This document shows positions 1 through 64,000 of a DNA stretch of 64,000 nucleotides, in pieces. Position numbers and translations under genes: made by a program. The DNA is taken from positions 1 to 64,000 of the forward strand of contig JAIMBT010000022.1 of the NCBI GenBank assembly GCA_023511295.1. Reading direction: 5' to 3'. The notes beneath the pieces were generated by a model. That model made no database searches. It saw nothing but the letters and a program-made list of their open reading frames with translations, and had not been told where the DNA came from. This stretch comes from Alicyclobacillus sp. (lineage in GTDB: Bacteria > Bacillota > Bacilli > Alicyclobacillales > Alicyclobacillaceae). The first letter of the stretch is position 1. Each line of letters opens with the position of its first letter.

Positions 1-1
1 A

Positions 2-77
2 CGCGGGGTGGAGCAGTTGGCAGCTCGTCGGGCTCATAACCCGAAGGTCGCAGGTTCAAGTCCTGCCCCCGCAACCA
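2..77 (+). tRNA. Initiator tRNA-fMet (CAT)
   Basis: The sequence folds as a full cloverleaf with an encoded CCA at 75-77. The anticodon loop CTCATAA carries CAT. Two features mark it as the initiator: the first acceptor position is C facing A (a C1:A72 mismatch) and the anticodon stem has three consecutive G:C pairs (GGG/CCC). It is followed at once by a rho-independent terminator, so it ends its transcription unit. The upstream part of that unit lies outside the window. Confidence 0.96.
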
Positions 78-82
78 CAAGG

Positions 83-111
83 CGCATCCTCTGGGCGAGG
101 GTGCGTTTTTT
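83..111 (+). terminator. Rho-independent terminator after tRNA-fMet
   Basis: A nine-pair stem (CGCATCCTC with GAGGGTGCG, one T-G pair) with a five-base loop is followed by six T residues. It begins six bases after the tRNA CCA end. Confidence 0.9.
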
Positions 112-198
112 GCGTTGTGTTCCGTCATTTACCGGCAGGTACCTGGGCTGCAGCGTCGAAATTTCCTGTAGCAGAGTGGTTTGCGATGGAGGAGAGCC

Positions 199-489
199 AT
201 GCTATTTCGCGTCGGGAAGGTACATATCAGCCACGCGGTGCTGAAGAGCAGCATCGCCCCGAGTGACCTCGTGTCCGCGTTTGCCCAGTACATCTCGGGC
301 GATTGGGGAGAGGTCCCGGCGTCCGAGGAGATACGGAACGATACGGCGATTGCGGTCGGGAACCGGATTGTCGGGCGGTACGTTTCGGCCGACGGACACC
401 CGTTTTGCATCACCACCTACGACGGCAAGACTCAGATCTTGCTCGAAAAAGAACTGGAACGGCTGCTGCAGTCCTGCTGGCTGCAATAG
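199..489 (+). CDS. Small plasmid-type hypothetical protein
   Basis: The product is 96 residues. ATG 199 was chosen because GGAGGAG lies four bases upstream; an in-frame TTG at 181 lacks such a site. The protein starts MLFRVGKV and contains YISGDWGEV near residues 37-45, then a region ending in an ILLEKEL segment. From memory this layout (short N-terminal strand, GDWG, a 'robust variable' region, then a hydrophobic ILLxxE) resembles a family of small proteins annotated on plasmids and integrative elements, sometimes loosely called plasmid-related or restriction-associated. No enzymatic motif is visible. It lies just after a tRNA gene in a patch of gene fragments, so it is probably acquired DNA. 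Function unknown. Confidence 0.7.
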   Translation: MLFRVGKVHISHAVLKSSIAPSDLVSAFAQYISGDWGEVPASEEIRNDTAIAVGNRIVGRYVSADGHPFCITTYDGKTQILLEKELERLLQSCWLQ

Positions 490-534
490 GCACATACGAA
501 TCCGCTGTTGGCAGCGGTCGCTGCATTCGCCAAG

Positions 535-880
535 CACGTATGACCAGGACGCCCACCCGTTCATCGAGTCGAACCGGCGTATCGAGTGGATCCTCGACGC
601 GTATTTCGAGACGGCCAATGTGCCGTACGCTCAGCATTTGCTCGGCACGGCCTACATCCGCAACTTGGTGAAGGTTGTGATGGGCCAGACCACGTCTTAC
701 TTGGTGGACTCGACAGCTCCCATCGCGCAGCGTTTGGCGGACGCATACCCAGGGCTGTTCACGGACCGGATTCCAAGCGATGTCGCCGCTTACATCCGCT
801 ACCCGAGCGACCGGTTTCAAGTGGAGGCGGAGGCCTTGACCTGGTACCATATGACCAGTCCGGTCCCCAGTGCGTGTTGA
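535..880 (+). pseudogene. Fragment of a UPF0182 family membrane protein gene
   Basis: About 115 codons in one frame read like an internal slice of the large UPF0182 (YlbK-like) membrane proteins: NRRIEWILDAY, then YIRNLVKVVM, then a DxxAPIAQR stretch, PGLF, AAYIRYPSDRF and ALTWYHMTSP. Full members are several hundred residues longer on both sides and start with several membrane segments, none of which are present. No start codon with a ribosome binding site fits the conserved part, and the frame stops right after the YHMT segment. It is best read as a decayed remnant. The boundary at the 5' end is approximate. Confidence 0.75.
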
Positions 881-999
881 GTGGACATGACGTTCATCTA
901 TATTCACGCCGCGCTCGTATAAAGTAGACTGTTCTTACCAGTATCAATATTGAGAGAGTGGAATGATCACATGCACGTCATGGGTTGAGGGTGGATGTA

Positions 1000-1428
1000 G
1001 TGCACTACAAAACGAATGCGGTTGGTACTATCGCGCCATGTACGAGCTTTTTTGCATTGTTTTTTGTTATAGCAAATACTGTTCCCCAACCGTATAACTC
1101 TATTTTGCGGACATTGGGATTGGTCTATCTTGTGGGATGGGGAATGTTAGCCCTATGGCTCAGTACCAAATATAGAACACTCACCGTGAATGGCGATGAA
1201 CTAATTTTCCCTAAATGTACAATTAATTCAGATGATCTAAGGAAAATTCGGCTGATTGAACGAAATGGGTCCTGTTTGTTGTATTTTAATGGACGAAGAA
1301 AATACCCACTTACAATTTCAGTAAACCGCAAAGACAAAGATAATTTGATACTCCAGCTTCGGGGGTGGGCGTGGAGGAACGGAGTACCGTTAGAAACGGT
1401 ACCCCAGCGTAAGAAACCCAGAGCGTAG
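1000..1428 (+). CDS. Hypothetical two-TM membrane protein, AT-rich
   Basis: The product is 142 residues and not recognised as a named family. GTG 1000 is preferred because AGGGTGG ends five bases upstream; TTG 985 is an alternative. Two hydrophobic segments, around residues 10-30 and 40-55, are followed by a soluble part with short strands (LTVNGDELIF, IRLIERNGSCLLYF, KYPLTISV) that could be a small PH-like domain. That last point is inference from strand pattern only. The coding DNA is visibly richer in A and T than the flanking core genes, which fits recent acquisition. No partner gene is evident. Confidence 0.65.
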   Translation: MHYKTNAVGTIAPCTSFFALFFVIANTVPQPYNSILRTLGLVYLVGWGMLALWLSTKYRTLTVNGDELIFPKCTINSDDLRKIRLIERNGSCLLYFNGRRKYPLTISVNRKDKDNLILQLRGWAWRNGVPLETVPQRKKPRA

Positions 1429-1565
1429 GCTCGCTGCTCATTAACCGGCGCTCAGTTGCACGTATGAACATACGCCGTCCCGCACAGTGTCGTGTGTCGC
1501 TCGGACTGTTAAACGCCATCGGCGTTTGTTAAAAGTAATTCCTTTCCTTTGGGGAAGTGGGAACT

Positions 1566-1784
1566 ATGCTTGGGAATACAACTAACGTAAAACGCATTCG
1601 TGTTTTAACATTGACTGATTCCGTACACAGAGACCTGGTTTGCGAAGGTGTAAAGATTGGACATACGTATCCGGTGGTTGCGGAATGGCAGGACGCATAC
1701 CGTATCGTCCTTGATTGGACGAAGTTTATACCCACTTCCCGTTGGGTATCTAAGCTGGACGTGGAAATTATTGAGTCCAAATAA
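1566..1784 (+). CDS. Small hypothetical protein, AT-rich
   Basis: The product is about 72 residues with no membrane segment or known motif. ATG 1566 follows GGGGAAGTGGGAACT; GTG 1557 in the same frame is an alternative start. The sequence (KRIRVLTLTDSVHRDLVC, then KIGHTYPVV, then a DVEIIES end) looks like a small all-beta domain. Base composition resembles the preceding orphan gene rather than the GC-rich chromosome. A weak AAACGCC-ATC-GGCGTTT hairpin at about 1514-1530 separates the two genes. Function unknown; it could also be a chance frame. Confidence 0.5.
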   Translation: MLGNTTNVKRIRVLTLTDSVHRDLVCEGVKIGHTYPVVAEWQDAYRIVLDWTKFIPTSRWVSKLDVEIIESK

Positions 1785-1879
1785 CAGTCCTCAATAGCCG
1801 TGAAGGGTCGAACGATGTTGTTGTGCTAGTGGTCAATGATTCAAAGCTTAAGCCAGTACGAGGTGCATGAATATGGGTG

Positions 1880-2324
1880 GTGTCCCGTCAAGTGGTGTAA
1901 ATTTGAGTGCAACCCTTTAGTGTCGGCTATCCGTGTGAACACGGCAGCGCTGCCACGTTGCTCCGGTCAGCGCAGAGCCAATCGCACTGCGTAGTCCTTC
2001 ATGGGCATCGCTGATCACCAACTGCACGCCACGCAGCCCACGTGCGACCAGACTGCGGATGAATGTCAACCAAAACGAGCCATCCTCACTGGTGCCAATG
2101 TCAAACCCCAATACTTCTCGCCCACCGGTGTCTCTCACGCCAATGAAATCCACATCCCCATCTTCGAATCCGATCTTGCGAATGAGCTCCAAAAGTGCGA
2201 TCTTGTCTGTAGAAGCCATCGATGTGCCTCCTCTACTGATTGCTCGTCACTTTTAGTAGAGTGCACTCGATGGCTTCCTCGTCAAGATCCAGCCCCAGAA
2301 TTTACGCCACTACCTGAGACTCTA
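1880..2324 (-). mobile_element. Internally deleted IS256-family element
   Basis: Both ends of an IS256-type element appear to survive around a shrunken transposase gene. The end near 1891-1904 reads AGTGGTGTAAATTT. The reverse complement of the other end (about 2300-2312) reads AGTGGCGTAAATT, so 12 of 13 bases agree, with weaker similarity continuing outward. Between them only about 100 transposase codons remain out of the roughly 400 usual for the family. The element is therefore a non-autonomous, MITE-like derivative. The outer limits are estimates, because no target duplication could be fixed by eye. Confidence 0.75.
1917..2219 (-). pseudogene. IS256-family (mutator) transposase remnant
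   Basis: The frame starts with a transposase-like N-terminus (MASTDKIALLELIRKIGF). It then joins directly to the catalytic core stretch (GVRDTGGREVLGFDIG, SEDGSFWLTF, RSLVARGLRGVQLVISDAHEGL, TWQRCRVH), where the ISDAHEGL aspartate is a family hallmark. The sequence between these parts and nearly everything after RCRVH is missing, so at least two internal deletions are implied. A GGAGGCACATCG-like ribosome site precedes the start. The protein cannot be an active transposase. Confidence 0.85.
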
Positions 2325-2438
2325 ACCGGGCCAGGGCCTGAACCAACTGCGGGCTGTGCTCGCCGCCATGCAGGCTCAGGTATCCGCTGGCACCGCCGCG
2401 ACTCAGAAGTGACGGTGGTCCGCCGGTGTGCTGCTCCG

Positions 2439-4286
2439 CTACACCAGGCGGACGTGGAAGGCTTTCAGCCACGCGTTGACCTCCACGAGGTAGTGGAACA
2501 ACTGCGCGGTGCCGAGAATTTGCCCGAACCACGGCCGATGTTCGGTCGGACGGTAGCTCTCCTCCGCCAGTCGGCGCACGCCTTGCGCGTCAATCAGCGG
2601 TAGAATGGGCGCGTTTTGGTCCTCCAGCAGCTCGAGTGCGAGTTTGCGGGTCGCCTCCAGGTACTCCGGGTTCGGTGTGCCAGGATACGGGCTCTTCTGC
2701 CGGTACAGCGCGTCTTCCGGTAGGTACCCGCGCATCGCTCGACGCAGCAGACCCTTCACCTCTCCGTCGCAGGCCTTCATTTCCCACGGCACGTTGAACA
2801 CGTACTCGACCAGCCGGTGGTCCGTGAACGGGACCCGCGCCTCCAGGCTCGCTCCCATGCTCATTCGGTCTTTCCGGTCGAGCAAGGTCGGAAGAAAGCG
2901 GGTGATGCTGAGGTACCCAATCTCGCGAACGCGCGCTTCGTGTGCGGACTCGCCGCGCAGCCGCGGGACCTCCGCCAGAGCCTGGTGGTAGCGATCCGCC
3001 ACGTACGCCTCGGGCTGGATGCGCTGCTTCAGTTCCTCCGACATCACACGCATGCGCTCCGGCAGGCGCAGCGACCACGGGAACGTGTCCGCCCTCAAGG
3101 CGTCTTCCCGGTGGAACCAGGGGTAGCCGCCAAACACCTCGTCGGCCGCTTCGCCAGTCAAAGCCACCGTGTGCTCCGCTTTCACCGCCCGGCAGAACAG
3201 GAGCATGGAGACGTCGATGTCGGCCATCCCGGGCAGGTCGCGGACCTGGAGCGGGGTGAGCAGGTGGCGAATCATTTCTTCCATCGGCACAATGGTCCGG
3301 TGGTGCACCGTCTGCAGGTGTTCGGAGATGCGCATCGCCCACGGTGCATCCAGGCTCTTCTGGAAGCTGTTCGCTGAGAAGTGCTTCTCCATATCTTCAA
3401 TCTCAATCGAGTATGTGTGCAGTGGCGACTGCCCGCTGTTCCGGTAATGCTCGGCGGCGATGGCGGAAACGGCGCTCGAGTCGAGGCCACCGGAGAGAAA
3501 GGTGCACACCGGGACGTCGGAAACCAGTTGCCGAACCACCGTGTCGCGAAGCAACTCGCGGACGACTTCGACGGTGGTATCGAGACTGTCCGTGTGCTCG
3601 TAACTCTCCAGCCGCCAATACGCTTCCTCGCGCGTGGCTTCCTTCGTCGCCAGCAGGCGATGACCGGCGCGCACCTCGTGAACACCCCGGAAGATTCCAT
3701 GCCCGGGCGTCCGCGCCGGTCCGATGGCGAAGATCTCAGCGAGGCCTTCCGTGTCCACTTCCGGTTCGACCTCCGGGTGGGCGAGCAGGGCCTTCAACTC
3801 GGAAGCGAACAGAACCGTCGTTCCCCTGCGCCAGTAGAAGAGGGGTTTCACACCGAGCCGATCCCGCGCCATGAACAATCGCTGCCGTGCGTCGTCCCAA
3901 ATGGCGAAGGCGAAGATGCCGTTGAACCGGTCGACGCAGTCCGGGCCGTACGCCATGTAGGCCGTCAGCACGACCTCCGTGTCGCTGTAGGAATGGAAGG
4001 TGAACCCACGGGCGAGGAGGTCTTTCCGGATGTCCTCCGTATTGTAGAGTTCGCCGTTGTAGACGATGGTGCAGACCGCGTCACCGACGCGCTTGGACAT
4101 TGGCTGCGCGCCCCCATCCGGATCAACCACAATCAACCGCCGGTGTGCAAAGGCCGCTCTCTTCGACAGCCAGGTATCGGCTGCGTCCGGACCGCGATGG
4201 GCCAGCGTCTCGCCCATCCGGGCGACAATGGACTTTTGTCCGGTCAGATCCCGTTCCCAATCGATCCATCCTGCGATGCCACACAT
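2439..4286 (-). CDS. asnB: Asparagine synthase (glutamine-hydrolysing)
   Basis: The product is 615 residues, the usual size of the AsnB/AsnO type. It makes asparagine from aspartate, glutamine and ATP in the cytosol. The start is ATG 4286, giving MCGIAGW, so Cys2 becomes the N-terminal nucleophile of the class II glutaminase domain. A GGGGGG site lies upstream; the frame continues 16 codons further but would bury the cysteine. The glutaminase domain covers roughly residues 1-200 (HRGPDA, YNGELYN, FNGIFAF). The synthetase domain has the PP-loop SGGLDSSAV near residue 255 and the GxAADEVFGGY motif. It lies alone on the minus strand and is divergent from the ComFB-like gene. The downstream side ends at the accessory patch. 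Length resembles the sporulation-linked AsnO of Bacillus, but paralogue assignment is inference. Confidence 0.95.
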   Translation of the reverse strand: MCGIAGWIDWERDLTGQKSIVARMGETLAHRGPDAADTWLSKRAAFAHRRLIVVDPDGGAQPMSKRVGDAVCTIVYNGELYNTEDIRKDLLARGFTFHSYSDTEVVLTAYMAYGPDCVDRFNGIFAFAIWDDARQRLFMARDRLGVKPLFYWRRGTTVLFASELKALLAHPEVEPEVDTEGLAEIFAIGPARTPGHGIFRGVHEVRAGHRLLATKEATREEAYWRLESYEHTDSLDTTVEVVRELLRDTVVRQLVSDVPVCTFLSGGLDSSAVSAIAAEHYRNSGQSPLHTYSIEIEDMEKHFSANSFQKSLDAPWAMRISEHLQTVHHRTIVPMEEMIRHLLTPLQVRDLPGMADIDVSMLLFCRAVKAEHTVALTGEAADEVFGGYPWFHREDALRADTFPWSLRLPERMRVMSEELKQRIQPEAYVADRYHQALAEVPRLRGESAHEARVREIGYLSITRFLPTLLDRKDRMSMGASLEARVPFTDHRLVEYVFNVPWEMKACDGEVKGLLRRAMRGYLPEDALYRQKSPYPGTPNPEYLEATRKLALELLEDQNAPILPLIDAQGVRRLAEESYRPTEHRPWFGQILGTAQLFHYLVEVNAWLKAFHVRLV

Positions 4287-4441
4287 GTGCGCTAAGCCCC
4301 CCAGACCTTGGGCCTCGCGACCCGGGGATACCACCCGAGCGCGCCCAGATTATCTGGCACCATATGCGGCGGCGTGGGCGGTGGTGCGCCTGTGGCACGG
4401 CGCTGCGGGAACGGGCCGGATGCAGCGCGGTCACCGAGCTG

Positions 4442-4450
4442 TGGTATGAT
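4442..4450 (+). promoter_or_regulatory. Extended -10 promoter before the ComFB-like gene
   Basis: TGGTATGAT fits an extended -10 (TGn then TATGAT). No good -35 is present at the right distance. It lies about 100 bases before the ComFB-like start. Confidence 0.45.
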
Positions 4451-4550
4451 GATCTTGAAAATGCGTGTCCGAAGCGGGCCGGGCGGTTCGCGCAGGGACG
4501 GGCACGCCTTGCGGAGGGCGATGGGGCCTGTACCCGTAGGAGGGATGACT

Positions 4551-4832
4551 GTGGGGTTGTACAACGTGACGGAGGCGCTGGTCAAAGAGGCGTTCCACGC
4601 TGCCTATGAGGAACCAGGTCGGTTGCAGTGCGCGTGTGCTCGCTGCACGGAGGACATTCTCGCGTTGGCGCTCAATCACCTGCGCCCGCACTACGTGTCG
4701 ACGGAGGCAGGCTTCGCCTACGTGAAGGCGCAGTACTTCAATCCCCAGTTGCAGTCGGATATTCTTCGCGAGCTCGCCGTCGCGGTACAGATTGTGGAGG
4801 CGCACCCGCGCCATCCTGCGGTCGGCGAGTAA
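4551..4832 (+). CDS. ComFB family late-competence protein
   Basis: The product is 93 residues. GTG 4551 is chosen because GGAGG at 4539-4543 sits seven bases before it; ATG 4545 would overlap that site. The CACARCTEDILALALNHL segment matches the cysteine motif of Bacillus ComFB (C-C-C then DVLALSLN), followed by the YV...FAYVKAQ helix region. ComFB proteins are small cytosolic factors of unsettled role. In Bacillus the gene is in the comF operon, and in cyanobacteria relatives have been reported to bind cyclic dinucleotides. Here it is not next to comFA or comFC but immediately upstream of tadA, so a specific role cannot be inferred from context. Confidence 0.85.
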   Translation: MGLYNVTEALVKEAFHAAYEEPGRLQCACARCTEDILALALNHLRPHYVSTEAGFAYVKAQYFNPQLQSDILRELAVAVQIVEAHPRHPAVGE

Positions 4833-4877
4833 GGGGCGGCCGAGACGGAACAGCGGAGAGAGGCGGGGACACGACAG

Positions 4878-5423
4878 GTGGATGCGGGCCTCCGAGCAGC
4901 GCATTGGATGCGCGTCGCCCTAGATCTCGCACGGCAAGCGGCGGCGCTGGGCGAGGTGCCGGTCGGCGCGGTGGTCGTGCGGGGCGAATCGGTCGTTGGA
5001 GCGGCGCACAACTGGCGCGAAACGTGGCGAGATCCCACCGCCCACGCGGAGTTGATTGCGATTCGCGAGGCGAGTCGGCGGCTTGGCGGTTGGCGTCTCG
5101 ACGGGTGTGAACTGTTCGTGACGTTGGAGCCCTGTCCGATGTGTGCCGGCGCCATTGTGTTATCCCGCCTTGACGCGGTCTTCTACGGTGCACCGGACCC
5201 CAAGGGTGGCGCGTTGGCGTCGAAGATGGCGCTGCTCACACCGGGGCTGTGGAACCATCATCCAGAGATATCCGGTGGCATTCTGGCGGACGAGTGTGGT
5301 ATGATACTCAAAGACTTCTTCCGCGGTTTGAGACCGCGAAGAGGAGCATCGCAGAGCCGTTTGCCTGCGGGCGCACGGAGAGATGTCCGAGTGGCCGAAG
5401 GAGCTCGCCTCGAAAGCGAGTAG
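4878..5423 (+). CDS. tadA: tRNA adenosine(34) deaminase
   Basis: TadA deaminates A34 of tRNA-Arg(ACG) to inosine so it can read several codons. The zinc site is intact: HAE at residues 56-58 with the catalytic Glu58, and PCPMC at 85-89. The start is GTG 4878; ATG 4908 is an in-frame alternative. The frame gives 181 residues, about 25 more than usual. After the expected end (FFRGLRPRR) no stop occurs until TAG 5421-5423, which lies inside the downstream tRNA-Ser gene. The last 15 or so codons are therefore encoded by tRNA sequence. Placement before tRNA-Ser, SRP RNA and dnaX matches Bacillus. Confidence 0.95.
   Translation: MDAGLRAAHWMRVALDLARQAAALGEVPVGAVVVRGESVVGAAHNWRETWRDPTAHAELIAIREASRRLGGWRLDGCELFVTLEPCPMCAGAIVLSRLDAVFYGAPDPKGGALASKMALLTPGLWNHHPEISGGILADECGMILKDFFRGLRPRRGASQSRLPAGARRDVRVAEGARLESE
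5297..5305 (+). promoter_or_regulatory. Possible extended -10 for the tRNA-Ser/SRP RNA unit
   Basis: TGGTATGAT inside the 3' part of tadA is identical to the element before the ComFB-like gene. It lies about 70 bases before the tRNA. No -35 is visible. Confidence 0.35.
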
Positions 5424-5466
5424 CCCTGCAAGGGGCTCGTGGGTTCGAATCCCACTCTCTCCGCCA
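5377..5466 (+). tRNA. tRNA-Ser (CGA)
   Basis: This is a 90-base class II tRNA. The acceptor arms GGAGAGA and TCTCTCC pair, the anticodon loop CTCGAAA gives CGA, there is a long variable arm (AGCCCTGCAAGGGGCT), the T loop is TTCGAAT, and CCA is encoded. Its first 47 bases also carry the end of the tadA frame. Confidence 0.97.
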
Positions 5467-5475
5467 CATCTGGTG

Positions 5476-5712
5476 AAGTGTCCAACAGGGTCATGGGAAG
5501 GTGTCCGTTGTGCAAGATTCCGGCGCCCATTTGCTCCATGGCCCTGTTTGACGGAGTCTCAGGCGTGTCATCTGACCAGGGACCAAGTGGGGTCCCATGC
5601 GGCGAAAACTCCCGAACCGTGTCAGGTCCTGACGGAAGCAGCACTAAGGGAGACCTTTCGGGCGACGTGGGCAAGCCTCGCTTGGTTCCTGGTCAGAGGA
5701 CGCGCCTGTTTT
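5476..5712 (+). ncRNA. ffs: SRP RNA, long Bacillus type (scRNA)
   Basis: The S-domain signature GTCAGGTCCTGACGGAAGCAGCACTAAGG is present at about 5621-5650. Long flanking arms pair almost perfectly: CAGGCGTGTCATCTGACCAGG with the reverse of CCTGGTCAGAGGACGCGCCTG, forming helix 5. A 5' Alu-like part (CAACAGGG...CCCTGTTTG) is also visible. Length and position between tadA/tRNA-Ser and dnaX match the Bacillus scRNA. The RNA serves as scaffold of the signal recognition particle with Ffh and HBsu. Both ends are estimates; the T-rich run at 5709-5712 probably ends it. Confidence 0.93.
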
Positions 5713-5883
5713 CCATTTTGCGAGCCATCCCCCCGGCCTGCTCGGTCGCTGCCCGCTTCGGTGCGCTTGAAGGGGCGTTCTTTGTCGGATGAACAGAGCT
5801 TCTGTCGACAAGGCAGGATTTCACGCCATCGGCTCCGAATCGACTCAGGGAACCAACATCCAGGGTTGGCAGGGGGCTGCAAA

Positions 5884-6951
5884 GTGGCTGCTCATCTCGG
5901 ACAAACGGGTTCGTCAATCGGTGCAGCACCACATGTCTTGGCAGGACTGAATGCGGGGTTGGTCTACATCGACACCGCGGGATGCATTCAGGTTTGGAAC
6001 GAACTCGCCGCAGAACTGCTCGATTATCCGCCGCCCATCGGCGAGCGGGCGCCGCTGGAGGCTGTGCTTGGCCCGGAGCGGGAAGAGGCGCGTCTGCTGC
6101 GCCAGGTGGTGCACGAACGCACGCCGTGGCGGAACCTGGTCGTCCAGTGGACGGGTCGCGGCGCCGTGCGCCACGTGCTCATGGACTCGTATCCCGTCTC
6201 GACGGCCGACGGGGATGTGGTCGGCGCATACGTGACCATCAAAGACCTTGGAAACTTTACGATGTTAGACCAACATATCCAGCGGACGGAGCGCCTCGCG
6301 ACGGTCGGCAAGGTGGCCGCTGGCGTGGCCCACGAAATCCGCAACCCGTTAACCACCGTGCGCGGCTTCCTGCAGGTGATGGTCGCGCAGCTCGAACGGC
6401 GAGGCTGGCCGGAAGGGCGGCAATACGTCGACATGATGCTGCGGGAGATTGACAAGGTTGACGCGCTGGTCGAAGAACTGCTGTTGCTCTCCAAGCCGCA
6501 ACAAGTGGTGAAGCGACCGTGCGACGTACGCGATTTAATTGAGGACCTCGGACCTTGGCTGGAGGAACAGACGGCGGGCAAAGCCATCCGGATTCGCGTG
6601 GAGACGCCCGTGCAACTACCCCGCGTTGCCGCGGACCCCGGGTTGCTGCGATGCGCTCTGCAGCAACTGCTCGAGAACGCCATCGACGCGATGGAACAGG
6701 CGGGGACCCTCACCATCCGCTGTTTGCACCAAGGGCAGCTGGTGCAGGTGGATATCCAGGACACCGGTCCGGGAATCCCCTACTACCAGATGGACAAAGT
6801 GTTCGACGCGTTCTTCACCACCAAAGAGAAGGGAACCGGTCTCGGGCTCCCCATCTGTCAACGCATTGTCGCGGACCACGGCGGTGAGATCCGCGTCGCC
6901 TCGAAAGGCTTTGGAACCACCTTCTCGATGCTGTTACCGATTGGTTCATAG
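5884..6951 (+). CDS. PAS-domain sensor histidine kinase, sporulation-kinase type
   Basis: The product is about 355 residues and soluble, with no membrane segment. GTG 5884 is preferred because of an AGGGGGC site upstream; the frame itself runs back through the SRP RNA and tRNA, which cannot be coding. An N-terminal PAS-like domain (GLVYIDTAGCIQVWNELA) is followed by the dimerisation box with His150 in VAHEIRNPLTTVRGFLQVM. The ATP-binding boxes are N (QQLLENAIDAM), G1 (DTGPGIP), F (FDAFFTTKE) and G2 (GTGLGLPI). The H-box with GFLQ is typical of KinA-KinE kinases that feed the Spo0F phosphorelay. That target is inferred, since no response regulator is adjacent. The gene sits between ffs and dnaX. 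Confidence 0.9.
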   Translation: MAAHLGQTGSSIGAAPHVLAGLNAGLVYIDTAGCIQVWNELAAELLDYPPPIGERAPLEAVLGPEREEARLLRQVVHERTPWRNLVVQWTGRGAVRHVLMDSYPVSTADGDVVGAYVTIKDLGNFTMLDQHIQRTERLATVGKVAAGVAHEIRNPLTTVRGFLQVMVAQLERRGWPEGRQYVDMMLREIDKVDALVEELLLLSKPQQVVKRPCDVRDLIEDLGPWLEEQTAGKAIRIRVETPVQLPRVAADPGLLRCALQQLLENAIDAMEQAGTLTIRCLHQGQLVQVDIQDTGPGIPYYQMDKVFDAFFTTKEKGTGLGLPICQRIVADHGGEIRVASKGFGTTFSMLLPIGS

Positions 6952-7120
6952 GCCACAGTAACCCCCAGCTTCTCCTCTCTTCGGCCTGGCGGCGCTGACC
7001 CCATCCCAGACCGGTGGAGTACAGGCCCGGTCTGTGTTACCTTAGGAGTACTGGACAAGCGGGCGGCAGCAGACAAGGCCGGCGGACAGATGCTTCGTCG
7101 CCGGTTGAGGAGGGTTGCGC

Positions 7121-8848
7121 ATGTCGTACCAGGCGCTGTACAGAACCTGGCGGTCACAGACGTTTTCGGACCTGATTGGGCAGCCGCATGTGACGCAGAC
7201 GTTGCGCAACGCCATTCTTCGCGACCGCGTCGCACACGCGTACCTGTTTTGCGGACCGCGCGGGACGGGGAAGACCAGCGCCGCCAAAATCCTGGCGAAG
7301 GCGGTGAACTGTCTGTCGCCAGACGGGGCGGAGCCGTGCAACGCGTGTACGGCGTGTGTGAGTATCACGAACGGATCGAACGTGGACGTCGAAGAGATTG
7401 ACGCGGCGTCGAACCGCGGGGTGGACGAGATCCGCGAATTGCGCGACAAAGTGCAGTACGCGCCGACGAGCGTTCGCAAGAAGGTGTACATCGTCGACGA
7501 GGTTCACATGCTGACCACGGAGGCGTTCAACGCCCTGCTGAAGACGCTCGAGGAGCCGCCGACGCACACGCTGTTCATTCTCGCGACGACGGAACCACAC
7601 AAGATTCCGGCGACGATTGTGTCTCGGTGCCAGCGCTTCGACTTTCGCCGCATCGAGCCAGAATTGATTGTGTCGCGGCTGCGGGCCATCTGTGAGAGCA
7701 AGCAGTGGACGTACGACGAGGAGGCGCTCTGGCGCATCGCGGACGCCGCCGACGGGGGGTTGCGCGACGCGCTCGGACTGCTCGAACAGACGGCCGCCTT
7801 CGCAGAGGGCAAACTGACCGCCGCGGACGCGGCACACGTGATGGGCGGCGTGCAGACGAGTGAACTCCTGAGCCTGGTGGAACACCTCCTCGCTGCCGAC
7901 GCGCGGGCCGTCATTCATCAACTGATGACGTGGTATGCGGGTGGAAAAGACGCTTCGCGGATGCTCCACGAAGTGTTGCAACTGGTTCGCGATTTGTTTA
8001 TCGTCAAGCTGAGTCTGGAGGCGCCCGCGCACCGAGCGGAGCCGAAGTTTCAATCCGTAGCCCAACAGTGTTCCGAAGAGTGGCTGCTCACCGCGATGCA
8101 GCGGCTGGGCGACGCGTACGTGCAGTTGCGCCATGTCGAACAGCCGAGGCTGGCGCTCGAGACGGCACTCCTCGCTCTGATGCAGCGACCGGTGTCGAGC
8201 GTCTCGGAGGCCCAAGCGGTCCCTCGGCAGGCGGCAGCGGCGCCTGAACCTCAGCCGACCGGTGTCTCCTCGGCGACCGTGGCGCCTGCAGCCCGGCGAA
8301 CCGAGGCGGGCGCGGATGGAGGTGCCACGCCGCCGCGGACAGCAGGAGCCGTGGCGGCTTCGGTCAGTCGGCGAACGGAGCCACTGAACGGTGGTCCGCG
8401 GACGCGCGCCCCGGCGAAACGCAAGCTGCAGGTGTTGGCGTCTTTGCATGCACAGCGTGACGACACGGTCTTGGACCAGTTGCGCCGCGACTGGGAGCGT
8501 ATTCTGCAGGCGGTGCGCGCTGCACGCATCACGGCGCACGCCTGGCTGACCGGAGGAGAACCCGTGCTGGCCACACCGGATACCGTGGTGTTGGCGTTTG
8601 CCAGCCGCATTCACCGCGACGCTGTGATGAAGCCCGACGAGCGCGGTGTGATTGAAGATGCGATATCGGCGGAACGGGGGCATCCGATACAAGTGCTGGC
8701 GCTGCTTCGCGCTGACTGGGAGGCGTTCGTCGAGGCGCAGGGAGTGCCCGCAGAGCCCTCGACGGCACCCGATGCCGGGAAGCAGCTTGTGGAACAGGTG
8801 ATTGCGCTGTTTGGGCGGGAGAAGGTCGAGATTGTCGACGAGGAGTGA
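7121..8848 (+). CDS. dnaX: DNA polymerase III gamma/tau subunit
   Basis: This 575-residue protein is the clamp-loader ATPase of the replisome. ATG 7121 has GAGGAGGG upstream. Visible motifs are Walker [10 protein letters not shown] at residues 45-53, a zinc module with Cys64, Cys73, Cys76 and Cys79, and DEVH at 126-129. The AAA+ lid and collar follow. A low-complexity Pro/Ala/Arg linker lies around residues 350-430, with a C-terminal tau-like domain after it. It heads a tight dnaX-ebfC-recR unit. No slippery sequence for a gamma form was noticed. Confidence 0.97.
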
Positions 8849-8856
8849 GCGGGGCC

Positions 8857-9168
8857 GTGAAGAACATGAACCAGCTGATGCGACAGGCCAAGAAGATGCA
8901 GGAAGAGATCATGAAAGCCCAGGAGGCGCTGGGAGAGCAGACGGTCGAAGGCACCGCCGGGGGTGGCAGCGTCAAGGTTGTTATGGACGGCCATAAACAG
9001 GTCCGACAAGTCCAGATTGCGAAGGAAGTCGTGGACCCAGACGACGTGGAGATGCTGCAAGATCTCATCCTGGCCGCACTACAGGACGCCGCAGGAAAGG
9101 TGGAGGAACTGGCGGAACAGAAGCTCGGAAAGTACACTCGCGGCATGAACCTGCCGGGGATGTTCTAG
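8857..9168 (+). CDS. ebfC: Nucleoid-associated protein, YbaB/EbfC family
   Basis: The product is about 103 residues. It starts [17 protein letters not shown] at GTG 8857; ATG 8866 and GTG 8845 are possible. An N-terminal helix rich in Met, Gln and Lys is followed by a central beta region ([23 protein letters not shown]) and a C-terminal helix with [19 protein letters not shown]. The family forms dimers that bind DNA with little specificity. The gene lies eight bases after dnaX and three before recR, the standard arrangement, so co-expression with dnaX is expected. Confidence 0.95.
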
Positions 9169-9171
9169 TCG

Positions 9172-9771
9172 ATGTGGGGTTATCCAGAGCCCATCACGCG
9201 GCTCATCGAACAGTTCATGAAGCTGCCGGGCATCGGACCGAAAACGGCCGCACGCCTGGCATTCCACGTGCTCTCAATGCCGGAGCCGGACGTTATGCAG
9301 TTCGCGCAGGCGCTGGCGGACGTGGTGCATCGGCTGACGGAGTGCGCCATCTGTTGCAACATCACGGAGCAAAGTCCATGCAGCATCTGCCGGGACGCTG
9401 CCCGGGACGACCGCGTCCTGTGCGTCGTTCAGGACCCGAAGGACGTGATGGCCATGGAGCGGACGCACGAGTTCAACGGCCGCTACCACGTCCTTCACGG
9501 TGCCATCTCCCCGATGGAAGGCATCGGCCCAAACGACATCCGCATCCGCGAGCTGGTGCAGCGGGTTGGCACGACCGACATCGCGGAGGTGATCTTGGCG
9601 ACCAATCCCAACGTCGAGGGGGAGGCGACCGCCATGTACATCTCCCGCCTGCTCAAACCGTTTCCGGTGACCGTGACGCGGATTGCGCACGGGCTGCCGG
9701 TCGGGGCAGATTTGGAGTACGCCGACGAAGTGACCCTTGCCAAGGCATTGGAGGGCCGCCGCCAGTTGTGA
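9172..9771 (+). CDS. recR: Recombination mediator RecR
   Basis: RecR is 199 residues, the normal length, and acts with RecF and RecO to load RecA at gaps. The N-terminal helix-hairpin-helix ([18 protein letters not shown]) is followed by the C4 zinc finger ([16 protein letters not shown] at about 57-72) and the Toprim domain ([14 protein letters not shown], then [11 protein letters not shown]). The C-terminal [24 protein letters not shown] is the expected Walker B-like end. The start is ATG 9172, three bases after the ebfC stop. Confidence 0.97.
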
Positions 9772-9859
9772 TAGGCCGAGCTCCTGCAGGTTTCAGTCAT
9801 AATCGCCTCATTCTCTGTCTATGATCTACTACCTTGGACAGGGAGTGAGGCGATATTCG

Positions 9860-10168
9860 TTGACTGCGGAGAATCACCCAAGGCCAGACATCGGGCCCTT
9901 CGCGATGCGCCCCGGGTACCAGCCGGAAACGTTCGACGAGCAGGATATCCACGCTTTCATCGAGGCGTTGCGGAGGTCCAAAGCCGAGCTGGATATCGCG
10001 CGGCAGCAGTTTGAGAACGTGGTGGATCCGCTCCTCATCGACCACGTGGTATTTCGCCTCGGCGCCGCCGAACGGCATTTCAACTACCTGTTTCAACTGG
10101 CGCGCCAGCTCGGCCTGCGCACGGGCGGGATTCGCTGGGATTGGAGCGGGGAGGGAGAGCGTGCATGA
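9860..10168 (+). CDS. yaaL: YaaL family protein (DUF2508)
   Basis: This soluble protein of about 102 residues is recognised by position between recR and bofA and by its helical LRRSKAELDIARQQFENVVDPLLIDHVVFRLGAAERHFNYL core, which fits the YaaL/DUF2508 family. TTG 9860 is chosen because GGGAGTGAGG lies nine bases upstream; ATG 9821 in frame has no ribosome site. The role is unknown. Its stop overlaps the bofA start by four bases (ATGA), implying translational coupling with the sporulation gene. Confidence 0.8.
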   Translation: MTAENHPRPDIGPFAMRPGYQPETFDEQDIHAFIEALRRSKAELDIARQQFENVVDPLLIDHVVFRLGAAERHFNYLFQLARQLGLRTGGIRWDWSGEGERA

Positions 10169-10434
10169 CACAGACTCACCTGCTCTTGTATGGAGCCTTG
10201 GGCATCGCCGCCATCCTCGTGGTGGCGAAGGTGCTTCAACACCCCGGCCAGGTGTTTTGGAAGTTGGCCAAGAGCGTCGCACTCGGCTGTTTGTTCGTGC
10301 TGGCAGTGAACTGGGTCGGGCAGTACTTCCACTACCACCTGCCGTTCAACGCGTTCACCGCGCTCACGTCTGGATTCCTGGGCCTGCCTGGCGTGGGCAT
10401 GCTCATCCTGCTGCAGCTCTGGTTATACCATTAG
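10165..10434 (+). CDS. bofA: Pro-sigma-K processing inhibitor BofA
   Basis: This 89-residue integral membrane protein belongs to the outer forespore membrane. In Bacillus it holds the SpoIVFB protease inactive, together with SpoIVFA, until the sigma-K checkpoint is passed. Hydrophobic segments lie around residues 5-24, 32-50 and 65-85. The C-terminal region (LPFNAFTALTSGFLGLPGVGMLILLQLWLY) is the conserved BofA end. GGGAGGGAGAG precedes ATG 10165. Its stop region meets the convergent flippase gene end to end (four-base overlap), with no terminator between them. Confidence 0.95.
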   Translation: MTQTHLLLYGALGIAAILVVAKVLQHPGQVFWKLAKSVALGCLFVLAVNWVGQYFHYHLPFNAFTALTSGFLGLPGVGMLILLQLWLYH

Positions 10435-12053
10435 GAGTTCGGCGCAAAGCGGGCGAGCCGCGGGCCGACAAACGGAATGCGGCGGAGCTCCGGGCCAGTC
10501 ACGGCGCCGAGCGAGATCGACAGCACAACGTATGCCACTCCGCCGAGGGCGATGGCGACGACGAACTGCACGGCGGCGACGAAGGTCGGGTCGTGCCCCA
10601 TCCACTCGGCGAGGTGGTACCCCACCCAACTTCCCGCCGCCAACACCGCGCAAACCGGCAAGGTCGCGCCGATGGATTTGGCCGACAACCCCCAGACGGA
10701 GAACTGCAGTTGGCCGTATTTCTTCACGGCCAACACGTTGAGCGTGCTCGAGCAGAGGTAGCCCACGGTTGTGCCGATGGCCGCCCCGAGGATGTGCCAA
10801 TGCGGGATGAGCAGGAGGTTCATGGCCAATTTGACCGCGACGCCGAGGAACATGTTGCGGACCGGCCGGTACATCTTGCCGAGGCCTTGCAGGATGTAGG
10901 TCGAGATGAGCTCGAGGCTGCTGAAGATGCCCATGAAGCAGACGCTGGAGATGATGACAGATCCGTCTGTATTCCCGGACAGCAGGCGCTCCACCGGCTT
11001 GCCGAGCACGAGCAGCGCGGCGGCGACCGGCAACGTCATGAACATCGTCGACCGGATGGTGCCGGTGACGCGGCTGTGCATGGCGGCTTGGTCGCGGAGC
11101 GCGGCGGCTTCCGCCACGGCGGGCAGGATGGATGCCCCAATCGCTCCGGCAAACGCCAGCGGCAGTTGAATCAGTTGCACGGCTTGTCGCGACAGAATGC
11201 CGTAGGCGGCCTGCGCGGTGACGACGGTGTAGCCGGCCATCATCAGGAGGTTCGGGACCGTCAGGTTGTCCACCAGGCTGGAGATGGGCAGGACCAAGTT
11301 GCCGACGCTCACCGGAAACCCGATTTGGTACAGGGCTCGGACAGTTTGGCCAGGGGAGAGCGATGGCCGTACGCGGCGGTGGCGGCGCAGGAAGGACCGG
11401 CGCAGGGGAACCACCGCGCTGACCAAGAGGACGAGCCCGCCCACGCCTCCGACAAAGGCGCCGAATGTCGCCGCCGCGGCACCGGCGGCGATACTTCCCC
11501 CGTTGTGCACCACGAGGTACGCCCCAACGACAATCGCAATGACCCGTACGAGCTGTTCGAGTGACTGCGACCAAGCGGACGGCTCCAGTTCCTGAAAACC
11601 TTGTAAATAGCCGCGCAGACCGCTCTCGAGCGGCACCACGAGGAGCGAGAAGGAGAGCGCACGGATGGACATCGTCACCGCCGACACCGCTGCCGGTGAC
11701 CCGTGCAGGATGCTCAGGCGGCTGTAGAGCGGTGCTCCGAACCACATCGCGAAGAATAGGATGAGGCCGAAGATGAACACCAGCCGCATCGTCACGCGGT
11801 ACATCTGTTCGACGTCCCCATACCGGCGCAATGCCAGTTTCTCCGCAATCAGCTTGGCCATGGCCGTCGGGAATCCTGAGGTCGACAGCGTGTTGAAAAT
11901 GAGGTAGAGCGAGTATGCGCTGGAGTAGATGCCGAGTCCCTGGTTGCCGATGATTCGGTTGAGCGGGAGGATGTAGACCAGTCCCAGGACCTTCGCCAGC
12001 GTAAAGCTGGCGACCATCATGGAAGCGCCCCGCGTCAAGTTGCCCCGTGCCAA
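10431..12053 (-). CDS. MurJ/SpoVB-type polysaccharide flippase
   Basis: This product of about 540 residues has the many hydrophobic segments of a MATE/MVF flippase. TTG 12053 is chosen because GGGGGG sits seven bases upstream. GTG 12104 in frame is only two bases after a TATAAT box and so cannot be inside the transcript. The start MARGNLTRGASMMVASFTLAKVLG and the LNRIIGNQGLGIYSSAYSLY motif are typical of the SpoVB/YtgP/YkvU group, which moves lipid-linked wall or coat precursors across the membrane. A second paralogue lies at 43119. Which one serves lipid II, and which sporulation, cannot be told from sequence. Confidence 0.88.
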   Translation of the reverse strand: MARGNLTRGASMMVASFTLAKVLGLVYILPLNRIIGNQGLGIYSSAYSLYLIFNTLSTSGFPTAMAKLIAEKLALRRYGDVEQMYRVTMRLVFIFGLILFFAMWFGAPLYSRLSILHGSPAAVSAVTMSIRALSFSLLVVPLESGLRGYLQGFQELEPSAWSQSLEQLVRVIAIVVGAYLVVHNGGSIAAGAAAATFGAFVGGVGGLVLLVSAVVPLRRSFLRRHRRVRPSLSPGQTVRALYQIGFPVSVGNLVLPISSLVDNLTVPNLLMMAGYTVVTAQAAYGILSRQAVQLIQLPLAFAGAIGASILPAVAEAAALRDQAAMHSRVTGTIRSTMFMTLPVAAALLVLGKPVERLLSGNTDGSVIISSVCFMGIFSSLELISTYILQGLGKMYRPVRNMFLGVAVKLAMNLLLIPHWHILGAAIGTTVGYLCSSTLNVLAVKKYGQLQFSVWGLSAKSIGATLPVCAVLAAGSWVGYHLAEWMGHDPTFVAAVQFVVAIALGGVAYVVLSISLGAVTGPELRRIPFVGPRLARFAPNS

Positions 12054-12106
12054 GCCCGCACCCCCCGACAGATAAACGCCCTTTCGCCCCTTGGCATGCT
12101 GCACGC

Positions 12107-12115
12107 ATTATAGCA
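12107..12115 (-). promoter_or_regulatory. Extended -10 promoter of the flippase gene
   Basis: On the minus strand TGCTATAAT is a perfect extended -10. Transcription should start near 12097-12100, giving a leader of about 45 bases before TTG 12053. No clear -35 is seen. Confidence 0.6.
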
Positions 12116-12228
12116 CACTCCCCGCGGCTGCTCTGGGCCGGGCTCGCGCCGCGCGGGCCGCTGGCCCATAAACACAGTCGGGCCCGGGTTCATACGTTGT
12201 AGGGAGTTTGACGGGGGGTGAGTGTGCG

Positions 12229-12837
12229 TTGGGGTCAGGAATCCTGGTGGTGTTGGCGATTGCGGTCGCCTCCAACCTGGATAACGCCGGGGTTGGCATC
12301 GCCTACGGCGTCCGCGGCGTTCAGATATCGCCGCTGGCAAACACGTTGATTGCACTCATCTCTGGGCTCGCCACGTGGCTGTCTGGGGTCGCCGGACAGA
12401 TCATCGTCCACTACGTTTCTGGGCGCACGGCTTCCATCATTGGCGGCGTCGTGGTGGTCTTGGTCGGACTGTGGGTGATGACAGAGCCGCTGCGGGACCG
12501 GGTTCGCAAGCGATCCGCTGCACAGGGCGGCCTCCTCGGTCGGATCTTACGGGACCCAACGGTGGCCGACTTCGACGCCTCGAAGACCATCAGCCTGTCC
12601 GAAGCATCCGTCCTCGGCGTGGCCTTGTCGCTGAACGCTCTCGCCGGCGGTTTCGACGCAGGCATGGCGCACATCGGCGTGTGGCAGACAGCCTGCGGCG
12701 TCGGCATCTTTAGCTACGTCCTCCTCGGCTTGTGCGCCTACGCGGGGAGGCGGTTTGCGGCGGAGCGGTTGGGGAGCCGAGCGACCGTATTGGCTGGCGT
12801 GCTGCTCATCCTGGTTGGCCTGCATCAGTTTCTCTGA
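12229..12837 (+). CDS. ytaF: Sporulation membrane protein YtaF (MntP-like)
   Basis: This 202-residue membrane protein has about six hydrophobic helices in two halves. The first half carries VVLAIAVASNLDNAGVGIAYGVRG and the second SVLGVALSLNALAGGFDAGMAH. The paired SNLDN/SLNAL motifs with acidic residues match YtaF and the MntP manganese exporters. Between the halves a charged loop follows IIGGVVVVLVGLWVM. TTG 12229 is preferred, with GGGGGGTGAG upstream. In Bacillus ytaF is tied to sporulation, though its substrate is not established. Confidence 0.85.
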   Translation: MGSGILVVLAIAVASNLDNAGVGIAYGVRGVQISPLANTLIALISGLATWLSGVAGQIIVHYVSGRTASIIGGVVVVLVGLWVMTEPLRDRVRKRSAAQGGLLGRILRDPTVADFDASKTISLSEASVLGVALSLNALAGGFDAGMAHIGVWQTACGVGIFSYVLLGLCAYAGRRFAAERLGSRATVLAGVLLILVGLHQFL

Positions 12838-12853
12838 AGGCCGCGCGCGAAAC

Positions 12854-12883
12854 GTATAGCTTCTAGTCAAAAATTCCATACTG
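12854..12883 (+). promoter_or_regulatory. Forespore (sigma-F/sigma-G type) promoter of gin
   Basis: GTATA at 12854-12858 is followed by exactly 18 bases and CATACTG at 12877-12883. This fits GHATR-N18-CATNHTA with one mismatch at the last base. In Bacillus gin (csfB) is read by sigma-F and sigma-G. Confidence 0.65.
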
Positions 12884-12969
12884 GCTGTAAGAGGGCAGCG
12901 CGCCGACCGCCGTGTGCGAGCACTCGGCGATGCAGCGCCGCCCATCGGCTTGACAGGTTGGTGAGAGCG

Positions 12970-13161
12970 TTGGAGGGGAACCGCCCGGCATGGGATACGT
13001 GCATCGTCTGCACACAAGCGAAGCGCTACGGGCTGCACATCTTCGGGAAATTCGTCTGCGAAGACTGTGAGCGGGAGATGGTGGCGACCGACGTGAGTGA
13101 CCCGCGGTACCGCCACTATATCGAGTGCATGAAGGAAATTTGGTTGGCGGCCCTGTCCTGA
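12970..13161 (+). CDS. gin: Anti-sigma factor Gin (CsfB)
   Basis: This small zinc protein of about 63 residues binds and inhibits sigma-G, and in Bacillus also sigma-E. Two CxxC pairs are visible, CIVCTQAKRYGLHIFGKF then CEDCEREMV, followed by the family end VSDPRYRHYIECMKEIW. The alignment with Gin, which begins just before the first CxxC, favours TTG 12970 with GGTGAG upstream; TTG 12958 and GTG 12961 also lie in frame. It is near bofA as in Bacillus, with the flippase and ytaF inserted between. Confidence 0.92.
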   Translation: MEGNRPAWDTCIVCTQAKRYGLHIFGKFVCEDCEREMVATDVSDPRYRHYIECMKEIWLAALS

Positions 13162-13250
13162 CCGTTTCACCAGGGTCGACCGGGACAAGGAGGCTTCGGC
13201 GACCGCTCCGCGGCCAACCGAAGCCCCGCTTCCCCTGCCCAGTGGCAACG

Positions 13251-14669
13251 TTACAGCACGTGCGCAGGCTCGCGTCGCGCCACGCCCGTGGCGTACGCCG
13301 CTTCCGTGACGGCTTGACTCACGGCCTTCACCACGCGCTCGTTGAACACGCTCGGGATGATGTACTGCTCGTTCAACTGGTCGCGCGGGACACAATCCGC
13401 AATCGCCCGCGCTGCGGCCAGCTTCATCTCCTCGTTGATATCCCGCGCCCGCGCGCGCAGCGCGCCGCGGAAGATGCCCGGGAAACACAGCACGTTGTTG
13501 ATTTGGTTCGGGTAGTCAGACCGTCCGGTGGCCAGGATACGGACGTACGGCTCGGCGTCCTCTGGGTTGATCTCCGGGGTCGGGTTGGCCATCGCGAACA
13601 CAATTGGGTCGCGAGCCATGGATTTGACGTGATCGACCGTGAGGACCCCGGGGCCAGAGACCCCAATGAACACGTCCGCGCCGGCAATCGCTTCGGTCAG
13701 GCCGCCGCGGCGCCCTTCCGGGTTGGAGTTTTTCGCGTACCAGTCCCACATCCGGTTGTCGTAGTTCTTCCCCGCTTCCAGGATGCCGCTGCGGTCGACG
13801 CCGACGATGTTCGTTACCCCGGCGCTCTGCAGCATCTTGGTGCAAGCAATCCCGGCCGCACCGATGCCACAGACGACCACGCGCAGGTCCTCCATCTTCT
13901 TGCCGACAATCTCGATGGCGTTCAACAACCCGGCGAGCAGCACCACAGCGGTGCCGTGCTGGTCGTCGTGGAACACGGGAATGTCGAGTTCCTCCCGCAA
14001 CCGCTGTTCAATCTCGAAGCAGCGCGGCGACGCGATGTCCTCGAGATTAATCCCGCCGAACCCGGGTGCAATCGCCTTGACGATGCGGATGATTTCCTCC
14101 GTGTCCTTGGTGTTCAGGCAGATGGGGAACGCGTCCACGTCCGCCAACTGCTTGAACAGCATCGCCTTGCCTTCCATCACCGGCATCGCGGCCTCGGGTC
14201 CGATGTCACCCAAGCCCAGCACGGCGGTGCCGTCGGTCACGACCGCGACCGTGTTCCGCTTGATGGTCAGCTGAAACGCCTTGCTCGGGTCCTCGTGGAT
14301 GGCCTGACAGACCCGCGCGACCCCTGGCGTATAGACGCGAGACAGGTCGTCGCGGTTCTTCACAGGGACCTTCCCCTGTACTTCAATCTTGCCGCCGAGG
14401 TGGACGAGGAACGTGCGGTCGGAGACGTTCACCACTTCGATGCCGCGCCGCCGCGACAGCGCCTCGACGACTTGTACGCGGTGCGCGTCGTTGTGGACGT
14501 TGACCGTCACGTCGCGGATGACGCTGTCCTTTCCAACGTGGATGACGTCGACCGCGATGATGTCGCCGCCCGCTTCGCCGATGGCGCTGGTGACCTCGCT
14601 AAACCCCGCGCTGGGGTCAATCTTCAGTCGCAAAATCAGGCTCAATCCACTCGTCTGCTGTATCGCCAA
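13251..14669 (-). CDS. NAD-type malic enzyme with N-terminal ACT domain
   Basis: This 472-residue cytosolic enzyme oxidatively decarboxylates malate to pyruvate. TTG 14669 is preferred because GAGGGGG lies eight bases upstream. Residues 1-80 form an ACT-like ligand domain (LILRLKIDPSAGFSEVTSAIGEAGGDI). The catalytic part follows, with VYTPGVARVC, a CLNTKD stretch, the metal site FHDDQHGTAVV and the nucleotide fold VVVCGIGAAGIA. It ends with MANPTPEINPEDA and the YPNQINNVLCFPGIFRGAL motif. The ACT extension suggests allosteric control. An upstream TGATACAAT extended -10 lies near 14740 on the minus strand. Confidence 0.93.
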   Translation of the reverse strand: MAIQQTSGLSLILRLKIDPSAGFSEVTSAIGEAGGDIIAVDVIHVGKDSVIRDVTVNVHNDAHRVQVVEALSRRRGIEVVNVSDRTFLVHLGGKIEVQGKVPVKNRDDLSRVYTPGVARVCQAIHEDPSKAFQLTIKRNTVAVVTDGTAVLGLGDIGPEAAMPVMEGKAMLFKQLADVDAFPICLNTKDTEEIIRIVKAIAPGFGGINLEDIASPRCFEIEQRLREELDIPVFHDDQHGTAVVLLAGLLNAIEIVGKKMEDLRVVVCGIGAAGIACTKMLQSAGVTNIVGVDRSGILEAGKNYDNRMWDWYAKNSNPEGRRGGLTEAIAGADVFIGVSGPGVLTVDHVKSMARDPIVFAMANPTPEINPEDAEPYVRILATGRSDYPNQINNVLCFPGIFRGALRARARDINEEMKLAAARAIADCVPRDQLNEQYIIPSVFNERVVKAVSQAVTEAAYATGVARREPAHVL

Positions 14670-14811
14670 GCGCGTTTCCCCCTCATCGTTCCATGCCCCT
14701 GAACCGCAGGGATGTTCGCAAGTGTCCAAGGTCCATTGTATCATAGCGGTAGGAATGCAGCGCGGCCAGAAGAGCTGGCAAGCGGCTTCGCACGGAAAGG
14801 TGACGCCTTCG

Positions 14812-16329
14812 ATGACAGGTTGCCCGAACCCGGCTGGTTCCAATGCTCGCACACCGCTCTTCGACGCTCTGGTTCGCTTGGCTGCGTCCAGCCGCGCGTC
14901 TCTGCACGTACCGGGTCATCACGACGGTCGGCTGTTTCCTGAGTGCCTTGGACCGTGGTTCGGTCCGGCACTGAGGCTCGACCTGACAGAGCTGCCTGGC
15001 CTCGACAACCTGCAGGCACCCAGCGGCTGTATCGCGACCTCCCAGGAGCTGGCGAGCCAGCACTACGGCGCCGAGGAGACACTGTATTCGGTGAACGGAT
15101 CTTCCGCGGCCGTGATGGCTGCGGTGATGGCGTCCGCGTGGGAAGGACAAGTCCTGGTCGCGGGGGCGTTCCACCAGAGCCTTTGGCGCGGCCTCGTGTT
15201 GGCGGGCGCAGATGCCGTGTTCTGCCCGCCGAGATGGGATGAGGAGACGCTCGAGCCGGTGGCACCCGCGCCGGCAGCAATCCATCAGGTGCTCGACGAG
15301 CACCCGGACGTCGCAGCGGTGTTTGTCACCTCTCCGGTCTACACGGGCCGGGTGGCCCCGGTGGCCGCGTTGGCGGCTGTCGCTCACGCGCACGGCGTCC
15401 CCCTGATTGTCGATGAAGCGCACGGCGCGCACTTCGGCCTGCATCCTCATCTGCCACCGCACAGTGTGGCCGAGGGCGCGGACGTGGTCATCCAGAGCGT
15501 CCACAAGACGCTGCCCGCACTCACGCAGACCGCTTGGGTGCACCGGTCCGGGTCCAGAGTGGATAAAGATCGACTGCGAGAAGCCCTGAGGACAGTCCAG
15601 ACGACGAGCCCTTCGTACCTGCTGCTCGCGTCGCTCGACGCGGCCCAGGCGTGGCTGCGCACGTCGGCGCGGCCGGTGGTGTCGCGCGCCCTTCAGGCAC
15701 TGGCAGCGGAGGGCGCGCCCGTCGACGGGCAACGGGATCCGTTTCGGCTGTGGCTGCCCACCGGATCGACCCCGGTGAGCCAGGCTTTGGAACAGTCCTT
15801 GGCCGCAGCGGGCCGCTACGTGGAGTACGCGAATCCGCTCGGGGTGCTCTGCATGCTGCCGCTCGACATCGCGGCCGAGGAACTGCGCGGGCTGCTCGGT
15901 CTCTTGGCGGACTTCGGCGTGTGGCCGGCGGGTTGGGCGCGCCCGCGTGGCTGGAGCGGGAACGCCTGTACCCGAAGGGATGCGGGCGAGGCGGCGCAGG
16001 CGCAGGTGAGACTTCGCCCGGCGTGGCTGGACCTGTGGCGCGCGTCTACGGAAGCGGCGGTGACGCTGCAGCGCCCGCCGCGGGCACTGGTCGCGGTGCC
16101 GCGCCGGCGCGTACCGTTGTCGGCATGTGCTGGCGAACAGGCTGCGGAGATGGTGGTCCCGTATCCCCCTGGTGTGCCTGTGCTCTTGCCGGGTCAGGAG
16201 ATCTCCACGGGCGCTGCGGCACTCCTCTCGGCGCTGTACCGCGCGGGGACGCCGGTCATCGGGATGGACCCGGAAGGCTGTGTACAGGTGGCGGCCGACG
16301 GCCCACGGGGAGGGCACACGTCCGGTTGA
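14812..16329 (+). CDS. yaaO: Orn/Lys/Arg decarboxylase-like PLP enzyme (YaaO family)
   Basis: The product is 505 residues, fold-type I PLP. ATG 14812 follows AGGTGACG; the frame extends further back into the malic-enzyme promoter. Family signatures are LHVPGHHDGRLFP near the start, YSVNGSSAAVMAAV (phosphate binding), VDEAHGAHFG, and SVHKTLPALTQTAW holding the PLP lysine. Position upstream of tmk equals Bacillus yaaO. The true substrate is not known for this branch: lysine or arginine decarboxylation is possible, and members of this group are often over-annotated. GC-rich and codon-matched to neighbours. Confidence 0.9.
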   Translation: MTGCPNPAGSNARTPLFDALVRLAASSRASLHVPGHHDGRLFPECLGPWFGPALRLDLTELPGLDNLQAPSGCIATSQELASQHYGAEETLYSVNGSSAAVMAAVMASAWEGQVLVAGAFHQSLWRGLVLAGADAVFCPPRWDEETLEPVAPAPAAIHQVLDEHPDVAAVFVTSPVYTGRVAPVAALAAVAHAHGVPLIVDEAHGAHFGLHPHLPPHSVAEGADVVIQSVHKTLPALTQTAWVHRSGSRVDKDRLREALRTVQTTSPSYLLLASLDAAQAWLRTSARPVVSRALQALAAEGAPVDGQRDPFRLWLPTGSTPVSQALEQSLAAAGRYVEYANPLGVLCMLPLDIAAEELRGLLGLLADFGVWPAGWARPRGWSGNACTRRDAGEAAQAQVRLRPAWLDLWRASTEAAVTLQRPPRALVAVPRRRVPLSACAGEQAAEMVVPYPPGVPVLLPGQEISTGAAALLSALYRAGTPVIGMDPEGCVQVAADGPRGGHTSG

Positions 16330-16345
16330 ACGAGGAGGAGATGGC

Positions 16346-16975
16346 GTGTTCATCACGTTCGAAGGGCTGGATGGTGCGGGAAAGAGCACCCAAATCGCTC
16401 GGCTGAAAGCGCGTATCGCGGCGCGCGGGGAAACCGTGGTGGTGACGCGCGAGCCAGGCGGGACCAAGATTGGGGACGAGTTGCGCGCACTCCTGCTCGA
16501 TCCGGCACAAACCGCCCTCGGCCCGCGCACGGAGGCGCTGTTGTACGCAGCTTCGCGCGCCCAATTGCTCCATCAGGTGATAGAGCCGGCGTTGGCCGCG
16601 GGGCAGTGGGTGATTTGTGATCGGTATGTGGACGCGAGCATCGCATACCAGGGCGCCGCGCTGGGACTGGGTGAGGACGCTGTTCAGGCCATCAACGATT
16701 TCGCCACGCGGGGCCGGCAGCCAGATTTGACCTTTCTGCTCGACGTCACGGTCGATACGAGCCGGACCCGCGTGTTTCAACACCGCGTTGGTCAGAACCC
16801 GGACCGAATTGAGCAACGCAGCGTAGATTATTTTGAAAAGGTGCGCAACGCCTTTTTGGAGATTGCCAGACGGGCCCCTGAGCGCGTTCAGGTGCTGGAC
16901 GCTGGGCGCGCGGTCGACGAACTCGAGCAGGAGATCTGGGCGATTGTCGCGAATCGGTATGGACTGGGATCTTGA
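16346..16975 (+). CDS. tmk: Thymidylate kinase
   Basis: This 209-residue enzyme phosphorylates dTMP to dTDP with ATP. GTG 16346 follows GAGGAGGAG. The P-loop FEGLDGAGKSTQ is at residues 4-15, REPGGTKIGD is the dTMP/DRX region, and CDRYVDASIAYQG follows near residue 92. The end region SRTRVFQHRVGQNPDRIEQRS is the lid. It sits between yaaO and darA as in Bacillus, apparently in one transcription unit. Confidence 0.97.
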   Translation: MFITFEGLDGAGKSTQIARLKARIAARGETVVVTREPGGTKIGDELRALLLDPAQTALGPRTEALLYAASRAQLLHQVIEPALAAGQWVICDRYVDASIAYQGAALGLGEDAVQAINDFATRGRQPDLTFLLDVTVDTSRTRVFQHRVGQNPDRIEQRSVDYFEKVRNAFLEIARRAPERVQVLDAGRAVDELEQEIWAIVANRYGLGS

Positions 16976-17048
16976 ACACAGCGGTCTCGGCGGCGCTCCG
17001 GCTGGAGTGGCGACGGGCACGAAGCGGAAGCGAGCGAAGGGACGGTGA

Positions 17049-17384
17049 ATGGGTATGAAGATGGTCATCGCGATTGTGCAGGACAAGGACAGCCCGAAAC
17101 TGGCGCAAAACCTCATTCAGGCGGGCGTGCGCGCGACGAAGTTGGCGAGTACGGGTGGGTTTTTGCACGCCGGCAACACGACATTTCTAATTGGTACAGA
17201 TGAAGAGCGGGTGCCGGAGGTTTTGTCGCTCATTCGAACGAGTTGCCGGTCGAGGGAGCAGGTCGTGACGCCGATGTCGCCGATGGGCAGTCAAGTGGAG
17301 TCCTACGTCCCGTACCCGGTCAGCGTGCAGGTCGGAGGGGCCACGATTTTCGTCTTGGATGTCGAGCGGTTTGAACAGTACTGA
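17049..17384 (+). CDS. darA: Cyclic-di-AMP receptor DarA (PstA, YaaQ)
   Basis: This 111-residue PII-like protein binds c-di-AMP as a trimer. Conserved stretches are VIAIVQDKDSPKL, RATKLASTGGFLHAGNTTFLIG and VTPMSPMGSQVESYVPYPV, then GGATIFVLDVERFEQY. ATG 17049 is favoured by an AGGGACGG site; ATG 17055 is also possible. The 3' end overlaps the predicted holB start. Bacillus has yaaR next, which is missing here. The downstream target of DarA is not settled in any species. Confidence 0.95.
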   Translation: MGMKMVIAIVQDKDSPKLAQNLIQAGVRATKLASTGGFLHAGNTTFLIGTDEERVPEVLSLIRTSCRSREQVVTPMSPMGSQVESYVPYPVSVQVGGATIFVLDVERFEQY

Positions 17385-18468
17385 GTCGGTTCTGAACAGC
17401 CGTGCGCGCGGGCGCGCCGCCGGATGGCTCCCGGCTGCGGCGTGGCCTGTGCACGGGCCCGTGATGGACGGGCTGTACCAGCAACTCGTCGCTGGCGAAC
17501 TTCCTCACGCGCTCCTGTTCGTCGGTACGGCACCTGTAACGCGCCACTTCACCGAATTCTTCGCGAAAATGCTCCTGTGCACGGGTTCGACAGCACCGTG
17601 CGGGACGTGCGTGTCCTGCCGGCAGATGGATAACGGCAATCAACCGGATTTTCTGCGCCTGGCGCCGGCGGGCAAAACCGGCGTCCGGACGGCGCAAATT
17701 GAAGAACTGCAAGCGCGCATCACGCGTAAGGCGCACGGGAGTCGGGTCGTGTACGTCCTGGAGGCTGTGGACCAGCTGAACCCAGCGGCTGCGAACCGGC
17801 TGCTGAAGACGTTGGAGGAACCGCAGCCGCAAGTGATGGCGCTGCTGTGTGCCCAGAGCGAAGGCCGTGTCCTCCCCACCATCCGGTCGCGCTGCTTCCT
17901 CTACCGCCTTGGTGCCGGCAGTGCGGTCTGGGACGACCCGCTGCCGCTGGAGAGGCCGGAGACGAACGCGTCGGACGCGCGGCAAGCGGCGCACGACCTC
18001 TCCGTCGAGGCCGTCGGTGCGCCGGACCCTGCCGAGGCCAACCCGCTTCCTGCGGCCGAGTCGTCGAGTTCCAACGATTCATCGGGGGACCCAGCGGTGT
18101 TTGCGGGGGTCTTGGAGCCGGTGATACAATGGACGGAGACATTGTTGGCCCGCCGTCGGCCGCCGTTGGAACTGGCGGCAGATCTGCTTCGCATCAGTGA
18201 AGGAGCCAGCGTGTCCGTCGTACTGCACGTGCTGTCCCTGTGGTTGAGGGACGTTTTGCATACACAGGTTGGCGAGACGGAATTTGTCATGTTTGAAAGC
18301 GAGGGAGCGCGCCTCGCTGCCCACGGGCGCCTCGCTCGGGCGGAACAGCTTCTGGCTGCCCTCGGCGTGGTGCTGGACAGCAAACGTCGGCTCACTTCGA
18401 ACGTCGGTGCACTGCTCAACCTTGAGCAGATGTGCATTCGCATACAGGAGGTCTTCCAAATTGTATAG
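17359..18468 (+). CDS. holB: DNA polymerase III delta' subunit
   Basis: This clamp-loader subunit of about 369 residues includes WPVHGPVMDGLYQQLVAGELPHALLFVG near the N-terminus. The usual Walker A is replaced by VGTAPVTRHF, as expected for the ATPase-inactive delta'. A zinc module is visible (CTGSTAPCGTCVSC), then [32 protein letters not shown] and the TIRSRC arginine-finger segment. The start is ATG 17359 inside darA, or TTG 17371. A linker rich in Ala, Pro and Ser around residues 215-250 is longer than in Bacillus. The gene ends eight bases into ricT. Confidence 0.93.
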   Translation: MSSGLNSTESVLNSRARGRAAGWLPAAAWPVHGPVMDGLYQQLVAGELPHALLFVGTAPVTRHFTEFFAKMLLCTGSTAPCGTCVSCRQMDNGNQPDFLRLAPAGKTGVRTAQIEELQARITRKAHGSRVVYVLEAVDQLNPAAANRLLKTLEEPQPQVMALLCAQSEGRVLPTIRSRCFLYRLGAGSAVWDDPLPLERPETNASDARQAAHDLSVEAVGAPDPAEANPLPAAESSSSNDSSGDPAVFAGVLEPVIQWTETLLARRRPPLELAADLLRISEGASVSVVLHVLSLWLRDVLHTQVGETEFVMFESEGARLAAHGRLARAEQLLAALGVVLDSKRRLTSNVGALLNLEQMCIRIQEVFQIV

Positions 18469-19120
18469 CGTCATCGGTGTGCGCTTCCGGCAAGCGGGGA
18501 AGATCTACTACTTTGATCCCGGACGGTTGAACATCGAACGGGGCGGTCACGTGATTGTCGAGACTGCGCGCGGCATCGAGTACGGGACGGTGGTCGTCGG
18601 CCCGAAGCAGGTCGGCGAGGACGAGGTCGTCCTACCGCTCAAGCAGGTTATCCGCGTAGCGGACGCTGAGGACGCCAAGGTGGTGGCGGACAACGCCCGG
18701 CGAGCGCAGGAAGCCACGAAGGTGTTTCGCGAGAAGGTGCAGCGGCATCAGCTCGAGATGAAACTGGTGGATGCGGAATACACGTTCGACCGGAACAAGC
18801 TCATCTTCTATTTCACGGCGGACGGGCGTGTCGACTTCCGCGAACTGGTCAAGGACCTGGCGGCGGTCTTTCGGGTGCGGATTGAACTGCGCCAGATTGG
18901 CGTTCGCGACGAAGCCAAGATGCTCGGCGGGATTGGCCCCTGTGGCCGGCTCCTGTGTTGCAGTACCTGGATGGGTGAGTTTGACCCCGTGTCCATCCGC
19001 ATGGCGAAGGACCAGAGTTTGTCGCTCAATCCTTCCAAAATCTCTGGGCTCTGTGGCCGTCTGATGTGTTGCCTGAAGTTTGAGAATGAAGGGTACCAGG
19101 AAACCGGCGTCGTCCTCTAG
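18461..19120 (+). CDS. ricT: RicT (YaaT), PSP1-domain protein, C-terminally short
   Basis: RicT works with RicA and RicF in Bacillus to promote RNase Y-dependent mRNA maturation and to support the Spo0A phosphorelay. TTG 18461 has AGGAGG nine bases upstream, within the holB end. The PSP1 core is complete: VRFRQAGKIYYFDPG, VETARGIEYGTVVVG, FDRNKLIFYFTADGRVDFRELVKDL, then the cysteine cluster GGIGPCGRLLCCSTW and GLCGRLMCCLKFENEGY. It stops after 219 residues, where Bacillus YaaT continues about 55 more with a KVVGxNxLERxxQV segment. That segment is not found in any frame before yabA. Confidence 0.93.
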   Translation: MYSVIGVRFRQAGKIYYFDPGRLNIERGGHVIVETARGIEYGTVVVGPKQVGEDEVVLPLKQVIRVADAEDAKVVADNARRAQEATKVFREKVQRHQLEMKLVDAEYTFDRNKLIFYFTADGRVDFRELVKDLAAVFRVRIELRQIGVRDEAKMLGGIGPCGRLLCCSTWMGEFDPVSIRMAKDQSLSLNPSKISGLCGRLMCCLKFENEGYQETGVVL

Positions 19121-19217
19121 ACGGTGACATCACGGCCCGCAGCGGTTGTGCCGGGCGGCTGTACCGTGCGCGGTTCGCCGCCGCAGGCGCTCGCCGGACG
19201 GAAGAGGTTGTGACAGG

Positions 19218-19520
19218 ATGGACCGCCAATCGTTGTTTGTGCAAGTGGCGAACCTGGAGGAGCGGATTGGGGACCTGTACGTAGAGCTCGGGTCCCTGAA
19301 GCAGAAAATCCAGGAACTGATTGAGGAGAATCAGCGCCTGCAGCAGGAGAACGAACGTTGGCAGGCGAGCGCCGCAGGCCGTGGAACGACTCCGTCAGTG
19401 GACGGCCTCGAGAACCTCGCGCGAATCTACGAAGAGGGGTTCCACATCTGCAATCTGCGCTACGGCAGTTTGCGCACTGAGGGAGAATGCTTGTTTTGCA
19501 TGGGATTCCTGAGCAAATGA
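19218..19520 (+). CDS. yabA: Replication initiation control protein YabA
   Basis: This 100-residue protein limits DnaA activity by bridging DnaA and the sliding clamp. An N-terminal coiled coil (residues about 3-50, heptads in [23 protein letters not shown]) leads through a short linker to the zinc-binding end [24 protein letters not shown], with His, Cys, Cys, Cys. ATG 19218 is chosen over earlier in-frame codons because the coiled coil starts there. Its neighbours ricT and rsmI are as in Bacillus, but yabB and yazA are absent. Confidence 0.95.
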
Positions 19521-19551
19521 GCGCGCGCAGCGCCCTGGGCAGGGGTGAGCC

Positions 19552-20475
19552 ATGACGCGCGAAGTGTACAGCTTCGAAGAGACCGGTGCGAAGCTGTTCG
19601 TCTGCAGTACCCCCATCGGCAACCTGTCCGACGTTTCGGAGCGCCTGCTCGAGACGCTGCGGTCCGTCGACATCGTCGCGGCGGAGGACACGCGCCAGAC
19701 GCGAAAGCTCCTCTCCCGGTACGACATCCACCCGCCCGAGCTGTGGAGTTACCATGAACACAACGCGGCATCTCGGGCCGAAGCGCTCCTTTCCGCCTGG
19801 AGAGACGGCAAACAGGTTGCGCTCGTCTCGGATGCCGGAACCCCATTGGTTTCCGACCCGGGAGCAACGGCGGTTGACCTGGCCATCGCGCACCGCGTGC
19901 CGGTCGTGCCGGTGCCGGGACCGAGCGCGGTGCTGGCAGCACTGGTGGCGAGCGGTGTGGCGCCCGTGCCGTTCACGTTTCTGGGGTTCTTGCCGCGGAA
20001 CAAAGCGGCTCTACGTGCCGCATTGAGCCAGGCTGCCGCGACGGGCTGGACGTTTGTGTTCTACGAGGCGCCGCATCGGTTGGAACGGACGTTTGGGGAG
20101 CTGTGCGACGTGGTGCCCGACCGTCCGGTGTGCGTGGCCCGCGAGCTGACGAAGCGGTACGAAGCATTTCTGCGCGGCACTGCGGCGGACGTGCTCGCCG
20201 AGATTCAACGCACCGGCGCACGGGGGGAGTATGTCGTCGTGGTGGGGCCGGGTTCTGCAGAAGTGGCCACGAGCGACCCCGGAACCGCTGCGGACCATGC
20301 TGAATTGACAGGGCAAGACGCCCAGCTGCAAGCGGCAGTCGCGGAGGTGCGGCGCCGGATGGCGCAGGGAGACACGCACCGCTCCGCGGTTCAAGCGGTG
20401 GCGGAAGCCTTTGGCGTTCGCCGCAAATCGCTCTACGACGAGACGAAAGCAGGTGCGCACAGCGACATCGAATAG
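19552..20475 (+). CDS. rsmI: 16S rRNA (cytidine(1402)-2'-O)-methyltransferase
   Basis: RsmI methylates the ribose of C1402 in the decoding centre, using SAM. The product is 307 residues starting at ATG 19552 behind GGGGTGAG. Motifs are LFVCSTPIGNLSDVSERLLETL, AAEDTRQTRKLLSRY, VALVSDAGTPLVSDPG, VPVPGPSAVLAAL and FYEAPHRLERTF, which define the tetrapyrrole-methylase fold of this family. The last 40 residues (RRRMAQGDTHRSAVQAVAEAFGVRRKSLYD) form the usual HTH-like tail. It is convergent with abrB. Confidence 0.97.
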   Translation: MTREVYSFEETGAKLFVCSTPIGNLSDVSERLLETLRSVDIVAAEDTRQTRKLLSRYDIHPPELWSYHEHNAASRAEALLSAWRDGKQVALVSDAGTPLVSDPGATAVDLAIAHRVPVVPVPGPSAVLAALVASGVAPVPFTFLGFLPRNKAALRAALSQAAATGWTFVFYEAPHRLERTFGELCDVVPDRPVCVARELTKRYEAFLRGTAADVLAEIQRTGARGEYVVVVGPGSAEVATSDPGTAADHAELTGQDAQLQAAVAEVRRRMAQGDTHRSAVQAVAEAFGVRRKSLYDETKAGAHSDIE

Positions 20476-20593
20476 AGGGCGTCCTGCAGTCGAAGGGCAG
20501 GCACAGCGCCCGCGGTGCCGGGCTATGTCAACAAGACGCGACGCGAACCAGGGCCGCTCACGCGACCCTGGAACAAAAAGGACAACCCACTGC

Positions 20594-20836
20594 TTACTTC
20601 GCGCTCATCTCCGCGATGCAGGCCGGGCAGATGTTCTTTCCCTTGAAGTGGATGATCTCGTCCGCCTGGCCGCAGAAGATGCAGGCGGGCTCATACTTCT
20701 TCAGGATGATGCGGTCCCCGTCGACATAGATCTCCAGTGCGTCCTTCTCCCCGATGCCGAGCGTACGCCGCAGCTCGATGGGAATGACGACGCGCCCCAA
20801 CTCGTCGACCTTGCGGACAATGCCAGTAGACTTCAC
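20594..20836 (-). CDS. abrB: AbrB family transition-state regulator with CxxC tail
   Basis: This 80-residue DNA-binding protein represses stationary-phase genes during growth. GTG 20836 is favoured by AAGGGGTG seven bases upstream and by the family start MKSTGIVRKVDELGRVVIPIELRRTLGI, the swapped-hairpin DNA-binding domain. IYVDGDRIILKKYEP closes that domain. The tail differs from Bacillus AbrB: CIFCGQADEII...KNICPACI gives two CxxC pairs that could bind zinc, a form also seen in clostridial AbrB proteins. Position after rsmI and upstream of metG matches abrB. Paired 0A-box-like sites lie upstream. Confidence 0.93.
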   Translation of the reverse strand: MKSTGIVRKVDELGRVVIPIELRRTLGIGEKDALEIYVDGDRIILKKYEPACIFCGQADEIIHFKGKNICPACIAEMSAK

Positions 20837-20880
20837 TGTACAGCACCCCTTCAAATTTAATCCATTTCTGTAACCTGACT

Positions 20881-20903
20881 TGCGACAAACTGACGTTTTG
20901 TCA
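20881..20903 (-). promoter_or_regulatory. Paired 0A-box-like sites upstream of abrB
   Basis: On the minus strand TGACAAA and TTTGTCGCA face each other, seven bases apart. Each differs little from the Spo0A box TTTGTCRAA. In Bacillus Spo0A represses abrB from boxes just downstream of its promoter. A candidate minus-strand promoter (TTTCCA-N17-TATATT) lies further upstream, near 20960-20990. The rest of 20904-21134 holds nothing else recognised. Confidence 0.4.
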
Positions 20904-21134
20904 CTTTGCGTTGGCTGTCAAGGCATTGACTATCAACGCATGCAAAAACTTGAATTGGCTATAATATAACTGATCACATGCATTTTGGAAAGGTATCTGT
21001 TGCGTGTTCATAAATTTCTCAGCGTTGTCAATCCTATTCGAATGGTCGCTGGAGCTTTCTGACGGTCGCGAGGCGAAACGCGCGGTGTACAGCCGGGTGC
21101 GTACCGGGCGGCCGGCAGGGGACGTTCCAAATTG

Positions 21135-21163
21135 TTGACAGCACTGCAGCCGGTTGCTATATT
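21135..21163 (+). promoter_or_regulatory. Sigma-A promoter of metG leader
   Basis: A perfect TTGACA is followed by a 17-base spacer and TATATT. Transcription would begin near 21170, just before the T-box leader. Confidence 0.8.
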
Positions 21164-21184
21164 GAACCAAAGCTCCACCGTTCA

Positions 21185-23584
<2,400 letters not shown>

Positions 23585-23630
23585 ACGGCTGGTGCCCGTC
23601 GCTCACCGTCGGCGCAGGGGAGGGCGGTAT

Positions 23631-24419
23631 ATGTTGATTGACACACACTGCCACCTCGCGGACCCCGCCTTCGCCGAAGACGTGGATGCGGTGCTGGAGC
23701 GGGCAGCGGCCGCTGGGGTCGATCAGTTCGTCGTCCCAGCGGTTGACCTGCCCACCTCCGAAAAGGTCCTGCGGTTGGCGGAACGGTACCCCCAAGTGTA
23801 CGCAGCGGTCGGCGTGCATCCGGAGTCGTTGGCAGACCTGCCCGCGGGGTGGCTGGACGAAGTGCGTGCCTACGCGCGGCACGACAAGGTGGTGGCCATC
23901 GGCGAGATTGGGCTCGACTACTACTGGGACGTCGCTCCGCGGCCGGTTCAACAGGAAGTGTTTGCGGCACAGATGGCGCTTGCCGCCGAAATGGACCTGC
24001 CGGTGATTGTCCACAACCGGGACGCGACGGCAGACACGGTGGCCCGGGTGGAATCGGCGCCGGCTGAACTGCGCGGGGTGATGCACTGCTTCATGGACAC
24101 GCTCGAGACAGCCAACCGCTGCATCGCCCGCGGATTTTACATCTCATTCGGCGGTCCAGTGACCTTTCGCAACGCTCGGGCGGTTCAGGAGACCGCGGCT
24201 GGGGTGGATGACCGGTGGCTGCTCGTGGAAACCGACGCACCGTACCTGTCGCCGCATCCGTTCCGGGGCAAGCGCAACGAACCGGCGCGGGTTCGCCTGG
24301 TGGCGGAGCGGTTGGCCGAGCTGCGCGGTACATCACTCGATGACGTTGCGCGGGCGACGACGGAGAACGCGCACCGCTTGTTCCCGCGCTTGCGGGCGGG
24401 GGTTGACGCGCGTGGCTGA
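23631..24419 (+). CDS. tatD: TatD family metal-dependent DNase
   Basis: This 262-residue TIM-barrel hydrolase starts at ATG 23631 with GGGGAGGG upstream. Metal ligands are seen in IDTHCHLAD (residues 3-11), GEIGLDYYW, VIVHNRDA, MHCFMDT and ETDAPYLSP, with KRNEP near the end. The family includes 3'-5' DNases used in repair and DNA turnover; the Bacillus orthologue is YabD. The stop overlaps the rnmV start by eight bases, a coupled arrangement. Cytosolic. Confidence 0.94.
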   Translation: MLIDTHCHLADPAFAEDVDAVLERAAAAGVDQFVVPAVDLPTSEKVLRLAERYPQVYAAVGVHPESLADLPAGWLDEVRAYARHDKVVAIGEIGLDYYWDVAPRPVQQEVFAAQMALAAEMDLPVIVHNRDATADTVARVESAPAELRGVMHCFMDTLETANRCIARGFYISFGGPVTFRNARAVQETAAGVDDRWLLVETDAPYLSPHPFRGKRNEPARVRLVAERLAELRGTSLDDVARATTENAHRLFPRLRAGVDARG

Positions 24420-25002
24420 CGACCGTCCTGTACTAGCAGAACTTGTGGTGGTCGAAGGGCTGCACGACCGCCAAGCCGTCGAACGGGCCGTTCGGGCCGA
24501 CGTCTGGGTGCTCGGCGGCGAACGAGTGGCCCGGCGGACGGTGCTGGAGTTGCAGCGGGCCGCGGCGGTCCGGGGCGTGATTGTGTTCACCGATCCCGAT
24601 GGTCCGGGTGAGCGGATCCGCCGCCGGGTGGACCGCGATGTCCCCGGTTGCAAGCACGCGTTCCTTGCGAAGCGCGCCGCTCTCGGCGACGGCAAGGTGG
24701 GCGTCGAACACGCGACGCCCGAAGCCATCCGCAGGGCGCTGCTGGCGGCCCGCGATGCGGCGGTGCCACCGGACCGTCCGTCGAACGGGGAGGCACCGGC
24801 CTTTACCCTGGCGGACCTCACTGCGGCGGGCTTGGCTCAGGGTCCGAACGCCGCACTGCGCCGGCAGTTGGTGGGAGAAGCACTCGGGATTGGATACGGG
24901 AACGCGAAGGCCTTTCTTCGGAAGTTGAATGCACTTCGCGTGACACGCGACGAATGGGCAGCCGCAATCGGACATCTGGAAAGGGAGTTGCCGCATGACT
25001 GA
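24412..25002 (+). CDS. rnmV: Ribonuclease M5
   Basis: This Toprim-family nuclease of about 196 residues matures 5S rRNA. GTG 24412 gives MADDRPVLAELVVVEGLHDRQAV, where the Glu in VVEGLHD is the catalytic Toprim residue. The second motif, VIVFTDPDGPGERIRRRV, supplies the acidic DPD pair. The C-terminal half (LTAAGLAQGPNAALRRQLVGEALGIGYGNAKAFLRKLN) is the RNA-binding part that uses L18 in Bacillus. It overlaps both tatD and ksgA. Confidence 0.95.
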   Translation: MADDRPVLAELVVVEGLHDRQAVERAVRADVWVLGGERVARRTVLELQRAAAVRGVIVFTDPDGPGERIRRRVDRDVPGCKHAFLAKRAALGDGKVGVEHATPEAIRRALLAARDAAVPPDRPSNGEAPAFTLADLTAAGLAQGPNAALRRQLVGEALGIGYGNAKAFLRKLNALRVTRDEWAAAIGHLERELPHD

Positions 25003-25897
25003 ACAGTTCGCCGCGGGGGTTCTCGCCATCCAACGCCCCTCCGTGCTGGCACAGGTTCTGCGCGAGGCGGGGTTCTCGTTCAAGAAACAGTTGGGACAGA
25101 ACTTTTTGGTCGACCAACACGTCCTCGACCAGATTATCCAGGCTGCGAACCTGACATCCACCGCCGGCGTGCTGGAGGTGGGCCCAGGCGCGGGGGTCGT
25201 CACGCAGCGGCTGGCCGCCGTCGCCGGTCGCGTCGTGGCGGTTGAGAAGGACGCTTCGCTGCGGCCGGTCTTGGAACGTGTGCTGGCGCCCTTTCCCAAC
25301 GTGGAGGTCGTGTACGGTGACTTCTTGCAGGTCGATCTCGCCGCCCTCTGGCGTGAGCACTTCGAAGGCTGCGACAGCGTCCGTGTGATTGCGAACCTGC
25401 CGTACTACGTTACGACGCCGATCTTGTTTCGCCTATTGGAGGCAGGCCTTCCCATCGCGCAGATCATCGTGATGGTACAGCGGGAAGTCGCCGACCGGAT
25501 GGCAGCCAAGCCGGGTGGCAAAGACTTCGGAGCACTCACACTTGCGGTACAATACTATGCAGAGGTAGAGCGTATCCTGCGCGTGCCGCCCGGCGCGTTC
25601 ATGCCGTCGCCAGACGTCGAATCCGCAGTGGTTCGGTTGACGATGCGGGTGGAGCCGCCGGTGTCGGGCGTGTCCGCTGAGGAACTGTTCCGCGTAGTCC
25701 GGGCAGCCTTTTCCATGCGCCGCAAAACGCTGTTGAACAACCTGTCGCAAGGTCTGGGCCTCTGCAAACCGGTGTGTACGGCGATGTTGGAACAGGCCGG
25801 CATTGCGCCGGTACGCCGCGGCGAAACGCTCTCCCTGGAGGAGTTCGCTGCTGTGGCGCGGGCGTGGAAATGCGTGACGAGGAGGGGTGAGCCGTGA
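24995..25897 (+). CDS. ksgA: 16S rRNA dimethyladenosine transferase
   Basis: KsgA dimethylates A1518 and A1519 near the 3' end of 16S rRNA. The product is 300 residues from ATG 24995, overlapping rnmV by eight bases. Motifs are KKQLGQNFLVDQHVLDQI, VLEVGPGAGVVTQRL (SAM motif I), VVAVEKD, VYGDFLQVDL and the catalytic VIANLPYYVTTPILF. The end FSMRRKTLLNNL is typical. The stop overlaps the GTG of the ykuK-like gene (GTGA). Confidence 0.97.
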   Translation: MTEQFAAGVLAIQRPSVLAQVLREAGFSFKKQLGQNFLVDQHVLDQIIQAANLTSTAGVLEVGPGAGVVTQRLAAVAGRVVAVEKDASLRPVLERVLAPFPNVEVVYGDFLQVDLAALWREHFEGCDSVRVIANLPYYVTTPILFRLLEAGLPIAQIIVMVQREVADRMAAKPGGKDFGALTLAVQYYAEVERILRVPPGAFMPSPDVESAVVRLTMRVEPPVSGVSAEELFRVVRAAFSMRRKTLLNNLSQGLGLCKPVCTAMLEQAGIAPVRRGETLSLEEFAAVARAWKCVTRRGEP

Positions 25898-26379
25898 CCT
25901 GGACGTTCCGCAGTCCCAGCCGGGGGGTGATGACGGCGGAGGAGATGGCCTCCGACGTACTGGCGGAGGTCTGCAGTGGTCGACGGGATGAGTACCGGAT
26001 TATGGTCGGCACCGACTCACAGGCGAAACCAGCAGCGAAATCGGTCACGTTCGTCACGGCTGTCATTGTCCACCACGTGGGGCAGGGCGGCCGCTATTAT
26101 GTTCACCGGGAACAGCAAGCGCACGTGTATTCCTTGCGCCAGCGCATGTTGCTCGAAGCGACCTACTCTCTGCAGACCGGCGCGCTGTTGTCCGAACACC
26201 TCGGCGCCGAAGTCGGCCGCTGCCCGGTCGAGGTGCACCTCGACATCGGGGAGCGCGGTGCGACTCGCCAGATGGTCAGCGAGCTCGTATCGTGGATTAC
26301 GCAGAACGGGTATGCTGCCAAGATTAAACCCGACGCGTACTGTGCGTCGAAGGTGGCAGATCGGTACACGAAGCACTGA
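25894..26379 (+). CDS. ykuK: YkuK family RNase H-like protein (DUF458)
   Basis: The product is 161 residues. GTG 25894 overlaps the ksgA stop by four bases. IMVGTDSQAKP followed by VTFVTAVIVHHVGQGGRYYVHREQ, and later VEVHLDIGERGATRQMV and AKIKPDAYCASKVADRYTKH, are the conserved blocks of the YkuK/DUF458 family, with acidic residues in an RNase H-like arrangement. The activity is untested as far as I know. In Bacillus ykuK lies elsewhere; its coupling here to ksgA suggests an RNA-related task, which is inference. Confidence 0.88.
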   Translation: MTWTFRSPSRGVMTAEEMASDVLAEVCSGRRDEYRIMVGTDSQAKPAAKSVTFVTAVIVHHVGQGGRYYVHREQQAHVYSLRQRMLLEATYSLQTGALLSEHLGAEVGRCPVEVHLDIGERGATRQMVSELVSWITQNGYAAKIKPDAYCASKVADRYTKH

Positions 26380-26458
26380 CCACCTCGTGCTTGCGTGCCG
26401 GCGAGGAAGGGGCGTTCGCCGGCGCTGTGTCGTTCATCCGCCGGGTTCCCGGTTCGTC

Positions 26459-26485
26459 ACGCCTGGCTCACCCGGGCATATGCTG
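26459..26485 (+). promoter_or_regulatory. Possible sigma-K promoter of yabG
   Basis: AC at 26459-26460, a 16-base spacer, then CATATGCTG fits the sigma-K form AC-N16-CATANNNTA with one mismatch. Bacillus yabG is sigma-K dependent. Confidence 0.4.
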
Positions 26486-26517
26486 TGGCGAAGGGCTAAC
26501 CGGGGAGGGATCTGAAC

Positions 26518-27378
26518 TTGTGGAAGTCCGGCGACCTGGTGACAAGGAGTTCCTACGGGAGCGACGTCTGCTTCGTAATTGTCGAGGTGGACGAAGCGTC
26601 CGGCGTTGCCATCCTGAAAGGTGTGGATGTCCGCCTGATGGCCGATGCGCCGCTCGAGGACCTCGTGTCGGTGACGGAATCGGATCAAAAGCGGTTTGAA
26701 GAGACCAGACACCGCGTGGAAGACGAGTGCCTCCGCCTGGTGCGCTCGCGGCGTGCGGTCGACTTTGAGAAGCGGTGTTTGCGCAAAGAAGCGCGGTTTC
26801 ACTCTGAACCGGATTTTTTTGAACGGCCCGGGCGGGTTCTCCACTTGGACGGAGACGGGTCATACCTACAGAAATGCTTAAACATGTACAAGGAACTCGG
26901 CATCCGGGCGATTGGGCGGCACGTGTTGGAGGCGGAGATGCCGACAGCGGTTACCGCGTTGCTCGAACAGTATGAGCCGGACATCCTCATCATCACCGGG
27001 CACGACGGGGTCATTCGCAAAGGCAAAGACCTCTCCGACCTCTCCAACTACCGAAACTCCGGTCACTTCGTCAAAACGGTCGCAGCGGCGCGCAAACACA
27101 TGCGGAGTATGGATGAACTGGTGATCATCGCCGGCGCCTGTCAGTCCCACTACGAAGCCATCCTGGACGCCGGGGCGAACTTCGCCAGCTCGCCGCAGCG
27201 GATTATGATTCACGCGCTGGACCCTGTCTTCATCGCGGAAAAGATTGCCTTCACGCCCATCAACGAGACGGTCAACGTCTACGACGTGGTACGCTCCACG
27301 TTCACAGGAACAGATGGAGTCGGTGGTTTGGAAAGTCGTGGCAAATATCGGATTGGGCTTCCGAGGTCCATCTATTGA
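26518..27378 (+). CDS. yabG: Sporulation coat protease YabG
   Basis: The product is 286 residues. TTG 26518 follows GGGGAGGG. YabG is a cysteine-type protease that trims coat proteins so that they can be crosslinked in the mother cell. The family blocks are visible: GDLVTRSSYGSDVCFVI (SH3-like start), RPGRVLHLDGDGSYLQKCLNMY, DILIITGHDG, LSDLSNYRNSGHFVKTV, ELVIIAGACQSHYEAILDAGANFASSP and the SRGKYRIGLP end. The cysteine in GACQSHYE and the histidine in ITGHDG are the probable catalytic pair. Position between ksgA and veg is as in Bacillus. Confidence 0.96.
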   Translation: MWKSGDLVTRSSYGSDVCFVIVEVDEASGVAILKGVDVRLMADAPLEDLVSVTESDQKRFEETRHRVEDECLRLVRSRRAVDFEKRCLRKEARFHSEPDFFERPGRVLHLDGDGSYLQKCLNMYKELGIRAIGRHVLEAEMPTAVTALLEQYEPDILIITGHDGVIRKGKDLSDLSNYRNSGHFVKTVAAARKHMRSMDELVIIAGACQSHYEAILDAGANFASSPQRIMIHALDPVFIAEKIAFTPINETVNVYDVVRSTFTGTDGVGGLESRGKYRIGLPRSIY

Positions 27379-27461
27379 GCATCCGGTGAGGCGAACGAAA
27401 GCGCAATTTGTCGAGACGTGGCGCCGCAAAACCGTTTTCTCGAGAAATATACAGGGACCCA

Positions 27462-27491
27462 TTGACACCCCGAAATGGCCGTTGCTATAAT
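27462..27491 (+). promoter_or_regulatory. Strong sigma-A promoter of veg (upstream)
   Basis: Perfect TTGACA and perfect TATAAT are separated by 18 bases. The Bacillus veg promoter is a classic strong sigma-A promoter. Confidence 0.85.
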
Positions 27492-27502
27492 AAATGACCT
27501 TA

Positions 27503-27531
27503 TTGACACGCCCCTCATTCCGTGCTACATT
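27503..27531 (+). promoter_or_regulatory. Second, tandem sigma-A promoter of veg
   Basis: TTGACA, a 17-base spacer and TACATT lie just downstream of the first promoter and 26 bases before the veg start. Confidence 0.6.
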
Positions 27532-27556
27532 AATATTCGGAAAGAGGTGGTGTGTG

Positions 27557-27832
27557 TTGCCAAGAAATGCGCTCCACGACATCAAGCGAAGCTTGGACGA
27601 ACTGATTGGGGAACGGGTGTTGCTCCGGGCCAATGGTGGCCGGAGAAAGACGATTGAACGGATGGGTGTGCTCGAAGAGACGTACCCTTCCGTCTTTGTC
27701 GTGAAACTGGACCCGCCCGATGGGTCGTTCAAGCGCGTGTCTTACAGTTACGCGGACGTGTTGACCGAGACTGTAGAACTCATGCTGTGCAAGGACGGGT
27801 CAAACATTCGCGTGACGTATAGCCACCAGTAG
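27557..27832 (+). CDS. veg: Veg protein
   Basis: The product is 91 residues. TTG 27557 follows AGAGGTGG by six bases; GTG 27554 is too close. Core blocks are [39 protein letters not shown] and [16 protein letters not shown], nearly as in Bacillus Veg. In Bacillus Veg stimulates biofilm matrix genes and is highly expressed, and mutants show altered spore outgrowth. Two consensus-like promoters precede it, and a terminator follows about 90 bases after the stop. Confidence 0.96.
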
Positions 27833-27919
27833 ACTCGTGCCGTTCGCTTGATGGAATCCACTGATGAAGCCGAGCTGGATGCCAGCGCGGCGCGTCGGGA
27901 CAATTGCATCGTCTTTCCG

Positions 27920-27949
27920 GCAGCCTGAAGGGATACAGGCTGCTTTTTT
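27920..27949 (+). terminator. Rho-independent terminator of veg
   Basis: GCAGCCTG and CAGGCTGC form a perfect eight-pair stem with an eight-base loop, followed by six T residues. Confidence 0.92.
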
Positions 27950-27995
27950 GCGTACAGACCTGGGGCTCGGGCGGTTGCGAAAGGGCGGACCCGCG

Positions 27996-28002
27996 CATAC
28001 TA
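27996..28002 (+). promoter_or_regulatory. Forespore promoter -10 before sspF
   Basis: CATACTA is a perfect sigma-G -10 and lies 36 bases before sspF. The -35 position 18 bases upstream (GGTTG) matches GHATR only poorly. Confidence 0.5.
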
Positions 28003-28038
28003 CACGCGCCGGCACATCTAGGAAGGAGCTGTTGAGCG

Positions 28039-28218
28039 ATGGGACGACGTGGAGGGACCATGTCCGAAGCTTTCAAGGTCGAACTCGCCAAGGAGCTGGG
28101 GTTTTACGACACCGTTGCGCGTGAAGGCTGGGGTGGCATCACCACGCGCGATGCAGGCAACATGGTCAAACGCGCCATCGAAATCGCGGAGCAGGCTCTC
28201 GCGAAACAGCAAGGGTAG
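28039..28218 (+). CDS. sspF: Small acid-soluble spore protein, SspF type
   Basis: The product is 59 residues, alpha/beta-type SASP. It starts [20 protein letters not shown] and continues with [44 protein letters not shown] and the [17 protein letters not shown] block are the diagnostic halves that bind spore DNA and shield it from UV and heat. The GGI site is where the germination protease GPR would cut related proteins. AAGGAG lies ten bases upstream of ATG 28039. It lies after veg, as in Bacillus, and has its own terminator. Confidence 0.95.
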
Positions 28219-28252
28219 TTCCACCAACGCGACGGAATCAGATGTGCGGCAC

Positions 28253-28277
28253 AGCCGGGGCACGCCCCCGGCTATTT
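28253..28277 (+). terminator. Terminator after sspF
   Basis: AGCCGGGG and CCCCGGCT pair around a five-base loop, followed by ATTTT. The T tract is short. Confidence 0.7.
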
Positions 28278-28381
28278 TCGATAGCGGACGGTGACGCCTG
28301 GATGCGGGTATAGGACTTCCGGTGATTGGAAAAACCTAACGTGGGCAAGTGGGTTGTTGGACAACAGGGGGGTAGCAGTCT

Positions 28382-29221
28382 GTGCATCGGCGAAAGGGTC
28401 CCTTGATTATCATCGGAGGGGCCGAGGACAAAACCGGTGAGTGCCGCATCTTGCGAAAGTTTCTAGAGATAGGCGGTGGTCGCCATGCCCGGGTGCTCGT
28501 GATGACCGTGGCGACGGAGCTGCCGATTGAGGTCGGGATGGACTACGTCGAGGTATTCAAGCGGCTCGGCGCAGAGGACGTACGCACGTTTGACGTATCC
28601 GCGCGCGAGGCGGCGAACCGCGACAGTGCGGTCGAATTTGTGCGCGACGCGACGTGCATCTTCTTTACGGGTGGAGACCAGTTGCGGATCACCAAACTGC
28701 TCGGTGGAACGCGGATAGACGCGGCGCTGCACGCGGCGCTGCGCGCTGGTGTGCCGCTGGCGGGCACGAGTGCCGGTGCCTCGATGATGTCAAGCACCAT
28801 GATTGTCGACGGTGAGGGGGAGACCAACCCGCGGATCTGCGTGGTGAACATGGCTCCGGGAATGGAGTTTTTGGAAGGGGCCGTGGTTGATCAGCACTTC
28901 GCTCAGCGCGGCCGCGTCGGCCGCTTGGTTTCGGCGGTGGCCCAATACCCGCATCACCTGGGCCTCGGGATTGACGAAGACACGGCCGTCATTGTCGAAG
29001 GGACAGTGTTCCGAGTTCTCGGCAGTGGTGCGGTCAGCGTGGTCGATGCCGGGGCCTTGACGCATTCCAACCTCGGCACAGTCGCTGCCGATGAGTCGCT
29101 TGCACTGTGTGGTATCCAGCTGCACATCCTGCCGGACGGCTACGGTTTTGACTTGCACGCCCGCCAGCCCATCACGGACTGGGAACGTTGGCATGCAGAA
29201 CACAAGGAGCTGACGAAATGA
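28382..29221 (+). CDS. cphB: Cyanophycinase
   Basis: This 279-residue serine exopeptidase cuts beta-Asp-Arg dipeptides from cyanophycin. GTG 28382 follows GGGGGGTAG. Conserved blocks are PLIIIGGAEDKTGE, VMTVATELP, FFTGGDQLRITKLL and LAGTSAGASMM, where the serine of GTSAGA is the nucleophile. Also present are DQHFAQRGRVGRL and LGLGIDEDTAVIV. These match the peptidase S51 cyanophycinase branch. The stop overlaps the cphA start by four bases (ATGA), so the two genes form an operon. The pair lies between sspF and ispE, where Bacillus has no such genes. Confidence 0.95.
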   Translation: MHRRKGPLIIIGGAEDKTGECRILRKFLEIGGGRHARVLVMTVATELPIEVGMDYVEVFKRLGAEDVRTFDVSAREAANRDSAVEFVRDATCIFFTGGDQLRITKLLGGTRIDAALHAALRAGVPLAGTSAGASMMSSTMIVDGEGETNPRICVVNMAPGMEFLEGAVVDQHFAQRGRVGRLVSAVAQYPHHLGLGIDEDTAVIVEGTVFRVLGSGAVSVVDAGALTHSNLGTVAADESLALCGIQLHILPDGYGFDLHARQPITDWERWHAEHKELTK

Positions 29222-31869
29222 GGATCTCATCGGTGCGTCACGTTGATGGACCGAACGTATATATCCGAAAACCCATCCTCGTCGGGCGCATTGACCTGGA
29301 GCAGGAGACGGAGCAGGAGACGGTCGATTACCCTGGCTTTGCCGAACGGCTGTTGGAGCGGCTACCTGGACTGCGAGATCACCACTGTGCAAAAGGGCGG
29401 CCGGGCGGCTTCGTGGAACGGCTGTACGGCGGCACCTACTTCGGGCACGTGGTGGAGCACACGGCCATCGAACTCGCGGCCCTCAGCGGCTTGGACGTCC
29501 ATTACGGAAAGACCGTCTACGTCGGGCCGGCCGGCGTGTACGACATGGTCGTCGAGTGCCAGGAGTTTGAGTGCCAGAAGTTCCTCCTGTTCGCTGCGTT
29601 GGCGCTCGTGGAAGACGTGCTCCGTGACGGGGCGACCTTCGACCTTGACGGAACCTTGGCGCAAGCACAGCGGATCTTGGCCAAGACAGCCCTCGGGCCG
29701 AGCACCCGGGCCATTGTCGACGAAGCCGTCCGGCGCAACATCCCCGTACGGCGCCTGACCTCCGGCAGCCTCTTGCAACTCGGATGGGGCTCCAAACGGC
29801 GCCTGGTCGAGGCCACCATCACAGACCAAACGTCAGCCGTCGCCGTAGATATCGCGTGCGATAAACAGTTGACCAAGCAGCTCTTGTCCGACGCCGGGGT
29901 TCCAGTCCCTGAGGGCGCGGTCGCATGCGACGCAGCGGCAGCCGTTGAGATCTTTCATCAAATGGGCGGACCGGTGGTGGTCAAACCGCTCGATAGCAGC
30001 CAGGGGCGCGGCGTCACGCTCGACTGTCGCAGTGCCGAGCAGGTTCGCGATGCGTTCCAGACGGCCCGGGAATTCTCCAACCGCGCGATTGTCGAGACGC
30101 ATATTCCAGGCCGAAACGTGCGGTGCCTCGTCGTGGGCGGTCGGTTCACCGCTGCAAGTGAGCGACTGCCCGCGATGGTGTACGGCGATGGCGCGTCCAC
30201 CGTGGCAGGATTGATTGACCGGGCGAATCAAGATCCGCTGCGGGGGGACGGCCACGAGAAGCCCCTCACCCGTATCCGCGTGGACGAAGGTGTGCGGCAA
30301 ACCCTGCGAAAACAAGGCCTGACCTTGGACTCCGTGCCGCCTTCCGGAAGCTGCGTCCTCTTGCGCGAGAGCGCCAACCTCTCGACGGGCGGGCAGGCGA
30401 TTGACGTGACGGACGAGGTGTCCGCGGCTGTACGGGATATCGCGGAGCGGGCCGCCCGCGTCATCGGGCTCGACGTGTGTGGGGTCGACGTGATGATTCC
30501 TGAACCGCTGGCGGCCTCCAAGCCCGCTTGCTACGTGATTGAGGTGAACGCTGCGCCAGGCATTCGCATGCATCACCACCCTTCGTTCGGTGCTCCGCGC
30601 CCTGTCGCCGCGGCCATCCTCGACCACCTGTTCCCCGGCGGCGGTACAGGCCGAATCCCCATCGTCTCCGTGACGGGGACCAACGGGAAGACCACCACCA
30701 CCCGACTGATTGCACATGCCCTCCAGACGGCCACTGGGCGCACGGTCGGGATGACGACCACTTCCGGCGTGTGGATTGGTGGTCGGCAGATTGCTGCTGG
30801 CGACATGACCGGACCGTACAGTGCTCGGATGGTGTTGTCCGATCCCGCTGTCGAAGTGGCGGTCTTGGAGACCGCCCGCGGAGGCATCGTCCGCGGCGGG
30901 CTGGCGTACGACAAGGCGAACGTCGCGGTGTTGACCAACATCAGCCCAGACCACCTCGGCCAGGACGGCATCGACACCATCGAAGATTTGGTTCACGTCA
31001 AGTCGCTGGTCGGCGAGTGTGTGGACGAGAGTGGGAGTGTCGTCTTGAATGTCGGCAACCCGCACCTGGTCGCGATGGCCAGCCGTTTCACGGCAAAGGT
31101 CGTGTACTTTGCCCTGGATGTTGCCAATCCGGTACTGCAGCGGCACCTGGCGCTGGGCGGAACCGGGTTTTACGTCGCGGATGGGTGGATGGTGGAAGCG
31201 CGCGGCAACCTGACCTGGCGCATCTGCCCGGTTGCAGAGATTCCGCTGACGATGGGCGGGACGGCGAAATTCCACGTTGAAAACGCCCTCGCTGCAGCCG
31301 CGGCCCTGCGGGCACTGGGATGTACGCGCGCTCAGATTGCGAGCGGCCTGGCCAGTTTTGATGCGCAGGTGCACAATCCTGGGCGATGCACGGTCTACCG
31401 GCTGCCAAGTGGCGCTCATCTGGTCCTCGATTACGGCCACAACCCAGACGGGTTCCGCCGTATCGGCGAGTGGTTGGCGCAGCTCCCGCACCGCCGGCTG
31501 ATTGGTGTCGTCGGGGTTCCCGGTGACCGGATGGACGACGTGGTGCGACAAGCGGCGGCGGTGGCCGCGGAGGTGTTCGACGAGCTGGTGGTCAAGGAGG
31601 ATGTCGACAAGCGTGGCCGGAACGACGGCGAGGTTGCTGCGCTGATGGCCGGTGAAATCCGGCGGTTGGCGCCGCACAAACCGCTCACGGTCCTGCTGTC
31701 GGAGACGGAGGCGCTGCAGGCCGCGGCTCAGTCCGCGCAATCCGGAGACATCGTGGTCCTGTTCTACGAACAGCTGCAACCTGCGTCTGCTGCTGCCACG
31801 GCCCTCGGTGCGGAGGCGGTGGCGACGCCGTTCTCCGCGCTCTCTCGGTCCATCGCCCTTCCTCTGTAG
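29218..31869 (+). CDS. cphA: Cyanophycin synthetase
   Basis: This 883-residue enzyme builds the polymer of an aspartate backbone with arginine side chains from Asp, Arg and ATP. ATG 29218 overlaps cphB. An N-terminal domain of about 160 residues leads into an ATP-grasp half (TKQLLSDAGVPVPEG, VVVKPLDSSQGRGV, GVDVMIPEP, YVIEVNAAPGIRMHHHPS). The Mur-ligase half has P-loop GTNGKTTTT at about 487-495, followed by AGDMTGPYSARMVL, LETARGGIVRGGLAYDKANVAVLTN and NPGRCTVYRLPSG. Length and domain order equal cyanobacterial CphA1. Nitrogen storage is the expected role; timing is unknown. A strong terminator follows. Confidence 0.95.
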   Translation: MRISSVRHVDGPNVYIRKPILVGRIDLEQETEQETVDYPGFAERLLERLPGLRDHHCAKGRPGGFVERLYGGTYFGHVVEHTAIELAALSGLDVHYGKTVYVGPAGVYDMVVECQEFECQKFLLFAALALVEDVLRDGATFDLDGTLAQAQRILAKTALGPSTRAIVDEAVRRNIPVRRLTSGSLLQLGWGSKRRLVEATITDQTSAVAVDIACDKQLTKQLLSDAGVPVPEGAVACDAAAAVEIFHQMGGPVVVKPLDSSQGRGVTLDCRSAEQVRDAFQTAREFSNRAIVETHIPGRNVRCLVVGGRFTAASERLPAMVYGDGASTVAGLIDRANQDPLRGDGHEKPLTRIRVDEGVRQTLRKQGLTLDSVPPSGSCVLLRESANLSTGGQAIDVTDEVSAAVRDIAERAARVIGLDVCGVDVMIPEPLAASKPACYVIEVNAAPGIRMHHHPSFGAPRPVAAAILDHLFPGGGTGRIPIVSVTGTNGKTTTTRLIAHALQTATGRTVGMTTTSGVWIGGRQIAAGDMTGPYSARMVLSDPAVEVAVLETARGGIVRGGLAYDKANVAVLTNISPDHLGQDGIDTIEDLVHVKSLVGECVDESGSVVLNVGNPHLVAMASRFTAKVVYFALDVANPVLQRHLALGGTGFYVADGWMVEARGNLTWRICPVAEIPLTMGGTAKFHVENALAAAAALRALGCTRAQIASGLASFDAQVHNPGRCTVYRLPSGAHLVLDYGHNPDGFRRIGEWLAQLPHRRLIGVVGVPGDRMDDVVRQAAAVAAEVFDELVVKEDVDKRGRNDGEVAALMAGEIRRLAPHKPLTVLLSETEALQAAAQSAQSGDIVVLFYEQLQPASAAATALGAEAVATPFSALSRSIALPL

Positions 31870-31939
31870 GGCGGTACCCAGGTGACCGCTGTGCGCTTGA
31901 CGCGGACACCTGCAGGCAGCATTCTAGAAGATGGATGAA

Positions 31940-31985
31940 GGGACGGGAATCCTTCGTTCAGACGCAGGATGACCCGTCCCGTTTT
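31940..31985 (+). terminator. Terminator of the cphBA operon
   Basis: GGGACGGG pairs with CCCGTCCC, with an inner ATCCT/AGGAT stem, followed by GTTTT. The downstream ispE must use its own promoter. Confidence 0.85.
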
Positions 31986-32044
31986 GCCTGCGGGTGTCTG
32001 GCCGAGGCGGCCTTGACACCTGGTGCCGTGAGGTGGGATTGGGA

Positions 32045-32893
32045 GTGCTGCTGGAACGGGCGTATGCAAAGGTCAACCTGAGTTTGGACGTCCTGGGCGA
32101 ACGCCCGGACGGGTACCACGAAGTGGATATGGTTCTGCAGTCGGTCGACCTGTCGGATGCGGTGTGGCTCGCGGCGGAGCCCGGCGACAGTATCCGAATT
32201 GAATCGTCATCGACGCAAATGCCGCTCGACGAGCGGAACCTGGCGTACCAAGCGGCTCGAGCCTTTCTGGGTCATGCAGAGGTGCGGCGGGCGGTGACCA
32301 TCGGGATTGAGAAACGGATTCCCATCGCGGCTGGCCTCGGCGGGGGCTCGGCGGACGCGGCGGCTGTGTTGCGAGGGCTCAACCGATTGCTGGGTACCGG
32401 CTTTACGCCGGCGGAGCTGGCGGAGATTGGGGCGTCGGTCGGGTCAGACGTCCCCTTCTGCGTGTACAACGGGTGCGCGGTGGCGACTGGGCGGGGAGAG
32501 CGGTTGCAGCGGGTCCATCACGACCTGCGCGTGTGGGCAGTCTTGTTACGGCCCCCTGTATTCGTCTCGACGGCCGACGTCTATCGCGCGGTTGGGGAAC
32601 CGCGCCCTCGGCCTGTTCCATCCAGTTCACAGGTCGTTCAGGCGCTGCAGGCGGCGGATTTTGACGCACTGTGCGCGGCGGTCCAAAACGACCTGCGCGA
32701 CGTCGCGGAGGCTTTGTATCCGGAGATTGCCGCGCACGCCGAGCGGATGGAGACGATCGCCTGCCAGCGCGTGTACATGTCCGGCAGCGGACCGACGTTG
32801 TTCGCGCTCGCGCCGACCCAAGCCAAGGCGCAGCGCATCTACAACGGTCTGCGGGGGTTCATGAAAGAGGTGTACCTCTGTCGGTTCGTGTGA
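32045..32893 (+). CDS. ispE: 4-diphosphocytidyl-2-C-methyl-D-erythritol kinase
   Basis: This 282-residue GHMP kinase carries out the fourth step of the MEP isoprenoid pathway. GTG 32045 is favoured by GAGGTGGG upstream and by the family start (MLLERAYAKVNLSLDVLGERPDGYHEVDMVLQ). Motif 2, IPIAAGLGGGSADAAAVLRGLN, binds ATP, and VYMSGSGPTLFAL is motif 3. The enzyme is cytosolic. Between Bacillus sspF and purR this is the expected gene. Confidence 0.96.
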   Translation: MLLERAYAKVNLSLDVLGERPDGYHEVDMVLQSVDLSDAVWLAAEPGDSIRIESSSTQMPLDERNLAYQAARAFLGHAEVRRAVTIGIEKRIPIAAGLGGGSADAAAVLRGLNRLLGTGFTPAELAEIGASVGSDVPFCVYNGCAVATGRGERLQRVHHDLRVWAVLLRPPVFVSTADVYRAVGEPRPRPVPSSSQVVQALQAADFDALCAAVQNDLRDVAEALYPEIAAHAERMETIACQRVYMSGSGPTLFALAPTQAKAQRIYNGLRGFMKEVYLCRFV

Positions 32894-32916
32894 TGCCTGT
32901 CCGCCCTTGAGGGGTA

Positions 32917-32925
32917 TGGTATATT
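32917..32925 (+). promoter_or_regulatory. Extended -10 promoter of purR
   Basis: TGGTATATT is an extended -10 lying 28 bases before purR. No clear -35 was found. Confidence 0.45.
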
Positions 32926-32952
32926 TTGAGTGGAGTGGGAGGAGGGGACCTG

Positions 32953-33768
32953 GTGCGGAAGTCGGACCGGCTCATCTGGGTGGCCCAGGAACTGTTGACG
33001 CGACCGTCGCAGACCGTGTCGGTCTCGGACTTGGCCGCGCGCCTCGGCGTTGCGAAGTCGTCCGTCAGCGAGGACGTGGCGCAGATTCGGGGAGTTCTCG
33101 AGAGCGCTGGCCGCGGGACTGTCCTGTCCACACCAGGTGCTGCCGGCGGCGTCCGCTACACCCCCAGGCTTCCAGAGGCCGAGCGGATCTCTTTTGCGGA
33201 GGCGATGGTGCAGGCGCTGGCCGACCCGAGCCGCATGCTGGCGGGCGGGTTCGTGTACATGTCGGACCTGCTCGGAGACCCTCTGGTCCTGGACCGCATC
33301 GGGTTGCTGTTTGCGGAGGCGTTTGCGGAGGAGGCGGTCGACGTGGTGGTGACCGTGGAGACCAAGGGCATTCCACTGGCTGCAGCGACCGCCCGCTACC
33401 TGCACGTCCCGCTGGTGGTTGTGCGGCGGGAACACCGCGTGACCGACGGACCAGTCGTGAGTGTGCATTACGTCAGCGGATCGAGCCGGCGCATTCAGAC
33501 GATGTCCATCTCCAAACGCGCGATGCCGGAACGGGCCCGCGCTTTGGTGGTGGACGACTTCATGAAGGCGGGCGCGACGGCCAAGGCGGTGGTGCAACTC
33601 CTGTCCGAGTTTGCCGCGACGGTGGTCGGGACGGCCGTCTTCACCGCGACCGCGGACCCGGCGGTGAAGCTGGTGCCCTCCTACACCGCGCTGTTCTCTC
33701 TGGAACATTTGCAAGAAGGTGTCGCCCCGGCCGTCTCTCCGGCGGGATCTTGGGTGGGGCGCAGGTGA
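32953..33768 (+). CDS. purR: Pur operon repressor PurR
   Basis: This 271-residue regulator represses purine genes. GTG 32953 follows GGAGGGG. An N-terminal winged helix (RKSDRLIWVAQELLTRPSQTVSVSDLAARLGVAKSSVSEDV) is joined to a phosphoribosyltransferase-like domain with VETKGIPLAAATARYL and the PRPP loop ALVVDDFMKAGATAK. The family senses PRPP and, by recent work on Bacillus, (p)ppGpp at that loop. The neighbour ridA (yabJ) follows as in Bacillus. Confidence 0.96.
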   Translation: MRKSDRLIWVAQELLTRPSQTVSVSDLAARLGVAKSSVSEDVAQIRGVLESAGRGTVLSTPGAAGGVRYTPRLPEAERISFAEAMVQALADPSRMLAGGFVYMSDLLGDPLVLDRIGLLFAEAFAEEAVDVVVTVETKGIPLAAATARYLHVPLVVVRREHRVTDGPVVSVHYVSGSSRRIQTMSISKRAMPERARALVVDDFMKAGATAKAVVQLLSEFAATVVGTAVFTATADPAVKLVPSYTALFSLEHLQEGVAPAVSPAGSWVGRR

Positions 33769-33794
33769 GACCAACTGGGAGGAGTGGATGACGC

Positions 33795-34169
33795 GTGAAG
33801 ACGGTTGAAACCAATCAGGCGCCCGCAGCCATCGGGCCGTACGCGCAAGCGGTCGAGGTGGGACCATTCATCTATACGTCGGGCCAGATTCCGCTGCGGC
33901 CGGACGGGTCGTTTGTGGATGGGACGATTGAGGACCAAGTACAGCAGGTGCTGGCAAACCTCGATGCGGTACTGCGGGCCGCCGGCGCGAGCCGGGAGCA
34001 GGTGGTCAAGTCCACCATCTTCATGACGAACCTGGCGGATTTTGAAAAGGTGAACCAGGCCTATGGCGCATTCTTCGGCGCACACCGCCCTGCGCGCTCC
34101 ACGGTACAGGTTGCTGGCCTGCCCCGCGGTGCGCAGGTGGAGATTGAACTGGTCATCTACAAAGGCTGA
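33795..34169 (+). CDS. ridA: RidA family enamine/imine deaminase
   Basis: This 124-residue trimeric protein hydrolyses reactive 2-aminoacrylate-type imines. GTG 33795 has GGGAGGAGTGG upstream. Conserved parts are QAPAAIGPYAQAVEVG, YTSGQIPL, LANLDAVLRAAGAS, TIFMTNLADFEKVN and HRPARSTVQVAGLPRGAQVEIELVIYKG, where the arginine in PARSTV is the substrate contact. It is Bacillus YabJ, a gene linked to purR. The long palindrome downstream probably ends or stabilises the transcript. Confidence 0.96.
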   Translation: MKTVETNQAPAAIGPYAQAVEVGPFIYTSGQIPLRPDGSFVDGTIEDQVQQVLANLDAVLRAAGASREQVVKSTIFMTNLADFEKVNQAYGAFFGAHRPARSTVQVAGLPRGAQVEIELVIYKG

Positions 34170-34200
34170 GTGGATGGAGGAATCTGGGCGGAAGAAAGCC

Positions 34201-34251
34201 CAACATGCGAGGGGACCTGAACGATCCACGTTCAGGTCCCCTCGCATGTTG
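34201..34251 (+). repeat. Perfect 23-bp palindrome with 5-base loop
   Basis: The arms 34201-34223 and 34229-34251 are exactly complementary, with loop ATCCA. No T run follows on either strand (TCGAGCAG on the plus strand), so it is not a standard terminator. It lies between ridA and the spoVG promoter. Confidence 0.95.
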
Positions 34252-34305
34252 TCGAGCAGCAGCGGTTGCCGGAAAGTGAATTCTAAAAATTATAACGACA
34301 CAAGC

Positions 34306-34330
34306 AGGAATTGCTCGGTGCACGTTGAAT
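34306..34330 (+). promoter_or_regulatory. Sigma-H promoter of spoVG
   Basis: AGGAATT, a 14-base spacer and GAAT match the sigma-H form. The geometry equals the Bacillus spoVG promoter (AGGATTT-N14-GAAT). An AT-rich stretch at 34279-34303 could be an UP element. Confidence 0.8.
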
Positions 34331-34382
34331 AGATTGTTTTGAGAGTCGAGACATCTTGACTGTTCAAAGGGTGGTGAATGCG

Positions 34383-34655
34383 ATGCAGATCACGGATGTC
34401 CGCCTGCGCCGCGTCAACAGTGATGGACGGATGAAGGCAATCGCATCAATCACGATTGATAGCGAGTTCGTCGTCCACGATATTCGCGTCATCGACGGCA
34501 ACAACGGCATGTTTGTCGCGATGCCGAGCAAGAAGACGCCGGACGGCGAATTTCGTGATATTGCCCATCCCATCTCTTCGGTGACACGGCAAAAGATACA
34601 GGAAGCGGTGCTCGAAGAGTACTACCGGGCTGAAGTGGCACAACCGAGCGCGTGA
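34383..34655 (+). CDS. spoVG: Septation/RNA-binding regulator SpoVG
   Basis: The product is 90 residues. ATG 34383 follows GGGTGGTGA; earlier in-frame codons lack the family start [19 protein letters not shown]. Further blocks are [19 protein letters not shown] and [23 protein letters not shown], then the C-terminal helix. SpoVG binds nucleic acid and affects asymmetric septation and, in other Bacillota, many post-transcriptional targets. The sigma-H promoter upstream would turn it on at the start of sporulation. Confidence 0.97.
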
Positions 34656-34766
34656 CCGCCTGCGGGCTGACCGTGCCCGAATGGCTCGTTGCCATCCTGC
34701 GCTTGATTGGCATCCGCCAATTCTCAACCCGTGTCGGGCGGGAGACGGCTTTCCAAGACATCCTGC

Positions 34767-34799
34767 GAGACCTGGTGGACTTCCGCCAGGTCTCCTTTT
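34767..34799 (+). terminator. Rho-independent terminator of spoVG
   Basis: GAGACCTGG and CCAGGTCTC form a nine-pair stem, followed by CTTTT. It closes the spoVG unit about 110 bases after the stop. Confidence 0.85.
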
Positions 34800-34930
34800 A
34801 TGTTGAAAATGGGCCACCGCGGAGCCGTCCCGAGATGGGCGTTTACGGACGGCCGTCGGCGTACGGGCCTGCGTTTGGGAAACCTTTTTGAACGATGCCC
34901 ATGCGGGCGGGTGGAGGCTTCTGCCATTCA

Positions 34931-34959
34931 TTGCAATGGGGAAACCCGTTCGTTACACT
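34931..34959 (+). promoter_or_regulatory. Sigma-A promoter of glmU-prs
   Basis: TTGCAA, a 17-base spacer and TACACT lie 30 bases before the glmU start. The rest of 34800-34930 shows nothing recognised. Confidence 0.6.
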
Positions 34960-34989
34960 GAAAACGAATGTGGACCTGGAGGCGATGAC

Positions 34990-36393
34990 GTGGGCAAGAG
35001 CGCCATTGTGCTGGCGGCGGGATTGGGGACCCGAATGAAGTCGAAGCTGCACAAGGTACTCCATCCTGTGTGCGGCAAGCCGATGATTTTACACATCCTG
35101 GACACCCTCGCGCAGCTGGAACTGGACCAGGTGATTGTGGTGGTCGGTCAACAGCGTGAGTCGGTGGAAGAAGTCATTGCCGGCCGCGCAGAGGTCGCGG
35201 TTCAGGTCGAACAACTGGGAACCGGCCACGCCGTGCAGAGTGCGCTGCCGCTGCTGCGCTCGGATTCAGATACGACGGTTGTCCTATACGGGGACGCCCC
35301 ACTGATTCAGGCGGAAACCATCCGGCAGCTGATGGACGAACGGGAACGCAACAACGCCGCGGTCTGCGTGCTGACGGCCGAGGTGGCCAACCCGACGGGG
35401 CTCGGGCGCGTGCTGCTGGACGACGCAGGCTTCGTCGACCGCGTCGTGGAAGAAAAGGACGCGTCGCCGGCGGAGAAACAGATTCGCCTCATCAACACGG
35501 GGATCTACAGCTTCCGGACCGCAGACCTGGTACAGGCGGTCGGCGAATTGAAGGCAGACAACGCCCAAGGAGAGTATTACCTGACGGACACCCTGGCCAT
35601 CTTGCGCAGCAGGGGGGCGGACGCTGTCCCCGTGCAGGTTGCGGACGCGGAGGAAATCGCCAGCGTCAACGACCGTGTGCAGTTGGCAGCGGTGGAAGCC
35701 ATCTTGCGCCGGCGCATCAACGAGACTTGGATGCGGTCCGGTGTGACGCTCCTGGACCCAGAACACACGTACATCGGCGTCGACGTCGAGATTGGGCCCG
35801 ATACCGTGGTCTACCCCGGTACGCTCCTCCAAGGCCGCGTGGTGATTGGCGCTGGCTGTGAGATTGGCCCCCATACCCAGTTGCGGAACGTGCGCGTCGG
35901 GGACGGTGCCCGCATTGTGCAGTCGGTGATTCAGGACAGCGATGTGGGCGCCGGCGCACAGGTGGGTCCGTTCGCACACATTCGCCCGGGCAGCGCGGTC
36001 GGCCCGGAGGTCAAGGTGGGCAACTTCGTAGAGTTGAAGAACAGCCAGATTGGCGCCGGTGCGAAGGTCAGTCACCTCGCCTATGTGGGCGACGCGGAGA
36101 TCGGCGAGCGCGTGAACTTCAGCTGTGGCGCCATCACGGTCAACTACGACGGGGAGTCGAAGTACCGCACGGTGATCGGGGACGACAGTTTCATTGGGTG
36201 CAACGTCAACCTGGTGGCTCCCGTGACCGTGGGAGAGGGCGCGTACCTGTGTGCGGGGTCGACCATCACGGAGGACGTGCCGGCGGACGGCTTCGCCATC
36301 GCGCGCGGACGCCAGGTGACCAAACCGGAATACGTGCGCGCTTGGCGCGCGAAGCGGGCGACCCGGACCAAGGGGCCGCAGGAGGAGGCGTGA
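34990..36393 (+). CDS. glmU: Bifunctional GlcNAc-1-P uridyltransferase / GlcN-1-P acetyltransferase
   Basis: This 467-residue enzyme makes UDP-GlcNAc for the cell wall. GTG 34990 follows GGAGGCGA. The N-terminal pyrophosphorylase has AIVLAAGLGTRMKSKLHKVLHPVCGKPM, TGHAVQSALP and YGDAPLI. From about residue 250 a left-handed beta-helix begins (hexapeptides such as GVDVEIGPDTVVYPGT), ending with the acetyltransferase site GRQVTKPEYVRAW. Followed after three bases by prs, as in Bacillus. Confidence 0.97.
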   Translation: MGKSAIVLAAGLGTRMKSKLHKVLHPVCGKPMILHILDTLAQLELDQVIVVVGQQRESVEEVIAGRAEVAVQVEQLGTGHAVQSALPLLRSDSDTTVVLYGDAPLIQAETIRQLMDERERNNAAVCVLTAEVANPTGLGRVLLDDAGFVDRVVEEKDASPAEKQIRLINTGIYSFRTADLVQAVGELKADNAQGEYYLTDTLAILRSRGADAVPVQVADAEEIASVNDRVQLAAVEAILRRRINETWMRSGVTLLDPEHTYIGVDVEIGPDTVVYPGTLLQGRVVIGAGCEIGPHTQLRNVRVGDGARIVQSVIQDSDVGAGAQVGPFAHIRPGSAVGPEVKVGNFVELKNSQIGAGAKVSHLAYVGDAEIGERVNFSCGAITVNYDGESKYRTVIGDDSFIGCNVNLVAPVTVGEGAYLCAGSTITEDVPADGFAIARGRQVTKPEYVRAWRAKRATRTKGPQEEA

Positions 36394-36396
36394 GGG

Positions 36397-37341
36397 ATGT
36401 CGATTGACGGAGAGCTGAAGATCTTTACGGGTAACGCCAACCCCGAGCTGGCTCATGAGATTGCCGACCACATCGGCGTTGCCGTGGGCGACTGCACGGT
36501 GCGGCGATTCAAGGACGGGGAGGTCCGCATCAACCTCGGCGAGAGCGTCCGCGGGTGTAATGTCTTCGTCGTACAGTCGACCTCTGCACCCGTCAACGAG
36601 CATCTCATGGAACTGCTGATCATGATTGACGCGCTGAAACGAGCCTCAGCGCGGACCATCAATGTGCTCATCCCGTATTACGGCTACGCCCGGCAAGACC
36701 GCAAGGCGCGCGCGAGAGATCCCATCACGGCGAAGTTGGTCGCGAATCTCCTTGAGACGGCCGGTGCCAACCGAGTCATCTGCATGGACCTCCATGCAGG
36801 CCAAATTCAAGGGTTCTTCGACATCCCGCTCGACCATTTGGTGGGCATGCCGATTCTGGCGAACTACTTTCTCGAAAAGGCCATCGAGAATCCTGTCGTC
36901 GTATCGCCGGACATGGGCGGTGTGACGCGCGCCCGCGCACTCGCGGAGCGCCTTGGGGCGCCCCTCGCCATCATCGACAAGCGCCGGCCGGATGCGAATG
37001 TCGCGGAAGTCATGAACATCATCGGCGACATCGCCGGCAAGACGGCGATTCTGATTGACGACATGATTGACACCGCAGGCACCATCACGCTCGGCGCACA
37101 GGCGCTGATTGAGCGCGGCGCGCGTGAGGTCTACGCTTGCTGCATCCACCCGGTCCTGTCCGCCGACGGTGTGGACAAGCTCGCTCGTTCCCCCATCCGC
37201 GAGGTGGTCGTGACGAACACCATCGCTCTGCCGCCGGAGAAGCGGATCGACAAGATTCGGGTCCTGTCGGTCGCGGAACTGATGGCGGAAGCCGTGATGC
37301 GCGTGCACACCCACCGGTCGGTCAGCCAGCTGTTCGACTGA
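36397..37341 (+). CDS. prs: Ribose-phosphate pyrophosphokinase
   Basis: This 314-residue enzyme makes PRPP from ribose-5-phosphate and ATP, feeding purine, pyrimidine, His and Trp synthesis. Motifs are [55 protein letters not shown], the metal-binding [13 protein letters not shown], and the PRPP loop [16 protein letters not shown] 36397 overlaps nothing and lies three bases after glmU. Cytosolic hexamer in Bacillus with ADP inhibition; residues for that were not checked individually. Confidence 0.98.
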
Positions 37342-37372
37342 ACGATGCCCGTGGGCGTCAGGAGGCCAGCGA

Positions 37373-37948
37373 ATGAAACTGATTGTCGGCCTGGGTAACC
37401 CAGGCCTCAAGTATCACCACACCCGTCATAACGTCGGGTTCGATGCGGTCGATGCGGCCGCCGTCAAACTCGGGACAACCGTGGACAAGTTGCGGTTTCG
37501 AGCGCTGGTCGGCGAGGAGCGCCTCGGCGGGGAGAAGATTCTGCTCGCCAAGCCGCAGACCTTCATGAACCTGAGTGGCGAGTCAGTCCGTGAGATGGTC
37601 TCCTATTACCGCGAGGTGCAGCCTGCGGAGGACCTCATCCTCATCTATGACGACATGGATTTTCCCGTCGGCGACATGCGTCTTCGGACGCAGGGCAGCG
37701 CCGGGGGGCACAATGGTGTGAAATCGGTCATTGCGGCACTCGGCTCGCAGACGTTTGCCCGTATCCGCATCGGGATTGGGCGCCCTGCGCCGGAGATGAC
37801 CGTGATTGACCACGTCCTCAGTCGATTTTCATCGCTGGACCGGCCTCGCATCGACGAGGTGGTGGACCGCGCGGCCGAAGCCGCCTTATTCGCGGTTCAG
37901 CACGGGTTCACCCTCGCGATGAACCGCTTCAACCACCCGGCCCCGTGA
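37373..37948 (+). CDS. pth: Peptidyl-tRNA hydrolase
   Basis: This 191-residue enzyme recycles tRNA from stalled peptidyl-tRNA. The catalytic histidine is in HTRHNVGFDAVDA (near residue 20). Other blocks are LLAKPQTFMNLSGESV, LIYDDMDFPVGDMRLRTQGSAGGHNGVKSV and the FARIRIGIGRP motif. ATG 37373 follows AGGAGGCC. Bacillus has ctc (a ribosomal L25-like gene) between prs and pth; it is absent here. Confidence 0.97.
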   Translation: MKLIVGLGNPGLKYHHTRHNVGFDAVDAAAVKLGTTVDKLRFRALVGEERLGGEKILLAKPQTFMNLSGESVREMVSYYREVQPAEDLILIYDDMDFPVGDMRLRTQGSAGGHNGVKSVIAALGSQTFARIRIGIGRPAPEMTVIDHVLSRFSSLDRPRIDEVVDRAAEAALFAVQHGFTLAMNRFNHPAP

Positions 37949-38042
37949 CCCGGTTTTTGCGCACGGTAGGCGCCGCCGCTTGCGGCGCCGTACCCGTGTT
38001 CAGGGTCTGCACGCAGCCCTTCGGGGGGCCGGACGCAAACGG

Positions 38043-38072
38043 GTATGGATCTGCACCACCGTCCCCATACTA
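38043..38072 (+). promoter_or_regulatory. Forespore (sigma-F/sigma-G type) promoter of fin
   Basis: GTATG, exactly 18 bases, then CATACTA matches GHATR-N18-CATNHTA at every position. Bacillus fin is sigma-F dependent. An ACAGCCC/GGGCTGT hairpin at about 38085-38103 precedes the ribosome site. Confidence 0.75.
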
Positions 38073-38115
38073 GGAAGGATCAACCACAGCCCTCGGGCTG
38101 TCAGGGGGGACCTGG

Positions 38116-38361
38116 ATGCGGGTGGAGTATCGGTGCAGACACTGCGGCCAGTCGATGGGGGATGTGGAGCGTCCGGGGTGGTCGCGCGCTGACGCGGAGT
38201 TGCACTGCGGCGTCGCGCAGCTGTCTGCGGTGGAGCGAGCGGAGACAGTGTCATATAATGAGGAGCAGCAGGTCATGACCGTGCAGTCGGTGTGTGACTA
38301 CTGTCAGCAGGCGTTGGAGTCTCACCCGGAAGTGTTGGTGGAGGGGAAATTGCTGCAGTAG
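38116..38361 (+). CDS. fin: Anti-sigma-F factor Fin (YabK)
   Basis: This 81-residue zinc protein helps switch the forespore from sigma-F to sigma-G by binding sigma-F. ATG 38116 follows GGGGGGACC. Cysteine pairs are YRCRHCGQSMG at the N-terminus and VCDYCQQALESHP near the end, around the LSAVERAETVSYNEE middle. The gene lies between pth and mfd as in Bacillus and is preceded by a perfect forespore promoter. With gin, it gives this window two of the known forespore sigma-switch proteins. Confidence 0.95.
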   Translation: MRVEYRCRHCGQSMGDVERPGWSRADAELHCGVAQLSAVERAETVSYNEEQQVMTVQSVCDYCQQALESHPEVLVEGKLLQ

Positions 38362-38569
38362 CCCTCAAGTCAGCCGCAGCGATGCGGCTGTCCGCATTCG
38401 CCCTGTGCGGCTTGTGCCATTCGGCGGCCGCAGACCGTTCCGGCCGACAGCCGCCGACTGCTTTCGATATGGCGGATTCCCCTGCCGGTGGGAGGTCGGG
38501 TGGCGTGTCATTGGCACCCTCCTTTGCTCCGGAAGGGTCGTTTTTGCATGCACGGGTAGGAGGGGTAGT

Positions 38570-41500
38570 GTGTTCGAGTTTGTGCGTTGGGTGGCGTCTG
38601 ACGCAGACTTGCAGCAAGCCTCGGCTCAGCTGCGCGGCGGTGTCACTGGACTCATCACCGGACTGAGCGGCAGTGCGCGCCACCTGTATTACGCGGCCGT
38701 ACATACCCTCAACCGGCAGCGGAACCCGGGTGCGGCTACCCTTATCATCACGCACGCTGTCGGCGAAGCCGAGCAAGTCTGTGCAGACTTGCAGGAGTTT
38801 TTACCGGACGAGGAAGTATTGCTCCTGCCGGAACGAGAACTGGCCCTTGCCGAGGTGGTGGCGTACAGCCGCGATACGATGGGACAGCGCGTCCGCGCGT
38901 TGGGCAACCTCGGTACCGGTAAAGGCGGCGTGGTCGTCGCGACGATTCACTCCGCCTTGCAGCCGGTGATGAAGCGGGCGCTGTTTCAACAGGCCGTCCG
39001 TCGCTACGAGGTTGGTGCCGAGCTGGACCTCACCGCCGAGATAGAAGCTTTGGTCCGTGCTGGCTACGAGCGGGTTGACCTGGTGGAGAATTGGGGCCAG
39101 TTCTCCGTGCGCGGGGGAATCCTCGACATCTACCCCGTTGGGGCTCAGCACCCATTGCGGATGGAGTTGTTTGACACAGAACTCGACTCCATCCGGACGT
39201 TCGACGTGGAGTCGCAGCGGTCCCTCGAGAAGCTGCAGCGCGCGTCCGTTGGACCCGCGTTCGACTTCTTGCTGCCCCCGTCGCGGATGGAGGCAGTCGC
39301 GACGGAACTCGAGGTGCAGCTGGAACAGCGCCTGCGAACCGTGACGGACATTGAAGTCAAGGAACGGCTGCAGTCCATCGTCGGGTCGGACGCCCGCCGC
39401 TTTGCGGCGCGGCTGCCGTTCTTCGGCCAGCTACGGTACACCGGGTTGGTGCAGGACGCGGCGGACACGACCCTCGACTATCTACCGCAGGGGTCGCTGG
39501 TCTTTCTCGATGAACCGGCACGGTTATTGGAGCGACAGCGCGGTGTGGAGCGGGAAACTCGAGAGTGGATTTCGGGCGCACTGATGCGCGGCGAGGTCCT
39601 CGGCGGGGCTGTCGGCGAGGTGCCGTTTCACCGCCTGTGGGAGGACCGCGCCCACGGGGTCGTGGAGTGGACCATGTTCGCCCGTTCCTCCGGGGGCCGG
39701 AGGCATGCGTTCGCCCTCAACGTCACCGCGAAGTCGATGCAACAGTTCCACGGGCAGATGAACGTCTTGAAGACAGAGGTACAGAGATGGCGCCACAGCC
39801 AGACGCGCGTGTTCATGCTGGCCGCGACGGAGGAACGGCGGGATCGGCTTGAGCGGATTTTGGCAGATTACCGCATAGAGGTTACGCGCGGCCCGGTCAC
39901 CGACCCGCCTGGGGTGCCGGTGGTAGCGGTCGGGTCTATCACGGCCGGATTTGAGCTGCCGCTGCTGCGGCTTGCCGTCGTCCTTGACACGGAGATCTTC
40001 TCCGCGCAAAAGAAGAGCCGTCGCGTCCGAGCGGAGATGTCGGACGCGGAACGCATCCGCAGCTATCAAGAACTGAACCCTGGCGATTACGTGGTCCACG
40101 TCAACCACGGGATTGGCAAGTACCTCGGCATCCGCACGTTGGAGGTCGACGGCAAGCACAAGGACTACCTGCACCTGCAGTACGCTGGGGCGGACAGCCT
40201 GTACGTGCCGGTGGAGCAGATTGACCAGGTGCAGCGCTACGTCGGCGCGGACGACAAAGAGCCGAAGGTGCACCACCTCGGCGGCAGTGAGTGGAACCGG
40301 ACCAAGCAAAAGGTATCGAAGTCGGTGCGCGACATCGCCGAGGACTTGGTCAAGCTGTACGCTGCGCGTCAGGCCACACCGGGCCACGCGTTCTCTGAGG
40401 ACACGCCGTGGCAAAAAGACTTCGAGGCGATGTTCCCGTACGAGGAGACGCCGGACCAGCTGCGGTGTATTCAGGAGATTAAGATGGACATGGAGCAGTC
40501 GCGCCCGATGGATCGGCTGCTGTGCGGCGATGTCGGATACGGCAAGACGGAGGTCGCGCTGCGAGCCGCGTTCAAAGCCGTGATGGACGGGAAGCAGGTG
40601 GCCGTGCTGGTGCCGACGACCATCCTGGCCCATCAGCACTACGAAACCTTCAAGGAGCGGTTCGCTGGCTTCCCGGTCACTGTCGAGGTGTTGAGCCGCT
40701 TTCGCAGTCGCAAGGAATCGACGGCGGTCATCAAGGGGTTGAAGGACGGCTCCATCGACGTGGTCATCGGCACCCACCGCCTGCTCAACAAATCGGTGAC
40801 GTTCAAAGACCTGGGTCTCCTCATCGTAGACGAAGAGCAACGGTTTGGTGTCACGCACAAAGAGCGCATCAAGCAGCTCCGGACGAACGTCGACTGCTTG
40901 ACGCTCACGGCCACACCCATCCCGCGCACCTTGCACATGTCTCTGCTCGGGGTCCGGGATCTGTCGGTGATTGAGACGCCGCCGGAGAACCGCTTCCCCG
41001 TACAGACGTACGTGGTGGAGATGAACGAGAGTCTCATCCGCGAAGCGATTGAGCGGGAGCTCGGTCGCGGTGGCCAGGTGTACTTCCTCTACAACCAGGT
41101 GGCGGGAATCCGCTCGATGGCCGACCGGGTTGCGAAGCTGGTGCCGGAAGCGCGGGTGGCAGTGGCGCACGGGCAGATGGCGGAAGACGAACTCGAACGC
41201 GTCATGCTCGACTTCCTCGAGGGCGAAACCGACGTGCTCGTGACGACGACCATCATTGAGACCGGGCTCGACATCCCGAACGTGAACACGCTCATCGTGT
41301 GCGACGCCGACCGGCTCGGACTGGCACAGTTGTACCAGTTGCGCGGGCGGGTTGGTCGGTCGAATCGGATTGCGTATGCGTACTTCACTTACCAGCGCGA
41401 CAAGGTGCTCACCGAGGTCGCGGAGAAGCGCCTACAGGCCATCAAGGAGTTCACCGAACTCGGCAGCGGCTTCAAGATTGCGATGCGCGATCTCGCCATT

Positions 41501-42115
41501 CGAGGTGCGGGCAACCTGCTCGGCGCAGAGCAGCACGGCTTCATCCACTCAGTCGGATTCGACCTGTACAACGACATGTTGGCCGACGCGGTGAAGGAGT
41601 TGAAGGGCGAACGCCAGGAGGCGGCGCCGGATGCGACCATCGATCTCGGCATCGAAGCGTACCTGCCAGACACGTTCATCCCCAATCCAGCGCAGAAGAT
41701 TGCGATGTACAAGAAGCTCAAGTTCGTCCGCAGTCTACAGGCGGCGGACGAGGTGGAAGAAGAGCTCGAGGACCGGTACGGGGACCTGCCAGAGGCAGTC
41801 CGGAACCTGCTCGACGTCACGCGTATCAAGAGTCTGGCGGTTCGCTTCGGCGTGGCGAGTGTGACGCGGCACGGCAGCGAAGTGGTGTACGTGTTTCACC
41901 AGGGGGCGGGTCGCAAGCTGAACCACGGGCTGCTGTACGGTATCGTCGTTCAGCATAAAGGGGAGTACCGCAAGAAGGCGGACGGCACGGTCCAGCTGGC
42001 GTTCCGCGCAAAGGACCTGACCGACCGGCAACTGTGTCAGCAGATACTCGGGTTCCTGAAGAGCTGTGAACAGGCGGTCGAGGCGCCTCAAGCGGCGGAA
42101 CCAGCGGTTCGGTGA
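38570..42115 (+). CDS. mfd: Transcription-repair coupling factor
   Basis: This 1181-residue ATPase removes stalled RNA polymerase and recruits UvrABC. GTG 38570 follows GGAGGGG. The UvrB-homology module is at the N-terminus (LYYAAVHTLNRQRNPGAATLIITHAVGEAEQV; the ATPase here is degenerate). The RNA polymerase-interaction domain begins LNPGDYVVHVNHGIGKYLGI. The RecG-like motor has Walker A LLCGDVGYGKTEVALRAAFKA, a DEEQRFGV box, and TATPIPRTLHMSL. The TRG motif and the C-terminal D7 domain follow. Position downstream of fin is as in Bacillus. Confidence 0.97.
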   Translation: MFEFVRWVASDADLQQASAQLRGGVTGLITGLSGSARHLYYAAVHTLNRQRNPGAATLIITHAVGEAEQVCADLQEFLPDEEVLLLPERELALAEVVAYSRDTMGQRVRALGNLGTGKGGVVVATIHSALQPVMKRALFQQAVRRYEVGAELDLTAEIEALVRAGYERVDLVENWGQFSVRGGILDIYPVGAQHPLRMELFDTELDSIRTFDVESQRSLEKLQRASVGPAFDFLLPPSRMEAVATELEVQLEQRLRTVTDIEVKERLQSIVGSDARRFAARLPFFGQLRYTGLVQDAADTTLDYLPQGSLVFLDEPARLLERQRGVERETREWISGALMRGEVLGGAVGEVPFHRLWEDRAHGVVEWTMFARSSGGRRHAFALNVTAKSMQQFHGQMNVLKTEVQRWRHSQTRVFMLAATEERRDRLERILADYRIEVTRGPVTDPPGVPVVAVGSITAGFELPLLRLAVVLDTEIFSAQKKSRRVRAEMSDAERIRSYQELNPGDYVVHVNHGIGKYLGIRTLEVDGKHKDYLHLQYAGADSLYVPVEQIDQVQRYVGADDKEPKVHHLGGSEWNRTKQKVSKSVRDIAEDLVKLYAARQATPGHAFSEDTPWQKDFEAMFPYEETPDQLRCIQEIKMDMEQSRPMDRLLCGDVGYGKTEVALRAAFKAVMDGKQVAVLVPTTILAHQHYETFKERFAGFPVTVEVLSRFRSRKESTAVIKGLKDGSIDVVIGTHRLLNKSVTFKDLGLLIVDEEQRFGVTHKERIKQLRTNVDCLTLTATPIPRTLHMSLLGVRDLSVIETPPENRFPVQTYVVEMNESLIREAIERELGRGGQVYFLYNQVAGIRSMADRVAKLVPEARVAVAHGQMAEDELERVMLDFLEGETDVLVTTTIIETGLDIPNVNTLIVCDADRLGLAQLYQLRGRVGRSNRIAYAYFTYQRDKVLTEVAEKRLQAIKEFTELGSGFKIAMRDLAIRGAGNLLGAEQHGFIHSVGFDLYNDMLADAVKELKGERQEAAPDATIDLGIEAYLPDTFIPNPAQKIAMYKKLKFVRSLQAADEVEEELEDRYGDLPEAVRNLLDVTRIKSLAVRFGVASVTRHGSEVVYVFHQGAGRKLNHGLLYGIVVQHKGEYRKKADGTVQLAFRAKDLTDRQLCQQILGFLKSCEQAVEAPQAAEPAVR

Positions 42116-42163
42116 TCAGTGGAAGACGCTGGGCGCCTTGCGCGGTGCGGCCCGCGTTCCTAA

Positions 42164-42193
42164 GTATAGGAAGTGTGCCCGGCTCACATAATA
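42164..42193 (+). promoter_or_regulatory. Sigma-G promoter of spoVT
   Basis: GTATA, exactly 18 bases, then CATAATA matches GHATR-N18-CATNHTA at every position. Bacillus spoVT is sigma-G dependent. It lies 130 bases before the start. Confidence 0.75.
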
Positions 42194-42324
42194 ACTCCGC
42201 GTCAAGGAAATGCCAGTTGCGACGGGTGGATTCGGCATCCGTTCGCATCGGACATCAACGGCTCACAGAGGTGACTGCGTGTACAGAAGAGGCAGCCTAT
42301 TTTAGACAAAAAGGTGGGACCGCA

Positions 42325-42867
42325 TTGAAAGCAACAGGCATCGTACGTAGGATTGATGACCTCGGTCGTGTTGTCATCCCGAAGGAAATTCGACGAACGT
42401 TGCGCATTCGCGAGGGAGATCCACTGGAGATATTCGTTGATCGGGATGGGGAGGTCATCCTCAAGAAGTATTCGCCCATCGGAGAGTTGGGGGACTTCGC
42501 GAAGGAGTACGCCGAATCGCTGGCGGACGCGACCGGTCACATCGCCATCATCACCGACCGGGATGTGATGATTGCTGTCGCCGGCGCGTCGAAGAAGGAC
42601 TTTCTGGACAAGCCCATCAGCGACGACATCGAGCAAGCCATGGAGGAACGTCGAACCATCGTGAACTCGACGACGGGCGAGTACTCCATTGTTCGCGACC
42701 GGACGGAGTCGTTCTCCTCGCGCGTGATTGCGCCCATCATCGCGGCGGGGGACCCGATTGGCTCCGTGCTGATGGTCTCTCGCGAAGATGGGGTGAAGAT
42801 GGGGGACCTCGAACGCAAACTGTGTGAGACAGCCGCTGGATTTCTGGCGAAGCAGATGGAGCAGTGA
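42325..42867 (+). CDS. spoVT: Stage V sporulation regulator SpoVT
   Basis: This 180-residue AbrB-family regulator modulates sigma-G genes in the forespore. TTG 42325 follows AAGGTGG. The DNA-binding domain is MKATGIVRRIDDLGRVVIPKEIRRTLRIREGDPLEIFVDRDGEVILKKY. The GAF-like C-terminal domain begins ESLADATGHIAIITDRDVMIAVAGASKK and ends with ERKLCETAAGFLAKQMEQ. A perfect sigma-G promoter precedes it, and a hairpin follows. Confidence 0.97.
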   Translation: MKATGIVRRIDDLGRVVIPKEIRRTLRIREGDPLEIFVDRDGEVILKKYSPIGELGDFAKEYAESLADATGHIAIITDRDVMIAVAGASKKDFLDKPISDDIEQAMEERRTIVNSTTGEYSIVRDRTESFSSRVIAPIIAAGDPIGSVLMVSREDGVKMGDLERKLCETAAGFLAKQMEQ

Positions 42868-42935
42868 CATCCGGCCGCACGGGTTGCGCGCGGTCATTCG
42901 AATAGTCCGTGGCGGAAGACTGCCGCCACACCGCG

Positions 42936-42967
42936 ACAAGCCCGCAGCCTGGTTCCTGCGGGCTTGT
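42936..42967 (+). terminator. Hairpin after spoVT, no T tract
   Basis: ACAAGCCCGCAG and CTGCGGGCTTGT form a perfect 12-pair stem with an eight-base loop. No T run follows, so termination strength is uncertain. The rest of 42868-43118 shows only a small GGCGG/CCGCC hairpin and no gene. Confidence 0.5.
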
Positions 42968-43118
42968 CTGCGCGAACCCACTCCAACTGACATACTCTCC
43001 CGCCTCGTCCATACGTATGTACAAGGTGCGCGTCGCCTCGTCAGAGCCGGGTCATGACCCGTCTGACAGGAAAGCGGAGGGAGCACGCCGAAGTACGGGT
43101 GAGAGCGGAGGGTGTTAT

Positions 43119-44735
43119 GTGAGGATGAACCAAGGATTCGTCCGCGGCGCGATGATGCTGGCCGGCGCGGCCGTCCTGTCGAAGCTGCTGGGTTCGGTCT
43201 ACACCATCGTCCTGCAGAACATCATCGGAGACAACGGGATGGGGCTGTTCCAGATGGCCTACCCGATTTACGCGACACTGCTCGCCATCGCGACGGCGGG
43301 CTTTCCCGTCGCCATTTCGAAACTCGTATCGGAGCGGCTGGCACTCGGTGACGAGGGGGGCGTGCGCAAGGTGTTCCGCGTCGCGGCGTGGCTGCTCTGC
43401 GCCGCCGGTGTGGTGACGTTTGTGGTCCTCTTTTTCGGCGCGCCGTTCTGGGCACAGGTGGCGGGGGACCGCGGTGCCACGTGGGCCATCCGTGCCATCG
43501 CGCCCGCGCTGCTGCTGGTGCCGGTGATGAGTGCGGTCCGCGGTTACTTCCAGGGGTATCAGTGGATGGATCCGACGGCGACATCCCAAGTCTTGGAACA
43601 ATTTGTACGGGTGGCGACCATCCTCGGTCTGTCGCTGTGGCTCACGACGCGCGGGTACAGCCATGAGATCACGGCGGCGGGGGCCGCCTTCGGCGCGGTC
43701 ACGGGCGCGTTCGCCGGGCTGCTCTTGTTACTCTGGTACTGGGTGCGGCATCACGCGCGGCGAACGGTGCCGCCGCGCGCGCCGGGTGCCACGTCGAGTT
43801 GGGGCTTGGTTCGCCAGCTTATCTACTACGCATTCCCAATTTCGCTCGGCGCCCTGGTCGTCCCGCTGATGAACAACATCGACGTGGTCACCGTGGTGAA
43901 TCTGCTCAAACACGTGGGGGAAAGCCAGAACCTCGCGACCACTCAGTTCGGACTGCTGAGCGGCCGCGCGGCCAAGCTGATGATGCTGCCGACGACGCTC
44001 GCGGCGGGCGTGGGTATCGCTGTCATGCCGGCGGTCTCGGAAGCCTACACGCTCGGGCAGCGAGAGCGGGTATCGGACCGGATCGACATGGCAATCCGCC
44101 TGACCATGATGATGGCCCTTCCCGCGACGGTGGGCCTGGCGCTGCTCGCGGCACCGGTGGACGTGGCGCTATTCAAAGATACGGCGGGTGTTGAGACGAT
44201 TCAGGTGATGGCCTGTGCCACCGTGTTCGCCAGCGTTCAGACGGCGGCGGCCGGGGTCCTGCAGGGATCAGGCCGCGTGTACCTGCCGGTCGTCTACCTG
44301 CTGGTGGCGTGCGCCGCAAAGCTCGTGGGCAACCTGGTCCTGGTGCCGACGTACGGCATTGCGGGGGCTGCGGCCGCCACAGTCGCGAGTTACGCGCTGG
44401 CGGCGGCACTCAACCTCCGTGCCATTGCCCGGTATATCGGGATTCAATTCGAGTGGGGGCGCTGGCTGCTGAAACCGGCACTGGCCACGTTCGTCATGGG
44501 GGCGTTCGTGTTTGCGGCGCAGCGTCAGTGGGTGCGCGTGTTGCCGTGGGACAACAACCGGCTCATCGCGGCGGTCGGTTGTTGCGCGTGTGTCGCCCTT
44601 GGTATCATCGTGTACGGGCTGGCGCTGCTCGCGACCGGGACGCTGACGGAACCGGAACTTCGGCAAATTCCGAAGGTGGGCGACGCGGTCTGCGACCTGT
44701 GTCTGCGCGTGGGCTTGTTGCGCCCGCGGACCTGA
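43119..44735 (+). CDS. yabM: SpoVB/MurJ-type flippase YabM
   Basis: This product of about 538 residues has some 14 hydrophobic helices. GTG 43119 lies six bases after GGAGGG; ATG 43125 is the alternative. The start MNQGFVRGAMMLAGAAVLSKLLGSVYTIVLQNIIGDNGMGLFQMAYPIYATLL is typical of the MOP exporter group. Bacillus YabM lies at the same place between spoVT and mazG and complements MurJ-type functions only partly. Paralogue of the minus-strand flippase at 10431. Confidence 0.92.
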   Translation: MRMNQGFVRGAMMLAGAAVLSKLLGSVYTIVLQNIIGDNGMGLFQMAYPIYATLLAIATAGFPVAISKLVSERLALGDEGGVRKVFRVAAWLLCAAGVVTFVVLFFGAPFWAQVAGDRGATWAIRAIAPALLLVPVMSAVRGYFQGYQWMDPTATSQVLEQFVRVATILGLSLWLTTRGYSHEITAAGAAFGAVTGAFAGLLLLLWYWVRHHARRTVPPRAPGATSSWGLVRQLIYYAFPISLGALVVPLMNNIDVVTVVNLLKHVGESQNLATTQFGLLSGRAAKLMMLPTTLAAGVGIAVMPAVSEAYTLGQRERVSDRIDMAIRLTMMMALPATVGLALLAAPVDVALFKDTAGVETIQVMACATVFASVQTAAAGVLQGSGRVYLPVVYLLVACAAKLVGNLVLVPTYGIAGAAAATVASYALAAALNLRAIARYIGIQFEWGRWLLKPALATFVMGAFVFAAQRQWVRVLPWDNNRLIAAVGCCACVALGIIVYGLALLATGTLTEPELRQIPKVGDAVCDLCLRVGLLRPRT

Positions 44736-44761
44736 AGACGACGATGGAGAGGGATGCGCTG

Positions 44762-46342
44762 TTGGCGACGATTGAAGTCGTGGGATTGGGACCTGGCGGG
44801 GAGGCGAGCTTGCCGGTCGGAACGGAGCAGGCCCTGCGCTCTGGGCGGCCGGTGTATGTGCGGACGTACGTTCATCCGGTGATGGAACAGCTTTTGTCGC
44901 GCGGACTGCAGGCGGTTTCGTTCGATGACCTGTACGAGCGGGGCGAGCGATTTGAAGACGTCTACGACGAGATGGCCCGGCGTTTGCTCGACGCAGCTGC
45001 GCGCGAGGGGGACATCGTCTATGCGGTCCCGGGCCATCCGCTGATGGCGGAGCAGTCGGTTCAGAACCTGCTGCAGCGCGCGCCGGAGGCCGGGATTGAC
45101 GTGCGAATCGGGCCGGGGCAAAGCTTTCTCGACAGTGTCTGTTCGGTGTTACATATTGATCCAGTTGAAGGGCTTCACATCCTCGATGGCACGCGTTTGG
45201 ACGCGTCTGCGCTGCACCCGCTGCTACACACCCTGATTGTCCAGGTGTTCAACCGAGCGGTGGCGTCCGACGTCAAACTGACCCTGATGGAGGTGTTCCC
45301 GGACGACGCCGACGTGGTGGTCGTACGGGCCGCAGGCGTACCCGGCCTGGAACGCGTCGAGCGTGTACCGTTGTTCGAGCTGGACCGGATGGACTGGATT
45401 GACCACCTGACGACCGTCTACGTGCCGCCGGTGGAGGATGGGCAGGTCCTCGCGGGACAGCCATGGTACGTCGCGGATCTCGTTCGGCGGCTGCGGGAAC
45501 CGGATGGGTGTCCGTGGGACCGGCAGCAAACCCACGAAAGCTTGCGGCCGTACGTCCTCGAAGAAGCCTACGAGGTGGCACAGGCGATTGACGAAGGGGA
45601 CTCGGACCATCTCGCGGAGGAACTGGGTGACCTCTGGCTGCAGGTGCTGTTGCACGCACAGATTGCGAGCGAGGCAGGGGAGTTCACCCTGCGCGACGTG
45701 CACGCGGCTTTGGCGAGCAAGATTCTGCGCCGCCACCCGCACGTGTTCGGGGATGTCCACGTGGATTCGGCTGCGGCGGCAGAAGCTTCATGGCGGGCAG
45801 CGAAGGCTGCGGAGCGCATGGACGCAGCGGACGCTGGATGGACATCTGTGCTCGCGGATGTAAAGTGGGCCCAACCGGCATTCGAGGTGAGCCTTGCGCT
45901 GCAGGAGCGCGCGGCCCGCGTTGGCTTCGACTGGGCGGATGTGGCGGGCGTGACGGACAAGCTCGCTGAAGAGGTGGAAGAGTTCCGCCAGGCCCTTCGG
46001 AGGCAGGTGGCGGCCGATGGAAATGTATCGGACGACGCATCCGAACTGCCAGCCGGTACGGCGAGTTGGACGGCGTCCCGTTTGGACCGAGCCGGCCAGC
46101 ACGAGGTGGAGGACGAGCTGGGTGATCTGCTGTTCACCATCGTCAATCTCGCCCGCTGGACGGGTGTCGATGTCGAACGGGCGCTGCAGCGGTCGAACCG
46201 CAAGTTTTTCCGTCGATTTACGGAGATGGAGAAATTTTTTCAAAGAAATGGGCAAGACTTGAACCAGGTGTCCGGGGCGGAGCTTGAAACCTATTGGAAT
46301 CAAATTAAAGTAGAGGAAAAAACCATCGGAGACCTCGAGTGA
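44762..46342 (+). CDS. mazG: MazG nucleotide pyrophosphohydrolase fused to a methylase-like domain (YabN)
   Basis: The product is 526 residues. TTG 44762 has GGAGAGGG eight bases upstream; ATG 44744 is in frame but lacks a site. Residues 1-220 resemble a tetrapyrrole methylase (VVGLGPGGEASLPVG, AVPGHPLMAEQSV, IGPGQSFLDSV). Two MazG units follow: CPWDRQQTHESLRPYVLEEAYEVAQAI with EELGDLWLQVLLHAQI, and a second with EEVEEFRQAL and DELGDLLFTIVNLARW. A low-complexity insert separates the halves of the second unit. The MazG part hydrolyses NTPs or dNTPs; the methylase activity is unproven. Confidence 0.95.
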   Translation: MATIEVVGLGPGGEASLPVGTEQALRSGRPVYVRTYVHPVMEQLLSRGLQAVSFDDLYERGERFEDVYDEMARRLLDAAAREGDIVYAVPGHPLMAEQSVQNLLQRAPEAGIDVRIGPGQSFLDSVCSVLHIDPVEGLHILDGTRLDASALHPLLHTLIVQVFNRAVASDVKLTLMEVFPDDADVVVVRAAGVPGLERVERVPLFELDRMDWIDHLTTVYVPPVEDGQVLAGQPWYVADLVRRLREPDGCPWDRQQTHESLRPYVLEEAYEVAQAIDEGDSDHLAEELGDLWLQVLLHAQIASEAGEFTLRDVHAALASKILRRHPHVFGDVHVDSAAAAEASWRAAKAAERMDAADAGWTSVLADVKWAQPAFEVSLALQERAARVGFDWADVAGVTDKLAEEVEEFRQALRRQVAADGNVSDDASELPAGTASWTASRLDRAGQHEVEDELGDLLFTIVNLARWTGVDVERALQRSNRKFFRRFTEMEKFFQRNGQDLNQVSGAELETYWNQIKVEEKTIGDLE

Positions 46343-46408
46343 CAGCAGGAATTCGCCAGAACAGCACGAATATCTTTGTCGAAATACGCCACGAAAGGGG
46401 CATATGGC

Positions 46409-46681
46409 ATGAACAAGATGGACCTTATCAACAAAGTCGCCGAGCAGGCCGGCTTGAAGAAGCGGGATGCGGAGGCTGCTGTGAACAGCGTTTTTGGCGC
46501 AATCGAAGAGGCGCTGGCCGCGGGTGACAAGGTGCAGGTGATTGGCTTCGGTACGTTTGAGACCCGTAAGCGCGCGGCCCGCTCGGGGCGCAACCCGCAG
46601 ACCGGTGCGACCATCGAGATCCCGGAGTCGAACGTACCCGCGTTCAAGCCGGGCAACCGCCTGAAGGAACTGACCAAGTAA
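46409..46681 (+). CDS. hup: DNA-binding protein HU (HBsu)
   Basis: This 90-residue nucleoid protein bends DNA as a dimer and in Bacillus also joins the SRP. ATG 46409 follows AAAGGGG; upstream in-frame codons are not part of the family. Core blocks are [32 protein letters not shown] and the DNA-clasping arm [27 protein letters not shown], then [12 protein letters not shown]. Followed directly by rqcP with no gap. Confidence 0.97.
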
Positions 46682-46954
46682 TTGCGGCTCGACAAGTTTC
46701 TGAAGGCTTCTCGGCTGATTAAGCGGCGGACCGTGGCAAAAGAGGTGGCGGACGCCGGACGCATCTCGGTGAACGGCCGGGTGGCGAAGGCGGGTACGGA
46801 GGTGTCCGTAGGCGACGTCATCACGCTCCGATTCGCCAAGCAGACCGTCGAGGTGCGCGTCGCTTCCCTGGTGGAGAACCCACGCAAGGAAGCGGCACAG
46901 GAGTTGTACGAGGTGCTGTCCGGCGGACTCGACCCGGCTGCAGAAGAAAACTGA
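46682..46954 (+). CDS. rqcP: S4-domain ribosome quality-control protein RqcP
   Basis: The product is 90 residues. TTG 46682 comes immediately after the hup stop, with AAGGA in the hup end. The S4 domain is LRLDKFLKASRLIKRRTVAKEVADAGRISVNGRVAKAGTEVSVGDVITLRF with the conserved Arg and Lys face. In Bacillus RqcP (YabO) binds 50S subunits with RqcH and helps add alanine tails to stalled chains. Translational coupling with hup is likely. A strong terminator follows. Confidence 0.96.
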   Translation: MRLDKFLKASRLIKRRTVAKEVADAGRISVNGRVAKAGTEVSVGDVITLRFAKQTVEVRVASLVENPRKEAAQELYEVLSGGLDPAAEEN

Positions 46955-46974
46955 GGGCGTCCAGCCCGCACGAA

Positions 46975-47010
46975 GAGGCGTACGCAGGTTGCGTACGCCT
47001 CGATTTTTTT
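46975..47010 (+). terminator. Rho-independent terminator of the mazG-hup-rqcP unit
   Basis: GAGGCGTACGC and GCGTACGCCTC make a perfect 11-pair stem with a five-base loop, followed by GA and seven T residues. Confidence 0.95.
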
Positions 47011-47023
47011 AGCGAATTTCCTG

Positions 47024-47292
47024 GATGGCGCCGCTTGGGCCGCTGAGGAACCCGGAAGGGCAAGGAATGCGAGTGTCCGGGTCAGAAAGAGTGGCCCGCG
47101 CGTGCGCCATCTCGGGGGTACGCCAGGAAGCGGACGCATGCGATGGCGCCGCTTGGGCCGCTGAGGAACCCGGAGGGGCAAGGGATGCGAGTGTCCGGGT
47201 CAGAAAGAGTGGCCCGCGCGTGCGCCATCTCGGGGTTGAGACTGGAAGCGGACGCATGCGATGGCGCCGCTTGGGCCGCTGAGGAACCCGGA
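47024..47292 (+). repeat. 118-bp tandem repeat, 2.3 copies, hairpin-forming
   Basis: Full units run 47024-47141 and 47142-47259, with a partial third from 47260. The two full units differ at only about eight positions. Each unit can fold on itself: GATGGCGC (47024-47031) pairs with GCGCCATC (47104-47111), GGGCC.CT with AG.GGCCC, and ACCCGGA with TCCGGGT in the centre. The third copy breaks off after GAACCCGGA. Its new junction, ACCCGGACACTCGCA, is the exact reverse complement of a stretch in the full units. No coding potential is convincing on either strand. Confidence 0.9.
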
Positions 47293-47369
47293 CACTCGCA
47301 GAGGTTCTGTTCCACAAATACAAGGCATAGACTGTAGCGGATGACGCGGACAGGTTGGGGGGCGGTGAG

Positions 47370-47636
47370 ATGGCTTCACCGGAAGGTCACGACATTCGGG
47401 TGTACGGGCGCAAGAAGATTGAGGTCACTGGGGTTTCCAGCGTCGAGCGGTTTGACGTGACGGAGTTCGCACTCATCACCACAGGGGGGCCGCTCGCCAT
47501 CTACGGGACAAACCTGCATATGAAGCACCTCGATTTGCAGGAAGGCGTCGTGGTGATTGACGGGACCATCAACCGCCTGGACTACACCGAGGATAGCAAG
47601 CGGCGACGCTCGCTCGCCAAGCGCTTTCTTCGGTAG
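47370..47636 (+). CDS. yabP: Sporulation protein YabP
   Basis: The product is 88 residues. ATG 47370 has GGGGGG seven bases upstream; TTG 47355 overlaps that site. The fold is the small all-beta YabP/YqfC domain: HDIRVYGRKKIEVTGVSSVERFDVTEFALITTGGPLAIYGTNLHMKHLDLQEGVVVIDGTINRLDY. In Bacillus YabP and YabQ are sigma-E products needed for cortex formation. A CATAGACT box at 47326-47333 resembles a sigma-E -10, but no good -35 was found. Confidence 0.95.
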   Translation: MASPEGHDIRVYGRKKIEVTGVSSVERFDVTEFALITTGGPLAIYGTNLHMKHLDLQEGVVVIDGTINRLDYTEDSKRRRSLAKRFLR

Positions 47637-47645
47637 GTGGACCGC

Positions 47646-48233
47646 ATGACACAACAAGCGGTCTACGTCGTTCTCCTCGTGGTGCTCGGCGGGTGTATGG
47701 GCGCTGTGTTCGACGTGTATAACACCGTGCTGGGTTCAACCAAGTGGTTCCGCTGGCTCCGGCCCGCCGTGGATGTGGTGTTCTGGGTCGTATCTGCATG
47801 CGGCCTGTATTTTTTGGCGCTGAAATGCGACGCAGGCCGCCTCCGTCTGTACACCTTCCTGCTCGTGGCGCTCGGATACGCGCTGTACCAGCTGACTGCA
47901 CACGACGCGGTGGTCGCGAGTGCCTTTCGGATTGTGCGGTTCATTCAACGAATGGTCAACGCGCTGTTGCGGGTTGTCAACATCCTCGTATGGCGTCCTC
48001 TGTCCGCGTTGTTGCGGCTGTTGCTGCGTGGACTGCGGGCTGTGTACTGGCTGGCCTGTCGACTCGAAGACGGCCTGTTTTGGACACTGCGACTTGTGAT
48101 GGGGCGGATGTTGTACCACTGGTTGTGCCGCTTTCCCGGGGTCGCGCCGATATTCCGCGCCACGCAAAAACTTTGGGAGGATTTCTGGAACCGTACGTCG
48201 AAATGGTTGGCGACAACCTGGCTTGGCCTCTAG
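47646..48233 (+). CDS. yabQ: Spore cortex membrane protein YabQ
   Basis: This 195-residue membrane protein starts at ATG 47646 with TAGGTGG five bases upstream. Hydrophobic segments cover roughly residues 5-22, 38-58 and 66-85, followed by a longer, arginine-rich amphipathic region with aromatic residues. The start TQQAVYVVLLVVLGGCMGAVFDVYNTV with the FDVY motif is typical for YabQ. In Bacillus the protein localises to the forespore outer membrane. Nine bases after yabP, so co-transcribed. Confidence 0.92.
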   Translation: MTQQAVYVVLLVVLGGCMGAVFDVYNTVLGSTKWFRWLRPAVDVVFWVVSACGLYFLALKCDAGRLRLYTFLLVALGYALYQLTAHDAVVASAFRIVRFIQRMVNALLRVVNILVWRPLSALLRLLLRGLRAVYWLACRLEDGLFWTLRLVMGRMLYHWLCRFPGVAPIFRATQKLWEDFWNRTSKWLATTWLGL

Positions 48234-48284
48234 GTGCCTTTGGCGCCTGGCAGCGGCCGTGCAGTGACAAGGAGTTGTAGTGTT

Positions 48285-48635
48285 GTGTCGAAGACCGCAG
48301 CGCAGTCTACACCATCTCAGCGCTCGTCCGTCGAACGAGCGCGCGCGGTCGCGACTCGGCGCAAACCGCGGATTCGCATCCGCTACTTGGTGGTCGCGCT
48401 CGTTCTGCTCTGGGCCGGGTATCACTATTGGGTTCAGGTTCGCCCGGAGGCAGTGGCCCTGCAATCGAAAGAAGCAGCGCTCACCAAACAGCTCGCCGCG
48501 TTGCGGGCGCAGCATCAGCAATTGCAGGTGCAGGCGAAACGGCTTCAGGACAAAAACTACGTCCTGACCTATGCGGCGGAACACTATAACATTGTGTTAC
48601 CGGGTCAGGTCCCGTTCGTCCTGGCGCAACACTAG
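48285..48635 (+). CDS. divIC: Cell division protein DivIC (FtsB type)
   Basis: This 116-residue bitopic membrane protein has a basic N-terminal cytosolic tail (about 30 residues), one membrane segment (YLVVALVLLWAGYHYWV, about 33-50) and an external coiled coil (VALQSKEAALTKQLAALRAQHQQLQVQAKRLQDKNYV). GTG 48285 is chosen with AAGGAG ten bases upstream; an earlier GTG lies in yabQ-linked sequence. DivIC joins FtsL and DivIB in the septal complex. Its place after yabQ matches Bacillus. Confidence 0.9.
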   Translation: MSKTAAQSTPSQRSSVERARAVATRRKPRIRIRYLVVALVLLWAGYHYWVQVRPEAVALQSKEAALTKQLAALRAQHQQLQVQAKRLQDKNYVLTYAAEHYNIVLPGQVPFVLAQH

Positions 48636-48717
48636 CGTTCACGCACTGCTCGCGGCGCGGCATGCGAGGGTGACCCCAGGAAAGTCGCTTTCGCACGGTT
48701 TTGGGCGGACAGAGTAC

Positions 48718-48746
48718 TTGATTGCCGTGTGGGGATTGCTTAATAT
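48718..48746 (+). promoter_or_regulatory. Sigma-A promoter before yabR
   Basis: TTGATT, a 17-base spacer and TAATAT lie about 115 bases before yabR, implying a leader of roughly 105 bases. Confidence 0.55.
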
Positions 48747-48859
48747 GGAGTCATTCGTAAGGCGTGTGTCCGCGAAGGGTCATCGCTAAGTCGTGGTTCC
48801 AGGCGTTGTGTGGCCGTTTTCGGACAACCTCGCAAACTCTAAGGAGGACATTTTCCTGT

Positions 48860-49261
48860 ATGTCAATTGAAGTCGGCAGCAAATTGTCTGGGAAGGTAAC
48901 GGGTATTACCCATTTTGGAGCGTTTGTTTTGCTGCCAGGAGGTGTGACCGGATTGGTTCACATCTCAGAGGTTTCCCACAACTACGTCAAGGATATCCAC
49001 GACTACTTGAAGATCAACGACGAGGTGACGGTCAAAGTCATCCATGTCGACAAGGATGGAAAGATTGGCTTGTCCATCCGCCAGACCATGGAGAACCCCA
49101 ACCCATCGGGGGGCGGCCGGTCGCGGGGTTCTCATTCGGGGCACGGAAGGGCGAGTTTTGAGGATAAGCTGACGCGTTTCATGAAAGACAGTGAGGACCG
49201 ACTGCAGGCCTTGCGCCGGAGTGAGTCGAAGCGGGGCGGCCGCGGCGGCCGCCGGGGATAG
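48860..49261 (+). CDS. yabR: S1-domain RNA-binding protein YabR
   Basis: This 133-residue protein begins at ATG 48860 with AAGGAGG upstream. One complete S1 domain covers residues 1-75 (EVGSKLSGKVTGITHFGAFVLLPGGVTGLVHISEVSHNYVKDIHDYLKINDEVTVKVIHVDKDGKIGLSIRQ). A low-complexity Gly/Ser/Arg linker follows, then a helix (FEDKLTRFMKDSEDRLQALRRSES) and a Gly/Arg tail of RGG type that could bind RNA. The role is unknown; the GspS13 family of general stress proteins is similar. Confidence 0.93.
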   Translation: MSIEVGSKLSGKVTGITHFGAFVLLPGGVTGLVHISEVSHNYVKDIHDYLKINDEVTVKVIHVDKDGKIGLSIRQTMENPNPSGGGRSRGSHSGHGRASFEDKLTRFMKDSEDRLQALRRSESKRGGRGGRRG

Positions 49262-49315
49262 CCCGGAATGGGATACCGGTGCACCGGCGCATGGCAGATA
49301 CGGACGAAAATCCGA

Positions 49316-49338
49316 ACGGGGGGCACGGCCCCCCGTTT
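49316..49338 (+). terminator. Rho-independent terminator of yabR
   Basis: ACGGGGGG and CCCCCCGT pair around CACGG, followed by TTTCTGTT. Confidence 0.8.
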
Positions 49339-49410
49339 CTGTTGCAGACCGTCGCGTCCGCCGTATAGGCTGGCGGGGTGCCATCGACGATGTCAGGTTG
49401 GAGGGACGAC

Positions 49411-49617
49411 ATGCCCACAGAAACGTATTACCTGGAATACGAATTGAGCGACGGCCAGCGTGTATTTCTGCAATTTGCCGACGAGAACGACCGGGACGGT
49501 TGCCACATCTCCCTGGACTTCTACAAAGCGCAACTCGGCGCTGTCGACGAAGAGGTGTTGGAGCGGATACTTGCGAAGTTCCACGGGCAACGGCTTCTTC
49601 CCGAGACAGGTGCATAG
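49411..49617 (+). CDS. Small hypothetical protein
   Basis: The product is 68 residues. ATG 49411 follows GGAGGGACGAC. The sequence (TYYLEYELSDGQRVFLQFADENDRDGCHISLDFYKAQLG, then DEEVLERILAKFHGQRLL) suggests two or three strands and a helix, acidic overall, soluble. No known motif. It could be a small regulatory or structural protein. It lies alone between yabR and a small membrane protein, and no partner is evident. Confidence 0.75.
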   Translation: MPTETYYLEYELSDGQRVFLQFADENDRDGCHISLDFYKAQLGAVDEEVLERILAKFHGQRLLPETGA

Positions 49618-49690
49618 GGGCGGTGGATCGCCGGACACGGTGGTGCTGCGTCGGACGCGGCAGAAGGTCCTGCAGAATTTCTGAAACCGG

Positions 49691-49719
49691 TTGTTGTCTG
49701 TCCGAAATCCGCATATAAT
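49691..49719 (+). promoter_or_regulatory. Sigma-A promoter of the small membrane protein gene
   Basis: TTGTTG, a 17-base spacer and a perfect TATAAT lie 45 bases before GTG 49764. Confidence 0.7.
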
Positions 49720-49763
49720 TTGGGAGTGCACACTTTTCATCGTCGACGAACGGAGGCGGAATC

Positions 49764-49943
49764 GTGAATCAGTACTTGCACCCGTATGTCGTGGCGTTTT
49801 TCCTCCTGGTGTTCACCGTCATGTCGGTGATTGGGATGGTCCGTCTGTTCCGCCAACGGAACGCCGTGGGAACGGTGTTGCTTCTGCTCTCCACGCTCAT
49901 TTTCGGGTACAGTACCTGGATTGCTGCGACCCTGCAGTCGTAA
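49764..49943 (+). CDS. Small two-TM membrane protein (DUF2759-like)
   Basis: The product is 59 residues. GTG 49764 follows GGAGGCGGAATC. Two hydrophobic helices (YVVAFFLLVFTVMSVIGMV and VGTVLLLLSTLIFGYSTWIAA) flank a short basic loop with FRQRNA. Size and layout resemble the Bacillus DUF2759 proteins; that link rests on pattern only. It has its own promoter and is followed by an inverted repeat that probably ends the transcript. Confidence 0.75.
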   Translation: MNQYLHPYVVAFFLLVFTVMSVIGMVRLFRQRNAVGTVLLLLSTLIFGYSTWIAATLQS

Positions 49944-49981
49944 CGAGGTCGGCACGGCGCATATACGGTATCCGTACATAG

Positions 49982-50021
49982 CAAAGCGACGGCACCCGTA
50001 TCACGGAATGCCGTCGCTTTG
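49982..50021. terminator. Inverted repeat between converging genes
   Basis: CAAAGCGACGGCA and TGCCGTCGCTTTG are exact 13-base arms with a 14-base loop. It sits between the small membrane protein (plus) and cmpA (minus), so it may act as a bidirectional terminator. T tracts are weak on both strands. Confidence 0.55.
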
Positions 50022-50064
50022 ACGTTATCGTATACCGCGCCCAAACAGCCCGCACGCGAGCCGT

Positions 50065-50184
50065 TTATACCGTTCGGCGCTGCGCTGTACGGTAGCGAAA
50101 AAACGCCTGATTCAGCATCTGTATCGCCCGCGTATCTCGATTCTGGAACGCCTTTCGCAGTTGACTTTGAAGCCAGTCCGGCAT
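50065..50184 (-). CDS. cmpA: Cortex morphogenetic protein CmpA
   Basis: The product is only 39 residues. It starts MPDWLQSQLRKAFQNRDTR and continues AIQMLNQAFFRYRTAQ. The pattern M-P-x-W-L-x-x-Q-x-x-K-A-F, then D, then I-x-x-L-N-Q and F-x-Y-R matches Bacillus CmpA (37 residues). ATG 50184 has GGGGTG five bases upstream. CmpA is a sigma-E product that inhibits cortex assembly until the coat base is correctly built and is then degraded by ClpXP. A sigma-E-like promoter lies about 90 bases upstream. Confidence 0.88.
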   Translation of the reverse strand: MPDWLQSQLRKAFQNRDTRAIQMLNQAFFRYRTAQRRTV

Positions 50185-50271
50185 TCCGCCACCCCGTTTC
50201 ATCCAGCTTCACGGCGACCCCCGGCCCGCCCCGCCGGGTCGGCCCGTTGCGTCGGCCGTTTCCCGTACCAC

Positions 50272-50299
50272 AGTGTATGAGGTATCCATCCAATTTGAC
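50272..50299 (-). promoter_or_regulatory. Sigma-E-like promoter of cmpA
   Basis: On the minus strand, TCAAATT is followed after 12 bases by CATACACT, a full match to the sigma-E -10 (CATACAHT). The spacer is slightly shorter than usual and the -35 is imperfect. It lies inside the gap after comEB. Confidence 0.5.
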
Positions 50300-50326
50300 C
50301 ACGGGCGGCCCCTGCCGGACGGCAGC

Positions 50327-50788
50327 TCAGGGTGCCGGCGACGAGCTCTCTAGGTACGACAACTCAATCCCGGCCATCTGAAGCATCTGTTCGCCGAGGG
50401 AATCCGTGTACTTCTCGGCGTAGACCACGCGGACCATCCCGGCCGCAATGATGAGTTTTGCGCAGTTGACGCACGGCGCCGCCGAGACGTAAATGGTCGC
50501 GCCCTCTGTGCTCACGCCGTGCAGCGCGGCTTGGACGATGGCGTTTTGCTCCGCGTGGATGGTGCGGATGCAATGACCGTCCACTATCCAACAGCCGACC
50601 TCCGTGCAGTGGGGCATCCCTGGCGGAGATCCGTTGTAGCCAGTCGTCAGGATGCGTTTGTTGCGGACAATCACAGCGCCCACCTGTCGTCGCAAGCACG
50701 TGGCGCGCTGGGCAATCACGTCTCGAGCCATCATCATGAAGTACTCGTCCCAAGAAGGGCGCTGCCGTTCCGCGTGCAATCCCTCCAT
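50327..50788 (-). CDS. comEB: dCMP/cytidine deaminase family protein (ComEB type)
   Basis: This 153-residue zinc deaminase starts at ATG 50788 with AAGGGGG upstream; the frame extends 49 codons further, without support. Zinc and catalytic motifs are TIHAEQNAIVQ (His and Glu) and APCVNCAK (two Cys). SWDEYFMMMARDVIAQRATCLRRQVGAVIV and GYNGSPPGMPHC, with a further CxxxGCW segment, match the dCMP deaminase branch. It would supply dUMP from dCMP. It is alone on the minus strand, divergent from spoIIE, not near comEA or comEC. Confidence 0.93.
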   Translation of the reverse strand: MEGLHAERQRPSWDEYFMMMARDVIAQRATCLRRQVGAVIVRNKRILTTGYNGSPPGMPHCTEVGCWIVDGHCIRTIHAEQNAIVQAALHGVSTEGATIYVSAAPCVNCAKLIIAAGMVRVVYAEKYTDSLGEQMLQMAGIELSYLESSSPAP

Positions 50789-50957
50789 CGATGCGACCCC
50801 CTTACGTCTCCCACCACCAGACCGGGAGCACTCGAACGGATTCGTCACATTCCTTCCCGCTGTTCTTATTATAGGGCTAGTTTTTCCCCGATACATCGGC
50901 GTTGGTGTCGGGCCCCACAGATCCTGTCGGAACATTTCCCGTGAACCCCGACCGCGT

Positions 50958-50990
50958 TTGACAAACTTATCAGAACACGGCTTCTATAAT
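50958..50990 (+). promoter_or_regulatory. Spo0A-type spoIIE promoter with 21-bp spacer
   Basis: A perfect TTGACA and a perfect TATAAT are separated by 21 bases, not 17. The Bacillus spoIIE promoter has the same unusual spacing and needs Spo0A~P. A TGTCGGAA site at 50925-50932 and the TGACAAA overlapping the -35 resemble 0A boxes. Confidence 0.85.
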
Positions 50991-51025
50991 AAGCCCTACA
51001 CATTGAGCTCCGGGAGGGAACCGAA

Positions 51026-53485
51026 ATGGCGTATGATGGAGAACCCATTTGGCACGCGGTTCAGTCGCCTGTTGAAGCAAAGACGCGCGGGCGAATTTGG
51101 CGGGCAAGGTCACGCACCACCCTTCGCACCGTCTTGCTGATGGCAGTGGGCGTCTTGCTCGGTCGTGCCACCATCGTGCACAACATTGCCCCCTTCGCGT
51201 TGGCGTATTTCGTCATGGTCACCGAACTGGGCGGCAAACGCCAGCGGTTAACTGCGTGGGCAGCTTTGATTGGATCCTTCTGGCAAGGGGGTCTCCCGGA
51301 TGCCGGGGTGGTTGCTGTGGAATTCGCTGTCTATCTGGGGCTGCGGACGGCGTTCTTTCGCCGTCGGTCGCTCGATCTGCACTGGGTTCCCTTCATCGGC
51401 GGAACCATCGACGTCGCCGTTCGCCTGGCGGTCGTCGGGTCGGTCTGGACACGGTACGACGTGTGGATGGCACTGGCCGAGGGTGCGTTGGTCACCATCC
51501 TGGCGCTGGTGTTCATTCAGTCACTGCCGCTCATCCTCGGCCGCGAACGCGCGCGCACCCTTCGGCATGAAGAGTTGATGAGCCTCACCATCCTAGCCGG
51601 TTCGGTGGTGAGTGGCCTGTCCGGGATATCGGTGCACGCCGTGGTGCCGATGAACGTGTTGATTGATTGGTTGGTGTTGTTGCTCGCTGCAGCGGGGGGC
51701 GCCGGTGTGGGCGCTGCCTCCGCTGTAACCCTCGGCGTTCTCGCGGTGTTGACAGGTGGTATGACCATCTCCGGTGTTGCCGTGCTCGGCTTTGCTGGAC
51801 TGCTTGGCGGACTGCTGCGGGAGGCGCGGCGTTTTTGGGTGGCCATCGCGTTCTTGCTGAGCCTCATCCTCCTGTCCGCAGGGATGGAAACGTCCTGGGC
51901 GACGGCTTGGCCGACCTGGGCGGCGGCTGGGATTGCCAGTCTTCTGTTCCTGTTGACGCCGAAGTCTGTGCGCTCCGAACTTGCCGCGTACATGCCGGGG
52001 ACGCTCGAGCACCACTTGTCCGAGCAGGCGCGCGTCCGGAGGGTGAGAACGCTACTGTCGGAACGCATTGCGGACCTCGGATCTGTTTTTGACGAGCTCT
52101 CTCGCACCTTTGCGGATACGGTCGACAGTCCCTTGCTGTCCGCGCAGCAGTTGCTGGACCACACGGTCGCTTCTGCGGCAACGCGCGTCTGTACGGGTTG
52201 CGCGCTGCGGTCCAAGTGCTGGGACAAAGAGAGCTACTCCACGTACCAGGCCATCACGCACACCGTGGAGCGGCTGGAGGCTGGGCGCGGTACCAATGTC
52301 CTCCCATCACCTGACCTGAAAGACCGGTGCATCCGGGTGGACGCGATGATGCACACCCTGCGCTACCAGTTGGAGATCACAGATCGCGATGCGAAGTGGA
52401 TGGACAAGCTCCGGGAACAGCGCGGACTCGTCTGCGCACAGTTGGGTGGCGTGGCGAACGTCATCCGGTCCGTGGCGCAGGAATTGGAGCGGGGCAACGC
52501 GTCCTCGATGGCCGGCGAGGAGCAGATCCTGGCTGCGCTCGAACAGCTCGGGCTGTATGTGGACCACGTGCACATCGTCAGTTTGGACCCCGGGCGAGTC
52601 GAGGTGGAAGTGACGCAGCCCTCCAAGGGGGCGTACGAGAACTCGGTTCGGATGATTGCCCCCCTGCTCTCTGGCGTGGTCGGAGAGCACATTACGGTTC
52701 GGCATGACGGTCCACTCCCGGAATCCGGCCCGTGTACCAGCGTATTCACGTCGGCTCGCCTGTTCGACGTCCAAACGGCAGTGGCGACGGTGGCGCGAGA
52801 CGGCCGAACCATCTCCGGCGACTCATACACCAGTTCGGACCTGGGCAACGGCCGCTTTGCGGTCGTCGTGAGCGACGGAATGGGCAACGGGGAGCGGGCG
52901 CGGAGCGAGTCCCGCGCAGCAGTGGAACTCCTGAAGAAGTTGATGAAAGCGGGCTTTGACGAACAGCTCGCCATCCAGACGGTCAACTCGACGCTGTTGC
53001 TGCGTAGTCGCGAGGAGATCTTCACGACGCTTGATCTCGCGCTCATCGACCTCTACTCCGCTCGCGCTCAACTGTTGAAGGTTGGGTCGGCTCCGAGTTT
53101 CGTGCGGCACGATAAGTCGGTTCGGACCATCCGCGGCGCCAACGTACCCATCGGCATCCTGCAGGACATCGAGGTGCAGTCGATTCACGAGCAGTTTCGC
53201 CATGGTGACCTGCTGATCTTGATGTCCGACGGCGTCTACGACGCGCCGCAACAGGTGCCGGACAAGGACGAGTGGTTCCGCCGGCAGATTGCCAGGCTGG
53301 AGACGGATGACCCGCAGGCGGTCGCGGACACGTTGCTCGAGTCTGCCATCCGCTTGAACAACGGTGAAATCCGCGACGACATGACGGTGGTCGCCGCACG
53401 TATCTGCAATCGCCAGCCGGAATGGGCGTCCATCAAGCTTCCGGGTATCACCGGCATCCGCAGCCGCCGGAAGCGCGGTGCGTAG
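51026..53485 (+). CDS. spoIIE: Stage II sporulation protein E (PP2C phosphatase)
   Basis: This 819-residue membrane phosphatase dephosphorylates SpoIIAA-P and so activates sigma-F in the forespore; it also acts at the asymmetric septum with FtsZ. ATG 51026 follows GGGAGGG. Residues 30-320 contain about ten membrane helices. A central domain has a cysteine pair (CTGCALRSKCW). The PP2C domain starts near residue 590, with ARDGRTISGDSYTSSDLGNGRFAVVVSDGMGNGERARSES, FTTLDLALIDLYSA, GDLLILMSDGVYDAP and RDDMTVVAARI supplying the metal-binding Asp residues. Its promoter shows the Spo0A-type spacer. Confidence 0.97.
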   Translation: MAYDGEPIWHAVQSPVEAKTRGRIWRARSRTTLRTVLLMAVGVLLGRATIVHNIAPFALAYFVMVTELGGKRQRLTAWAALIGSFWQGGLPDAGVVAVEFAVYLGLRTAFFRRRSLDLHWVPFIGGTIDVAVRLAVVGSVWTRYDVWMALAEGALVTILALVFIQSLPLILGRERARTLRHEELMSLTILAGSVVSGLSGISVHAVVPMNVLIDWLVLLLAAAGGAGVGAASAVTLGVLAVLTGGMTISGVAVLGFAGLLGGLLREARRFWVAIAFLLSLILLSAGMETSWATAWPTWAAAGIASLLFLLTPKSVRSELAAYMPGTLEHHLSEQARVRRVRTLLSERIADLGSVFDELSRTFADTVDSPLLSAQQLLDHTVASAATRVCTGCALRSKCWDKESYSTYQAITHTVERLEAGRGTNVLPSPDLKDRCIRVDAMMHTLRYQLEITDRDAKWMDKLREQRGLVCAQLGGVANVIRSVAQELERGNASSMAGEEQILAALEQLGLYVDHVHIVSLDPGRVEVEVTQPSKGAYENSVRMIAPLLSGVVGEHITVRHDGPLPESGPCTSVFTSARLFDVQTAVATVARDGRTISGDSYTSSDLGNGRFAVVVSDGMGNGERARSESRAAVELLKKLMKAGFDEQLAIQTVNSTLLLRSREEIFTTLDLALIDLYSARAQLLKVGSAPSFVRHDKSVRTIRGANVPIGILQDIEVQSIHEQFRHGDLLILMSDGVYDAPQQVPDKDEWFRRQIARLETDDPQAVADTLLESAIRLNNGEIRDDMTVVAARICNRQPEWASIKLPGITGIRSRRKRGA

Positions 53486-53528
53486 GGTCACTAGGTCTGC
53501 GGACGCCCCCGAGCAATCGCTTGCGAGA

Positions 53529-53558
53529 GAATGAATTCCGCCCAGTCGGTCCATACTG
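53529..53558 (+). promoter_or_regulatory. Forespore-type promoter before yabS-yabT
   Basis: GAATG, exactly 18 bases, then CATACTG fits GHATR-N18-CATNHTA with one mismatch at the last base. Bacillus yabT is a sigma-F gene. Distance to yabS is about 90 bases. Confidence 0.6.
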
Positions 53559-53647
53559 CTACTACTTTGGAAATCCGTGAGGTTGGGTACAGTCGTTGGG
53601 CTGTCCGCTTCCGGATTTTCGCGCTGTATCGATAGGGGGCGGAACAA

Positions 53648-54427
53648 GTGGCAGAGCGGCCAGCTACGGATAAGCAGGCAACCATCCGGCAGATTTTGGT
53701 GATTACCGATGGCTTCTCGAACGTCGGCGAAGACCCGGTGGCGGTGGCGCAGGAGGCGCGGCGCAAGGGGATTGTTGTCAACGTGATCGGCGTGGTGGAC
53801 GGGGGTGACCTGGGCCGCCAGGGCAAGCAGGAGGCACTGTCAATCGCCGATGCAGGGGGCGGGATGTGTCGCGTCGTTCAACCATCTGACCTCTCGGCAA
53901 CGGCCCAGATGATGACGCATCAGACGATGCAGATGACGCTGCAACAGGTGGTCGGTCGGGAACTGATGCAGGCGATGGGCAAGCAGGTGGAGGATTTGCC
54001 GCCAGATGACCGGGCGCGCGTGGCACAAGTGGTTGACAAGCTGGAGGACGTCCTGCGTTTGGAACTGGTGGCGGCCGTCGACACCAGTGCCAGCATGCGC
54101 GACAAGATGCCCATGGTGCGTGAGGCGTTGCGAGACCTCTCCCTCTCGCTGCAGGCTCGGGAGGGCACGTCGATGGTCGCCATCGTGCGGTTCCCTGGTA
54201 CGACCGACGACGCTCCGTTTGAAGTTGTGAGCGACTTCTCACCAGAGCTCGATCTCGGTCCCTTGGAGCGGATCTTTGTCGCTCGCGGTGGGACCCCCAC
54301 GGGGCCCGCTCTTCGCGCATCCATCGAGCTGTTCGATGGGCTTGCCAAGCGGGCCCGGCCAGGCACGGGCGTTGCAGGACCAGAGAGCGACCTCCCGGAC
54401 CTTCGCCGCGACGGTACCGCCCCCTGA
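53648..54427 (+). CDS. yabS: vWA-domain protein YabS
   Basis: This 259-residue soluble protein begins at GTG 53648 with AGGGGGCGG upstream. Two von Willebrand A-like halves are visible: RQILVITDGFSNVGEDPVAVAQEARRKGIVVNVIGVVD in the first and RLELVAAVDTSASMRDKMPMVREAL in the second, the latter with the MIDAS-like DTSAS. ARGGTPTGPALRASIEL supplies the conserved Thr/Gly turn. Bacillus YabS sits next to YabT at the same place. The target is unknown. The C-terminal 20 residues are low-complexity. Confidence 0.9.
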   Translation: MAERPATDKQATIRQILVITDGFSNVGEDPVAVAQEARRKGIVVNVIGVVDGGDLGRQGKQEALSIADAGGGMCRVVQPSDLSATAQMMTHQTMQMTLQQVVGRELMQAMGKQVEDLPPDDRARVAQVVDKLEDVLRLELVAAVDTSASMRDKMPMVREALRDLSLSLQAREGTSMVAIVRFPGTTDDAPFEVVSDFSPELDLGPLERIFVARGGTPTGPALRASIELFDGLAKRARPGTGVAGPESDLPDLRRDGTAP

Positions 54428-54484
54428 CTCGGGTGCGGGGCGGTGCGCGCTCGCGAGATGCGTCGAGGCAGGGGGTGAGGCAGG

Positions 54485-55495
54485 ATGCAACCGGGGACGG
54501 AACTGAGCGGCAGGTGGTCGGGTATCCGCTTGGTCGTGGAGGCGTGTTTGGGGCGCGGCGCGAACGGTGCCGTTTATCTGGTACGAACCTCCTCCGGCCG
54601 AGCCGCCCTCAAGGTGTGCAACACGAGCGCGGACGCTGCATTGGAATGGGCCGTGTTGACGGAGGTACACGGCGCGGGCGTCGATGCATTCCCCAAACCG
54701 ATCGCGATGGACGACGGGCCCACAGAGGCCCCCTTTTTCTACGTGATGGAATGGATTGACGGGATCTCGCTGCGCCGCGTGGCAGAGCGCGGTCAGTGGT
54801 CTGTCCTACAGGCGGCCGTTGCGCACATCGTCGAAACCTTGACTGCACTTCATGGGGTGGGAAAAGCGTTTTGCGACGTGAAGCCGGAGAACATCCTGGT
54901 CACAGCTCCGGACGGACACCGCGTGCGGTTCGTAGATGTGGGCGGTGTGACGCCGTTCGGAAGGTCGGTGCGGCAGTTTACGCCGCAGACAGATCGGGCA
55001 TACTTCGGCCTCGGCTCGCGGAAAGCGGAGCCGGCGTACGACCTGTTCGCGCTGGTTCTTGCGTTGCTCTCGCTCCGCGCGGGTTCGCCACCAGCCGATT
55101 TGGTGGCGGCGGACACGGAGGCCCGGCGGCGATGGCTGACTCGGGAACTGTCACGGTTCCCCATTCCGTCCGCCCGCACGGTGATGGCACAGGTGCTGGA
55201 CGGTCGCATCACGGACATGCGCGCCTTTCGGGCAGCCTGGCTGTGCCTGCCGCCGCAACCGGTGCACCGGCGCCAGTCGCCCAGTCGCAAAGGAGGGGGA
55301 ACGGCAAACGCTGTGCCCCACCAACCGGCTGGCCCGAACAGGACGGCCGCAGCGCCGCACAGCCGAGGCAACGCGTCTGCGAGAACCCGGAAGCTGCGGT
55401 CGAGCCAGTGGGATTGGACGGAGTGGTTGATGTGGCTGACCGTCGCAAGTGCGGTCGGCGTATCTGTGGTCGCCTGGTTGATAGTTCTCCAATGA
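54485..55495 (+). CDS. yabT: Hanks-type Ser/Thr kinase YabT
   Basis: This 336-residue kinase has one C-terminal membrane helix (WLMWLTVASAVGVSVVAWLIVLQ). ATG 54485 follows GGGGTGAGGC. Kinase parts are the Gly loop LGRGANGAVYLV, AALKVCN with the ATP-binding Lys, the catalytic loop FCDVKPENILV in place of HRDxKxxN, and FVDVGG in place of DFG. A stretch rich in Arg, Ser and Pro precedes the membrane segment and could bind DNA. In Bacillus YabT is a forespore kinase that is activated by DNA and phosphorylates RecA. Confidence 0.93.
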   Translation: MQPGTELSGRWSGIRLVVEACLGRGANGAVYLVRTSSGRAALKVCNTSADAALEWAVLTEVHGAGVDAFPKPIAMDDGPTEAPFFYVMEWIDGISLRRVAERGQWSVLQAAVAHIVETLTALHGVGKAFCDVKPENILVTAPDGHRVRFVDVGGVTPFGRSVRQFTPQTDRAYFGLGSRKAEPAYDLFALVLALLSLRAGSPPADLVAADTEARRRWLTRELSRFPIPSARTVMAQVLDGRITDMRAFRAAWLCLPPQPVHRRQSPSRKGGGTANAVPHQPAGPNRTAAAPHSRGNASARTRKLRSSQWDWTEWLMWLTVASAVGVSVVAWLIVLQ

Positions 55496-55587
55496 CCCGC
55501 GGAATCCATCGACGGACGGTGCATCCCCTCGCCCCCTCGTGGTAGGATGAAAGAATCAGCTTCGTGAGCAGGGGAGAGGTGTGCCCG

Positions 55588-57093
55588 TTGCATGACGTCC
55601 GGCGTACAGTGTCCGAATTCCTCGACGCACACGCCCTCTGGCCGACGCAGGATGGCCCCATCCACTGGTTTGTGGCCTACTCTGGCGGCGTCGATTCCAC
55701 TGTGCTGCTTCACGTATTGCGCGACCTGGTGGCCGCTCGAGGCGGGCAGCTTACGGCGGTGCATGTGGAACACGGCCTGCGTGCTCGTTCCACAGCGGAT
55801 GCGGCGTTTGTTCAGCAGGTCTGCCGCGAGGCGGACATCCCGCTCGTCGTCCGGTCTGTACGCGTGACCGATATTCCTCGGAGCGAGTCGGGCGGAGTGG
55901 AGGCGGACGCACGCCGCTTGCGCTACGATGCGCTCGCCGACGTTGCGACGTCGCAGGCGGAAGGCGCACAGCCGGTCGTCTTTCTCGGGCACCACGCCGA
56001 TGACCAGGTCGAGACCGTTTTGCTTCGCTTCTTGCGCGGCACATCGTTGACGGGGTTGGCCGGGATTCGGCCTGTGCGGGAGTGGCGCAGAACGCTCTGG
56101 GCACGGCCCTTGCTGTCGTTGGAAAAACGAGCGCTGGTGTCGGCTGCGGAAGCGGCCGGTTGGGCGTATGTCGAGGACGAATCCAACGAGATGCAGGTGT
56201 TCGCTCGGAACTTTTTGCGCCACCGGGTAATCCCAGAACTGCGCCGCCTTCAGCCAGAGCTGGCGCGGGTGGTCGGCCGCGCCGCTGCCTTGGCGCAAGC
56301 GGAAGACCGGTGGCTGGACGAGCAGGCAGAGCGGCTGTATCGCGCATGTGCGGTGCAAAGGGGCAGGGGGACGTGGGAGATTCAGTGTCATCTGCTGGCG
56401 GCCGCCCCGCTTCCTTTACAGCGGCGGGCGATTAAACTACTATTGAATTGTTTACCGTCGACCGGTTGGACGTTTGACCATGTCGAAAGCATCCTCCACC
56501 TTTGCACGTACGGCGGACCTTCTGCTGAGCTGCATCTACCGCATGGGACACGTGCTCGGCGGGTGTATGAAACGCTCGTACTCACGGTCGACTCCGGGCG
56601 GGGGGAAAGCGCTCGAGCCGAAGTGCGGCCTGCCCCGCCGCGGTCGTGGGACCCGGCTGTGGAGCGAGCGGTTGATTGGGAGAGCCCGGTCGGGGGGGCG
56701 TGGCGTTTCACGTCCCGGGTGTGTTGCGGCGCAGCATCCGCTGCAGACGCAGGGCGACCTTTTGACAGACCGTTTCCTGCCACGCTCCATACGGCTGTTT
56801 TCCCTTTCCCAGTTCAATTCGTCATCCGCCCGGCACAGCCCGGGGAGCGGGTGGAGTTGTTGGGATTGAACGGATCGAAAAAGGTGCAGGATATCTTCGT
56901 CGACCACAAGGTGCCGCGTGGTGTACGCCCAGGGTATCCGTGCCTGTTCGTCGGAGATGACCTGGTTTGGGTCCCGGGCCTTGCACGAAGCCGGCGCCAC
57001 TGCCTGGTGGGCGACGAGGCCGAGTGGCTGGAAATCGCGGCGGTCGAGACGCCTCCGTACGACACATTTCATACGGGCATCGACGTAAGATAG
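55588..57093 (+). CDS. tilS: tRNA(Ile)-lysidine synthase
   Basis: This 501-residue enzyme converts C34 of tRNA-Ile(CAT) to lysidine so it reads AUA. TTG 55588 follows GGGGAGAGG at eight bases; GTG 55564 is in frame. The PP-loop is AYSGGVDSTVLLHVL (residues about 30-44). HVEHGLRARSTADAAFV, FLGHHADDQVETVLLRFLRGTSLTGLAGI and the EDESN region are typical. The C-terminal domain (RPAQPGERVELLGLNGSKKVQDIFVDHKVPR) is the TilS-C tRNA-recognition part. Between yabT and hpt as in Bacillus. Confidence 0.95.
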   Translation: MHDVRRTVSEFLDAHALWPTQDGPIHWFVAYSGGVDSTVLLHVLRDLVAARGGQLTAVHVEHGLRARSTADAAFVQQVCREADIPLVVRSVRVTDIPRSESGGVEADARRLRYDALADVATSQAEGAQPVVFLGHHADDQVETVLLRFLRGTSLTGLAGIRPVREWRRTLWARPLLSLEKRALVSAAEAAGWAYVEDESNEMQVFARNFLRHRVIPELRRLQPELARVVGRAAALAQAEDRWLDEQAERLYRACAVQRGRGTWEIQCHLLAAAPLPLQRRAIKLLLNCLPSTGWTFDHVESILHLCTYGGPSAELHLPHGTRARRVYETLVLTVDSGRGESARAEVRPAPPRSWDPAVERAVDWESPVGGAWRFTSRVCCGAASAADAGRPFDRPFPATLHTAVFPFPVQFVIRPAQPGERVELLGLNGSKKVQDIFVDHKVPRGVRPGYPCLFVGDDLVWVPGLARSRRHCLVGDEAEWLEIAAVETPPYDTFHTGIDVR

Positions 57094-57119
57094 AATCAGG
57101 CGATACAGAGGAGGCCACC

Positions 57120-57659
57120 ATGCATCCAGATCTCGAGCAGGTGTTGTTTACGGAGGACCAATTGATGGCGGAAATCCGCGCCTTGGGTGCGCGGCTGTCT
57201 GCGGATTACGCGGGGCGCAATCCGCTGTTCGTGTGCGTGCTGAAAGGCGCCGTGATGTTCATGACGGACCTCGTGAAGCACGTCACGGTGCCACTCGAGA
57301 TGGACTTCATCGCCATTTCGAGCTACGGCGCCTCGTCGAAATCATCCGGTGTGGTGCGGATCTTGAAAGACTTGGACCGACCGGTGGAGGGCCGGGACAT
57401 CGTCATCGTCGAGGATATCGTCGACACCGGACTGACGCTGGCGTATTTAAAGGAGAGCCTGCAACATCGCCGTGCCCAGTCCGTGCGCGTGGTCACGCTG
57501 TTTGACAAACCGGAGGGCCGCAAGGTGGACATTCAACCGGATTACGCCTGTTTTCAAGTGCCGAACGCCTTCATCGTCGGGTATGGATTGGACTACGCGG
57601 AACGCTACCGGAACCTGCCGTTTGTCGGCATCCTCAAGCCATCCGTGTATATTGGATGA
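57120..57659 (+). CDS. hpt: Hypoxanthine phosphoribosyltransferase
   Basis: This 179-residue enzyme salvages hypoxanthine and guanine with PRPP. ATG 57120 follows GAGGAGGCC. Conserved parts are FVCVLKGAVMFMTDLVKH, MDFIAISSYG, the PRPP loop VIVEDIVDTGLTLAYL and KPDYACF-like DIQPDYACFQVPNAFIVGYGLDY with YRNLPFVGIL. In Bacillus it lies between tilS and ftsH and is part of their operon. Confidence 0.97.
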   Translation: MHPDLEQVLFTEDQLMAEIRALGARLSADYAGRNPLFVCVLKGAVMFMTDLVKHVTVPLEMDFIAISSYGASSKSSGVVRILKDLDRPVEGRDIVIVEDIVDTGLTLAYLKESLQHRRAQSVRVVTLFDKPEGRKVDIQPDYACFQVPNAFIVGYGLDYAERYRNLPFVGILKPSVYIG

Positions 57660-57681
57660 ACGCCCGGGTTGCTGGTACAAT
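57652..57681 (+). promoter_or_regulatory. Sigma-A promoter of ftsH
   Basis: TTGGAT, 18 bases, then TACAAT with an extended TGG before it. It overlaps the hpt stop and lies 30 bases before ftsH. Confidence 0.55.
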
Positions 57682-57711
57682 GATGCTGCCACACCCGAGA
57701 GGAGGTAAGGC

Positions 57712-59514
57712 ATGAACAGGTTTTACCGCAACATTGTGTTCTACGTCCTGATTTTGCTGGCGATTGTCGGCGTCGTCAATTACATAACGAACCAGGGACA
57801 CGGGACGTCTGAGATGTCCTATTCGACGTTTGTTCAGGACGTGAAAGATCACGATGTGAAGTCAGCGGTGATCACGCCGGACGGTCTGACTGCGGACATC
57901 AGCGGCGTATTGAACGATGGTTCTCCCTATACCACGCGCGCGCTGCTGGACCACAACATTTCAGACTTCCTGACCAACAACGGCGTGAATGTGACCAACG
58001 AGCAGCAGCCGAGAGGTTCCATCTGGATTCAGTTCCTGGAATCCGTGGTGCCGTTTATCTTCATATTCATTCTGATGTTCTTCCTGTTCAACCAGGCACA
58101 GGGCGGCGGCAACCGGGTGATGAACTTCGGGAAGAGCCGCGCGAGGTTGTACTCGGAGGAGAAACGGAAGGTCACGTTCCGGGACGTCGCCGGAGCGGAC
58201 GAGGAGAAGCAGGAATTGGAGGAAATTGTCGAGTTCCTCAAAGACCCCAAGCGATTCTCGGCGCTCGGCGCACGTATCCCAAAGGGCGTTCTGCTCGTCG
58301 GGCCGCCGGGTACCGGTAAGACGCTGCTCGCCCGCGCTGTCGCAGGTGAGGCCGGTGTTCCGTTCTTCAGCATCAGTGGGTCGGACTTCGTCGAGATGTT
58401 CGTCGGTGTCGGTGCATCCCGCGTCCGCGACCTGTTCGAGAACGCCAAGAAGAACGCGCCGTGCATCATCTTTATTGACGAGATTGACGCGGTCGGACGC
58501 CACCGCGGTGCCGGTCTCGGCGGCGGGCACGACGAGCGGGAGCAGACGCTGAACCAGCTGTTGGTCGAGATGGACGGTTTCTCGGCCAATGAAGGAATCA
58601 TCATCATTGCGGCGACCAACCGCCCAGATATCCTAGATCCGGCCCTGTTGCGGCCGGGACGGATGGACCGGCAGATCATCGTGAACCGTCCGGACGTCAA
58701 GGGCCGCGAGGAGATTTTGAAGGTCCACGCGCGCAACAAGCCACTGTCTCCGGATGTCCGGCTTGACGTGCTGGCGAAGCGCACGCCAGGGTTCACCGGT
58801 GCAGACTTGGAGAACGTGATGAACGAGGCAGCGTTGCTGGCGGCACGCCGAAACGCTTCGCAGATTGAACCGCGCGATGTCGACGAAGCGATTGACCGGG
58901 TGATGGCCGGGCCGGAGAAGCGGAGTCGGGTCATGTCTGAACACGAGCGGAAGCTGGTCGCCTACCACGAGTCCGGCCACGCTGTGGTGGGGTACTTCCT
59001 CCAGAATGCCGACACCGTGCACAAGGTCACCATCATCCCGCGCGGAATGGCGGGCGGGTACACCATCACCCTGCCGAAGGAAGACCGGTACTTCATGACG
59101 CGGCAGGAGATGCTGGACCGCATCTGTGGGCTGCTCGGCGGACGGGTTGCGGAAGAAATTGTGCTGGGGGAAGTCAGCACCGGCGCCTCGAACGACCTCG
59201 AGCGTGTGACGGGTATCGCGCGGCAGATGGTGACGGAGTACGGCATGAGCGAAAAGCTCGGTCCGATGCAGTTTGGCAACCGCTCCGGCGGCGGGCAGGT
59301 GTTCCTCGGGCGCGACCTGTCGCTCGAGCCGAACTACAGTGACAAGGTCGCATACGAGATTGACGAAGAGATGAAGCGTATCGTCGAGTCATGCCATCAG
59401 CGCACCCACGACATCCTGACGAAGCGGCGCGATAAACTAGAAGGATTAGCGCAGTTGCTGCTCGAAAAAGAAACGGTGGATGAGGAAGAGATCCGCCAGG
59501 TCATGGAGAGCTAG
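57712..59514 (+). CDS. ftsH: ATP-dependent zinc metalloprotease FtsH
   Basis: This 600-residue membrane-bound AAA protease degrades misfolded and regulatory proteins; in Bacillus it also supports sporulation by removing Spo0E. ATG 57712 follows GAGGTAAGG. Membrane helices lie at about 6-23 and 104-124 with an external domain between. Walker A GPPGTGKT is at 197-204, Walker B is [15 protein letters not shown], the SRH follows, and the zinc site HESGH is at 419-423 with a later Asp/Glu ligand. The C-terminal helix is coiled-coil-like. Confidence 0.98.
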
Positions 59515-59534
59515 CAGGTGACAGCGCCCCTTGG

Positions 59535-59570
59535 AGCCCCCTGAGTCCCTCCGGACTCTGGGGGCTTTTT
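59535..59570 (+). terminator. Rho-independent terminator of ftsH
   Basis: AGCCCCCTGAGTC and GACTCTGGGGGCT pair around CCTCCG, ending in five T residues. Confidence 0.93.
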
Positions 59571-59598
59571 CAACCGGACATCTCGGGAGGGATCTTGC

Positions 59599-60678
59599 TT
59601 GCGGTGGGTCTCACTCCGCACCATTCAGCCGAACCGCGTGTTGGCTCAGTCCGTCCTGGACGAACGAGGCAGGGTGCTGCTGGCCCGCGGCATTACATTG
59701 ACCCCCTCGCTGATTGCCAAGCTCCGCTCCATCGGCGTTGGCTCTGTCAGCATTGAAGACGAGGCGACAGCGGACTTGGTCGGCCAGTCGTTCGTCGACA
59801 ACGAGCTCCGGCAAGCCATGTTGGAGGCAACCTACCAAGTTCTCCACGAGACAATGAACGGCACGTATTCGAAGATGGTCCGGCCGCCGCGGCTGCGCCA
59901 AAGGCTGCAGCCGCTGGTGCTGGACGTGATTGACAACTTGAGACGGCAAGAAGGTGCGAGTGAACACTTTGGGAATGTTTATCTGTCTGATGGAGAGCTC
60001 TACCACCACTCTGTGAACGTGACGTTGTTTGCACTCGCGGTGGCTTTGGGCCTCGGGCTGACCGAGTCGCAGATGGTTGATCTCGGTATCGGCATGCTCC
60101 TGCACGATATCGGCAAGTTGAAGATTCCGGAACCGATTTTGAAAAAACCGGGTAAACTGACGCCGGAGGAGTACAGCCTCATGAAGCTGCACACCTCGTA
60201 TGGATACGAAGTTCTGCGCCAGTCACCCGATTTGAGCGCCACGTCCGCACTCGTGTCGCTGCAGCACCACGAGCGGATGGACGGATCGGGGTATCCGCGG
60301 GGGTTGGCCGGCGACGAGATCCACCTCTTTGGAAGAATTGCTGGCGTCGTCGACGTGTATGAGGCCCTCACGGCGAACCGGGTGTACCGTCCCGCACATC
60401 TGCCGCACGAGGCGGTCGAAGTGCTGTTCGGGGGTGGCGGGACGCAGTTCGATGTGAACGTCGTCGACGCGTTTCTACGCACGGTCGCCATCTATCCGGT
60501 GGGGATGACGCTGGTCCTGTCAGGGGGCTATCGAGCGGTGGTGGTTCGTTCGCCGCGGATGCGGACACAGCGGCCGGTGGTGCGCGTGATTGAGGACGCT
60601 GCTGGCCATCCGGTCACGCCGTGGGAGGTTGACTTGTCCCAGGACCTGACGACCCAAATCATCGGTTGCGAATCATAG
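59599..60678 (+). CDS. HD-GYP domain cyclic-di-GMP phosphodiesterase
   Basis: The product is 359 residues. TTG 59599 follows GGGAGGGA. An N-terminal DUF3391-like part (LAQSVLDERGRVLLARGITLTPSLIAKLRSIGV) precedes the HD-GYP domain: YHHSVNVTLFALAVALGLGL, LLHDIGKLKIPEPIL (HD at 169-170), HHERMDGSGYP (GYP at 231-233) and VVDVYEALTANRVYR. All metal and GYP residues seem intact, so c-di-GMP hydrolysis is expected. Bacillus has coaX at this place, between ftsH and hslO. No diguanylate cyclase is in the window. Confidence 0.93.
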   Translation: MRWVSLRTIQPNRVLAQSVLDERGRVLLARGITLTPSLIAKLRSIGVGSVSIEDEATADLVGQSFVDNELRQAMLEATYQVLHETMNGTYSKMVRPPRLRQRLQPLVLDVIDNLRRQEGASEHFGNVYLSDGELYHHSVNVTLFALAVALGLGLTESQMVDLGIGMLLHDIGKLKIPEPILKKPGKLTPEEYSLMKLHTSYGYEVLRQSPDLSATSALVSLQHHERMDGSGYPRGLAGDEIHLFGRIAGVVDVYEALTANRVYRPAHLPHEAVEVLFGGGGTQFDVNVVDAFLRTVAIYPVGMTLVLSGGYRAVVVRSPRMRTQRPVVRVIEDAAGHPVTPWEVDLSQDLTTQIIGCES

Positions 60679-60749
60679 GGAACCCAAACGCGTGTACGCC
60701 CTCTGATATCGTGCGATGACAAACAACGGATGCAGGGAGGGTGATACCC

Positions 60750-61619
60750 GTGGGTGAAGACGTGGCGATTCGGGCGCTGACCGAAAGTGGAACGGTTCGC
60801 GCCTTGACGTGTGTGACAACCCAGTTGGTGAACGAGCTCCAGGAGCGCCATCAGACCTGGCCGGTGGCGACGGCTGCCCTGGGGCGGACTGCTTCTATCG
60901 CTGCCATGATGGGGTTGCTGCTGAAAGGGGAGGAACGGCTCACTGTGCAGGTGAAGGGCGACGGACCCATTGGCTCCATCGTCGTCGATGCAGACGCAGT
61001 GGGACATGTCCGCGGCTATGTAGATCACCCACACATCCATTTGCCCTCAAACGCCTTGGGCAAACTGGATGTCGGCGGCGCGGTGGGCTCCGGGTTGCTC
61101 CACGTGATGCGGGACCTCGGTATGCGCGACGTATACCGCGGGTCGTCGGAACTCCAGACCGGAGAGATTGCAGACGACTTCACGTACTACTTCGCTGTAT
61201 CGGAACAGACACCTTCGGCGGTTGGGGCTGGCGTGCTGGTTGGCACCGACAACCGGGTGATCGTCTCCGGCGGATTCATCGTACAGCTGTTGCCCGGACA
61301 CACGGAGGAAGATGTTCGGATGGTGGAGGAGCGCGTTGCCGCCGTGCCCAGCGTGACGGACCTTCTGGTCAACGGTGTCGACGCCGAAGGCCTTTTGACC
61401 TGTCTCCTGCCGGATGCGCGTGTATTGGGCGTTCAGCCCCTGTCGTTTCAATGCCTCTGTTCGAGGGAACGCCTTGCGGCTGTCATCGAGAGCCTTGGCC
61501 CGGCAGAGATTGAGGGTTTGATTGCGGAACAAGGCGGTGCGGAAGCAGTGTGCCACTTCTGCAATGAACGGTACAACTTCGATGCAGACGAACTACGGGC
61601 CATGCTGCACCGCGGCTGA
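60750..61619 (+). CDS. hslO: Redox-regulated chaperone Hsp33
   Basis: This 289-residue holdase is switched on by oxidation. GTG 60750 lies nine bases after GGAGGG; GTG 60741 is in frame but overlaps that region. The core begins with AIRALTESGTVRALTCVTTQLVNELQERHQTWPVATAALGRT. The redox zinc centre is CLCSRE (CxC) and CHFCNERY (CxxC), both near the C-terminus. QTGEIADDFTYYFAVSEQTPSAVGAGVLV is conserved. It follows ftsH at one gene's distance, as in Bacillus. Confidence 0.96.
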   Translation: MGEDVAIRALTESGTVRALTCVTTQLVNELQERHQTWPVATAALGRTASIAAMMGLLLKGEERLTVQVKGDGPIGSIVVDADAVGHVRGYVDHPHIHLPSNALGKLDVGGAVGSGLLHVMRDLGMRDVYRGSSELQTGEIADDFTYYFAVSEQTPSAVGAGVLVGTDNRVIVSGGFIVQLLPGHTEEDVRMVEERVAAVPSVTDLLVNGVDAEGLLTCLLPDARVLGVQPLSFQCLCSRERLAAVIESLGPAEIEGLIAEQGGAEAVCHFCNERYNFDADELRAMLHRG

Positions 61620-61653
61620 CCCGCTCTATCTATGGACGAGAGGAGGGGTCTGA

Positions 61654-62445
61654 TTGGCGACGCATGTGATGGGGATTGTCAATGTGACCCCCGATTCCTT
61701 TTCTGACGGCGGACGGTACCTGGAACCAGAGGCCGCTTTGGCGCATGCCCGCCGGCTGGCGGCGGGTGGCGCGGATATGCTGGACATCGGCGGTGAGAGC
61801 ACCCGTCCCGGTTATCACCCGGTGCCATGGGAAGAAGAGTGGCGTCGGTTGGAGCCGGTCCTGCGCGGTATTGTCCACGAGCGGCTGTGCGACGTCGTTT
61901 CGGTTGACACCCAGAAGTGGCAGGTGGCAGCCCGGGCGTTGGAGGTCGGCGTGGACATGATCAACGACATCTCCGGCGGCGTGGAACCGGAGATGCTGGC
62001 GCTGGTGGCGGAGGCGGGATGCTCGTACGTTTGGATGCACAACCGCCCGCACGCGCAGGAAGGCTGCCCGTTCGATACGATGTATGAGGAGACGAAAGCC
62101 GGGATTGCTCGCTGTCTGGATGCAGGGATTCGACCGGAAAAGCTGTGGATTGACCCCGGGGTCGGCTTCGGCAAGACGCAGACCCAGAACCTCGAGATTC
62201 TGGCCCGGCTCACAGAGTACTGTGAGCTGGGGTACCCCGTGTTGCTGGGGGTGAGTCGCAAACGCGTCATCCGGCATGCCGTTGGAGAGCAGCCGGAACA
62301 AATCCAGCTCGCTTCGGTCGCGGCGGCAGCTGTCGGAGTCTGGCAGGGGGTCGCGGCCGTCCGAGTGCACGACGTCTGGGAGACAGCGCAAGTGTGCCGG
62401 ATGGTGGATGCCATCCGGTGCGAACGGAGGACCCGTGATGACTGA
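61654..62445 (+). CDS. folP: Dihydropteroate synthase
   Basis: This 263-residue enzyme condenses p-aminobenzoate with the pterin diphosphate. TTG 61654 follows GGAGGGG. Family motifs are HVMGIVNVTPDSFSDGGRYL, ADMLDIGGESTRPGYHPV, INDISGG, a VWMHNRP segment and WIDPGVGFGKTQTQNLEIL, then LLGVSRKRVI. TIM-barrel, cytosolic. The stop overlaps folK by eight bases. folB, normally between them in Bacillus, is missing. Confidence 0.96.
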   Translation: MATHVMGIVNVTPDSFSDGGRYLEPEAALAHARRLAAGGADMLDIGGESTRPGYHPVPWEEEWRRLEPVLRGIVHERLCDVVSVDTQKWQVAARALEVGVDMINDISGGVEPEMLALVAEAGCSYVWMHNRPHAQEGCPFDTMYEETKAGIARCLDAGIRPEKLWIDPGVGFGKTQTQNLEILARLTEYCELGYPVLLGVSRKRVIRHAVGEQPEQIQLASVAAAAVGVWQGVAAVRVHDVWETAQVCRMVDAIRCERRTRDD

Positions 62446-62938
62446 CACCGTAACAGCCTGGGTGGGCGTCGGGAGCAACATCGGACGGCGGCTCCATCAC
62501 CTGAAACGGGCTGTGCACGGCTTGCGGTCGCTGGCGGTGAACGGGACCGTCCGCTGCTCCCCTATCTACGAGACAGACCCGGTTGGCTATTTGGAACAGC
62601 CTCGTTTCCTCAACATGGCGGCGACATTCGAGACCGCGCTTGGCCCCTGGTCATTACTCCGGGCGTTACAGATGCTCGAACGCGAGGCCGGCCGGGTGCG
62701 CGGCGTGCGCTTCGGTCCGAGGACCTTGGATTTGGACCTGCTGTTGTATGGGGACCACGTAATGGAGTCGGCGGACTTGACGGTGCCACACCCTCGGATG
62801 CACGAACGGCTCTTCGCCCTAGTACCCGTACTCGATCTCGATGCACAGGCGCAATTTCCGAACGGGCAGCCGCTGGAGAGCGCGCGACAGCGACTCGGGA
62901 GTGAGGGAGGCATTCGCTATGTCGGACGTTTTTGGTAG
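62438..62938 (+). CDS. folK: Hydroxymethyldihydropterin pyrophosphokinase
   Basis: This 166-residue kinase activates the pterin for folP. ATG 62438 follows CGGAGG and overlaps folP. Motifs are WVGVGSNIGRRLHHLKRAV, YETDPVGYLEQPRFLNMAATFET, LEREAGRVRGVRFGPRTLDLDLLLYGD (the catalytic R..R and DLD) and VPHPRMHERLFALVPV. The 3' end overlaps the Xre gene by 20 bases. Upstream aldolase FolB must be encoded elsewhere or replaced. Confidence 0.96.
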   Translation: MTDTVTAWVGVGSNIGRRLHHLKRAVHGLRSLAVNGTVRCSPIYETDPVGYLEQPRFLNMAATFETALGPWSLLRALQMLEREAGRVRGVRFGPRTLDLDLLLYGDHVMESADLTVPHPRMHERLFALVPVLDLDAQAQFPNGQPLESARQRLGSEGGIRYVGRFW

Positions 62939-63161
62939 ACGTTTGCGAGCCTATCGGAAATTGAAGAACTGGACGCAGGTCGAGCTGGCAGAACAGATTG
63001 GCGTGAGTGTGGCCGTGATTGGCAGTTTGGAACGCGGAACCCGCAGTCCGTCCGAGCCACTCCTGAGGGCGCTGGAGAACGCCTTACAGGCCTCACGCGA
63101 AGAATTGTTCGGGGAACAGCTGGAGGGCGAGGCTGGCGGACAGGGGCGCAGCGTGCGTTGA
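62919..63161 (+). CDS. yazB: Xre-family HTH regulator (YazB type)
   Basis: This 80-residue protein begins at ATG 62919 with GAGGGAGG upstream. The helix-turn-helix is FGRRLRAYRKLKNWTQVELAEQIGVSVAVIGSLERGTRSPSEPLLRALENAL, residues about 5-57; an acidic tail follows. The same gene sits after folK in Bacillus (yazB), where its role is unknown. dusB and lysS, which follow there, are not present before greA. Overlaps folK by 20 bases, so translation is probably coupled. Confidence 0.9.
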   Translation: MSDVFGRRLRAYRKLKNWTQVELAEQIGVSVAVIGSLERGTRSPSEPLLRALENALQASREELFGEQLEGEAGGQGRSVR

Positions 63162-63186
63162 CAACCGACAGCCCCCTCTCTATAAT
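63158..63186 (+). promoter_or_regulatory. Consensus sigma-A promoter after yazB
   Basis: Perfect TTGACA (overlapping the yazB stop), a 17-base spacer and perfect TATAAT. Transcription would start near 63193, 345 bases before greA. Confidence 0.88.
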
Positions 63187-63537
63187 TGCGCATATAAATT
63201 TGGACAGTGTTCAGCGCGGCGTGGAGCGGATTCCGAGTGAAGACCGGTGTCGGTCGTCTGGTCCGGCGCCGTGTATAATTGTAAGCGCTTCGTGCATATG
63301 CATGTCGCATACACTGGCTCGGCCGTGTACACTGTACCGCGAGCCCGGGTTTTGATGCGGACGGCGGGGCAGTGCGCCCGCTGGCGTCACGCTCGCGCGC
63401 ATGCCGACGCATGCCGCTGACGAAGCAGCTGTCCACGGGGACATGCAGTACACGAATTGTGCGTGTTCAGGAGGTCTGCCGAGCCGGATACGGCGAATGC
63501 ATCGGCACGCTTTCCGAGCACCAAAGGGGAGACAGCA
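63187..63537 (+). other. Gene-free stretch: long greA leader or small RNA
   Basis: No frame here has a plausible start, ribosome site and composition. A second TATAAT at 63274-63279 lacks a -35. AGGAGGT at 63469-63475 has no start codon at the right distance. Short inverted segments (for example around GCATATGC and GCATGC) occur, but no clear terminator or riboswitch signature was recognised. Confidence 0.6.
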
Positions 63538-64000
63538 ATGGCTGAAAAGGAAGTCATTTTGACGCCGGAAGGCTTGCAGAAACTAGAGGATGAACTCGAG
63601 CACCTGAAGAGTGTCAAACGGCGCGAAGTTGCAGAGCGTATCAAGCTCGCCATCAGCTACGGTGACATCAGTGAGAACTCCGAATACGAGGATGCGAAGA
63701 ACGAGCAGGCGTTCGTCGAGGGGCGCATTATGACGCTTGAGAAGATGCTCCGGAATGCTCGCGTGATTCGCGACGATGACGTGGATACGGACATCGTCAG
63801 CATCGGGTCGACCGTGGTCCTCCGGGACGTCGAGTTCGATGAAGAGGTCGAATATACCATCGTCGGTTCCGCGGAGGCAGATCCGGCCAGCAACCGCATC
63901 TCAAACGAATCACCGGTCGGGCGGGCTTTGCTCGGAAAAGCGACCGGATCAATTGTGGAAGTAGCGGTTCCGGCAGGGACCATCCAGTTTGAAATTCTGC
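63538..64000 (+). CDS. greA: Transcript cleavage factor GreA (3' end beyond window)
   Basis: The visible 154 codons start at ATG 63538 behind AAAGGGGAG. GreA rescues backtracked RNA polymerase by stimulating transcript cleavage. The N-terminal coiled coil is [60 protein letters not shown]; its tip holds the acidic residues ([12 protein letters not shown]) needed for cleavage. The FKBP-like C-terminal domain follows, with [20 protein letters not shown] and [15 protein letters not shown], and is nearly complete. The gene runs off the end of the window. Confidence 0.97.

Follow-up and report, generated by a model that had tools for sequence, protein, structure and literature searches.

A probable Spo0A-activated sigma-A promoter in front of spoIIE in Alicyclobacillus, with a 21- or 22-bp register retained among relatives

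The promoter considered here lies in a 64-kb stretch of Alicyclobacillus DNA, hereafter the window, and stands in front of spoIIE, the gene for stage II sporulation protein E. The predicted SpoIIE scores 625.1 bits on the family model, whose cut-off is 490.8, and the nearest SpoIIE proteins, from three genomes, are 69-71% identical to it. Family matches place yabQ upstream, together with an S1-domain protein in the position of yabR, and tilS and ftsH downstream; a PrkT-related kinase, also downstream, scores below its model's cut-off, and a family search with the ORF in the yabS position gave no match. By their position, the remaining neighbours fit the gene order of B. subtilis. A deaminase gene sits between the S1-domain gene and spoIIE, and a minus-strand TATAAT at 50868-50873 may be its -10 element; the stretch of about 1 kb from the S1-domain gene to the deaminase (49262-50326) holds no convincing gene in the ORF list. 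The features of the region, in window coordinates, are these:

50327-50785, minus strand: divergent ComEB-related deaminase (163.9 bits, under the model's cut-off of 219.45), outside the promoter
50906-50912, plus strand: possible far upstream Spo0A box TGTCGGG, 52 bp before the hexamer
50925-50932, plus strand: putative distal Spo0A box TGTCGGAA, starting 33 bp before the hexamer; its TGTCGGA is TGTCGAA but for one letter
50957-50963, minus strand: putative proximal Spo0A box TGTCAAA (TTTGACA on the plus strand), with A rather than G at box position 5
50958-50963, plus strand: -35-like hexamer TTGACA, overlapping the proximal Spo0A box
50964-50984, plus strand: spacer of 21 bp with AACTT at its start, of which positions 1, 2 and 4 are conserved, beyond the hexamer
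50985-50990, plus strand: sigma-A -10 element TATAAT, assigned from the sequence and from relatives
51012-51018, plus strand: likely ribosome-binding site GGGAGGG
51026-53485, plus strand: spoIIE, stage II sporulation protein E, 819 amino acids (NCBIfam TIGR02865 equivalog, E 1.5e-187)

The original prediction had described two perfect hexamers 21 bp apart, and this proved correct: TTGACA at 50958-50963 and TATAAT at 50985-50990 are separated by exactly 21 bp on the plus strand, and 35 bp lie between the end of TATAAT and the spoIIE ATG at 51026. The spacer is not the 16-18 bp of an ordinary sigma-A promoter. A conventional -35 was sought 17 bp from TATAAT, where CAAACT stands, which is not -35-like, and in place of the TGN of an extended -10 the three letters before TATAAT are TTC. 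The two window boxes, the bottom-strand TGTCAAA lying over the hexamer and, 33 bp further up, TGTCGGA, are each one letter away from TGTCGAA, as judged by sequence only. With hexamers in the 21-22 bp range and boxes at and above the -35, the site resembles the promoters of the spoIIE/spoIIG type, and from its position it would drive spoIIE.

The arrangement is rare in its own genome. In 3.43 Mb, TTGACA-N21-TATAAT occurs once, at the spoIIE site, where about 0.036 occurrences would be expected from the base composition of the window. Perfect TTGACA/TATAAT pairs with spacers of 11-27 bp number 13 in the whole genome: six at 17 bp, three at 18 bp, and one each at 14, 19, 21 and 27 bp. A genome search with GACANNNTTN(16-17)TATAMT returned spoIIE, spoIIG and one extra match, of the GACA type and with TATACT, which lies at C37:79680-79710, some 1.3 kb downstream of spo0A. 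Among relatives a recurrent match to GACATGCTTTCACCTCC was set aside, as it looks like a gene start on the opposite strand.

Conservation was followed in 227 regions upstream of spoIIE: 41 from the window's family, in which the window genome is the sole member of its genus sampled, 16 from a sister family, 90 from the wider Bacilli and 80 from a named set. Sites were located by GACA and the -10 only, with the spacing left free from 17 to 25 bp, and the first two hexamer letters were left unscored because bias was to be avoided. The sister family was represented by 16 of its 18 genomes, with G411 and G417, whose SpoIIE matches are fragmentary, excluded. The 90 wider Bacilli regions comprise the 30 best-scoring and 60 chosen for family spread among the matches listed, before their upstream DNA was looked at; 238 genomes lay above the cut-off. 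Some named-set genomes duplicate others in the first set, and identical sites were collapsed to leave 197. Ten of the 227 regions were dropped, including G030, the duplicate L181 (little upstream DNA) and L202 (match from contig base 38); G030, an A. tolerans genome also present as L008 and L181, has no such site in the 205 bp upstream of its SpoIIE match. Possibly mis-set sites, with weak -10s, are those of G049 (family f11), G385, G350 and G199 (f42), G333 and G160.

In 217 of the 227 regions the best site had a spacing of 21 or 22 bp, in four of them as one of tied bests, and the 197 distinct sites divide into 158 at 21 bp and 39 at 22 bp. The top score was reached by 182 of the 227 real regions as against none of the 227 reversed strings; 54 of the reversed strings passed the lower threshold (15), just 8 of these at 21 or 22 bp. 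Within the window's family both hexamers are perfect before spoIIE in 37 of 41 genomes, 23 with 21 bp and 14 with 22 bp, and three further genomes have one or two mismatches at a spacing of 21 or 22 bp. These counts support the proposal that the register is under strong selection. They do not bear out a strict 21 bp, since 22 bp is found in 15 of the 40 sites of the window's own family. Sites with TT divide into 92 at 21 bp and 23 at 22 bp, and those without it into 66 and 16; as the distance is retained with or without TTGACA, it is not kept merely for a -35. Of the 197 distinct sites, 152 have a perfect distal TGTCG 32-34 bp upstream of the hexamer, whichever the spacer length, and the length change therefore lies between the hexamer and the -10.

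It had also been claimed that ideal hexamers are kept, and this holds in the window's family, where both T's of the hexamer are retained in 38 of 40 sites and a nearby spacer base is variable, but not generally, for in many lineages the first T is free and the AA next to the hexamer, on its outside, stays. In the weighted alignment of the 197 Bacilli sites the first T of the hexamer carries 0.48 bits and the second 1.76, while columns outside the -35 carry 1.39 bits for the base preceding the hexamer and 1.63, 1.73 and 1.52 for spacer positions 1, 2 and 4. Spacer position 7, in the same alignment, carries 0.02 bits. The invariance of GACA and of the -10 is partly circular, because both were scored in finding the sites. 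The hexamers are TTGACA in 115 sites, CTGACA in 52 (mostly from the named set, mainly Paenibacillus), GTGACA in 15, ATGACA in 10, GCGACA in 3, and CCGACA and ACGACA in 1 each. With the named set excluded, at least one site without the first T or without TT was found in 12 of 36 Bacilli families, and TTGACA alone in 24. The second T is present in 96% (weighted) of the Bacilli sites, and all five changes of it are to C, the letter of the Spo0A consensus, although one of these sites (G049) may be mis-set. Taken together, this suggests that what persists is the GACA core at 21 or 22 bp and the putative TGTCG box about 33 bp upstream, rather than the letters of a -35.

From the base that precedes the hexamer through GACA, the conserved letters match the TGTCGAA box save for the second T, which reads as A at box position 5; that preceding base and the first T also belong to the Spo0A consensus. 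PMC3485338 gives the consensus as TGTCGAA with contacts to G2, C4 and G5, and reports that single changes in PabrB, G5A among them, cut binding by the Spo0A DNA-binding domain of C. difficile about tenfold. The same paper describes only near-consensus boxes at B. subtilis spoIIE and low affinity of the C. difficile domain for spoIIE and spoIIGA DNA, and PMC7643835 gives the degenerate C. difficile box there as TACGACA. This box has the same GACA core as our spoIIE sites. The weak proximal box would fit a high threshold for Spo0A~P, and the second T would fit a retained -35 contact equally well. Of the 40 family sites, 15, including that of the window, have a third TGTCG at a distance of exactly 52 bp upstream of the hexamer, one more has it displaced by 1 bp, and 21 have no TGTCG at 45-70 bp before the hexamer.

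The spoIIG promoters were compared in 100 regions, from 30 of the 40 matching genomes of the window's family and 70 taken from 179 matching genomes (20 of the 179 in the window's family). Seven regions were dropped and 93 of the 100 gave a site at 21 or 22 bp, 15 of them tied bests resolved to that spacing; 87 sites are distinct. Their hexamers are CCGACA (24), TAGACA (20), TTGACA (14), CTGACA (9), TCAACA (9) and others, so that 73 of the 87 lack TTGACA. In the window's family the best GACA core was 21 bp from the -10 in all 30 regions scanned, and its 25 distinct sites read CCGACA in 24 cases and TCGACA in one. The spoIIG promoter of the window's own genome, on contig C36 upstream of spoIIGA, is CCGACA-21-TATACT. 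Read on the other strand, the TTCCGACA of this promoter is identical to the distal spoIIE box.

The register extends to other classes of the phylum. Among 40 genomes taken from the best-scoring of the 104 with a SpoIIE match outside the Bacilli, eight regions were dropped and 32 had a clear spoIIE site, 30 at 21 bp and two at 22 bp, and a perfect distal TGTCG stands at 32-33 bp in 20 of the 32; with the strings reversed, one of 40 reached the required score. The hexamers are here ATGACA (9), CTGACA (8), TTGACA (6), CCGACA (3) and others, the second letter being T in 23 of 32 and A in one. The match to the box is poorer in these classes because the base before the hexamer (0.12 bits) and the first hexamer letter (0.27 bits) are little conserved there.

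As a control we used the rpmH/rnpA promoter in 30 of the 40 genomes of the window's family with a match. The best site lay at 17-18 bp in 25 of the 30, and all 25 have TT, partly by construction because the control scan scored the whole hexamer; in three the last A is replaced by T. The first four spacer columns, which were unscored, carry 0.28, 0.05, 0.00 and 0.40 bits. This ordinary promoter shows the opposite pattern to spoIIE, with TT kept and the start of the spacer free.

We consider it probable, on this comparative evidence, that the window site is a sigma-A promoter of the spoIIE/spoIIG type, activated by Spo0A~P, with one box on the hexamer and another distal to it, in which the distances and not, in general, the letters of a -35 have been selected. 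By analogy with B. subtilis spoIIE and spoIIG, where Spo0A-dependent activation of sigma-A is known, such activation is very likely at the window's spoIIE. Spo0A~P would bind the bottom-strand TGTCAAA that overlaps the -35-like hexamer, and also the distal box, about three helical turns upstream. Region 4 of sigma would be unable to hold both hexamers at once, because the box core is 21-22 bp from the -10 and not 17. Spo0A on the -35-like site could then put region 4 in register with the -10, some 4-5 bp further downstream; a shift of 4-5 bp downstream by Spo0A~P is the model for B. subtilis spoIIG. Selection would preserve both the interval of about 33 bp between the distal box and the hexamer and that of 21 or 22 bp between the GACA core and the -10. 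Because the proximal box has a binding-weakening A at position 5, spoIIE may fire only at high Spo0A~P. Genes with high and low thresholds for Spo0A were reportedly distinguished by Fujita et al. in 2005. Both proteins are encoded in the window's own genome with matching DNA-binding parts: Spo0A (383 bits) has a C-terminal part close to the solved entry 1lq1, and the last 58 residues in the alignment of SigA with the SigA chain of 7ckq, which we take to be that of B. subtilis, are identical. Positions 356 (K) and 359 (H) of that chain, presumably Spo0A contacts, fall within the identical stretch. The original prediction had derived Spo0A control from perfect hexamers held at a defective spacing; the control itself is well supported, while the reason given for it was only partly right.

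A second explanation, which is compatible with the first, is that TTGACA is a working -35 at this site, that region 4 is held on it unproductively until Spo0A~P displaces it, and that the hexamer itself is selected. Since both T's are kept in 38 of the 40 sites of the window's family, TTGACA may double as a -35 there, and the families with TTGACA alone and the retention of the second T, although the Spo0A consensus wants C, point the same way. In chemical mapping of B. subtilis spoIIG, Kumar and Moran (2008) are said to have found region 4 at the -35 when Spo0A was absent and 4 bp further downstream when it was present. According to PMC12090719, Spo0A~P acts at spoIIG after closed-complex formation. 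As a general rule, however, this explanation does not agree with the 12 of 36 families in which spoIIE sites without the first T have the same spacing, with the spoIIG sites, most of which lack TT, or with the scarcity of TTGACA outside the Bacilli, and the first T and the base preceding it belong to the Spo0A consensus as well. We regard a -35 of this kind at the window site as a serious possibility without leaning towards it. A bolder and rather doubtful proposal is that the 21-22 bp register from GACA to the -10, common to spoIIE and spoIIG and accompanied at spoIIE by the distal box about 33 bp upstream, is ancestral, predates the divergence of Bacilli from the other classes and never needed a -35. 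Perfect TTGACA would then be a later overlay for a polymerase parked in advance, and the second T, the one letter on which the box and a -35 differ, would set the threshold of spoIIE.

It is very improbable that spoIIE is driven by an ordinary promoter elsewhere, with the 21-bp site incidental. The 17-bp pair GTCACA/TATTAT at 50844-50872 was the only match in a consensus scan of 50700-51100, but it has 9 of 12 letters, with 0.2 such matches expected by chance, and its end is next to the divergent gene, 153 bp short of the ATG, whereas the best site of most relatives is at 21 or 22 bp. It is hardly credible that the pattern reflects chance, or common descent without function among relatives not yet diverged: some rows are closely related and some genomes were present in both the named and unnamed sets before collapsing to 197, but spacer position 7 carries almost no information in the same alignment, and the register recurs in other classes and at spoIIG.

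Promoters of the kind that we favour for the window, activated by Spo0A~P at a shifted register, are already known. York et al. in 1992 reportedly described the B. subtilis spoIIE promoter with sigma-A hexamers 21 bp apart and Spo0A boxes around the -35, an arrangement like that of the window. Of the seven distinct spoIIE sites in family f15, whose members we take for Bacillus relatives, six have TTGACA at 21 bp and one at 22 bp; a GTCGAA box lies upstream. The window differs from B. subtilis in its distal box, TGTCGGAA, and in the adjoining divergent deaminase, and its relatives show 22 bp and hexamers without TT. B. subtilis spoIIG resembles the window in the Spo0A box over a -35-like site, the 21/22-bp register and the sigma-A -10; spoIIG differs from the window's spoIIE in its -10, TATACT, and, in the window's family, in the hexamer CCGACA, which would leave little of a -35 on which polymerase could be parked at the spoIIG promoters of that family. 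Chen et al. in 2006 are said to have described a B. subtilis promoter activated by Spo0A through an extended -10, at which a good -35 is not needed; unlike that promoter, the window site has no TG extended -10 before TATAAT. In the literature searched, which covered few primary papers on B. subtilis, no comparative study of the spoIIE and spoIIG promoters was found. What the present comparison suggests in addition is that the register and the box core, and not the -35 letters, have been kept across the sampled phylum.

Through spoIIE, Spo0A is connected with the first cell-specific sigma factor, and the promoter of this gene therefore times commitment to sporulation. The comparison separates the letters of the -35 from those of the Spo0A box, which are fused in B. 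subtilis. Natural promoters without TT and with the same register make it testable whether repositioning of pre-bound polymerase is essential or an elaboration. A perfect hexamer need not be a -35 where the box of an activator has the same letters, and this calls for caution. Elsewhere in the window, a unit of 118 bp is repeated 2.3 times with a 95% match at 47024-47292, in the gap preceding a yabP-like ORF, and a bacterial small SRP RNA (Rfam RF00169) lies at 5586-5685, directly after a tRNA-Ser at 5377-5466.
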